Source: Nitrosarchaeum sp.
GTDB taxonomy: Archaea > Thermoproteota > Nitrososphaeria > Nitrososphaerales > Nitrosopumilaceae
Assembly (NCBI GenBank): GCA_021414105.1
Contig: JAIOPB010000044.1
Span: 1-35,909, forward strand
Length of the DNA: 35,909 nt
Reading direction: 5' to 3'
A program made the position numbers and the translations under genes. The notes below the pieces were generated by a model that did no database searches, had not been told where the DNA came from, and saw nothing but the letters and a program-made list of their open reading frames with translations. Shown here one piece after another: positions 1-35,909 of this stretch. Within the stretch, counting starts at the first letter, position 1. Every line of letters starts with the position of its first letter.

Positions 1-1
1 T

Positions 2-2524
2 AATGCTCAAACAACAGCGGAATTTGGATATCAATTACACCCTGAAAAATTATTAGAAAATACAGTAGGAACATTACAGATTTTTGTTACTTCAAATGAA
101 ATGATGGTACCAAGATCAATAGATGATCTCAAAGTTATCAGTTCCGATAATTCTATCATACAAGTAATCGACATTCAAGAAAACAACAATGGCTATACAA
201 AGAATGTGCAAATAAAAGCAATAAAGCCAGGAATTGCCAATATTGCATTAGCTGCACCAGGATTTTCATCAAAAGAAATTACACTAGAAGTTTTCAATAA
301 CAACAATTATCCCACTCAAATTCTAATGAAAGTCACACCAGATGATTTTCCAATAGATGGATCAAGATTTGGATATGTAACTGTTGAATTAGCAACTACT
401 GGTGGATTACCAACGATTGCGCCAGAAGACATTACAATACACATAGAGACTCCAAATAAAGATACTATTAGTCTAAAAAATCAAGAATTGTTAATTAAAA
501 AAGGAGAATATTTTGCCACGACAGAATTTAATGTGGTAAATTCAGGTGATGCGATTATTTTTGCAAGTGCTGAAAATATGAAAAAAATCAGCGAATTTGT
601 CCACATACGTAAACCCACAGAGCCATTACAAGTTCAATTGTTTGTCATTCCAGAAAGATATAGTAGTTACAGTGGTGGTGCAGGATATGCAATAGTAGAA
701 CTACTTGATGGTGAAGGTGCTCCTGTTAAAGCAGAAGAGGACATTCATATGAAATTAGGAGTGGAAAATCCAGACGTATCAGTTAACACAAGTAACGATT
801 TTGACGAAATTCAATTTAGTAATAAAGAACTGATAATTAGAAAGGGAACATATTCAGCATATACAACATTCACACCTAGACCGAATCTAGGAGAATTTAC
901 TACAGATAGTGAACAAACATTTAACATGTTTATTTCAACTAATGACTATCTTACAAATGGAGATTCATTTACTGTATCCCATGACGAAGTAGGGGCTTTG
1001 GAAGGAGAAGGACCATCAATTACAACAGTGCTTCCATTTTTAACTACAGGTGAGAAAGAGATCATAGCAGTAACTTATTTTCAAACAGAGATTGAAGTTT
1101 CAAGAAAAACTGGAGGAAGTACAATAGGTACAACAGATAGAGAACTTGTTACTGTTACAGTTCCAGTTACTGCCAAACAAGATTATGAAATTAATTTTGC
1201 ATCATCAGAATCAGACACGGTTAAACCAATTAATCCAATTATGAAAAAAGGAGAAAATGTTGCATTGGTGTTTGGAAATACTGGAACTATTGCACCTGAT
1301 GACTCTGTAGCATTTTACATTACAGATAATGAAGGTGTAAAAACAGTAACGGGTACACCCATAGGACCAATAAAAGACAATATCAATTTAATGGCAGAAC
1401 CATTAGTGCCAATGGTTTTAGCAGGAAGTGAGTTTCCAGTCATAGTATATTTGTTAGAATCTGAAGGAGATGGAGAAACTACGACAACAGAAGGAGATAC
1501 AGAAGAGGAGAATGGCAGAATTGGGATAACACCATTCATTGAAGATTCTGTTTTAACTTTATCAGCAAATAATTTTGTAGAAGCGGAACCTGAAATAATT
1601 AAACAGAATCAACCATACATATTATTGAATTTATTAACAAAAGAAGTAGGAGATACTGAACTATCTTTTCAAGCAGGTCAATTTGAAGGAAACATGGCGA
1701 TGACTAGCCACACCACAGATCCTGCAGAGATGCATTTATCATTTACAAAAAATCTCTTGGCAAATACTGAAAGTTTAGCTACAATTCAACTATTAGATTC
1801 TGTAGGAAATCCAGTTTATGCAAAAGAAGATATTTTAATAAAAATAGTTTCAAATGATGAATCTGTTTTAAAAATTCCAGATGAAGTGATAATAAAAAAA
1901 GGAGAATATTTCAACACATTCAAACTAGAATCACAAAATGAGGGGACTATAGAATTAGCATTATTATCTGAAGATCTGCCTTTATCAAAATACGATATTA
2001 ACATAGTAGATGTCAGTCCGGTCGTATCACTGGATTTACTTGGGGGTCTGAACTGGAATGAGAGGGTTGAAGCAAAACTATCAGTTACAATTCCAGAAAT
2101 AGAAACATCGTTAGATGGATTTAATGTAAAATGGACTGTAGATGGGGGAGAAATATTACAAATGGAGGACACTACAAACAGTAACGGAATTGCAATAACG
2201 AATATTCTGGCCAATGATAAAGATACAATAATGGTTTCAGCGACAGTTTCAGGCAATGGTCTTAGTTCATCAACAATTTCAAAAACTGCACAAATACTAA
2301 ACACACCAATAGCAGAAGAACCTGTAGAACAAGGCTTCATTATCAATAGTTCAAATATGATCTACATCATAATCCCAGTAGCAATAGGAGTTACATTATT
2401 TCTTTTGAATCGTACAGAAAAATTACAAGTAATAACGGAAAAAATAGACATTGCAAACAGACTAAACATTGGAGAAAAATTTGATGAAATCAAAGAAAAG
2501 ATCTCAGGTATAAGAAATCGTTAA
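2..2524 (+). CDS. Large Ig-like repeat surface protein, C-terminally anchored (5' truncated by window edge)
   Basis: The frame is open from base 2, so the gene starts before the window; the first ATG seen, at 101, is internal. About 840 residues are visible. At least three related beta-rich modules recur, each with a 'ED-I-x-I' strand followed by a 'I-I-x-K-G-x-Y' strand (around nt 425-515, 735-860 and 1825-1915), typical of Ig/invasin-like extracellular repeats. An acidic Thr/Glu/Gly-rich linker lies near nt 1460-1515. A single hydrophobic segment near nt 2355-2415 precedes a basic, helical tail of about 38 residues ending at the stop, as expected for a membrane-anchored ectodomain with a short cytoplasmic tail. 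It is probably an envelope or adhesin-like protein. Ligand and partners are unknown. The next gene, a prepilin peptidase, is on the same strand 86 bp away, but this protein shows no pilin features. Confidence 0.8.
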   Translation, partial: NAQTTAEFGYQLHPEKLLENTVGTLQIFVTSNEMMVPRSIDDLKVISSDNSIIQVIDIQENNNGYTKNVQIKAIKPGIANIALAAPGFSSKEITLEVFNNNNYPTQILMKVTPDDFPIDGSRFGYVTVELATTGGLPTIAPEDITIHIETPNKDTISLKNQELLIKKGEYFATTEFNVVNSGDAIIFASAENMKKISEFVHIRKPTEPLQVQLFVIPERYSSYSGGAGYAIVELLDGEGAPVKAEEDIHMKLGVENPDVSVNTSNDFDEIQFSNKELIIRKGTYSAYTTFTPRPNLGEFTTDSEQTFNMFISTNDYLTNGDSFTVSHDEVGALEGEGPSITTVLPFLTTGEKEIIAVTYFQTEIEVSRKTGGSTIGTTDRELVTVTVPVTAKQDYEINFASSESDTVKPINPIMKKGENVALVFGNTGTIAPDDSVAFYITDNEGVKTVTGTPIGPIKDNINLMAEPLVPMVLAGSEFPVIVYLLESEGDGETTTTEGDTEEENGRIGITPFIEDSVLTLSANNFVEAEPEIIKQNQPYILLNLLTKEVGDTELSFQAGQFEGNMAMTSHTTDPAEMHLSFTKNLLANTESLATIQLLDSVGNPVYAKEDILIKIVSNDESVLKIPDEVIIKKGEYFNTFKLESQNEGTIELALLSEDLPLSKYDINIVDVSPVVSLDLLGGLNWNERVEAKLSVTIPEIETSLDGFNVKWTVDGGEILQMEDTTNSNGIAITNILANDKDTIMVSATVSGNGLSSSTISKTAQILNTPIAEEPVEQGFIINSSNMIYIIIPVAIGVTLFLLNRTEKLQVITEKIDIANRLNIGEKFDEIKEKISGIRNR

Positions 2525-2610
2525 TCGTAAACGCGTTTTAGAGATATGCAACAAGAGATCATTTTATCAAAGAATATAGTACACAAAATATTCAAAATGA
2601 GGAAGATAGT

Positions 2611-3303
2611 TTGATCGAATCATTACTAAATTACAACATAATAGGAATTGGATTAGCTCTTATCATGTTGGTAATCGGATCTGTAATAGACATTTGGAAA
2701 AGAGAAATTCATGATTATTACTGGATTGGATTTGGTAGTGTAGGATTTTTATTAATTTTCATAAATTCAGATATCTTACCATATTTACTCAGTATTGGAA
2801 TAGCATTAATCATAGCACCATTTGTTATTTTTATTTGGAGGATTGGATTATTTGGAGGAGCAGATGCATTTGCATTAATTGCATTAGCAGTAATTGCACC
2901 AATGGCAACACTTTCTGAAAATCCGGTAACACCATTTACATCGTTATCTAATGCTGCAATTTTATTTATAATACCATTTGGTGTCAATATTCTTAGAAAT
3001 CTAATATCCATTGCAAAACATGAAAATATTTTTGAAGGGTTTGATGAAAGTAGATTTAAAAAAATTTGTGCTATGTTAATTGGATATAAAGCAAAAAACC
3101 CAAAATTTTGTTTCTCTATTGAAAAAACTGAAAAAGGCATAAAGAAGATAAATCTAACAGTCCATCATGCAGAAAATGAAGAATATTGTACAAAACCTAA
3201 CACATGGATTACACCTGGAATACCATATCTGCTGTTAATTACAGGCGGATTTATCATCCAATTGTTATATGGAGATTTTTTATTGAGTTTCTTTATCAAA
3301 TAG
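2611..3303 (+). CDS. Archaeal type IV prepilin peptidase (FlaK/PibD-like, A24 aspartic protease)
   Basis: This 230-aa integral membrane protease should cleave class III signal peptides of archaeal pilins or archaellins at the cytoplasmic face. Two catalytic aspartates are recognisable: D27 after the first helix, in 'VIDIWKREIHD', and D85 in 'GGAD', the family's GxGD-type motif. Several hydrophobic helices surround them. The soluble insertion (about residues 130-195) and the closing 'WITPGIPYLL' helix fit archaeal members. The start is TTG: the in-frame alternatives upstream are closed, and the ATG at 2597 is in another frame. A purine-rich GGAAGATAG stretch lies just upstream. No pilin gene is visible in the window, so its substrates lie elsewhere. 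Confidence 0.8.
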   Translation: MIESLLNYNIIGIGLALIMLVIGSVIDIWKREIHDYYWIGFGSVGFLLIFINSDILPYLLSIGIALIIAPFVIFIWRIGLFGGADAFALIALAVIAPMATLSENPVTPFTSLSNAAILFIIPFGVNILRNLISIAKHENIFEGFDESRFKKICAMLIGYKAKNPKFCFSIEKTEKGIKKINLTVHHAENEEYCTKPNTWITPGIPYLLLITGGFIIQLLYGDFLLSFFIK

Positions 3304-3328
3304 TTTTAAAATTAATCAATCACGCTTG

Positions 3329-3378
3329 AATTTGAATCTGTAACATGCAATAACATACATTCTCTTATGTTTCAAATT
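3329..3378. promoter_or_regulatory. Interrupted inverted repeat in front of the TrmB-type gene
   Basis: AATTTGA (3329-3335) and AACAT (3342-3346) pair with ATGTT (3367-3371) and TCAAATT (3372-3378). The repeat lies 15 bp ahead of the ATG at 3394, in the promoter/leader of the regulator operon, so it may be an operator for autoregulation or a leader hairpin. AT-rich sequence makes chance pairing possible. Confidence 0.35.
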
Positions 3379-3393
3379 TTGTAATAATTTCTA

Positions 3394-4356
3394 ATGACAG
3401 CAGAGTCACTTGAAGAGAACATGTTTGAATCAGATAATCCATTAAATGAGCTGAACAGATTACTTATCAAGTATGATCTAACTCCAAATCAGGCGAAAGT
3501 GTATCTATATCTTAGCAAAATAGGCATCAAAACAGCCTCAGAGATATCAAAATCGCTCAAAATTCCAAGAACAGAGACATATCACTTACTTAGTACTTTA
3601 CAACAAAAAGGGATTATTTTCTCAGTGTTTGGCAAACCAACGAAATTTAACGCAGTAGGAATAGATGAATCCATTGTAATTTTAGTAAATAATGAAAAAA
3701 ACAGAATTGCTGAATTAGAAATAGGGAAAGCAGATATCATAAAATTATGGAAGACAATTCCAAAGTATACTGGAAATAAGGAAAAATTAGAAGATAATAA
3801 ATTCCAAACACTGCAAGGAAGAAATTCAATTTTAGTAAAACTAGAACAGATGATAAAAGAATCATCAGAAAATATATTAGTGTTAGGAACTGAATCAGAT
3901 TTTAAAAAGTTTTATCACACAGATTTTACAAACTTACTTAAAAAAACAAAATCAGAACTAAAAATTCTTACAGATTATCCCAATAAAGGGATACATATAT
4001 TTGAAGATGTTCCTTCGAAAAAAATTAAAAAATTGGATGATAAAAGTAGAGAAGATTTTTGCTTCATAATCAAAGATGATAGTGAAGTTATTTTCTTTAT
4101 TAGTAATTCAAGATCAAAAGACATGATAGCAATATGGACAGATTCTAAAACATTTGTAATTACTTTAAGATCATTATTTAGTTTAATATGGAAAAAAGCA
4201 CATCATATAGACGAATCAAATGCAGAATCATTATTAGGTTCTGAAATTACATACGAACACAGATTACGAGAAATTGAACAAGAGAAAAATATTTTGAATT
4301 ATTTACAAAAGAATTTCAAACTATCAGAAAATAAGTTAGGAGTTAAAAATGAATAA
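3394..4356 (+). CDS. TrmB-family transcriptional regulator
   Basis: A 320-aa DNA-binding protein. Residues about 20-90 form a winged helix-turn-helix of the TrmB/sugar-specific type: 'LTPNQAKVYLYLSKIG', a helix pair around 'ASEISKSLKIPRTETYHLL', then a wing ending near 'KPTKFNAV'. The remainder (about 130-270) resembles the phospholipase-D-like sensor half seen in TrmB proteins ('SSENILVLGTESDF...'), which in known members binds an effector. The catalytic HKD motif is not visible, so it is a sensing rather than enzymatic domain. The gene overlaps the following receiver gene by 8 bp and the kinase follows 5 bp later, which suggests one transcript linking classical archaeal regulation with a two-component pair. 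The effector is unknown. Confidence 0.8.
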   Translation: MTAESLEENMFESDNPLNELNRLLIKYDLTPNQAKVYLYLSKIGIKTASEISKSLKIPRTETYHLLSTLQQKGIIFSVFGKPTKFNAVGIDESIVILVNNEKNRIAELEIGKADIIKLWKTIPKYTGNKEKLEDNKFQTLQGRNSILVKLEQMIKESSENILVLGTESDFKKFYHTDFTNLLKKTKSELKILTDYPNKGIHIFEDVPSKKIKKLDDKSREDFCFIIKDDSEVIFFISNSRSKDMIAIWTDSKTFVITLRSLFSLIWKKAHHIDESNAESLLGSEITYEHRLREIEQEKNILNYLQKNFKLSENKLGVKNE

Positions 4357-4762
4357 AAATTTGATAATAAAAAATAGCAGGATAGATTCGGATCATTTGA
4401 ATATTTTAATAATTGATGATAACGAACAGATTACAAAAATGCTTACAACATTTTTAGAATTAAAGAAACACAAATGCACGGTTGCAAATGATGGTAAACA
4501 AGGATTGATATTAATTCATGAAAATAAATATGATGTAGTTTTATTAGATTTGGCCATGCCTGAATTTGATGGATATGCAGTCATCAAAGCATTGGAAAAT
4601 GAAGATATGTTAAAAAATAATAAAATAATCGTGTTTACGGCATCAACTATCACTAAAGATGAATTGGATCAATTAGTTAGTCGCGGTGTCACTTCATACA
4701 TCCTAAAACCAATTGATATTGATCTATTATTATCAAGAATTATTGAATCAGCAACATCCTAA
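4349..4762 (+). CDS. Stand-alone CheY-like response regulator receiver
   Basis: A 137-aa single-domain receiver. The acidic pair D23-D24 (in 'ILIIDDNEQ'), the phospho-acceptor D67 (in 'VVLLDLAMPEFDGY'), T97 (in 'IIVFTAST') and the conserved Lys-Pro K120-P121 are all present, so it should be phosphorylatable. No output domain follows, so it presumably signals by protein contact or passes phosphate on. Its ATG lies within the end of the TrmB-type gene (8-bp overlap) and the histidine kinase begins 5 bp after its stop, so the kinase is the obvious partner. Confidence 0.88.
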   Translation: MNKNLIIKNSRIDSDHLNILIIDDNEQITKMLTTFLELKKHKCTVANDGKQGLILIHENKYDVVLLDLAMPEFDGYAVIKALENEDMLKNNKIIVFTASTITKDELDQLVSRGVTSYILKPIDIDLLLSRIIESATS

Positions 4763-4767
4763 ATGTT

Positions 4768-5871
4768 GTGGACATACCTAGAATGATTCCAATTAAACAT
4801 ATTTTATTCCTAGTCTCAGGAGTATCGAGTTTCATTATATTTTACATGGGATTAGTAAACTATCTTACTGCAGTAGAACCAGCTACTGGGATGATTTTAT
4901 TAATTTTTGCAACTGTTGTTGCATCTGGAACATTGTTGAGTACGGTATACATCTCTAAAAGCATCACAATCCCAATTGAAAAACTTGCTCAAAATATGAC
5001 CGAGTTTTCCAAAACAAACAAGAACAGAGATAAAAAATTAATCAATACAAACATAAAAGAAATCTATGAATTAAACAAGAATTTTGAAAGTATGGGTCAA
5101 AAAGTTGAAGAAACAATATCTGTGCAAAAAGAATATGTAGAAAAATTAAAAGAAGTAGATAGAAAAAAAGCGGAATTTTCATCAATGGTATCACACGAAT
5201 TGAAAACTCCATTAGTACCACTCTTAGGATATGTACAAATGTTACAAAAACAAGAATTGATGGGAAAATTAAATAAACAACAACTAGATGCAGTAGATGA
5301 AATTTATTTATCTGCATTAAAATTGCAAAAATTGATAGGAGATATTTTAACAACTCAAAAATTAGATTTAGGAAAACTAGAATTCAATCAAGAAAACATA
5401 GACATTACAAAATTGTTAAATTCTATAATTAAAGATTTTACTCCAGTTATCAACCAGAAAAACATTCACCTAATAAAAGATAATACAGAAAACATATTCA
5501 TCTTTAGTGATAAAGATAGAATCAATCAAATTTTTTCTAATTTGATTAAAAATGCTACAGATTTTGTAGAATCAGAAAAAGGGCAAATAATAATTGGAGC
5601 AAAAAACGATAAAGAATTCATAAAATTTTTTGTAAAAGATAACGGAGTGGGAATTTCAGAAACTAATCAAAAAGAAATTTTTAAGAAATTTTATCAAATT
5701 GACACATCTACCAGTAGAAAAAGAAATGGTAGCGGTTTAGGTTTAGCAATTTGTAAAGGAATTACAGAAGGTCTTGGGGGTAAGATATGGGTAGAAAGTA
5801 AAGAAAATGTGGGAACAACATTTTATTTTGAGATTCCAAAACAATCAATCAAAGTAAATAGTAAAAAATAA
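4768..5871 (+). CDS. Membrane sensor histidine kinase
   Basis: A 367-aa kinase with two predicted membrane helices (about 9-31 and 40-62) separated by a very short outer loop. A HAMP-like linker and coiled coil (63-135) follow, then the HisKA dimerisation domain with H143 in 'SSMVSHELKTPLVPLLGY', and a complete HATPase_c: N box around N262, G1 box 'DNGVGI' at 291-296, G2 'GSGLGLAICKG' at 321-331. The outer loop is too short for a ligand domain, so the input is probably sensed in the membrane or through the linker. I use the GTG at 4768; an in-frame ATG at 4783 would shorten it by five residues. It is the last gene of the TrmB-receiver-kinase run and converges with the gat operon. Confidence 0.88.
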   Translation: MDIPRMIPIKHILFLVSGVSSFIIFYMGLVNYLTAVEPATGMILLIFATVVASGTLLSTVYISKSITIPIEKLAQNMTEFSKTNKNRDKKLINTNIKEIYELNKNFESMGQKVEETISVQKEYVEKLKEVDRKKAEFSSMVSHELKTPLVPLLGYVQMLQKQELMGKLNKQQLDAVDEIYLSALKLQKLIGDILTTQKLDLGKLEFNQENIDITKLLNSIIKDFTPVINQKNIHLIKDNTENIFIFSDKDRINQIFSNLIKNATDFVESEKGQIIIGAKNDKEFIKFFVKDNGVGISETNQKEIFKKFYQIDTSTSRKRNGSGLGLAICKGITEGLGGKIWVESKENVGTTFYFEIPKQSIKVNSKK

Positions 5872-5889
5872 TCTCATACAAGCAGTAAA

Positions 5890-6153
5890 TCAAGAGATAT
5901 CCATTCCAAGTCTTCTAGCACATGCGATTGCAGATTTACCGTCATCTTCAGTAATACCAGCTTTTTCAAATTTTTCTATCCATCCTGTTTTTGTGTTCAT
6001 GGTATGTTCTCTGTAGTATTCTTGCAAAATCATGCCTATTTGAGCATCAAGTTTGACTCTTGTTGCCTTATTCATTCCTGCCTGTAATATAGTAGAATCA
6101 GAATTTGCCAGTATTTTGATAAATTCAATATCTTCTAAAGAAAGATCACTCAT
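5890..6153 (-). CDS. Small conserved-looking protein at the end of the gat operon
   Basis: An 87-aa soluble, helical protein that I do not recognise. It has no cysteines apart from one in 'IACARRLGM' and no membrane segment. It begins 4 bp after the gatB stop, so it is almost certainly translated from the aspS-gatCAB transcript and may be functionally tied to it. The pattern of acidic N-terminus and the Arg/Lys-rich 'MNKATRVKLD' helix could suit binding to RNA or protein, but that is a guess. Confidence 0.7.
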   Translation of the reverse strand: MSDLSLEDIEFIKILANSDSTILQAGMNKATRVKLDAQIGMILQEYYREHTMNTKTGWIEKFEKAGITEDDGKSAIACARRLGMDIS

Positions 6154-6157
6154 AAAA

Positions 6158-7561
6158 TTATTGAATCTTCTTTTTTAATAAATCCAGAGTCAATTTGGGA
6201 TCTGCCTTTCCTTTTGTCTTTTGCATTACTTTTCCTACAAGATAGTTAATAGTTTGAGGATTAGATTTTGCTTGTTTTACAGCTTGAGGTTCTTCCAAAA
6301 TTACCAATTCAATAATTTTTAATAATTCATATTCATCTGAAACATTACCAAGATCAAGTTCAGATATTATATCAGATAATGTCTTACCTGTTTTTACTAT
6401 TTCATACAATGCATTTTTGGCAGAAGTTCTTGTAATCCTACCTGATTGTATTGAATCAGATATCTCTTTTAGATGAAATGGTTTTAATTTTGAGGATTCT
6501 CTTTTTTCTCTAGTATCTATCAATCCCATTAAATCAGTGGTTATGATATTTGCAACTTCTTTGGCATTTTCTTTGGTATGTGCATCTTCAAATAAATCAG
6601 AATAGAATTTATTAGATGATAGCACATCTGCAACCTGCACAGGAATATCATATTTTGAAATATATCGTTGTTTTTTAGAACTAATACTCTCAGGCATTTC
6701 TGATTTTAATTTTTCTTTAATTTCATTTCCAATTTTAATCCATGGGATATCACCTTCTAAAAAATATCTATAATCCAAATCTTCTTCTTTTGATCTTGAA
6801 GAAACAGTAATCTTTCTTTTATCATCCCAATGACGCGTTTCTTGAATTATTGGAATATTTCGTGAATGTAAGCTTTGTTGACGTGTAATTTCAAAATGAA
6901 CTGCTTTTTCTAAATCATGAAATGAACCAATGTTTTTTATTTCAACTTTGTTTCCACCCTCAATTGATACGTTAGCATCTGCCCTCATTGCTCCTTCTAA
7001 GCTAGGATCTGATACACCAAGATTTTCCAATAAATCTGATAAAATATTTAGGAATTCCCTTACTTCTCTTGGGTTTTCAAAGTCAGGCTCAGTTACAATC
7101 TCCACTAAAGGTGTGCCTGCACGATTATAATCCACCAATGTTACGAGGTTTTTTTCAGAACTACCCTCATAAATTAGCCTACCTGGATCTTCTTCTAATT
7201 GAATTCTGGTTATGCGTATCTTTTTCTCTCCAACCATGAGAGTGCCAATACCTCCAACACTAGTATCACCATAGATGTTTAGTTGGGTAATTTGAAAATT
7301 CTTTGGTAAATCAGGATAAAAATAATTTTTTCTAAAAAAGGCAATTTTTTCAGGCGTACTACAATTTAGTGCCATTGCAATCATTGTTGCTTTTTCAACA
7401 GCTTTTTGATTCAATCTAGGAAGACTACCTGGCAATCCAATACAAATAGGACAGATATTTGTATTTGGTTCAAACTCTCTATAATTTGCCTTACATGAGC
7501 AAAATAATTTACTTTCTAACTTTGTAAGTTGACTGTGAATCTCTAATCCAATTTTTGTCAA
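6158..7561 (-). CDS. gatB: Aspartyl/glutamyl-tRNA amidotransferase subunit B
   Basis: GatB (467 aa) is the kinase and transamidase subunit of GatCAB. It activates the side-chain carboxyl of mischarged tRNA with ATP and adds ammonia delivered from GatA. The N-terminus shows the family start 'GLEIHSQL', and a zinc site of four cysteines is visible (C21, C23, C37, C40). The cradle domain follows, and the C-terminal helical GatB/YqeY tail ends in 'GKADPKLTLDLLKKK'. It overlaps gatA by 4 bp (ATGA type). Because archaea normally make Gln-tRNA with GatDE, this complex most likely serves Asp-tRNA(Asn), as the adjoining aspS suggests. Confidence 0.95.
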   Translation of the reverse strand: MTKIGLEIHSQLTKLESKLFCSCKANYREFEPNTNICPICIGLPGSLPRLNQKAVEKATMIAMALNCSTPEKIAFFRKNYFYPDLPKNFQITQLNIYGDTSVGGIGTLMVGEKKIRITRIQLEEDPGRLIYEGSSEKNLVTLVDYNRAGTPLVEIVTEPDFENPREVREFLNILSDLLENLGVSDPSLEGAMRADANVSIEGGNKVEIKNIGSFHDLEKAVHFEITRQQSLHSRNIPIIQETRHWDDKRKITVSSRSKEEDLDYRYFLEGDIPWIKIGNEIKEKLKSEMPESISSKKQRYISKYDIPVQVADVLSSNKFYSDLFEDAHTKENAKEVANIITTDLMGLIDTREKRESSKLKPFHLKEISDSIQSGRITRTSAKNALYEIVKTGKTLSDIISELDLGNVSDEYELLKIIELVILEEPQAVKQAKSNPQTINYLVGKVMQKTKGKADPKLTLDLLKKKIQ

Positions 7562-9003
7562 ATTGGAACCTCTGGTAATTGTACAGTTTTTTCTAATGCA
7601 TATGCTGCTTGCAGTAATAATTTATCATTCATAGAGTTTGCAATAAGTTGGATTCCAATTGGCAGACCATTTGATATTACATATGGAATGGATATTGCAG
7701 GCTTTCCAGTAAGATTAGCAGTTACTGTGTTGATATCAATAAGAAATAAAGATACAGGATCATTTATTTTCTCACCAATTTTAAATGGCAAAATTGGAAC
7801 CGTTGGCGATATCAATAGATCAAATTTCTTAAATGCATCATTGATTTGTCTAGTGAGTTTACTTTTTACTTTGAGTGCTTTGAGAAAATATTTGCCTGTA
7901 TGTCCTGCAGATGGAACAAACCCCCCAAGAATCATTCGCCTTGTGACTTCAGGACCTAGTTTCTTTCTTGCTTTTTCAATATAGGAATTAAATTCGTATC
8001 CTTCTACAGAAAAATCATAGCCATATCGCAGATTATCATATCTTGCAAGATTACTACCTGCCTCAGTTGCAGTGATTGTATAATATGCTGCAACTGAATA
8101 TTTTACCATGTCAAGAGAAACTTCTTCGCATGTCGCTCCTAATCCTTCTAATTTTGATATTGCATCTTTTGTTGCAGAAAGTACAGACGGATCAATTCCT
8201 TCTCCAATCATCTCCTTGATTATGCCTATTTTTTTTCCTTCTATACCTGAATTGATATCTTTGAGATAATCTTCATTGTTGTTATCTACAGTGGTGTTAT
8301 CATTAGGATCCAATCCAGCAATGAGATTTAGCATAAATGCTGCGTCTTCTACGGTTCTAGTTAGAGGTCCAATCTGTTCTATACTATTTGCATAAGAAAT
8401 TAGGCCGTATCTACTAATTAGCCCATAAGTCGGCTTGTATCCAACAGTTGAGCAAAAACTGGCAGGATTTCTAACAGAACCGCCAGTATCAGAACCTAAT
8501 GAGGCAACACATTCAAATGCACTAACAGATACTGCACTGCCTCCAGAAGAACCACCTGGAACATAATCTGTGTTCCATGGATTTTTACTTGGACCATATG
8601 CACTAAATTCAGTAGAAAGACCCATTGCAAATTCATCAAGATTTACTTTACCAACAAAAATTGCATCTTGTTGCTTTAGTTTTGTAATTACAGTAGCATC
8701 ATAAGGTGCAATGAAATTTTCAAGCATCTTTGATGCACATGTTGTTTTAGTATCTTTGATGCAAATGTTATCTTTAATAGAAATTGGCATGCCAAAGCAT
8801 TGCCCAATTTTCTCTCCCAATTTTATTTTTTTATCAATTTCTCTTGCTTGATCAACTGCCTTGTCATTTATTGATAAAAATGCGTGTAAACTATCATCAA
8901 CATTTTGTATTTGTTCCATAGTTTTTGCAATAAAATCTTCAGCAGAGATATTTCCAGATTTTACTTCTCTAGTAAACTGCAGAGCCGAAATTTTTATGTT
9001 CAA
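7558..9003 (-). CDS. gatA: Aspartyl/glutamyl-tRNA amidotransferase subunit A (amidase)
   Basis: GatA (481 aa) hydrolyses glutamine to supply ammonia for GatB. The amidase-signature triad is present: K77 in 'PISIKDNI', S152 in 'GGSSGGSA' and nucleophile S176 in 'GSDTGGSVRNPA'. Their spacing (75 and 24 residues) matches the triad of characterised bacterial GatA as I recall it. It starts directly after the gatC stop with no gap and overlaps gatB by 4 bp, so stoichiometric expression by translational coupling is likely. Confidence 0.96.
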   Translation of the reverse strand: MNIKISALQFTREVKSGNISAEDFIAKTMEQIQNVDDSLHAFLSINDKAVDQAREIDKKIKLGEKIGQCFGMPISIKDNICIKDTKTTCASKMLENFIAPYDATVITKLKQQDAIFVGKVNLDEFAMGLSTEFSAYGPSKNPWNTDYVPGGSSGGSAVSVSAFECVASLGSDTGGSVRNPASFCSTVGYKPTYGLISRYGLISYANSIEQIGPLTRTVEDAAFMLNLIAGLDPNDNTTVDNNNEDYLKDINSGIEGKKIGIIKEMIGEGIDPSVLSATKDAISKLEGLGATCEEVSLDMVKYSVAAYYTITATEAGSNLARYDNLRYGYDFSVEGYEFNSYIEKARKKLGPEVTRRMILGGFVPSAGHTGKYFLKALKVKSKLTRQINDAFKKFDLLISPTVPILPFKIGEKINDPVSLFLIDINTVTANLTGKPAISIPYVISNGLPIGIQLIANSMNDKLLLQAAYALEKTVQLPEVPI

Positions 9004-9267
9004 TTAAACCATCTTTGGAGCTCTAACATAGGTTCCTTTATAGGAATTGAGTTTTTCAATTAGTTTTTCATCAAATGGAATATACTTGTCTTCTCTCAAG
9101 TTAGTAAGTGAGATTTCTCTGACAGATATTTCTTCAGATTCGACACCTGCTGAATCTAAAATATCAAAATATCCTATCATTTTATCAACGCGTTCATAAA
9201 TGGTAGGATCATCAATTTCAATTCGCATTAATTTTGCAACATGTTCTATTTCTTCTCTAGATACCAT
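9004..9267 (-). CDS. gatC: Aspartyl/glutamyl-tRNA amidotransferase subunit C
   Basis: GatC (87 aa) is the small clamp that stabilises the GatA-GatB pair. The start 'MVSREEIEHVAKLMRIEI' is typical of the family, followed by the helix with 'DKMIGYFDILDSAGVESEEI' and a tail ending in 'YVRAPKMV' that resembles the usual closing '-VRAPKVV'. It sits between aspS (10 bp upstream) and gatA (no gap). The length is near that of other archaeal and bacterial GatC. Confidence 0.92.
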   Translation of the reverse strand: MVSREEIEHVAKLMRIEIDDPTIYERVDKMIGYFDILDSAGVESEEISVREISLTNLREDKYIPFDEKLIEKLNSYKGTYVRAPKMV

Positions 9268-9277
9268 TTCAAATCAC

Positions 9278-10588
9278 CTATGGCGTCAATCTGTCAACAT
9301 CTCGTGGATAAAATGTGACGTCTCGAATGTTTTCTGTGCCTGTAAGGGCCATAATGAGTCGTTCCAATCCAATGCCACATCCAGCGTGAGGAGGTACACC
9401 ATAATCAAATGCTCCTAAATGATACTCAAATGCATCAGTCTTCATTCCTTTATTTTTCATTCTCTCTTCAAGCTCATGTCGTTTCTCAATTCTTGTACTG
9501 CCAGAAGATAATTCTAAATCTCCAAACATCAAATCAAATGATTCAGAAATTTTTGGATTTATTTTGCTATCTTTTACGTAAAATGGCTTGGGACCAAGAG
9601 GCCAGTCTTTGATAAAGTAAAAACCCTCCACACCAATCTTCTTAAGATTTGACGGATAAAGATCATCGCCCCATTCAGTTTTTGCACCTGCTTTTTGCAT
9701 TTTTTCTACCAATTCATCATAAGAGTATCGTGGAATGTGTTCAGGTATTGCTGGAATAGTAAACTCTACATCTGGATTGTTTTTTGCATAATCACTCACA
9801 GTATTAATTGATATTTTTATTATCTCTTCAATTCTATCCATCACATCATTATAATCAACAAAGGCTTCTTCCAAATCAATTGATATTGCTTCTGCCAAAT
9901 GACGGTTAGTTCTTGATGGTTCTGCCCTAAAAATAGGTCCAATTTCAAAAACTTTCTCAAAACTCATAGTCAATTGCTCTTTGTACAATTGTGGACTCTG
10001 AGCTAAAAACGCCTCTTTATTGTAATAAAATATAGCAAATAATGCAGCACCGCCTTCAGTTGCAGTTGCTATCATTTTTGGAGTATTGATTTCTGTAAAG
10101 TTTTGTTGATAAAAATAATCTCTAATTGATTTGAGTACCTGACTTCTTGCATTGAAAATGTGCTGTAATGTTTTACGTCTTAGATCAATTGGTCGCACTT
10201 CTAATCTAGTATCTATATTTTTGACAGTCTTTGCTAAAGGCTCAAAGGGTGGAATTTTTTCAACGTCTGAAAATACTCGAATCTCAGTGGGAATAATCTC
10301 AAATCCAGTGGGGGCTTTTTCAGAAGATTTAATCTTGCCAATAATTGCAATAGAAGAATGTGCTTTTAGGATAGATAGTTTTTCTCGTAGTTCATCAGGA
10401 CAATCTCCTTTTTTGGCAACAATTGGAATGTCTCCATTTTTGTCTCTAATAGTAACAAAACTAATGTTGCCATGTCCCCTTATTGTCAAGACCCAACCCA
10501 TCACAGTAACTTCCAAACCATCCATTGAAGGACTTAGTTCATCAGAATAGTGAGATCTGCGTAATGTTCCAAGCTCTGTTTTTATCAT
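9278..10588 (-). CDS. aspS: Aspartyl-tRNA synthetase, probably non-discriminating (charges tRNA-Asp and tRNA-Asn)
   Basis: A 436-aa archaeal/eukaryal-type class IIb synthetase: N-terminal OB-fold anticodon domain (about 1-110), then the catalytic core with motif 2 'FRAEPSRTNRHLAEA' and motif 3 'GCGIGLERLIMAL', ending in 'FYPRDVDRLTP'. Two anticodon-domain positions known to separate discriminating from relaxed archaeal AspRS can be aligned by eye. The Trp two residues after 'GW' in discriminating enzymes (W26 in Thermococcus) is Leu34 here. The Lys before the 'xGFE' strand (K85 there) is Pro93. Loss of both points to a non-discriminating enzyme that also makes Asp-tRNA(Asn). The gatCAB genes directly downstream would convert that product. 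It is the first gene of the operon. Confidence 0.93.
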   Translation of the reverse strand: MIKTELGTLRRSHYSDELSPSMDGLEVTVMGWVLTIRGHGNISFVTIRDKNGDIPIVAKKGDCPDELREKLSILKAHSSIAIIGKIKSSEKAPTGFEIIPTEIRVFSDVEKIPPFEPLAKTVKNIDTRLEVRPIDLRRKTLQHIFNARSQVLKSIRDYFYQQNFTEINTPKMIATATEGGAALFAIFYYNKEAFLAQSPQLYKEQLTMSFEKVFEIGPIFRAEPSRTNRHLAEAISIDLEEAFVDYNDVMDRIEEIIKISINTVSDYAKNNPDVEFTIPAIPEHIPRYSYDELVEKMQKAGAKTEWGDDLYPSNLKKIGVEGFYFIKDWPLGPKPFYVKDSKINPKISESFDLMFGDLELSSGSTRIEKRHELEERMKNKGMKTDAFEYHLGAFDYGVPPHAGCGIGLERLIMALTGTENIRDVTFYPRDVDRLTP

Positions 10589-10738
10589 AATTTACTAAAT
10601 TGCTGTACTATGGTGTAATTAATTTTTGGGGAAAAGTATTCCAGGTTACCACCCATATGAGTCTAGATTTGTTCATAATTTATTTAGAATCAAATTTGAT
10701 GGTTGTTTTCCTAAATACTAGTAAGATGGTACAAAAAT

Positions 10739-10867
10739 GTGAACTGTCATAAAAAAAGTGAACCTCACGTTTGGAGATTTTCCAAGTACACTAAATTCCG
10801 TAGATGTGTAAAGTGTAAATCAAGAATTCCAATCACCAAAGAAGAATTTGCCCTTAAATGGGGTTAA
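10739..10867 (+). CDS. 42-aa putative zinc-binding microprotein
   Basis: A short frame starting at GTG (10739) and ending TAA. It encodes a basic peptide with C3, H10 and a C23-x2-C26 pair ('RRCVKCKS'), a spacing able to bind one zinc ion. The same arrangement (Cys near the N-terminus, His 6-7 residues later, aromatic stretch, Lys/Arg, then CxxC) is seen in the 33-aa frame at 12821-12922, which argues that both are real. No ATG is in frame; the frame is closed at 10712-10714. It lies in the gap divergent from aspS. Nucleic-acid binding is plausible but not shown. Confidence 0.5.
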   Translation: MNCHKKSEPHVWRFSKYTKFRRCVKCKSRIPITKEEFALKWG

Positions 10868-11054
10868 AAAAATCTTAATCAAATTCTATTCTCTTTTTTC
10901 TAAATTATGCTAGAGGATTGACAGAATTAGAGATTCAATAAGAAAAGAACACAGATATTATATATTAAAGCAAATTTGAGTTAATACATTCTATAATTTC
11001 TAAAACACCATTCTTTGACGTACATTAAATTAGTACAAATTATTTAGAAAAATA

Positions 11055-11264
11055 ATGTCTCTGACAAATAAAGAAAAGATTATTGCATTAATATCAAATG
11101 GAATTGCAGTATATTCATTATATCAGGAAAGAGGCAGTCTCCCAAAAAATACAAACATGTATGATTTTGTATTAAAGGTAATTCCAGAAGATGTCAGATC
11201 AGAGTTAAATGTAGAATTAATTGATGAGGTATTTCAATACGTATCATCCACACATAGTTCATAA
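11055..11264 (+). CDS. Small protein of unknown function upstream of purP
   Basis: A 69-aa soluble protein ('MSLTNKEKIIALISNG...') that I do not recognise. It has a mixed helical pattern, no cysteine and no membrane helix. It lies 28 bp ahead of purP on the same strand and could share its transcript, although AT-rich sequence and GTAC-containing repeats (around 11020-11036 and 11264-11285) suggest separate promoters are possible. Confidence 0.65.
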   Translation: MSLTNKEKIIALISNGIAVYSLYQERGSLPKNTNMYDFVLKVIPEDVRSELNVELIDEVFQYVSSTHSS

Positions 11265-11292
11265 AGTACAATAAAGTAGTACATACATCACA

Positions 11293-12318
11293 TTGACGGC
11301 AATAGCAACCTTAGGATCTCACTGTGCCCTACAAGTTCTCAAAGGTGCCAAAGATGAAGGTCTGAAAACAATCTTAATTTGTGAGAAAAAAAGAGAAAGA
11401 TTGTACCGTAGATTTTCATTTATTGATAAATTAATTTTGGTGGATTCATTTGCAGAAATATTAGAACAAAAACATCAATCTATTTTAGAACAAAATGACG
11501 CAGTGTTGATTCCTCACGGAACTTTAATTGCACAGATGAGTTCTGAGCAAATTGAATCAATCAAGACTCCAATTTTTGGAAACAAGTGGATTCTAAGATG
11601 GGAATCAGATAGAACCATGAAAGAAAAACTTATGCGAGAGGCAAAACTTCCAATTCCAAAACCAGTATTAGATCCAAAAGATATTGATAAACTTGTAATT
11701 GTAAAAAGACAAGGAGCCGCAGGAGGTAAAGGATATTTTTTGGCAGCTAATCAAGATGACTATAATAAAAAAAGGAATCAGTTAATTTCACAAGGAATAA
11801 TCTCCAAAGAAGAAACACTTTACATTCAAGAATATGCTGCAGGTGTTTTGGCATATTTGCAGTTCTTTTATTCTCCTCTAAAAGAAGAATTGGAATTTTT
11901 TGGTGCTGATCAGAGACATGAATCAGACATTGAAGGTATTGCCAGAATTCCATCAGAACAGCAGCTCAAAAGCAACAAGGTTCCATCATTTAACGTGATT
12001 GGAAATAGCCCATTAGTTCTAAGAGAATCATTACTAGATGAGGTGTATGCCATGGGGGATAATTTTGTAGATGCATCAAAAAAGATGGTTGCACCTGGAA
12101 TGAATGGACCGTTTTGTATTGAAGGAGTTTATGATGAGAATGCAAAGTTTACATCATTTGAATTTTCAGCTAGAATTGTAGCAGGTACAAATATCTACAT
12201 GGATGGATCACCATACTATTCATTGCTTTTTAATGAGCCTATGAGTATGGGTAAAAGAATAGCACGTGAAATAAAAACTGCAAAAGAAACAAAGCAACTA
12301 GATAAAGTTACAACTTAA
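11293..12318 (+). CDS. purP: PurP-type formate-dependent AICAR formyltransferase ligase (FAICAR synthetase)
   Basis: A 341-aa ATP-grasp enzyme of the archaeal PurP family, which in known members makes FAICAR from AICAR, formate and ATP in purine synthesis without folate. The opening 'IATLGSHCALQVLKGAKDEG' matches the family's N-terminal nucleotide-binding loop. 'KRQGAAGGKGYF' is the ATP-grasp glycine-rich loop, and 'GPFCIEGVYDENAKFTSFE' followed by 'ARIVAGTNIYMDGSPY' forms the metal/ATP site. The start is TTG at 11293; the frame is closed at 11272-11274 and no ATG/GTG lies between. Some archaea carry PurP paralogues of uncertain activity, so the exact reaction is less certain than the family. 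The 3' end overlaps the convergent gene by 11 bp. Confidence 0.85.
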   Translation: MTAIATLGSHCALQVLKGAKDEGLKTILICEKKRERLYRRFSFIDKLILVDSFAEILEQKHQSILEQNDAVLIPHGTLIAQMSSEQIESIKTPIFGNKWILRWESDRTMKEKLMREAKLPIPKPVLDPKDIDKLVIVKRQGAAGGKGYFLAANQDDYNKKRNQLISQGIISKEETLYIQEYAAGVLAYLQFFYSPLKEELEFFGADQRHESDIEGIARIPSEQQLKSNKVPSFNVIGNSPLVLRESLLDEVYAMGDNFVDASKKMVAPGMNGPFCIEGVYDENAKFTSFEFSARIVAGTNIYMDGSPYYSLLFNEPMSMGKRIAREIKTAKETKQLDKVTT

Positions 12319-12802
12319 AAAAAGATACTTTCACCTTTGCAAAAATCATAATAGCTGAAATCATCACTGCAAATCCAAAAATAGCACCAATTGGAAATTC
12401 TGGAATTACATTAGTTCCAATAATTTCAACTTCCTCAGAATCAACAGGTACAAAGAATTCAAATGTTGAACTATCAGAATCAGATGTCATTTGATAATCT
12501 ACCTCTTCTCCATCAACTAAAATTATAAATTCATTATTTTGTGCATTGATCAATTCATGTTCCAAACCAATAAAAAATTGAGAGTCAAAAGTATTATCCA
12601 AGCCAATAAGCAACGATTTTGATTCAGGATCAATTTCCATTGCAATAATATCGGCATTTACAACATAAGAAATAGAATAAACATGATCATCAATTTCTAA
12701 AACATAATCTGAAGAATTAGAAAGTTCATCAGATGGAGTTTGTCCAAAAATTGGAGCTGTAAAAATCAACAAAGGCAAAATAAGAAAAGCCCAATAATTC
12801 AT
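12308..12802 (-). CDS. Secreted protein with PEF-type C-terminal anchor
   Basis: A 164-aa exported protein. It has a hydrophobic signal peptide (about 1-20), a beta-rich domain of about 110 residues, and a C-terminus 'VIPEFPIGAIFGFAV' running into one hydrophobic helix and a basic tail. This matches the PEFG-CTERM sorting signal common in ammonia-oxidising archaea, with Pro in place of the usual Gly after PEF. It is therefore likely processed by an archaeosortase-like system and displayed on the cell surface. The core domain is not recognised. It converges on purP with an 11-bp overlap. Confidence 0.72.
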   Translation of the reverse strand: MNYWAFLILPLLIFTAPIFGQTPSDELSNSSDYVLEIDDHVYSISYVVNADIIAMEIDPESKSLLIGLDNTFDSQFFIGLEHELINAQNNEFIILVDGEEVDYQMTSDSDSSTFEFFVPVDSEEVEIIGTNVIPEFPIGAIFGFAVMISAIMIFAKVKVSFFKL

Positions 12803-12820
12803 TAAATTAGAATTAAATTA

Positions 12821-12922
12821 TTAATTATTATTGCTTTCTTCTATGCCGCAATTAATACACATTTTCTTGTCTTGTATAGCAAAATATGAAAAACTGTGAA
12901 TAAATCCAATCTTACAACTCAT
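12821..12922 (-). CDS. 33-aa putative zinc-binding microprotein
   Basis: An ATG-initiated frame of 33 codons with C3, H9 and a C22-x2-C25 pair ('MCINCG'). The order and spacing of ligands echo the 42-aa frame at 10739-10867: Cys, His six residues on, an aromatic stretch, Lys-Lys or Arg-Arg, then CxxC. It lies between two minus-strand genes in an otherwise empty 227-bp gap. Its small size leaves room for chance, but the zinc-ligand pattern and the second copy support it. Confidence 0.45.
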   Translation of the reverse strand: MSCKIGFIHSFSYFAIQDKKMCINCGIEESNNN

Positions 12923-13029
12923 AGCATTATCCAGATTGAGTACGATTAGAAGTACCAGAGTCAAAAAATGTATCGATCAAAGGCCAATTGTTTCAAAATT
13001 AAGATTTGTTAAATTAAACAGTCATAAAA

Positions 13030-15150
13030 TTAGAGTTCTATTAACACTGCCGCTTTTTCAGAACTAACAAGTTCTCCTCTAACAGCATCTACAATATCAG
13101 AGGAAGTAATAAGACTAGAATAATCTATCAGTTTTAGATCATTTAGGAGATATACTTTAGGAGCAATTTCAGAATGTCTTGATTCCAAATACTCATCTAG
13201 TTCTTCCAATATTGTGATTTTACCGCCCTGAAAGATCTTGCCATTTTTTATTGAAAGTTTTGGTTTTCCATATCGGTCTAAAATTAAGATATGGTGTTGG
13301 TTTTTTTTGCTAAATAATTTTTTTACTTCTATATGACCAGTAAATACAAAATAATGGTCAGTCTCATAACTCAGATCAATTAAATCTTCAGAAATTTCAA
13401 TAATCTCACTTGCTCGTTTTCTGGCATCATCTAGTGTAAAGATATTTTTTGAAGTTTCTGCACTATCCAATTCCACATTACCTACAGCAGTTACACGAAG
13501 AAGAGATTTATCAGAAACATATTCACTGTTTATCATAATAGATTCAGGAATTGCACCTTTGTTAACTAGCATTGCATGAATTTTTTTATGAGCCTGATTG
13601 ATTTTTTCAGGTGTTGGTTCTACCATTGTTTGTTCAATTTCTTCTTGAAGCATAGATGATGCCACACCAATTGATGAGATTACTTCAGCATGTTCTGCTT
13701 TTTCATATTTAATTCCTAATTGTTTTGCAACAAATGGAACAAGAACGGAAGCACCGCCACCGCCACCAATTAATGTTGTATGTAAAGGATTCATTTTGAA
13801 CTCTTTTAAGATTTTACTGATGGTTTTTGTTATTTCAAATGAGGCAGTTTGAATAATAGACATGGCAATTTCATGATATGAAACTCCTACAAATTCTGCA
13901 AGAGTTTTAAGAGCAATTTTTGCAGATTCTTGATTTGCAAAAGCATAATCATCTTTTTCTATCATACCTAATGCATTTGCTGCACATGTGTTGGTAATGG
14001 CATATGTTTCCTTATCGCACTTTATTGCAACATATTCTGATTTGTCATTTGACATTGGTTTAATCATGACTATTTTTCCAGTTTTAAGATCCTCAGGATC
14101 TGCAAAGCAAGAATATTTGAGGCCAGCAATGTGAGCACTGCGCGGACCTATATGGGACACTCTATTTTGTTCCAATCCCACCATGCTTCCACCTGCTACT
14201 CCCAGAATTCTAACATCCATTGAACGAATACATGTAGGATGATCTTTTACCGTTACATAACGAATTTCAGGCTTACCATTTTTTATTATACAAATATTGG
14301 TACTAGTACCACCGACTTCAACAAATATGCCATTAGTTACTTTGAGATGCAATAATGCTCCTGCCACACTTGCTGCAGGTCCTGAAAGAATAGTAAGTAT
14401 GGGTTTTGTTCTAAAAGTATCCATGCTGGTAACACCACCATCTCCTTTCATTATCATTAATGGGGCAGTGATTCCTGTTTTACGAATTGCGTCCTCTACG
14501 TAATTTGCAACTTGAAATGTTTTTGGCAAAACACTGGCATTCACAGATGCCGTAAGAGTTCGTATTTCCAATCCATAGATTCCAGAAATCTCATGAGACG
14601 AAGTGGAAGGAATGTTTTGTTTAGATGCAGTATTCATAACAAACAATTCATTGGATGGATCATCCACCCCAAATGCTTCTGTTGCAACAATTACTTCAGC
14701 GCCTTTTTCTTTTAATTGTTGTATTATGTTGGAAACTTCATTTTCCGTAATTAAATGAGATGTGTCTAAAAACTCATGAACTGTTTTGATATCATGATTA
14801 GTGTTAATTGAAGCATCTTGCAGATTTGTTCTTTTAATGACATCTTTTTTTGTTGGTCCCACACCCATTGCAATTATTCCAACCTTGGATGTATCAGATT
14901 CCAATAATGCGTTAATTGCTTGAGTGGTACTATGGGAGATTAATTCTATCTCATTAATTCCAATACCTGTTGCATCAATAATTTTTGTTAATGCAGTTAC
15001 AATACCTTCAGAGACTCCTTTTTCAGCATTGTGAGTCGTAGGAACTGTAGATTTTGCCAAAAGTGAGCCTGTTTTTACATCTATGGCAACAGCTTTTGTA
15101 AAAGTCCCGCCAACATCAATTCCAACTCTAATACGTTGTTTATTGTTCAT
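13030..15150 (-). CDS. Hydantoinase/oxoprolinase A-like ATPase
   Basis: A 706-aa protein of the HyuA/5-oxoprolinase superfamily (actin-like ATPase fold). The N-terminus 'GIDVGGTFTKAVAIDVKTG' is the phosphate-1 loop, 'SHSTTQAINALLE' and 'EVGGTSTNICIIKNGKP' are further nucleotide-binding motifs, and 'LIGGGGGASVLVPFVAKQLG' is the adenosine motif. The C-terminal ~170 residues form an added domain I cannot place. No HyuB partner gene is nearby. The start codon lies inside the iron permease gene (11-bp overlap), so the two are translationally coupled. The substrate is unknown, and the coupling to a metal transporter suggests a role other than hydantoin breakdown. Confidence 0.83.
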   Translation of the reverse strand: MNNKQRIRVGIDVGGTFTKAVAIDVKTGSLLAKSTVPTTHNAEKGVSEGIVTALTKIIDATGIGINEIELISHSTTQAINALLESDTSKVGIIAMGVGPTKKDVIKRTNLQDASINTNHDIKTVHEFLDTSHLITENEVSNIIQQLKEKGAEVIVATEAFGVDDPSNELFVMNTASKQNIPSTSSHEISGIYGLEIRTLTASVNASVLPKTFQVANYVEDAIRKTGITAPLMIMKGDGGVTSMDTFRTKPILTILSGPAASVAGALLHLKVTNGIFVEVGGTSTNICIIKNGKPEIRYVTVKDHPTCIRSMDVRILGVAGGSMVGLEQNRVSHIGPRSAHIAGLKYSCFADPEDLKTGKIVMIKPMSNDKSEYVAIKCDKETYAITNTCAANALGMIEKDDYAFANQESAKIALKTLAEFVGVSYHEIAMSIIQTASFEITKTISKILKEFKMNPLHTTLIGGGGGASVLVPFVAKQLGIKYEKAEHAEVISSIGVASSMLQEEIEQTMVEPTPEKINQAHKKIHAMLVNKGAIPESIMINSEYVSDKSLLRVTAVGNVELDSAETSKNIFTLDDARKRASEIIEISEDLIDLSYETDHYFVFTGHIEVKKLFSKKNQHHILILDRYGKPKLSIKNGKIFQGGKITILEELDEYLESRHSEIAPKVYLLNDLKLIDYSSLITSSDIVDAVRGELVSSEKAAVLIEL

Positions 15151-17353
15151 CTGAAATATTCCTAGATTTTCTCATAGCTACGAGTTTTTGTTCTTTGCGC
15201 GGTTTAGCGATTAAAATATACGAAGTAGCAAACAAGTAGACTCCTAATAACATCAACTGTCCAATTAATGTTTCAAGGGTGGGATAAATTCCAGTCATTG
15301 CTGCCATATTGATATCCAATCTCGGAATAACCCCAAGCATGCTAGTATATGGAATTATATCGAGAATTTGCAATTCCCTTATGGCATTTCCTAAAAATGC
15401 AATTGAAAGATATGCCCCTATTCCCATTGTCAACCCAAATAATATTCGTAGTGGCAATCGCCTACCGAGTTTTCTCATTATAAAAAACAATCCCAAAAGA
15501 GATACAATCCCAATTACAAATCCAAGTGCTACAAATAATTCCATATATTTTGCAAATCCAAACATTGCCTGATAGAACAAGACAGTTTCAAATCCTTCAC
15601 GATAAACAGTAAAAAATGAGAGCATTACAAAAACCATAAATCCACCAGTGGCACCTGCTTGCCAAACTTTTGCTTTAACAAACTCCATCCATTTTTTGTG
15701 TTCAATTTTATTTAAAATCCAGAAACTTACATAAAACAATACAGCAGTTGCAGATAATGCAGCCACTGCCTCCACAAGTTCTCTGTTAGCACCAGATATA
15801 TCCACAATGTATGATGCAAGAAACCAAGTAACTATAGTTGCAGCAATTGCAACGATAACTCCATAGTAAACATATGGTTTGAATTTTGTGTTTCTAGATG
15901 CCTCAAGATATGTTAAAACAGCGCCAAGTATCAAAACAGACTCTAAACCTTCTCTAAAAATTACAGCAAATGATGATGTAAACGCAATAGCAGGGGCGAT
16001 CTCACCAGTTCCAGTTACAATTCTTTCAGATTCATCCAGATTTCTTCTAATGCCAATTACAACATCTTGAATCTCTTCTTGAGGTGCTTCTTGTTTAATC
16101 AAATTACGTAATGTCGCAAACTGATATTCAACCTCAAGGGTAAAATCAGGATCAATTGCTCTTAGAGGGATTTCCACAAACTCATAGCTGTCAAGATATG
16201 CAGATCTTGCACTAGCATGTGCAGATTGTGTGTCCCCACGACTATAATGGAGTAATGTTTCCTCTAATTGTTCACGAATTATATCGATTTTATTTTTTAC
16301 ACCAGATTTTTGATCTTCTGAGGTATCACCCATGGATTTAAGATCTTTTTCAGATGACAAACTTGTATCAACTACAGAAGTGAGTTTACTAGTCATTGCT
16401 TCTGCTTTTGCTAAATCAGGCAAAATAGAATTTTCAATAAATGTGATAATAACAGTTGGATTCTCTTTTTGGACAATCATGTCTCTGAGTTTTTCACGCA
16501 TGTTAATTTCTAATGAATTTAGTAATGTTTCATCAACTTTTTCAATATCAGATTCCAGATACTCAAAATTTTCAAGATATGCTTCAATTGCAATCTCTTC
16601 TGCAGTTACATAATCACCAGAGTTTACTGCAGTAAATAATTCAGAATATAAATCTCTAATTACACCATAGAGACTTGCCTTATCAATTGTAATTGTTTCT
16701 GTTTGCACCAAATCACGCTGTATTGCAGTGATCAAATTTCCTACAACAACAAAATCGCTTTTATTTGAAACTAATTTATCCAACTCATGAAAAAATGAAT
16801 CTAGTTCTTGATTCAGACGGTTATTAGATGATGGATTTTGTTCTAAAATAAGCTTTGAGTGTTCTATTAGTGATAAAGTTAGAAAGTATGATTCACGAAT
16901 ATCATTTTGTATTGCTATCTGATATTGCTCATCAGCTTCGGACAAAATAGAAGCAATGACAGTATTTGAATTTCCACCTGAAGGAATCAGAGTCAATGTT
17001 TCTTGGAGTTGTTCAATTTGATTGATCAAATCTTGCGATTCTGATTTTGATAAAATGGCTGAATGAAGATCAAGTAATTTAATATGAATTTCGTCTGAAA
17101 AATCAGAGTTAAATGCTCTTAAAAATTGAATATTTTTCCCGTAAAAGTTATTTGTTAAAGTAGCATATTTTTCTGCAGAATCATAGTCATTGGTCAGAAG
17201 TGCCTGTTTTGTTAATTCCAATCCAATTCCAGTAATTGTGATAGTAGTTGTGTAATTTTCTTCTTCATTTTGAGCATATCCAACATTAGTAAATGAAAAA
17301 ACACTCAAGATCAAAACAATAATAATTGAATACCAATAAAATTTAGATTTCAT
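15140..17353 (-). CDS. FTR1-family iron permease with large extracellular domain
   Basis: A 737-aa membrane protein. The signal peptide ends near residue 27 ('VGYA-QNE'). A long helical ectodomain (28-450) is followed by about seven membrane helices with the two iron-permease motifs REGLE (467-471) and REGFE (585-589), each of the REXXE type that carries Fe3+ in yeast Ftr1 and bacterial EfeU. The ectodomain contains at least two copies of a module (about 234-320 and 365-445) built on 'GD-x-x-x-A-x-x-x-A-x-x-AYLxxxE' and a following 'LR' helix. The same module recurs in the PEFG protein encoded just upstream. The module resembles EfeO/imelysin-like periplasmic iron-binding helices in general layout. 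It overlaps the downstream hydantoinase-like gene by 11 bp. Confidence 0.88.
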   Translation of the reverse strand: MKSKFYWYSIIIVLILSVFSFTNVGYAQNEEENYTTTITITGIGLELTKQALLTNDYDSAEKYATLTNNFYGKNIQFLRAFNSDFSDEIHIKLLDLHSAILSKSESQDLINQIEQLQETLTLIPSGGNSNTVIASILSEADEQYQIAIQNDIRESYFLTLSLIEHSKLILEQNPSSNNRLNQELDSFFHELDKLVSNKSDFVVVGNLITAIQRDLVQTETITIDKASLYGVIRDLYSELFTAVNSGDYVTAEEIAIEAYLENFEYLESDIEKVDETLLNSLEINMREKLRDMIVQKENPTVIITFIENSILPDLAKAEAMTSKLTSVVDTSLSSEKDLKSMGDTSEDQKSGVKNKIDIIREQLEETLLHYSRGDTQSAHASARSAYLDSYEFVEIPLRAIDPDFTLEVEYQFATLRNLIKQEAPQEEIQDVVIGIRRNLDESERIVTGTGEIAPAIAFTSSFAVIFREGLESVLILGAVLTYLEASRNTKFKPYVYYGVIVAIAATIVTWFLASYIVDISGANRELVEAVAALSATAVLFYVSFWILNKIEHKKWMEFVKAKVWQAGATGGFMVFVMLSFFTVYREGFETVLFYQAMFGFAKYMELFVALGFVIGIVSLLGLFFIMRKLGRRLPLRILFGLTMGIGAYLSIAFLGNAIRELQILDIIPYTSMLGVIPRLDINMAAMTGIYPTLETLIGQLMLLGVYLFATSYILIAKPRKEQKLVAMRKSRNISDEQ

Positions 17354-17363
17354 GAATTGTTGA

Positions 17364-17388
17364 TTAGGTCTAGCTAACGATATTTAAA
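17364..17388 (-). promoter_or_regulatory. FTR1 promoter: TATA box with DtxR-like operator candidate
   Basis: Read on the minus strand, TTTAAATAT (17388-17380) is a TATA box 27-35 bp upstream of the permease ATG at 17353. Directly after it lies a 14-bp element, TTAGGTCTAGCTAA on the plus strand (17364-17377), with TTAG/CTAA ends. From memory it matches much of the DtxR/IdeR iron-box consensus. Its place between TATA box and expected transcript start suits an iron-dependent repressor. Confidence 0.45.
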
Positions 17389-17461
17389 CAAAAGATTTGT
17401 TCTACAAACTTAGAATGAGAAACACCCTTGCTTTTGAAAATAAAAAGAAAAGGATTGTAAA

Positions 17462-18583
17462 TTAGATTCTTGGCAATATTGTCAAGTTCTTGCTTTTTGA
17501 TAATAGAACCATCGTGCTAATTATTCCAACAACGAGAATCATTACAGCGATAGTGCCAAATTCAGGAACAATTTTTGCTACAGTGTCCATTTTTACAAGT
17601 ATGTCATCTACTTGTTGATTCACTTCTGATACTGGTGCATCATTACTTATCATACCTCGAAGCTCTTCTCGCATCATTGTTTCAAGTTCATCTACCAATT
17701 CTGGATTTGACTCTTTGATTGGTCCTTCTAGAAATTCAAAATTATCCAGATATGCTTTTGTTGCAAGACTCAATGCTGTATCTTTGTCACCTTCAGTATA
17801 GGTTACTTTGACTTGATTCAAGAGATTACGAATGTTTTCAACATATGTCAACAGATCTGTCTCTTCAGTCTTCTCACCGATTGCCATACCAAGCTCATTG
17901 ATTATTCCATTAGCAAATATTGCAACTTGCTCAGGATCTGATCTTTTGTCATATGCATCCCACAAATCAGAATAAAATTCCTCGATTTCTTGTACTTCAT
18001 GTTCTGGTAAATCAGATTTTATTTCATTAAAGACTTGCTGTGATCTCCATACAAATGCAGAACCATCTTGGAATTCGGCCATCATTTCTATCTGTCCATT
18101 TTTTACTCCTTCTTCGTATTCCCCGATTGAAGTCTTTAGTGAGCCTTGCATGAGTTTAACCTTGAATGTGGTATCTTGACTAAGTTCTTCACCTACAATC
18201 AAAATTCTTGCTTCCTGGATTATCGCCTTTGCTTCATCTATTGCTATTTGTGCATCTTCTCTTGTTACATCAGAGCCAGTTTTTTTGCCCAAATCCATGA
18301 GTGTTGCTTGTATTTTTGCATCAAATTCTGGATTTGCTTCTTTTAGATCTGGTTTCATAGATGCATAAAGTTCTGCAATTGGATGAGTCGCATGAACTAG
18401 TGCCAATTCAGCATTGTTATCATCAAGGTTCTGTTCAATTGCCCAAAAGTGTCCCAATGTCTCTTCAAGAGATCCTGCAAATGATAGTTTATCATCATAA
18501 GTAGATTCTGCAAGAGCAAATTGAGATGTCAGTACTGTAACTAGTGTTATTGCCACAACTATAGAAGTTGTCGATTTAATCAT
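17462..18583 (-). CDS. PEFG-anchored surface protein sharing the FTR1 ectodomain module
   Basis: A 373-aa exported protein: signal peptide to about residue 25 ('QFALA-ES'), a helical extracellular region, and a textbook PEFG sorting signal at 340-343 ('VPEFGTIAV') followed by one hydrophobic helix and a basic tail. Residues about 250-337 align by eye with the module in the neighbouring FTR1 ectodomain. Shared features are the 'GD-x-x-x-A' turn, then 'AYLDNFEFLE', 'MMREELRGMI' and an amphipathic helix. A weaker copy lies near 39-100. It ends 108 bp upstream of the permease start and has its own TATA-like sequence. The likely role is surface capture of iron or another metal for the permease, inferred from module sharing and order. 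Confidence 0.78.
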   Translation of the reverse strand: MIKSTTSIVVAITLVTVLTSQFALAESTYDDKLSFAGSLEETLGHFWAIEQNLDDNNAELALVHATHPIAELYASMKPDLKEANPEFDAKIQATLMDLGKKTGSDVTREDAQIAIDEAKAIIQEARILIVGEELSQDTTFKVKLMQGSLKTSIGEYEEGVKNGQIEMMAEFQDGSAFVWRSQQVFNEIKSDLPEHEVQEIEEFYSDLWDAYDKRSDPEQVAIFANGIINELGMAIGEKTEETDLLTYVENIRNLLNQVKVTYTEGDKDTALSLATKAYLDNFEFLEGPIKESNPELVDELETMMREELRGMISNDAPVSEVNQQVDDILVKMDTVAKIVPEFGTIAVMILVVGIISTMVLLSKSKNLTILPRI

Positions 18584-18602
18584 TAAATTTACAAGAAATA
18601 AA

Positions 18603-18654
18603 GAGGATATAACATGTACAAAGATTCTAGTACATTATTCTAGAGTTTTAGAAT
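18603..18654 (-). promoter_or_regulatory. Promoter and repeat elements upstream of the PEFG iron-module protein
   Basis: On the minus strand a GTTATATCC TATA-like box lies about 25 bp ahead of the ATG at 18583. Just upstream are two direct copies of ATTCTAG (18624-18630 and 18637-18643, 13-bp spacing), an inverted ATTCTA (as TAGAAT, 18649-18654) and a TGTAC-N10-GTACA pair (18615-18634). Repeats at this place could bind a regulator next to TBP/TFB. Confidence 0.35.
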
Positions 18655-18794
18655 TAGTATGTATTTTAAGATATAATATTATTTTACAAATTTTAAAACA
18701 AAAACAGAACATAGCATATTACAATCTCATATAACATAAAAAGAAAAGTAAGACCAGATCATAAATTAAATTCTTTATTTTATTTTTTATTGAT

Positions 18795-19151
18795 TTAACT
18801 TTGAAGATTTGATTTAGGGTTGCTAGTATTAGGATAAAGATTCAAGATGGGCTCTAAATCAGTTAATGTAATTTCAACTTTACCTATACGACTGCGATAT
18901 TGTTTTATTTTTTTTCCTTCAGCAGAAATTACAAATTTATCTACTTCTGCAAGCGCCAACTCTTCTAAATTAGATAAAGTTTTGTATACAGTAGATATTG
19001 AAATTTTTAATTCATCTGCAATTTGTGTTGCATCTTTTGATTCATTTTTAATTGAAAATAATACAGCACGAGTACATACATTACTTAGAGATTCAATTAT
19101 TTTTTGCGTAACATCAAATTCGCTTAGTTGAATAATATTTGGGTTTGACAT
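18795..19151 (-). CDS. Winged helix-turn-helix regulator (second of a tandem pair)
   Basis: A 118-aa small DNA-binding protein. Residues about 12-75 form an ArsR/TrmB-like winged helix: 'QKIIESLSNVCTRAVLFSI', recognition region 'ATQIADELKISISTVYKTLSNLEEL', then a short wing around 'EGKKIKQYRSRI'. There is no visible metal-binding motif (a single Cys, C22). It starts 8 bp after the stop of its paralogue at 19160-19489, so both are co-transcribed and probably arose by tandem duplication. Flanked by FTR1 and cbtBA genes, the pair are candidate regulators of these metal systems. Confidence 0.8.
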   Translation of the reverse strand: MSNPNIIQLSEFDVTQKIIESLSNVCTRAVLFSIKNESKDATQIADELKISISTVYKTLSNLEELALAEVDKFVISAEGKKIKQYRSRIGKVEITLTDLEPILNLYPNTSNPKSNLQS

Positions 19152-19159
19152 TCAGATCA

Positions 19160-19489
19160 CTAGTTTGGCACCAAATTAAGAACAGGATCAGGTTTTCTGA
19201 TGGAAATATCCGCCTTGCTTATGCGACTTTTGTACATTTTGAATTTTCTTCCTTTATCAGAAATTAACCATTTTTCTACTTCAATTAGAGTAAGTTCTTC
19301 AAGGTCACTTAGTTTTTTATACACAGAACTGAGCGGAATTTTTAGTTTTTCAGATAATTCAGATGCAGTCATTCCCTTTTTTATAATTGAAAATAGGATT
19401 GCACGTGACTCAGAATCAGCCAATGCTTCAATTACTTTTTGAGTAACATCGTATTTTTTTAATTGTGGTAATGTCAAACGTCGTGTCAA
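19160..19489 (-). CDS. Winged helix-turn-helix regulator (first of a tandem pair)
   Basis: A 109-aa DNA-binding protein alike over its whole length to the next gene: 'YDVTQKVIEALADSESRAILF', then 'ASELSEKLKIPLSSVYKKLSDLEEL', then 'KGRKFKMYKSRISKADI'. The start is TTG at 19489; a TATA-like TTTAAAT lies about 27 bp upstream on the minus strand. No cysteine or histidine cluster for metal sensing is present, so effector binding, if any, is not obvious. The two proteins could form heterodimers. Confidence 0.8.
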   Translation of the reverse strand: MTRRLTLPQLKKYDVTQKVIEALADSESRAILFSIIKKGMTASELSEKLKIPLSSVYKKLSDLEELTLIEVEKWLISDKGRKFKMYKSRISKADISIRKPDPVLNLVPN

Positions 19490-19558
19490 TTAGATTGGAA
19501 ACAATACAGAGTTATTTAAATCACATCACGTCATTCTCGTTCCAGAGACTTGGAATAT

Positions 19559-20284
19559 CTAATTAAAAGGAATTATTTCTTTATGAGGTTTATAGTGATG
19601 CCACAAAGAGCCTAAAATAATACCCAATGAAAGCCAATACAGAGAGACGGTAAATGCAGACATTATTCTAAAATTATTAACTAAATCCATAGGAGCAGCA
19701 ATTTGGTCAGGATTTTCAGGCATGGCAACAAATGCTATTCCAATAAATGCAGCATATCCTACAAGGGCAACAAGTTTTTTCGTTTTTAGTTTTTGAGACA
19801 GTTTGTAAAATCCAACAGCACCAAATCCAGAAATTGCAATAAATATCAAATAAAGAATTCCACGCAAAACTATAGTTTCAGGATCACCTACAGTTGGAGG
19901 ATTTGCAGGGTATTTCAAAAATGGAATAAAGTAAATTGCTAACCACATTATTCCTGCCAAAACTAGAGCTTTTTTGATATCTGTTTTTCCAGGAAGAGAG
20001 TTTCTTGAAAGTGCGAAAATAATTCCAAATAATGCACCAACTGAAATACCAAGAATTCCACCTGCAAGAACTTGTCCGCTCTTTTGCCATGTTCTATACC
20101 CATCATATTTTATCCAAAATTCAGGAGTATCTTTTTCTTCACCCGATGCAAACAGATGTTGATTTTCAATTCCAATTGCCTGATCAAGAGAAGGTTCAAC
20201 AAAGATGAGATTCATACTGCCGTGAATGAGTCCAGCTGCAGCACCAGAAGATATAACAATAAGAATAAAAAGAAATGTTTTCAT
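19559..20284 (-). CDS. cbtA: Cobalt transporter subunit CbtA
   Basis: A 241-aa membrane protein of the CbtA family with about six hydrophobic segments. The first helix carries 'GAAAGLIHG', and a soluble loop after it includes 'DGYRTWQKSGQVLAGGILG', both family features. Later segments contain 'FLKYPANPPTVGDPETI', which is very typical. CbtA is linked with cobalt uptake for cobalamin synthesis from gene context in other prokaryotes. Ammonia-oxidising archaea make B12, so the role fits. It follows cbtB by 12 bp. Confidence 0.87.
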   Translation of the reverse strand: MKTFLFILIVISSGAAAGLIHGSMNLIFVEPSLDQAIGIENQHLFASGEEKDTPEFWIKYDGYRTWQKSGQVLAGGILGISVGALFGIIFALSRNSLPGKTDIKKALVLAGIMWLAIYFIPFLKYPANPPTVGDPETIVLRGILYLIFIAISGFGAVGFYKLSQKLKTKKLVALVGYAAFIGIAFVAMPENPDQIAAPMDLVNNFRIMSAFTVSLYWLSLGIILGSLWHHYKPHKEIIPFN

Positions 20285-20296
20285 CAGGTTTAACCC

Positions 20297-20512
20297 CTAG
20301 TGGCAAGGAAAGCCAGCAGCGTGTCTCATATCATGAGTAAGTTCATGGATGTAAAGGTCTTGAAATGCTTCTTCACCATAAACCAGACTAAAGATATGTC
20401 CCTGATCAAATCCAACAACAAATAATCCTGCTACAAAAACGATAGCTAATGCCACAATTGCAGTTACCGGAACACCATTCTTAGATACATTGATTTGTCT
20501 TGATTGAGACAT
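20297..20512 (-). CDS. cbtB: Cobalt transporter subunit CbtB
   Basis: A 71-aa protein with one membrane helix (about 16-37) and a His-rich tail 'ELTHDMRHAAGFPCH', the hallmark of CbtB. Two His and the Cys-His end could bind Co2+. It is the first gene of the cbtBA operon. The promoter carries a TATA box and an adjoining palindrome (20534-20561), so expression is likely controlled by a metal- or B12-responsive factor. Confidence 0.88.
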   Translation of the reverse strand: MSQSRQINVSKNGVPVTAIVALAIVFVAGLFVVGFDQGHIFSLVYGEEAFQDLYIHELTHDMRHAAGFPCH

Positions 20513-20533
20513 GTGACTTCTCTTGATTGAATG

Positions 20534-20561
20534 TATTTAAATTCTTGGACAATTTGTCCAA
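20534..20561 (-). promoter_or_regulatory. cbtBA promoter: TATA box plus perfect 8-1-8 bp palindrome
   Basis: TTGGACAA (20545-20552) and TTGTCCAA (20554-20561) form a perfect inverted repeat around one base. On the minus strand it lies 3 bp upstream of the TATA box TTTAAATA (20541-20534), which is 22-29 bp ahead of the cbtB ATG. The repeat therefore covers the BRE, where a bound repressor would block TFB or an activator would recruit it. Confidence 0.65.
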
Positions 20562-20658
20562 TTAATAAAGAGAAATTATTCACGCTCAAAGGTAAATGTC
20601 ATTTCCAAATTTGACATACAGGTACTTTTGTGATATTTGATAGAATGAAAATTAGAAA

Positions 20659-21456
20659 ATGAGTAATTCTAAATTTGATTTTAATCATGTGAGATACGAA
20701 AATCAGATATCACAGATTATCGAACTATCATTAATAGATCAGTACGGAACAAACGGATACAAATCAATTATCAAAACAATGATGAAAGAATGTGGAAAAT
20801 CTGAAAAAGAAATTATTGGGAATTACGGGTTATTTACAAATATGGTACAAGTGGTTTTTGGGAGAATCGGAGATACAAAAATTCTTGATTCAATAAAAAT
20901 GGAAATCAACAAACTTGAAAGAGATAAAATAAACCAAGCAAATACAATAGAAGTTCCGATTATACAAAATAAACAGATGAGATTGCTTATTGCAGATGAT
21001 GAGCCACATCTATTGAGTCTATATCAAGATTGGCTAAAGTTAGATAACAGACATGTAATAACAGCAGAAAATGGACAAAAGTGTCTAGAAATTTATTGCG
21101 CTCATTCAAAATTAAATCAATTACAAAATTATTTTGATGTTGTAATATTAGATCACAACATGCCAGGGTTAAATGGATTACAAACAGCAATTGAAATTTT
21201 AAAGGTAAACCCAAAACAAAGAATAATTTTTGCGTCAGGTTATATTGAAAATATAGTATTAGATTCACTAACAGAAATCAACAAGGCAATTGAAGTAATC
21301 AAAAAACCATTTTCAATAGAAGCACTAGATGATATGATCAACAATAAAACATTATTAGATAAATTCGAAGAGATTAATTTAAATCAAAAAGAAGAAAATA
21401 TTTCTATAAGGTATTCAATTGCAATGGAAATTTTAAATAATTATAACCGTAAATAG
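20659..21456 (+). CDS. Response regulator with N-terminal archaeal domain and C-terminal receiver
   Basis: A 265-aa protein. The receiver occupies about 107-228: acidic pair D113-D114 ('IADDEPHLL'), phospho-acceptor D165 ('VVILDHNMPGLNGL'), S193 in the Thr/Ser position and K216 before Pro. The N-terminal ~85 residues form a helical domain ('QISQIIELSLIDQYG...') that resembles output domains described only in ammonia-oxidising archaea (NitrOD type); this assignment is from memory and unsure. The order output-then-receiver is unusual, since most regulators carry the receiver first. No kinase is adjacent. It is divergent from cbtB across 146 bp. Confidence 0.8.
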   Translation: MSNSKFDFNHVRYENQISQIIELSLIDQYGTNGYKSIIKTMMKECGKSEKEIIGNYGLFTNMVQVVFGRIGDTKILDSIKMEINKLERDKINQANTIEVPIIQNKQMRLLIADDEPHLLSLYQDWLKLDNRHVITAENGQKCLEIYCAHSKLNQLQNYFDVVILDHNMPGLNGLQTAIEILKVNPKQRIIFASGYIENIVLDSLTEINKAIEVIKKPFSIEALDDMINNKTLLDKFEEINLNQKEENISIRYSIAMEILNNYNRK

Positions 21457-21477
21457 CAAGACATCTAATTTATCCAA

Positions 21478-21485
21478 TTTATATA
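21478..21485 (+). promoter_or_regulatory. TATA box for the DUF4443-type gene
   Basis: TTTATATA at 21478-21485 sits 22-29 bp before the CTG/ATT codons at 21504-21509, the spacing expected for a leaderless archaeal transcript that begins at or near those codons. Confidence 0.5.
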
Positions 21486-21506
21486 GAATTACAAACAAGA
21501 AAGATT

Positions 21507-22136
21507 CTGCGCAAAAACATTCAGGCTTTACAAGATATAGTATCTAGAAAAGGCTCAAGCAAAGTTCTCACATTTAGTATTCCACATGTACTCAAGGCAT
21601 TACAATTGTTAGCCAAAGAAATATTCGTCAGCAGAGCAACGTTTGGAAAAGAAATTCATCTAGGAGAAGGTGCAGTTAAGACGTTGATTTTACATCTAAA
21701 AGAAGCAAAATTAGTAGATTCGACAAAATCTGGGACTTTTCTTACTGAAAAAGGACATAAATTAACAAATCAAATACACAGTGCAATTCCCAAAGAATGT
21801 AAAATTAAAAAATGCAGTATCATTCAAGGCAAATACAATCATGCAATTTTGCTCAAAAATTACTCTACTACAATCAAAACAGGGTTAGAACAAAGAGATT
21901 ATGCAATTTTGTATGGCTCTTCAGGATGCACCACAATGATATATAAAAATAAAAAATTAGTTTTCCCTGGTGATGAAAAAGAGTGTTTTATCAAAGATAT
22001 GAAAACTGGAAACTATCTTTTAGAAAATTTATGTCCGGACGAAGGAGATGTGATAATAATCTCATCATCAGACGATCCATTTGTAGCAGAGATATCTGCA
22101 AAAAACTCTGCATTATGGACTTTGGCATCTGTTTAA
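21507..22136 (+). CDS. DUF4443-type helix-turn-helix protein with non-canonical upstream start
   Basis: The first canonical start is TTG at 21606 (176 aa). However, the same frame stays open upstream to the stop at 21450 and reads as sensible protein from about 21507: 'RKNIQALQDIVSRKGSSK' followed by 'FSIPHVLKALQLL', which completes the first helices of the winged helix ('GKEIHLGEGAVKTLILHLKEAKLV'). With CTG 21507 the product is 209 aa, and ATT 21504 adds one residue. The C-terminal half ('DYAILYGSSGCTTMIYKNKKLVFPGD') matches the DUF4443 sensor part. A TATA box at 21478-21485 places the transcript start at these codons. The likely role is transcription regulation. No ligand is known. Confidence 0.7.
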   Translation: MRKNIQALQDIVSRKGSSKVLTFSIPHVLKALQLLAKEIFVSRATFGKEIHLGEGAVKTLILHLKEAKLVDSTKSGTFLTEKGHKLTNQIHSAIPKECKIKKCSIIQGKYNHAILLKNYSTTIKTGLEQRDYAILYGSSGCTTMIYKNKKLVFPGDEKECFIKDMKTGNYLLENLCPDEGDVIIISSSDDPFVAEISAKNSALWTLASV

Positions 22137-22177
22137 TGTAAGGAACCTATTTACTAGAAAAAAAGCTCAGCAAAATA

Positions 22178-22822
22178 ATGAAAAAGATCTACTTGTTTGC
22201 AATTCCAATAACCATAGGAATGCTAACAGGTATGTTTTTGGCATTTTATCCCCAATCAGAAGATGATTCAAAACTATTGACAGAATCAAAATTAATTCAA
22301 AAGGGTTCACCAATTATGGGAAATCCATCTGCAATAATTACAATTGTAGAATGGGGTGATTACCAATGTACTTTTTGTCATAAATTTCATCAAGGCACTC
22401 TGAATACAATTAAACAGGATTTTATTGAAACAGGAAAAGTAAAACTAGTATTCAAAGACTTTCCACTTAATGGTCCTGACTCAGTGTTAGCCGCTGAAGC
22501 AGCGTATTGTGCTCAAGATCAAGGAAAGTATTGGCAATATCACGACGAATTATACAAGAATTGGGGAGGTGAAAGGACAGGATGGATCACTCATGATTCA
22601 TTAGACAAATTTGCTACAACAGTAAGTTTGGATTTAGAAAAATTTGATAAATGTCTTGATGATCACAAATATCTAGAAAGAGTAAATCAAATGTATGAAT
22701 TTGGTAAAGAAATAGGAATTGATGCAACGCCATCTTTTTTGGTTTTCAGCAATGAAAAAATAATCAAAATAACAGGCAATCAACCACTAGAAGTCTTTCT
22801 AAAGTCTCTTGATGAATTATAA
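22178..22822 (+). CDS. DsbA-family thiol-disulfide oxidoreductase
   Basis: A 214-aa membrane-anchored protein: N-terminal hydrophobic helix (about 4-24), then a thioredoxin-like DsbA/Thioredoxin_4 fold with the active-site C64-T-F-C67 in 'WGDYQCTFCHKFH', a helical insertion and the cis-Pro loop 'IDATPSFLVF'. It probably forms or rearranges disulfide bonds outside the membrane. Such proteins are numerous in ammonia-oxidising archaea, whose cupredoxins and secreted enzymes may need them. It lies 41 bp after the DUF4443-type gene, and may share its transcript. Confidence 0.88.
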   Translation: MKKIYLFAIPITIGMLTGMFLAFYPQSEDDSKLLTESKLIQKGSPIMGNPSAIITIVEWGDYQCTFCHKFHQGTLNTIKQDFIETGKVKLVFKDFPLNGPDSVLAAEAAYCAQDQGKYWQYHDELYKNWGGERTGWITHDSLDKFATTVSLDLEKFDKCLDDHKYLERVNQMYEFGKEIGIDATPSFLVFSNEKIIKITGNQPLEVFLKSLDEL

Positions 22823-22886
22823 TTTTAGCGAGATAAAGAATTGAATCAACCAAACTTAATATTCGCATAACAGGAAGAAAATACAA

Positions 22887-24167
22887 ATGGAAAAGATCAA
22901 CATAGAAAAAATAGATTCCGTTAAACTTTATAAAATTAGAAAAATGTTGGAGGAACTATCACAAAAATCAGGTAGAGGGACTGAATTAATTAGCGTGTAC
23001 ATCCCAAAAGGAAAACAGCTACATGAGATTATTAGCACGTTACAACAAGAACAAGGAACTGCAGATAATATAAAATCAGATCTAACAAGATCACACGTTG
23101 TAGATTCACTAGGCAAAGTAGTTCAGAGACTAAAACTGCTCAAAAAGACTCCTGAAAGAGGATTGGTGATGTTTTGCGGAGCATTACCACCAGAAGGAGG
23201 TGGGCCATTAGGAAGTGAAGTAGTGAAAGTTTGGGAAATTGATCCTCCAAAGGATTTGAAACAATATTTGTACAGATGTGATGATCATTTTCATGTAGAC
23301 ATTCTAAAAGACATGCTAAAAGATGACAACCTAATTGGGTTTTTAGCTATAGATGCCAAAGATGCAGGGTGGGGATTACTGCATGGGGATAAGATAGAAG
23401 TTTTATCACAAACAGGTTCTGGAGTAGCAGGAAAGCACAGACAGGGAGGACAATCTGCAAAAAGATTCCAGAAATTAAGAGAAATGGAGCTTTCATATTT
23501 TTACAACAGAGTAGCAGAAACTACTAGAGAGTACTTTATCGATATCTATCCTGTCAAAGGATTGATTATTTCAGGACCAGGTCCTACAAAAGAGGATTTT
23601 ATCAATGGGAATTATTTGGAATACAGATTACAAAATATGATCATAAATACAATAGATGCAGGATATTCAGGAGCGGAAGGGATTAGAGAAGCATTTGCAA
23701 AGTCGGCAGACCTTCTTTCAGATTTTAGAATGGTAGAAGAAAAGAAATTAATCGAAGATTTGTTTAGAGAGGTAAACTCTCATTCAGGGTTAGGAGTATA
23801 TGGATTACGAGATGTTATTGAGCTTCTTAAAAACAATGTAGTGAAAATACTAATCATTACAGATGATACAAACTTAAATCGAGTTGAAGGAAAATGTCGC
23901 AGATGTCAACATATTCAAGAAGAAATTGTTGAAAGAAGGGATGTCATTCCAAAAAAGACAAAATTTACAAACAGCCCTTGTCCAAGTTGCAATTCAATGG
24001 AAGTAGAAGCAAATGAACAAGATATTGTAGATTACTTGGAATTACTTACAGCAAAAACAGGAAGTAGATTAGAAGTAGTATCAGGAAGTGCAGAACACGG
24101 AGTTATGCTATCAAGCTTAGGTAAAGTGGGAGCAATTCTCAGATACAATCCAGGACATGCTAAATAA
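22887..24167 (+). CDS. prf1: Peptide chain release factor aRF1
   Basis: A 426-aa archaeal/eukaryal class I release factor that reads all three stop codons and triggers peptide release. It has the NIKS stop-codon motif at 61-64, the GGQ catalytic motif at 187-189 in 'AGKHRQGGQSAKRF', and the C-terminal domain 3 with a zinc-like Cys set ('CRRCQH' and 'CPSC') used in partner binding. Length and layout are normal. The 3' end overlaps the convergent HIT gene by 8 bp. Confidence 0.96.
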   Translation: MEKINIEKIDSVKLYKIRKMLEELSQKSGRGTELISVYIPKGKQLHEIISTLQQEQGTADNIKSDLTRSHVVDSLGKVVQRLKLLKKTPERGLVMFCGALPPEGGGPLGSEVVKVWEIDPPKDLKQYLYRCDDHFHVDILKDMLKDDNLIGFLAIDAKDAGWGLLHGDKIEVLSQTGSGVAGKHRQGGQSAKRFQKLREMELSYFYNRVAETTREYFIDIYPVKGLIISGPGPTKEDFINGNYLEYRLQNMIINTIDAGYSGAEGIREAFAKSADLLSDFRMVEEKKLIEDLFREVNSHSGLGVYGLRDVIELLKNNVVKILIITDDTNLNRVEGKCRRCQHIQEEIVERRDVIPKKTKFTNSPCPSCNSMEVEANEQDIVDYLELLTAKTGSRLEVVSGSAEHGVMLSSLGKVGAILRYNPGHAK

Positions 24168-24567
24168 TTAATTCTTTGATTTTTTTTGCTAGAATGAAAA
24201 GTTCTTCGTCATTTGATATTGAACGCTTTGTCCAAATTGTTCCTTTGTGATTATATCGTGGAATTATATGAACATGAACATGTGGAATAATCTGTTTTGC
24301 AGCTCGACCATTGTTTTGTCCAAGACTAAATGCGTCTGCACTCGTAGCAGTTAAAATGGCATTTGCTATTTTTGGAACTATTGAAAACAAGTCTCCTACG
24401 GCTTTAGAATCCATATCAGTTATTCTTTCATGGTGTTTTTTTGGAACCACCAAACTATGACCAACATCTATTGGATATTTGTCCAAAAATGCAACATGTG
24501 ATGCATCCTCATATAGAATATGACCAGATCTAATTCCAGATAAAATATCACAAAAAATACAGCTCAT
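24160..24567 (-). CDS. HIT-family nucleotide hydrolase/transferase
   Basis: A 135-aa protein with the histidine triad 'HVHVHIIPRY' (H-x-H-x-H) near residue 97 and the N-terminal 'CIFCDILSG', which with a later His forms the zinc site of Hint-type members. 'SLVVPKKHHERITDM' is the usual middle strand. HIT proteins act on AMP-linked substrates such as adenosine phosphoramidates. The exact substrate cannot be told. It converges on prf1 with an 8-bp overlap. Confidence 0.9.
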   Translation of the reverse strand: MSCIFCDILSGIRSGHILYEDASHVAFLDKYPIDVGHSLVVPKKHHERITDMDSKAVGDLFSIVPKIANAILTATSADAFSLGQNNGRAAKQIIPHVHVHIIPRYNHKGTIWTKRSISNDEELFILAKKIKELII

Positions 24568-24646
24568 AACAGAATTGTGATTTTTGATTTTATTTATTGT
24601 TTCATCGAACAGTTAATTAGGGCAAATTTTTGAATCTGATTGGCTC

Positions 24647-25246
24647 ATGGGAAGAAAAGAAAGAAAAGAGCGAGAAGAAAAGCGTGATAATTATGCTACA
24701 AAACGTTCTTTTGAAAAAAGACGAAATATGCTGATCACAATTGCAGTGTTAGCAGTAATTGCAGTAATTGTAGGTTATTCAGGATGGAAATTTATGAACA
24801 TGTCACAGACTGCTCCTGGGGGTCCAGAAGGTGCAGGAGTGTTAGGCAGTGAGCACTCACATGCTGCAATGCTAGTCAAAGTTTTTGGTGATACGTTTGA
24901 CTTTTCATTACCAGCATACCAAATCAAAACAAGTTGGATTCATTTTGAAGGAGGGGATGGTACCACCGTTCATAAACATGCTACAGGGGTAACTCTAGGA
25001 TATTTGTTCCAGTCATTAAAATTAGGATTAGATGACAAATGCTTTGTCTTTCAAGATGGAAGACAATTTTGTACAAATGAAGATTATACATTGAATTTCT
25101 ATATCAATGGAGAAAAAGTCAATGATATTAGAAATTATGAGCCTATGGATAAAGATAGAATTCTCATCGTATACGGTGCAGAAACACCAGAAGAAATTCA
25201 AGATCTGTTATCACAGTTAAACAATCAAGAGATCATAGAATCATAG
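24647..25246 (+). CDS. Single-pass membrane protein with extracytoplasmic His/Cys-containing domain
   Basis: A 199-aa protein that I do not recognise by name. The first 27 residues are strongly charged (Arg/Lys/Glu), then one membrane helix (28-47), then an outer domain of about 130 residues. That domain contains 'SEHSHAAMLV' (H70, H72), H99, the pair H109/H111 in 'TVHKHATG', and two cysteines (C132, C142) that could form a disulfide. The beta-grasp-like end 'FYINGEKVND...DRILIVYG' is regular. The histidine set suggests metal binding, perhaps copper, but this is inference. Its ATG lies 79 bp from the divergent HIT gene. Confidence 0.68.
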   Translation: MGRKERKEREEKRDNYATKRSFEKRRNMLITIAVLAVIAVIVGYSGWKFMNMSQTAPGGPEGAGVLGSEHSHAAMLVKVFGDTFDFSLPAYQIKTSWIHFEGGDGTTVHKHATGVTLGYLFQSLKLGLDDKCFVFQDGRQFCTNEDYTLNFYINGEKVNDIRNYEPMDKDRILIVYGAETPEEIQDLLSQLNNQEIIES

Positions 25247-25263
25247 TTTTTCAATATTTTTAG

Positions 25264-25467
25264 TTATGATTCATCAGATTCTTTTATTGTGAATTGTGCC
25301 ATATTATCAAAAAACATGTAATAGCCACATCGAGTACATCTTAGAACAGTCAATGGAGTAGTTAGAAATTCCTTGTCTTGAAATTGTCCACTTAGTTTAA
25401 CATCTTCTCCTGCAATTTCTGCTTTATTACTTTGACAAACAGGGCATGCCAGAGATTTTTGTTCCAA
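25264..25467 (-). CDS. Zinc-ribbon protein, 67 aa
   Basis: A small protein with two CxxC knuckles ('ACPVCQSN' near 8-11 and 'LRCTRCGYYMFF' near 43-46) forming a typical zinc ribbon. The knuckle spacing (about 31 residues) and the hydrophobic 'YYMFFDN' end resemble YgiT/DNA-binding ribbons of archaea. It lies alone on the minus strand between a membrane protein gene and ilvD, so context gives no role. Confidence 0.75.
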   Translation of the reverse strand: MEQKSLACPVCQSNKAEIAGEDVKLSGQFQDKEFLTTPLTVLRCTRCGYYMFFDNMAQFTIKESDES

Positions 25468-25575
25468 TATTTTCAGTGGAAATGTTTAGGATTTAAACGC
25501 TTTATGATCAATTATATTTTTTACAGTGATAATGTCAATAAAGTCTAAATTATAGCAGACTACATTTGTCATGTT

Positions 25576-27249
25576 ATGGAAATTTCTAGTAGAAATGTTG
25601 TGGAAGGAACTGCCAGATCTCCTCACAGAGCAATGTACAAAGCTATGGGATTGACAGATAAGGATTTAGACAAACCATTTGTTGGAGTATGTCATACCGG
25701 AAATGAGGCTACCCCTTGTAACATTCACCTTCCAAGATTAGCTCTAAAAGCAAAAGAAGGAGTAAGGGATGGGGGTGCAACACCTAGAGAATTTTCAACT
25801 ATTGCAGTAAGTGATGGAATTGCAATGGGTCATGAAGGAATGAAATCATCGTTGGTTTCAAGAGAGATAATTGCAGATTCTATTGAATTAATGGTTCGTG
25901 CACATCAATATGATGCACTAGTTGGAATTGCAGGATGCGACAAAAGTTTACCAGGAACTATGATGGCAATGGCTCGATTGAATTTACCATCTATCTTTGT
26001 TTATGGAGGAACCATCATGCCAGGAATGCTAAACGGTAAAGAATTAACAGTTGTTGATGTGTATGAAGCAGTTGGCGCATATGACGCAGGACAGTTATCA
26101 TTAGAGGGACTAAAAAATATAGAAAATACGGCATGCCCAAGTGCAGGATCATGTGGAGGAATGTTTACTGCGAATACAATGGCATCAATTTCTGAAGCTA
26201 TTGGTCTTGCGTTACCAGGTAGTGCAAGTCCTCCAGCAGAAGATGACAGAAGAGAGAAAATAGTGTATGACACAGGTAAAGCATGTGTTAGACTATTAGA
26301 ACAAAATATCAAACCACGAGATATTCTCACATTTGAGGCATTTGAAAATGCAATTACAATGTTAAATGCAATTGGAGGTTCCACAAATGGAATTTTACAC
26401 TTGTTGGCATTATCAAGTGAGGTGGGAATAAAATTAACATATGATGATTTTGAGAGAGTTAGAAAAAAGACTCCGCATTTGGCAGATATGAAACCAGGTG
26501 GAAATTATGTAATGAATTCACTGGATAAAATTGGTGGCATTCCATTTGTACTAAAAAAATTAGCAGAGAGAAAACTAATTCATGACAATTGTATGACAGT
26601 GACTGGAAAATCAATTAGAGAAAATCTTGCATCAATGAATATTCCAGAACCAGTACAACAAATAGTCAAATCAGTAGATAATCCAATTCATTCAGTTGGG
26701 ACAGCAGTTGTATTGAAAGGAAGTTTGGCACCAGACGGTGCAGTTATTAAAACAGCAGGTGTCGAGATGACAAAATTTACAGGCAAAGCCCGAGTTTATG
26801 ACAGAGAAGAATATGCATTTGATGCAGTAGCCAAAGGAGAAATTGAAGAAGGCCAGGTACTAGTAATCAGATATGAAGGTCCAAAAGGAGGGCCAGGAAT
26901 TAGAGAGATGTTAGCAACTACTGCAGCACTTGTAGGTCAGGGTTTAGGTAAAAAAGTTGCAATGGTAACAGACGGTAGATTTTCTGGAGGTACACGTGGA
27001 TTCATGGTAGGACATGTTGCTCCAGAAGCATATGTGGGAGGTCCAATTGCACTAGTAAAAGATGATGATGAAATTACAATAGATACAGAAACTAACATAA
27101 TTGATCTTCATGTATCCCCTGAAGAATTAGAAAAGAGAAGAAAACAATGGAATCGACCAAAACCAAACTACACAACAGGAGCATTGGCAAAATACGCAAC
27201 ATTAGTTGGTTCTGCAGCACAAGGGGCAATTACTAGTCCAAATCTATAA
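25576..27249 (+). CDS. ilvD: Dihydroxy-acid dehydratase
   Basis: A 557-aa IlvD/Edd-family enzyme that dehydrates 2,3-dihydroxy-acids in valine, leucine and isoleucine synthesis. Fe-S ligands C48 ('[10 protein letters not shown]'), C121 ('[11 protein letters not shown]') and C193 ('[16 protein letters not shown]') are in the usual places, and '[11 protein letters not shown]' carries the catalytic Ser. The ATG at 25576 has an AT-rich TATA-like element (near 25545) at leaderless distance. An out-of-frame ATG at 25571 is ignored. Its 3' end overlaps the convergent HEPN-like gene by 6 bp. Confidence 0.96.
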
Positions 27250-27807
27250 TTTTAGTTCTTCAAATAATGCATCCCAGTTAATTTTTTCTTGTTCTACAAC
27301 ATAAATTTTCAACAGGGTTTCCCATGCACGATCCAAATCCGTTTTAAATTTTTTAAAACCATTTACACTTGATAATGAAATCAAGTTTTTTGGATTGTAT
27401 TTTACCTCGTCAAGGGACACACAGTGTATAGTGTCATTTCTAACTTCAAATAGTCTAGACATGTCTCTAGTATATTCAGGTCCAAAAACAGTCCAATCAA
27501 GAAATGTTCGAATTTTACGATTTATTGGAATTAAATTAAGAAGATAAAGCAACTCTTTGCTATCATTTTGATTAGAATACAATACTATTCTTAGTCTAAT
27601 TATCTCATCAAAGAGAAATGCCATTTTTGAGAATGCTAATAAAACACTGTTTCTGTTTTTTGTGACGATTAATTTAGAATCAAAGCCATTTTTTAAAATT
27701 CCATCATTTAGGAAATAATGCCTATTTTTATCAATGATGTACAGCCTAGCTTTATGTGAAATTTTTTTTTGTTTCTTTATGATTTCAAGAAAATCAGAAA
27801 CATTCAT
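27244..27807 (-). CDS. HEPN-like helical protein (possible RNase)
   Basis: A 187-aa soluble, mostly helical protein. It carries R123-N-D-T-I-H128 in '[13 protein letters not shown]', matching the R-x4-6-H motif with Asn after Arg that marks catalytic HEPN ribonucleases, and the motif sits in the second half behind long helices as in HEPN folds. No nucleotidyltransferase or other antitoxin partner is adjacent. The next gene upstream is a helicase on the same strand, about 156 bp away. The assignment rests on one short motif and helical content, so it could be an unrelated family. Confidence 0.55.
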
Positions 27808-27963
27808 GCTACGACAAATAATCCATAATCAATTAAGGATTTTGACAATTTTCAGCAAAGATATCACAATGATCAAATTGTTCACAAGGTTTATAGATCG
27901 CCGATCAAAATAAAATTCAGAGATAACAGGAAAAGAAATTACTTATTGAATTACTGTTGTCTA

Positions 27964-29655
27964 CTACAGATTTTCTATGCCTAAAACATCATAGTATGCA
28001 CGTGGAATCATTTTTTGAGCCTTGAAAAAGACATTGTTAACTGCAGTATCAAGCACATATGTTTTGGCCCAATCATCTTCGCTTCTAATTGAGCGCCCAA
28101 ATCCCTGAAGTAATTTAGTTAGAGTCTGAGAAGTATACCATAAAGGAAATTTATCCATTTTTGCTTTTGTTCTTTTTTCTTTATAATTAGGATATGGAAC
28201 TTTGGCGATAATTTGGAATCGAGATAAGTCATCTTTGAGGTCTACTCCTTCCCACAATGAAGAAGAAAGCAAAACACCAGTAGGATCAGATGCATGTTCT
28301 GAAATAACCTCATCTTGGGTTTTTCCATCTTTGTTATAGCTATGACAAAGTCTGATTCGTCGAGTATTTTTTGGTGAAAGGTATCTCAAGATTTTTTGAC
28401 CTCGTGGAACAGATGATGTTAAAATTAAACCTCTTTCACCAGAATGCTCATCCATTATTCTATCAATGGTTTTTATTACTTCAAGTTCATCATTTTCAGT
28501 AGAACCATAGCTTAATCGTTTAATGTTTAGAAGATCAATTCTTCTGTGTTCAATTGGAAATGGGGATTTTGGAGTATCAATAAATGCAACATCATCTTGT
28601 TGCAATCCCATATTTTCACAAAAACTGAATTTATCAATAGTGGCAGACATGAATATTTGATATTCAGTAGTGAAAAAAGAATTAGCAAATACTGAAACAT
28701 CAATGGGTTTTACGGAGATTGCTCTAAAATTTCCGTTCAAATCTTGAACAGGATCATTTACTACAAAATTATCCTTGTCAGTGAGAATATCAATTTTAGC
28801 CTGAGCAGCTCGATCATAACGTCTCTCTAGTCTTGTAACGGATTCATAATCAGGCTCTTTTTGGTATGAATCACTTTCTTTGATATCTTTGATTTTTTTG
28901 GCATATGAGTATGCAATATCGTCAATTAGTTGTATCATTGAATCCAAATCAGCAAAATCATATTTGGCGGCATTTAGACTGCATTCTTCTACTTGACCAC
29001 TGAATATATCAAATCCAATAAACTGCATTATTTGATCTTCAATTTTATGAGATTCATCAAATATCGAAACTTTTCTATTAAGATAATCTTCAAAGAGCTT
29101 TTTGTTAAATTTCATAATTTGAAAAAATGCATGATAATTCCAAAGAGAATGTTTTGAAACAAGAGCATCATATTTTTGATAATAGTAATGGCAAGATTTA
29201 GCTTCTTGAGTATTGTCTTCTACTTGTTTGAGTGTAGGCTTGAATTTACAAACTTCAATTATTTCCTTACCATTTTTGTTTATTTTTTCCTGACATTGCC
29301 CCTTATCACATGTCAATCCCCATCTCATAGCTTTTCTTGTATTATCTATTTTTTCAGATTCCATCATTTTCAGACATGCAAAATTTTGTTTTCCTTTAAC
29401 GGGTTTAAGAAATGGGATATCTTTGATATATTGATCCTGAAGATGTTTTGATGCAGTTATGGTAAATGAACTATCAAAATATCTTGAGACAGTTGCTCCC
29501 ACTAGTGATTTTCCTACCCCAGTTGGAGCGCATAAAATGATTTTTTTGTAACCAGATTTTAATTTCTCTTCAATTTCCAATATGATCTTTTTTTGGATAT
29601 CTCGTGGAGAAAATTGTTCTGGAAATTTTTCTAAAAGAGACAGGATTGAATCTAT
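27964..29655 (-). CDS. XPD/DinG-type Fe-S superfamily 2 helicase
   Basis: An ATP-dependent DNA helicase. The canonical start is TTG at 29580 (538 aa). The frame stays open upstream to 29661 and adds 25 residues ending '-FPEQFSPRDIQKKII', a Q-motif-like region that Rad3/XPD helicases carry before Walker A, so the real start is likely ATA 29655 or CTG 29643. Numbering from the TTG, Walker A 'APTGVGKS' is at 18-25 and the DEAH-type box 'DESH' at 175-178. Between them lie C69, C91 (or C96), C111 and C130, the four-Cys set of the [4Fe-4S] domain. The C-terminal motor has 'SSSLWEGVDL' and the motif VI sequence 'LLQGFGRSIRSEDD'. It probably acts in repair, replication or nucleotide excision. Confidence 0.87.
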   Translation of the reverse strand: MDSILSLLEKFPEQFSPRDIQKKIILEIEEKLKSGYKKIILCAPTGVGKSLVGATVSRYFDSSFTITASKHLQDQYIKDIPFLKPVKGKQNFACLKMMESEKIDNTRKAMRWGLTCDKGQCQEKINKNGKEIIEVCKFKPTLKQVEDNTQEAKSCHYYYQKYDALVSKHSLWNYHAFFQIMKFNKKLFEDYLNRKVSIFDESHKIEDQIMQFIGFDIFSGQVEECSLNAAKYDFADLDSMIQLIDDIAYSYAKKIKDIKESDSYQKEPDYESVTRLERRYDRAAQAKIDILTDKDNFVVNDPVQDLNGNFRAISVKPIDVSVFANSFFTTEYQIFMSATIDKFSFCENMGLQQDDVAFIDTPKSPFPIEHRRIDLLNIKRLSYGSTENDELEVIKTIDRIMDEHSGERGLILTSSVPRGQKILRYLSPKNTRRIRLCHSYNKDGKTQDEVISEHASDPTGVLLSSSLWEGVDLKDDLSRFQIIAKVPYPNYKEKRTKAKMDKFPLWYTSQTLTKLLQGFGRSIRSEDDWAKTYVLDTAVNNVFFKAQKMIPRAYYDVLGIENL

Positions 29656-29742
29656 TTTTCTTTAATATTAAAAGCATGAAGTTCTAATATTATCCGAGAT
29701 TTTTTTAATGTAGTTTAATATCTAGTAATATCACAATAGATC

Positions 29743-30060
29743 ATGGAATTACTAGAAGACAAAATGAGAGTGTGGCTAGAAAGTGCCAAATTTGTCAAGG
29801 CAATTCCAGGCGTTTATGTTTTGTATAACAGAAACAAAGATGTGATCTACATAGGAGAGAGTAAAAATTTGGAAGAAACGTTTACAAAATATGTAGATAC
29901 AGGATTTGAAGGAAACGAATGCAAGCAAAAAACCCAATCATATCAACGAGAATTTACAAATAATCCAAAAGAACGACAAATCCAGTTAATTGAAGAGTTC
30001 AAAAAGGAGTCAGGGAAATTACCATCTTGCAATACAGAGATAACACTAGAAACCCATTGA
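29743..30060 (+). CDS. GIY-YIG-like domain protein lacking the usual catalytic Arg
   Basis: A 105-aa single-domain protein. 'PGVYVLYNRNKDVIYIGES' contains the two core strands, GVY at 23-25 and YIG at 36-38, with normal spacing for a GIY-YIG nuclease domain. The next helix normally supplies an Arg ('x-x-R-x-x-x-H' type), but here reads 'KNLEETFTKY' with no Arg, so nuclease activity is doubtful. It may instead bind nucleic acid or protein. A TATA-like TTTAATAT lies about 30 bp upstream of the ATG. It is divergent from the helicase gene across about 87 bp, so the two could share regulation. Confidence 0.68.
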   Translation: MELLEDKMRVWLESAKFVKAIPGVYVLYNRNKDVIYIGESKNLEETFTKYVDTGFEGNECKQKTQSYQREFTNNPKERQIQLIEEFKKESGKLPSCNTEITLETH

Positions 30061-30155
30061 TTTTCACATAAACTTCTCTTGTTCCAAATTATCAGTATTT
30101 TAATCAGGCGTAAATATAGAGAAAGTAATTAATTTAAGATCGACATAAACAAGAA

Positions 30156-30287
30156 GTGCACCAGTGTTATTATTGCGAGCAACTTTTTGACTCTAAAGAA
30201 GCCTTGTATGATCATGTAGAGATTCATTCAGATATTGAAAGAAATCAAGAGATAATGGATAAAAAAAAGAATGCAAAAAAAGGCTAG
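30156..30287 (+). CDS. 43-aa classical C2H2 zinc-finger microprotein
   Basis: The frame starts at GTG 30156 and ends TAG. It encodes a single finger with C4-x2-C7-x3-F11-x5-L17-x2-H20-x3-H24, an exact fit to the classical C2H2 consensus including the core Phe and Leu. A Lys-rich tail of 19 residues follows. A TATA-like AAATATA near 30113 lies about 40 bp ahead. The frame is closed upstream at 30135-30137, so GTG is the only usual start. Full consensus agreement in 43 codons makes chance unlikely. Single-finger proteins like this are known in archaea; DNA or RNA binding is likely. Confidence 0.7.
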   Translation: MHQCYYCEQLFDSKEALYDHVEIHSDIERNQEIMDKKKNAKKG

Positions 30288-30390
30288 CCTCGTTTCACAT
30301 TTCTCAAACTAATAATCACTAAACAAAATTAGAGCAAAGGTTAGAAAATATACATTCAGGAATAGAAATAACAATTTTGAAATAAAAAAT

Positions 30391-30654
30391 ATGGAATGGG
30401 TCGAAGTTTTACTAAAAAGATCATGTGATAAAACACTAACAAAAGGCGAAGTATTACACAGTTTATTTCACATGATTGAAATAAATGAAAATACATTAGA
30501 TCAAATACAATTAGACAAACGAGAGTTTGGACCAGAATTAGAGGAGCTAAAACAAACAGAAATCAAAGATTTAAATTTTCATCTAAAATATTATCGCAGT
30601 CTTGTTAATTACATCAATTCAATTCCTGAAAATAAAATGATTAAACAAGTGTAA
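30391..30654 (+). CDS. Small helical protein of unknown function
   Basis: An 87-aa acidic, helical protein ('MEWVEVLLKRSCDKT...') with one Cys and no membrane segment. I do not recognise it. It stands alone, flanked by the C2H2 microprotein and a convergent metalloprotease-like gene. ATG start with an AT-rich leader (AAAATATAC near 30343) about 40 bp upstream. Confidence 0.6.
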   Translation: MEWVEVLLKRSCDKTLTKGEVLHSLFHMIEINENTLDQIQLDKREFGPELEELKQTEIKDLNFHLKYYRSLVNYINSIPENKMIKQV

Positions 30655-30699
30655 ATAAAAAAACAAGACAAATGTAAAATCACATAAAACAAGTCTAGA

Positions 30700-31257
30700 T
30701 TAGAGCGTATTTCGTAATTTTTTGAACATAATATCATATTCTTGTTGTTTTTCTACTATCTGCCCGTAATTGGTTTGTTTGTCATACTCTTCTTGTTTTT
30801 CAAAAAGATATTTCTCCCATTTTACAATTTCATTTGCAATTAGTAAGCCAGAATCTTCACGGGCAAATTGTTTTTGTTGCTCTGGATTTTGTCCTCTAGT
30901 AGGAAATTTTTTTCCATTAAACACATTTTGAATTTGTTCTGTAATTTCAGACCTAAGTAGTTCTGCAAAATCAAAATGTCCTTGTTCATGTTTTAAGAGT
31001 TGAGGAGTTGCTTGTGGTTGCCTTACCCAAGAAAGTAAAGGATAAAATTCAGCAATCAACTCAATATTTTCAATAAAGAATTTAATTTGATTACCAATAC
31101 TATCAGAATTCACAGTCCAAGTATATCGGTATTTGATGGTACTATGAACATCTTCAAATGCAGCAGGATTGGATTCAGCTTGAAAGTCTAACCAATCCAA
31201 AAAATAATCCGTAGACCAAGAAATAGTATTATTTTGACTCATGAAATTGTTTGTCAT
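30700..31257 (-). CDS. HExxH-motif putative zinc metalloprotease (DUF922-like)
   Basis: A 185-aa protein with H90-E-Q-G-H94 in 'LLKHEQGHFDFAELLRSE', a HExxH zinc site followed by Asp and Glu, as in DUF922 putative peptidases. An upstream beta-rich part contains 'STIKYRYTW', and the C-terminal third is a charged helix ('QQKQFAREDSG...'). There is no signal peptide or membrane helix from the ATG at 31257; a second ATG six codons later is possible. A cytoplasmic location distinguishes it from the secreted bacterial relatives. Its substrate is unknown. Confidence 0.7.
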   Translation of the reverse strand: MTNNFMSQNNTISWSTDYFLDWLDFQAESNPAAFEDVHSTIKYRYTWTVNSDSIGNQIKFFIENIELIAEFYPLLSWVRQPQATPQLLKHEQGHFDFAELLRSEITEQIQNVFNGKKFPTRGQNPEQQKQFAREDSGLLIANEIVKWEKYLFEKQEEYDKQTNYGQIVEKQQEYDIMFKKLRNTL

Positions 31258-31353
31258 ATGTGGGAATAAAATTATTGATTTCTACTATAAAAATTAGCCA
31301 CGAAATTACGTCAGTTTTAAAAAATAATAACCAAAAAACAATCAATAAAAAAT

Positions 31354-31557
31354 TTAGATTCTTTTTCCATCGCGCCCACTATAATTGCCAAATGATTGAG
31401 GTACGTCAAATCCCAGCCACAAATAATTTTCATCTTCTAATAATTGATGTTGTTTTTGATGGGCAACAAGTTGTGCATCACCCCAAGTCCCATCATATAG
31501 AAAATTACATTTTTCGACTTTGTTTATTTTTCTGGCACCCTTGCAAATGATTATCAA
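31354..31557 (-). CDS. Candidate 67-aa protein of unknown function
   Basis: A frame with no ATG in the useful part; TTG at 31557 gives 67 aa, while the ATG at 31671 would add an implausible segment that overlaps a hairpin. The product has a soluble look with aromatic and acidic residues ('NFLYDGTWGDAQLVAHQ', 'ENYLWLGFDVPQSFGNY') rather than the Lys/Ile/Asn-rich output of random AT-rich frames. Two cysteines (C5, C17) are present. Support is compositional only. Confidence 0.4.
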   Translation of the reverse strand: MIIICKGARKINKVEKCNFLYDGTWGDAQLVAHQKQHQLLEDENYLWLGFDVPQSFGNYSGRDGKRI

Positions 31558-31609
31558 GATTATTTCAATACATAACAGATTTGAAAATGTTTGGTTCAGA
31601 ATTAAAGAT

Positions 31610-31675
31610 GTGTTTGACGGCCAATGAATTCTAGGGCATAGTCTGTAAGGCAAACGTAGGAATGCCGTCAAACAC
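31610..31675. ncRNA. Long hairpin with perfect 12-bp stem (candidate structured RNA)
   Basis: GTGTTTGACGGC (31610-31621) pairs perfectly with GCCGTCAAACAC (31664-31675). The stem continues inside with ATTC against GAAT (right arm contiguous, left arm after a six-base bulge) and TA against TA, leaving a loop of about 23 nt. Twelve contiguous pairs with six G-C are unlikely by chance in such AT-rich DNA. Strand and boundaries are not known, and it may instead be the 5' leader of the small minus-strand frame below 31557 or a protein-binding site. Confidence 0.45.
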
Positions 31676-31899
31676 GATGACTCGGAAATACTATCTCAAG
31701 ATAGATTAAAAGAAACAGGGTGTTTAATTTGAAACACAAATCAGATAGATATGCCTAGATTAGAGAATATTTTAGGAAAATTATAGATTTAGGCACAAAT
31801 GAAATTGAAATGGATCATTTTTTCAAACCACTTTGATCAATTAACACGACATGTTTTATTTTAAGAGTTTTTCAAAAATTAGAGCATACAAAATATTGG
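31676..31899. other. Intergenic stretch without recognised gene
   Basis: Together with the hairpins on either side this is part of a 467-bp gap between 31558 and 32024. In it I see only AT-rich sequence, stops in all frames at short intervals, and a TTTTATTTTA element (31854-31863) that could be a TATA-like promoter for the candidate RNA beginning near 31890. Confidence 0.4.
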
Positions 31900-31979
31900 A
31901 AGCAAGGCTGTTTGCATGTTTGATGGCTTTAACATATCCCCCAAAGGGACAGATGCAAAAAAAGACGTCAGACTTGCTT
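31900..31979 (+). ncRNA. Three-tier hairpin (candidate small RNA)
   Basis: Three nested helices are visible: AAGCAAG (31900-31906) with CTTGCTT (31973-31979); TTTGCAT (31911-31917) with ATGCAAA (31953-31959); and TCCC (31937-31940) with GGGA (31946-31949) around a CCAAA loop. The GC content is above that of the surroundings. A TATA-like run lies about 40 bp upstream. A 29-codon frame (ATG 31916) crosses it but shows no protein-like pattern. The strand is inferred from the TATA-like run. Confidence 0.4.
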
Positions 31980-32024
31980 GCTTTCATTTAAAACTATTAA
32001 TTTAAGACAAAATCAAAATAATTT

Positions 32025-32108
32025 GTGAATCTAAAATTTATGATTTCTATGGTGGTTTCAGTAGTGGCATTAATTGTGGGTTTTATTTTATTATACGACA
32101 TTAAATAG
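32025..32108 (+). CDS. Candidate 27-aa single-helix membrane peptide
   Basis: The frame starts at GTG 32025 (or ATG 32040, 22 aa). Both versions encode one hydrophobic helix ('ISMVVSVVALIVGFILLY') with a basic N-terminus and 'DIK' at the end, as in regulatory or complex-stabilising micro-membrane proteins. The evidence is hydrophobicity only. Some AT-rich frames give similar products by chance, since T in the second position codes for hydrophobic residues. Confidence 0.35.
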   Translation: MNLKFMISMVVSVVALIVGFILLYDIK

Positions 32109-32157
32109 CAAGCAAAAATTATCTGATTTGTATTTACAAATACTGTAAAATAAAAAA

Positions 32158-33051
32158 CTAGTTTTGAACATCAAAATTAGGATGACAATCTAGAATTTCT
32201 AGAATGGTATTGCTTTGATTAATTAACTGATTTTGTTGATCAATTAACGAATTAATTTTGTCAGCTTCAGAATTCAATTTATCTAGGAGTCTTTGTGCTT
32301 TTTCAAATTCAGCTGGAGGTAAAGTTTTTCCATCATAGTATTCATATTGTTTATAATATTCATCATATTGTGATTTTTCACGTGAGATTTTTTTATCCAG
32401 TAATTCAAGTTGACTTCTAATTTCATTGTCTTGATCAAGTAGAGATTTTTGTCCAACATAGAGTTCTTCAAATTTTTTAGGTACAATAAATCCCTGTGAA
32501 TCAAAATCAGCAAGTGGTAATTCATCTGAATACATTAGGTGAGTTTTATCAGCACTGTGTCCTAATCCAATGGCATGACCTATCTCATGCATTATTATAT
32601 TGGAAACCATGTTTTCATCATTTTGAACATAATTACCGCTACAATCTTCATTACCTACAGAAATATCCAACACACAATGATTCAAGATTCCAAATAATGT
32701 CGAATTACAAGTAGCCAGACCAGAATGAGTTTTAGAGGCATATACTTGCCATCTAATCTCAATGTCAGGATCATCTGACTCTACAAAATTCAAATTGGGA
32801 TTAAGTGATTTCCAGGCATCAAGGGCTTTATGTAATGCATTTAATGGAATTTGGTCATCAGGGAGATTTGGAATTGCTTGAATTGAATAATAGAGGATTT
32901 TTTGCTCGTTTTTAGGTACAATTTTAGATAATTCCTTAACTTTTTCAGAAGATTTGATCAGTTCTGTAGGCATATCAAATGGCAATAGATTTGCATACCA
33001 TATGTATCCCAAAATACCGATTATCAAAACAGCTGAAAATAATAATTTCAA
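32158..33051 (-). CDS. Membrane-anchored matrixin-like zinc metalloprotease
   Basis: A 297-aa protein. An N-terminal hydrophobic helix (1-20) serves as signal or anchor. The catalytic domain shows the full metzincin zinc motif H155-E-I-G-H159-A-I-G-L-G-H165 and the Met-turn M173 in 'THLMYSDELP', the M10 (matrixin) pattern. Before it are substrate-cleft strands ('NFVESDDPDIEIRWQV') and a Cys pair region. The C-terminal part (about 195-285) is a Gln/Glu/Lys-rich coiled coil ('REKSQYDEYYKQYEYYDG'), unusual for matrixins and perhaps a spacer or oligomerisation stalk. There is no obvious pro-peptide cysteine switch. It acts outside the cell. Confidence 0.85.
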   Translation of the reverse strand: MKLLFSAVLIIGILGYIWYANLLPFDMPTELIKSSEKVKELSKIVPKNEQKILYYSIQAIPNLPDDQIPLNALHKALDAWKSLNPNLNFVESDDPDIEIRWQVYASKTHSGLATCNSTLFGILNHCVLDISVGNEDCSGNYVQNDENMVSNIIMHEIGHAIGLGHSADKTHLMYSDELPLADFDSQGFIVPKKFEELYVGQKSLLDQDNEIRSQLELLDKKISREKSQYDEYYKQYEYYDGKTLPPAEFEKAQRLLDKLNSEADKINSLIDQQNQLINQSNTILEILDCHPNFDVQN

Positions 33052-33203
33052 TAAAAAAAATTATTTGTTGCAATAAGTAAAACTTTCTATGTATTAACAA
33101 GTCACAGCATTAGACAAAACTAAAAATTAAAAATGTAGGCATAAAAGGAATCAAAACTAATCATAGAGGAATTTATTCAAATATAGGAGCAAAAAGGAAA
33201 TGT

Positions 33204-33356
33204 ATGGGCAAAAAAATTGATGAGGAAAGACATCAAGAACTACTAAAACAAAAAGAAGAACTAGAAAACAATAGGCCACATGACATTGATGCAATGAGAA
33301 GATGGAAACATTCCATGGGTAAAATCCTAGAGGAACTAGAATTGTTTAAAAAATAA
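33204..33356 (+). CDS. 50-aa charged helical protein
   Basis: An ATG-started frame of 50 codons rich in Lys and Glu ('GKKIDEERHQELLKQKEELE') with 'RPHDIDAMRRWKHSM' in the middle, predicted as two helices. A purine stretch AGGAAATG precedes the start and a TATA-like AAATATA lies about 25 bp upstream. It is a real-looking small protein of unknown function. Confidence 0.5.
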   Translation: MGKKIDEERHQELLKQKEELENNRPHDIDAMRRWKHSMGKILEELELFKK

Positions 33357-33536
33357 CAAAAAAGTTGTTTGTTTCAAAGTAGACAAAGAATTTAAAATTG
33401 AGAAACTCTTATTTTGATAAACCAAAATAGAAAACTAGATGCAAAAATACAAAGTATGCAACATTACATTAATTTCAATCACAACAGGATTGGATATAAG
33501 TGACTCCCACATGATATGGCTTTGATTCTCACATAG

Positions 33537-33752
33537 GTGAAAAATTTGACTGAATGCCCTACATGTAAACTAGCCATGGAATCACATTCTACTGCAGAAT
33601 TAATGGAATGTTGTATGAAACAAGTTGGAGATGATTTTATTGAGGAAGACAAGGGCATATGCCCTAACTGCAAGCACTCCATCAAAAAACACTCAGATAA
33701 AGAACTTGCAGAATGCACATTAGCATTTTTAAAATCAAATATCAAAAACTAA
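33537..33752 (+). CDS. 71-aa protein with duplicated zinc-knuckle repeat
   Basis: A GTG-started frame containing two copies of one unit: 'CPTCKLAMESHSTAELMEC' and 'CPNCKHSIKKHSDKELAEC', that is C-P-x-C-K-x5-H-S-x2-E-L-x-E-C, about 37 residues apart. Each copy offers C, C, H and C as zinc ligands. Duplication and spacing are clear evidence that it is a true gene. It is likely a nucleic-acid or protein adaptor. No family name comes to mind. Confidence 0.72.
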   Translation: MKNLTECPTCKLAMESHSTAELMECCMKQVGDDFIEEDKGICPNCKHSIKKHSDKELAECTLAFLKSNIKN

Positions 33753-33827
33753 AATAAAATACAATACTAAAAAATTTAATTTGCCATATAAGATAAGCAT
33801 AAACAACAGTCTAGTTGATTCAAAATA

Positions 33828-34424
33828 TTGGATAAATTAACTGCCGCACTCATTGAAAAGTATTCGCCCATGTGGACAAACAAACAAGTTTGGGAATATG
33901 AACAAATTCATGAAGAAATAAAATTCGATGTAATGTATGTGAAACCTGGAAATAAAGAAGAAAGATCATGGAAATCAAAACTAGCGTATCCAGATAGCAA
34001 TATTAGAGAAATCATAGTGAGCACGTTTGAGTATCTTGTAGAGGATTATGAATTATGGATAACAAATTCCAAGAATAATCAGAGAAAATTAGATGAATCA
34101 TTAATTCCGTATCTCATGGCAGTGATAGTAGATACAATGATTGATGAAGAAATTTGTTTAAAATTTAGAGAGGACAGTAATTGCCTGATAGTAGCAGTTG
34201 ATTCTCATGCAGACGTCATAGATTGTAAGGAATTCTTTGAGAGATTTTACCATCTAGCTACGGGTTTCAATTACAATGTAAATACAGGAATTCCAGATGA
34301 CGAAACGGAAGCAGAAATCTATCTGACAAGATTACAAGAAGAGTTTGATGAAAAAATGAAGACAGACCTAGGAGACAAATATCTTCCAGGAAATAACGAT
34401 CCAGATTCAATCAATGCAAAATAA
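33828..34424 (+). CDS. Acidic protein of unknown function, 198 aa
   Basis: A soluble, acidic protein beginning at TTG 33828; the frame is closed at 33816-33818, so no earlier start is available. It contains 'KYSPMWTNKQVWEYEQIHEE', a middle helical section and 'EAEIYLTRLQEEFDEKM' near the end. There is no signal peptide, membrane helix, or cysteine cluster. I do not recognise it. The TATA-like element TTTGCCATATAAG near 33780-33792 is upstream. Confidence 0.65.
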   Translation: MDKLTAALIEKYSPMWTNKQVWEYEQIHEEIKFDVMYVKPGNKEERSWKSKLAYPDSNIREIIVSTFEYLVEDYELWITNSKNNQRKLDESLIPYLMAVIVDTMIDEEICLKFREDSNCLIVAVDSHADVIDCKEFFERFYHLATGFNYNVNTGIPDDETEAEIYLTRLQEEFDEKMKTDLGDKYLPGNNDPDSINAK

Positions 34425-34567
34425 CCAAAACAAATCACTGAATATTTTTGATGAAATTCAATTATTTTGTAATTCTAAATAGAATAAAATTGTGTTCCGA
34501 TCAATATCCATTTTGTCTAATTTTTTTACATCAACGTTGGAAATTCAAGTAAATCATCATTTGCATT

Positions 34568-34618
34568 ATGGCAGCAAAGAAAAAAGCAGCAGCAAAAAAA
34601 GCTTCAAAAAAGAAATAA
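34568..34618 (+). CDS. 16-aa Lys/Ala-rich peptide resembling a histone H1-type tail
   Basis: ATG 34568 followed by 15 codons of only Ala, Lys and one Ser ('MAAKKKAAAKKASKKK'), then TAA and a T7 run 15 bp later. Composition is like the AKP-type tails of linker histones and of some bacterial nucleoid proteins. Random AT-rich frames rarely give seven alternating Ala codons (GCN). It could be a tiny nucleic-acid-binding peptide or the remnant of a larger tail. Confidence 0.45.
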   Translation: MAAKKKAAAKKASKKK

Positions 34619-34632
34619 TCAAGTGAAGCAAA

Positions 34633-34639
34633 TTTTTTT
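34633..34639 (+). terminator. T-run terminator after the Lys/Ala peptide
   Basis: TTTTTTT at 34633-34639, followed by C and TTTT, on the plus strand 15 bp after the peptide stop, as archaeal RNA polymerase terminates at T-runs. Confidence 0.5.
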
Positions 34640-34740
34640 CTTTTAACTTCCAATTTAATACTTTTAAAACAATCCAACACATATTGTAATGTTCATCATT
34701 GGCATTGACTAAGGATTCGCTATTTGTTAATCTTTAAGTG

Positions 34741-34749
34741 TATAAAAAT
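34741..34749 (+). promoter_or_regulatory. TATA box for the 40-aa CxCxCH microprotein
   Basis: TATAAAAAT at 34741-34749 lies 18-26 bp ahead of the ATG at 34767, fitting a leaderless transcript. Confidence 0.55.
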
Positions 34750-34766
34750 TAGAAATAAAATAGCAC

Positions 34767-34889
34767 ATGGAACATACTAAAGAATGTGAATACAGAAATG
34801 CTCATGATATGATTCATGCTAATTGCTTTTGTAAATGTCATAAAATTATAATGATGGATTCAAGGAAGATGGACTCAAAATCCTTCTGA
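34767..34889 (+). CDS. 40-aa Cys/His-rich microprotein (CxCxCH type)
   Basis: An ATG-started frame with C7, H13, H17 and a dense cluster C20-F-C22-K-C24-H25. The cluster C-x-C-x-C-H also occurs in the 42-aa frame 35061-35189 on the opposite strand. A good TATA box at 34741-34749 supports expression. Metal binding (zinc or copper) is very likely from the ligand density; function is unknown. Confidence 0.6.
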   Translation: MEHTKECEYRNAHDMIHANCFCKCHKIIMMDSRKMDSKSF

Positions 34890-34971
34890 CGATATAGGTT
34901 AAAAACAGCAATTGAACTAAACTCTAAGCTCTTTATTGATGAAAGATTAATGCTAGTTGTTAATTGGCTAG

Positions 34972-35039
34972 ATTGGGAAATGACCAATACCCACAACCTC
35001 TTTCAGACTAGAGCAGTGAAGCTCGTCATTCAGGTCTGA
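34972..35039. ncRNA. Hairpin pair in a gene-free gap (candidate structured RNA)
   Basis: ATTGG (34972-34976) pairs with CCAAT (34984-34988). Next, TCAGAC (35003-35008) pairs with GTCTGA (35034-35039), enclosing GAGC (35011-35014) and GCTC (35021-35024) with an AGTGAA loop. The gap 34890-35060 has no credible frame. Helices are short, so this is tentative, and it may belong to the 3' end of the minus-strand microprotein transcript. Confidence 0.3.
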
Positions 35040-35060
35040 CACATAGGTCTTTGATGCCAG

Positions 35061-35189
35061 TTAGCTTTTCAAATGACAACTGCACTGACAACTATCAATA
35101 ATACATCGATGTTTTTTACAATCAAGACAACGCTTGCTTCTACCAGTTTTCATTCTTAGTTCCTCAATTCTTCTTGCCTTTTCACTCAT
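35061..35189 (-). CDS. 42-aa Cys-rich microprotein (CxCxCH type)
   Basis: An ATG-started minus-strand frame: a basic helical N-terminus ('KARRIEELRMKTGRSKR') followed by C21-x2-C24, H27, C29 and C34-Q-C36-S-C38-H39. Eight potential metal ligands in 20 residues suit one or two zinc ions. The end C-x-C-x-C-H is shared with the 40-aa frame at 34767-34889, so the two may belong to one small family. The basic arm suggests nucleic-acid binding. Confidence 0.62.
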   Translation of the reverse strand: MSEKARRIEELRMKTGRSKRCLDCKKHRCIIDSCQCSCHLKS

Positions 35190-35261
35190 GAAAATCAATA
35201 TCAGATGAATTCAAAAAGTCTTTAGGTTTTGTTGTTCCAAGTCCTAAAATAGCAGCAAATC

Positions 35262-35618
35262 ATGGAAAAAAATATGCCAGAAAAGAGACCATTTAGAAAA
35301 TTTGGCAATAGATCATCACGACCAAAAACACAAACAACCGAAGACAAAATCAGGGATTTTATTTTACGTAATTCAAAAAATGGCTATTACACCAAAGTTT
35401 CAACGCTTTCTTACAAATTTGAAATACCAGAAGATAAAGCATGGGAAATTGTAGGCATGCTTTTGACAGATGGAACCTTAGAATCAATTCATGATGAATT
35501 TACTGGTGAAATGAAGCTGTGCGAGGCAGGAAAAACATATCTGATTATGAATCTAGAGCAACAAAGAAAAAGACAAAAATCACAAGAATTCAAGAGTAAA
35601 AAACAAAAATCAAAATAG
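35262..35618 (+). CDS. Winged-helix-like small basic protein
   Basis: A 118-aa protein: a basic disordered N-terminus (1-27, rich in Arg, Lys, Pro), a compact helix-turn-helix-like domain (28-92; 'EDKIRDFILRNSKNGYYTKVS' then 'EIPEDKAWEIVGMLLTDGTLESI' and a short wing), and a Lys/Gln-rich tail. The layout suits a DNA- or RNA-binding protein. Two ATGs (35262 and 35274) are possible starts. It stands alone. Confidence 0.7.
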   Translation: MEKNMPEKRPFRKFGNRSSRPKTQTTEDKIRDFILRNSKNGYYTKVSTLSYKFEIPEDKAWEIVGMLLTDGTLESIHDEFTGEMKLCEAGKTYLIMNLEQQRKRQKSQEFKSKKQKSK

Positions 35619-35684
35619 AATAAACAGTGGATTGTTAATCAAAGAAAAAGCAATCTTTAATTTTACAGCAATTTACAAAAATTT

Positions 35685-35837
35685 GTGAGGCAGTGTAAAA
35701 TTTGCGGAACGCCTTTAGGGAAAGAACCCACAACTCAACAATTAGAAGAACATTGGAAAAAACATCACAGTTGGCATTGGCAAATCAATCAAGACAAAAC
35801 ACCTGAAGACGCACTGTTAAAGAAAAAAATAGAATAA
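35685..35837 (+). CDS. 50-aa putative zinc-finger microprotein
   Basis: A GTG-started frame: C4-x2-C7 ('RQCKICGTPLG') and then H23, H27, H28 and H31 in 'EEHWKKHHSWHWQ', a C2H2-like spacing (16 residues between the second Cys and first His). The Trp/His-rich helix and acidic-basic tail are protein-like. The overall design resembles other archaeal single-finger proteins. It ends 72 bp before the window edge; nothing further is seen there. Confidence 0.58.
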   Translation: MRQCKICGTPLGKEPTTQQLEEHWKKHHSWHWQINQDKTPEDALLKKKIE

Positions 35838-35909
35838 AGAAGCCTCTTTATTTTAGATAACATACAGAATTTTATGGAATTTATGATTACCATATTTCAT
35901 TTTCATAAG

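Follow-up and report, generated by a model that had tools for sequence, protein, structure and literature searches.

Gene content of the locus

The window, that is, the whole stretch of 35,909 nucleotides from Nitrosarchaeum sp. (contig JAIOPB010000044.1), contains a gene for an FTR1 iron permease followed by a gene for a HyuA-like ATPase. These genes, their neighbours and the sequence motifs considered below are as follows:

20297..20512, (-), CbtB, putative subunit of a cobalt transporter, found nearby in many loci but outside the minimal cassette
19559..20284, (-), CbtA, putative cobalt transporter subunit, likewise a neighbour in many loci and outside the minimal cassette
19160..19489, (-), second winged-helix regulator (putative) of the conserved block
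18795..19151, (-), winged-helix regulator (putative), one of two conserved between the cbtA and FTR1 genes
17462..18583, (-), exported helical protein, 373 aa, anchored by a PEFG-CTERM segment and bearing the motifs HAxHPxxE and AYLxxxExxE
17379..17388, (-), TATA-box-like TTTAAATATC, 26-35 nt before the FTR1 ATG
15140..17353, (-), FTR1 iron permease, 737 aa, identified from its ORF and domain profiles
15941..15955, (-), REGLE (residues 467-471), the first of two iron motifs in FTR1
15587..15601, (-), REGFE (residues 585-589), the second of these iron motifs
15161..15175, (-), MRKSR motif of the FTR1 cytoplasmic tail, residues 727-731
15160..15163, (-), AGGA, Shine-Dalgarno-like, within the last FTR1 codons and ahead of the HyuA ATG
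15140..15150, (-), 11 bp shared by the end of the FTR1 gene and the beginning of the HyuA gene
13030..15150, (-), HyuA-like actin-fold (ASKHA) ATPase, 706 aa, FTR1-linked subfamily
15094..15096, (-), HyuA Lys19 (GGTFTK), Asp in canonical HyuA, invariant in the FTR1-linked subfamily
14296..14298, (-), HyuA Asn285 (EVGGTSTN), Asp in canonical HyuA, invariant in the FTR1-linked subfamily
13030..13653, (-), C-terminal HyuA domain, about residues 500-706, also present in bacterial relatives

The permease consists of a signal peptide, an extracytoplasmic helical region with AYLxxxExxE motifs and an FTR1 membrane domain (about residues 457-719). It matches the Pfam family PF03239 above the curated cut-off (E 1.7e-13; 51 bits against 25.3) and the NCBIfam model TIGR00145 below that model's own cut-off (E 1.2e-30; 107 bits against 303.8). 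Both REGxE iron motifs are intact and are invariant in 21 aligned FTR1 proteins. The MRKSR tail is conserved among FTR1 proteins of HyuA-bearing ammonia-oxidizing archaea and absent from seven FTR1 proteins of organisms lacking HyuA. The TATA-box-like TTTAAATATC would yield a near-leaderless FTR1-HyuA mRNA.

The HyuA-like protein matches Hydant_A_N (E 1.4e-22; 80.7 bits) and Hydantoinase_A (E 4.8e-54; 184 bits), both above the Pfam cut-offs. Neither a signal peptide nor a clear membrane helix was found in it, and it is therefore presumably cytosolic.

The PEFG protein encoded at 17462..18583 is a full-length homolog of the first gene product in the operons of Deinococcus and of the archaeal family f15 described below, and by this homology it is the third part of the cassette; a profile search against PDB chains gave no match for it. 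The winged-helix protein encoded at 18795..19151 is a probable regulator of the cassette. A Pfam scan of the genes adjoining the permease found no EfeO/EfeB, Fet3 or P19 partner genes.

Conservation of the FTR1-HyuA pair and of the overlap

The original prediction held that the HyuA-like gene begins inside the FTR1 gene, and the two ORFs indeed share the 11 bp listed above. The pairing is not restricted to this genome and the overlap is kept elsewhere: in the loci of the window's family the two genes are adjacent and codirectional in 40 of 41 cases, and an overlap is present in 37 of 39 scored neighbour pairs (automatic pairing), although the proteins diverge to about 50%. The overlap occurs in several registers and the surrounding genes shuffle. 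Other conserved codirectional gene pairs in the same loci seldom overlap; one other overlap is constant there (8/8), between two genes resembling gatA-gatB. Since FTR1 and HyuA are codirectional neighbours in almost all family loci, their overlap is not due to chance. An assembly artefact or a single-genome oddity was rejected, as the pair recurs in other family loci. At the position of AGGA, GGA is present in many relatives. Probably, HyuA is made in step with FTR1 via translational coupling.

Among 400 genomes sampled at the class level, 107 contained both genes, three HyuA only, three FTR1 only and 287 neither (counts uncorrected for phylogeny). The six single-gene genomes are incomplete, and in one of the FTR1-only genomes the contig terminates at the last FTR1 codons. 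Within the window's family, 12 of the 22 genera have the pair, which is apparently acquired or lost there as a unit; outside it, the pair was found in an archaeal family that branches deeply and in one bacterium. In family f3, the other family of ammonia oxidizers, co-occurrence is near-perfect but the genes are not adjacent, FTR1 lying 3-17 kb from HyuA in ten genomes. Family f15 has the same cassette beside a gene for a DtxR-type iron/manganese repressor. Among the best 80 matches of the genome scan, the bacterial pair was represented by one Deinococcus: a plasmid of Deinococcus taeanensis carries, in the same order, genes for an extracytoplasmic helical protein (333 aa), FTR1 and HyuA, with a 4-nt overlap.

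The reading of the overlap as a mark of joint function is thus supported, pair and overlap being mostly kept across this range of lineages. The basis for a cassette comes from genomics: co-occurrence, adjacency, overlap, the three-gene set and a separate HyuA subfamily.

The FTR1-linked HyuA subfamily

In all 65 sequences on the FTR1-linked side, Lys19 and Asn285 replace the motif aspartates of GGTFTD and GGTSxD, and the FTR1-linked proteins, including those of Deinococcus and f15, have a common set of signature residues. All sampled HyuA relatives not linked to FTR1 form one clade (SH-aLRT 100). Judged by these sequences, FTR1-linked HyuA is a subfamily of its own, marked by Lys19/Asn285 and carrying the C-terminal domain treated next. 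The full-length structure model (pLDDT 76) is too weak for site geometry.

The C-terminal domain could not be placed, in agreement with the original prediction. It matched no Pfam family, and Hydant_A_C (PF19278), which was matched at the corresponding region of a canonical HyuA control, had no match in the window, f15 or Deinococcus proteins. Hydant_A_C or a known fold was also rejected at the structural level: for the predicted structure (pLDDT 93), the best PDB match was unconvincing (E 0.05; TM 0.26).

The predicted absence of a HyuB partner was borne out beyond the window, as a search with PF02538 found no match in the whole 92%-complete genome, while six of 14 control genomes scored; no hidden HyuB was thus found elsewhere in this genome. 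An Fe-S electron activator of the BcrAD/HgdC or RACo type was rejected as well, because the cysteines for an interfacial Fe-S cluster are not conserved: of those considered, Cys389 alone is invariant on the FTR1-linked side, and the f15 and Deinococcus proteins have neither Cys307 nor Cys348.

Comparison with known systems

Known partners of FTR1-type permeases are the Fet3 oxidase, EfeO/EfeM with EfeB, P19/FetP with a thioredoxin and ABC-type cluster, and FtrABCD (PMC9174327, PMC6083913). The window permease resembles FTR1/EfeU/FetM (PF03239, TIGR00145) in that its permease domain carries two REGxE motifs, its N-terminal region is extracytoplasmic and a partner protein is exported, but differs in being paired with a HyuA/ASKHA protein. 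A full-text search of the open-access literature found no description of such a pair. FTR1 has been reported in some marine ammonia oxidizers without Fet3, its usual oxidase partner (PMC9723733); no FTR1 is listed for Nitrosopumilus maritimus SCM1, and iron may limit ammonia-oxidizing archaea of surface ocean waters (PMC6776035). The iron importers of these archaea are poorly known, and the present analysis names a constant FTR1 partner and a third component, and outlines the lineages carrying the system.

The window HyuA shares the actin-fold N-terminal and Hydantoinase_A domains with the HyuA-type subunits of N-methylhydantoinase, 5-oxoprolinase, caprolactamase, and acetone and acetophenone carboxylases. 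It differs from them in the lack of HyuB, the C-terminus that is not Hydant_A_C, Lys19/Asn285 and the coupling of its gene to a permease gene.

Possible function of the cassette

HyuA is very likely a functional partner of FTR1. Given that ammonia-oxidizing archaea as a lineage retain the pairing and that a bacterium has it as well, the two proteins probably form one, previously undescribed, iron-uptake system. We infer iron as the substrate, a physical FTR1-HyuA complex and ATP coupling. The exported helical protein would pick up extracellular ferric iron, FTR1 would move it across the membrane through the two REGxE motifs, and the cytosolic HyuA would act at the inner face of FTR1, where ATP binding and hydrolysis would gate or drive the release of iron into the cytosol. 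HyuA would then stand in for Fet3 or EfeB, the oxidase or peroxidase with which FTR1 is paired in other systems. In having a soluble ATPase help a secondary carrier, such an arrangement would resemble ArsA-ArsB by analogy and without homology; ArsA is a soluble P-loop (not actin-fold) ATPase, and the carrier that it assists, ArsB, is an exporter. We consider such gating or driving by HyuA the likeliest mechanism, although tentatively and at less than an even chance. If true, this would be a new way to couple ATP to metal uptake. Several observations count against it: the FTR1 proteins of f15 and Deinococcus have no MRKSR tail; the two genes are apart from each other in f3; the genes around the CitMHS-linked HyuA described below look metabolic; and every characterized HyuA relative known to us is an enzyme acting on a small organic molecule, the fold core being strongly kept in FTR1-linked HyuA too, with 59 near-invariant positions.

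It is accordingly conceivable, with a sizeable though minority probability, that HyuA is an ATP-dependent enzyme (a kinase, or an amide- or carboxylate-activating enzyme that does not need HyuB) and produces or modifies a small ligand in the cytosol that takes up or gives off the imported iron, its link to FTR1 being metabolic and not mechanical. The nearest solved relatives (best PDB matches) are the A subunits of N-methylhydantoinase, caprolactamase and acetone/acetophenone carboxylase, the sister-clade operons described below contain metabolic genes, and in some f3 genomes HyuA adjoins an Asp/Glu/hydantoin-racemase-like gene. However, HyuB is missing from the genome, the canonical motif aspartates are replaced in every FTR1-linked member, and among the loci compared no conserved biosynthetic gene accompanies the pair. 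Nothing in the data points in particular to the siderophore or glutathione-like ligand that had been proposed.

Chaperones and reactivating ATPases exist among actin-fold proteins, and HyuA might regulate, assemble or maintain FTR1, spending ATP as a gatekeeper or chaperone and neither powering transport nor touching a ligand. Elsewhere in the phylum, HyuA-like proteins accompany genes for a CobW GTPase and a corrinoid methyltransferase, which hints at a part in reactivation or in the handling of metallocofactors. These proteins are distant, though, and matched the profile over the N-terminal half only, and no specific tie of HyuA to maturation was seen at the loci analysed here, so that we regard this role as unlikely.

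A metal other than iron, such as cobalt or copper, would fit any of the above mechanisms; CbtB-CbtA and the two winged-helix genes adjoin the cassette in the window and many relatives. As the REGxE motifs are intact, and CbtAB is missing from the cassettes of Deinococcus and f15 (the latter has the DtxR-type repressor instead), we find this quite improbable. That FTR1 and HyuA travel together merely through operon compactness and block inheritance, as the compact genomes of ammonia oxidizers and the gain or loss of the pair as one block might suggest, is highly improbable given an overlap kept in several registers at this divergence while neighbours shuffle, the recurrence in Deinococcus and f15, and the f3 co-occurrence without adjacency.

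A sister clade linked to CitMHS-like permeases

In a sister HyuA clade from bacteria and haloarchaea, the gene directly follows that of a CitMHS-like permease in 50 of 68 loci. The combination of a permease gene with a HyuA gene has thus been met more than once. These proteins have the same full-length architecture and C-terminal domain as the window HyuA; they differ in the type of permease and mostly in residues 19, 218, 267 and 285. It may be, although we think it rather doubtful, that actin-fold HyuA-type ATPases are energizing or gating subunits of secondary permeases, FTR1 in archaea and Deinococcus and CitMHS-like in bacteria and haloarchaea, with such ATP-assisted carriers forming a class that has no relation to ABC, P-type and ArsAB systems. 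If so, the sister clade would extend the ATPase-permease principle to many bacteria. Its neighbouring genes look metabolic (FAD oxidoreductase, NanE, ROK). E. coli genomes yielded nothing that closely matches the Buttiauxella operon. Members of the clade are annotated merely as hydantoinase/oxoprolinase family proteins.

An iron permease gene overlapping a gene for a HyuA-like ATPase

The original prediction that a hydantoinase-like ATPase gene starts 11 bp inside an iron permease gene agrees with the two ORFs, which have 11 bp in common:

15140-17353, minus strand: FTR1 gene (737 aa; PF03239 FTR1; both REGxE motifs)
13030-15150, minus strand: HyuA-like gene, downstream of FTR1 (706 aa; Hydant_A_N and Hydantoinase_A)

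By its defining features, the permease is FTR1. The HyuA ATG is preceded by an AGGA motif within the final FTR1 codons. Both genes are single-copy in their own genome, where a second, weaker FTR1 match is the neighboring 373-aa exported PEFG-CTERM protein, similar to the extracytoplasmic region of FTR1. Judging from the known families, FTR1 would transport iron and HyuA would bind ATP; HyuA, lacking an export signal, is probably cytosolic. A second small PEFG-CTERM protein (12308-12802) is encoded downstream of HyuA in many relatives.

Conservation of the pair

Of 200 genomes in the window's family, 56, belonging to 12 of 22 genera, encode HyuA; the set of genomes with full FTR1 is essentially identical. 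The genes were codirectional neighbors in 40 of the 41 family loci read out, with overlaps whose length ranged from 4 to about 23 nt and whose register differed between loci; ORF picking with mechanically assigned starts yielded an overlap in 37 of 39 neighboring pairs. This gene-neighbor analysis, proposed with the original prediction, shows that the pairing and the overlap are stable and kept beyond the window's own genome; close adjacency was broken by small gaps in three loci and by a rearrangement in one (L072). Other conserved codirectional neighbors seldom overlapped, the single constant exception (8/8) being a gene pair after AspS, which by sizes and context we take to be GatA-GatB, subunits of one complex.

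Among 400 genomes of the class, strong matches were found to both proteins in 107, to HyuA only in 3, to FTR1 only in 3 and to neither in 287 (Fisher's p 1e-89, which ignores phylogeny and is descriptive only). All six mismatch genomes are incomplete assemblies (65-93% complete), and in one the contig stops at the final FTR1 codons. In f3, the other ammonia-oxidizer family, the genes are non-adjacent, yet lie 3-17 kb apart in ten genomes; each case has about a 0.4-1.3% chance if positions are independent, and these are not ten independent events because the genomes are related. This layout fits an ancestral neighborhood that has since loosened. Here, "ammonia oxidizer" is assigned to f3 and the window's family by loci L119-L121 (Thaumarchaeota, Nitrosopelagicus) and placement in the phylum, not by amo genes.

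An Asp/Glu/hydantoin-racemase-like gene adjoins HyuA in f3 loci L105-L109 and L118, several of which also have a DtxR-type regulator, and in f3 genus g28 a Sua5/YrdC gene follows HyuA.

A three-part cassette beyond ammonia oxidizers

In the deep-branching archaeal family f15 (one genome, L117), the order is a 391-aa exported helical protein, a 409-aa FTR1, HyuA, a 142-aa protein and a DtxR-type repressor, the FTR1/HyuA junction ranging from a 25-nt overlap to a 2-nt gap depending on the start chosen. On a Deinococcus taeanensis plasmid, the only bacterial case of FTR1-HyuA among the best 80 matches of a wide genome scan, a 333-aa exported protein is followed by FTR1, HyuA (4-nt overlap) and a 145-aa protein. 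The 333-aa and 391-aa proteins are full-length homologs of the 373-aa protein (E 9e-36 and 3e-36, respectively); all three have HAxHPxxE and an ExxE motif in common, and 25 of 40 loci of the window's family have a homolog at most four genes from FTR1-HyuA. The unit therefore has three parts: exported protein, FTR1 and HyuA.

The small proteins after HyuA in Deinococcus (L203:7069-7506) and f15 (L117:10518-10946) each have one N-terminal hydrophobic helix, show no detectable sequence similarity to each other and are possibly a fourth part. No homolog of the second PEFG-CTERM protein was found in either cassette. Loci L063, L064 and L067 encode exported proteins of 1114-1168 aa with the AYLxxxExxE-bearing region repeated or fused, in L067 to FTR1.

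Described partners of FTR1-type permeases are Fet3, EfeO/EfeM and EfeB, P19/FetP clusters and FtrABCD (PMC9174327, PMC6083913). FTR1 without Fet3 has been noted in marine ammonia oxidizers (PMC9723733), and a lack of FTR1 in SCM1 (PMC6776035). No mention of a HyuA partner for FTR1 was found in the open-access literature searched.

FTR1-linked HyuA as a subfamily

In a HyuA tree built by a quick method, with long branches for Deinococcus and f15, every sampled relative not linked to FTR1 fell into one clade (SH-aLRT 100), separate from the FTR1-linked and f3 sequences. All 65 sequences of the FTR1-linked side, including Deinococcus and f15, have in common K19, G190, E195, V218, L267, N285 and other residues; FTR1-linked HyuA is a subfamily of its own. 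Cys389 is also invariant on this side, where no invariant multi-cysteine site was found (65 sequences).

The full-length model (pLDDT 76) best matches HyuA-type A subunits. The C-terminal domain (residues about 500-706), modeled confidently from 43 sequences (pLDDT 93), has no convincing PDB counterpart and so is still unplaced, as predicted. At this position a canonical HyuA matches Hydant_A_C, whereas the FTR1-linked family does not; N-methylhydantoinase has aspartates where the FTR1-linked side has K19 and N285; and the HyuB gene, predicted to be missing, was not found in the genome. The ATPase is HyuA-like but differs in these three features, and therefore we do not classify it as a hydantoinase.

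Possible roles of HyuA

We tentatively favor a mechanism in which HyuA would work directly at FTR1, using ATP. In HyuA-bearing ammonia oxidizers, FTR1 ends with a conserved PR[KR]...MRKSR tail, expected on the cytosolic side and absent from seven FTR1 without HyuA; because FTR1 of f15 and Deinococcus has no such tail, it may be at most a lineage-specific contact. Ranked close behind direct action, and somewhat less probable in our judgment, is that HyuA performs ligand chemistry.

HyuA relatives in other contexts

A species-genome scan identified full-length HyuA relatives, C-terminal domain included, in many phyla, with a CitMHS-like permease directly upstream in 50 of 68 loci; the Pfam match of this permease is under the cut-off, and its haloarchaeal copies are annotated "citrate transporter". 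Many bacteria and haloarchaea carry such a sister-clade gene directly 3' of the permease (L124-L198, e.g. L126, L163 and L191, as well as L201 and L202). Frequent companions are genes for an unknown ~220-aa protein, an FAD oxidoreductase, NanE and ROK; this operon type is apparently undescribed.

Other HyuA-like proteins of the phylum adjoin a CobW-type GTPase, in L214 by domain scan and in L216 by eye (genomes G431 and G343). The L214 gene also adjoins B12-binding and URO-D genes, which suggests that its product takes part in activating a corrinoid methyltransferase. The HyuA-like gene of L215 (genome G463) has a neighbor that looks DUF917-like by eye.
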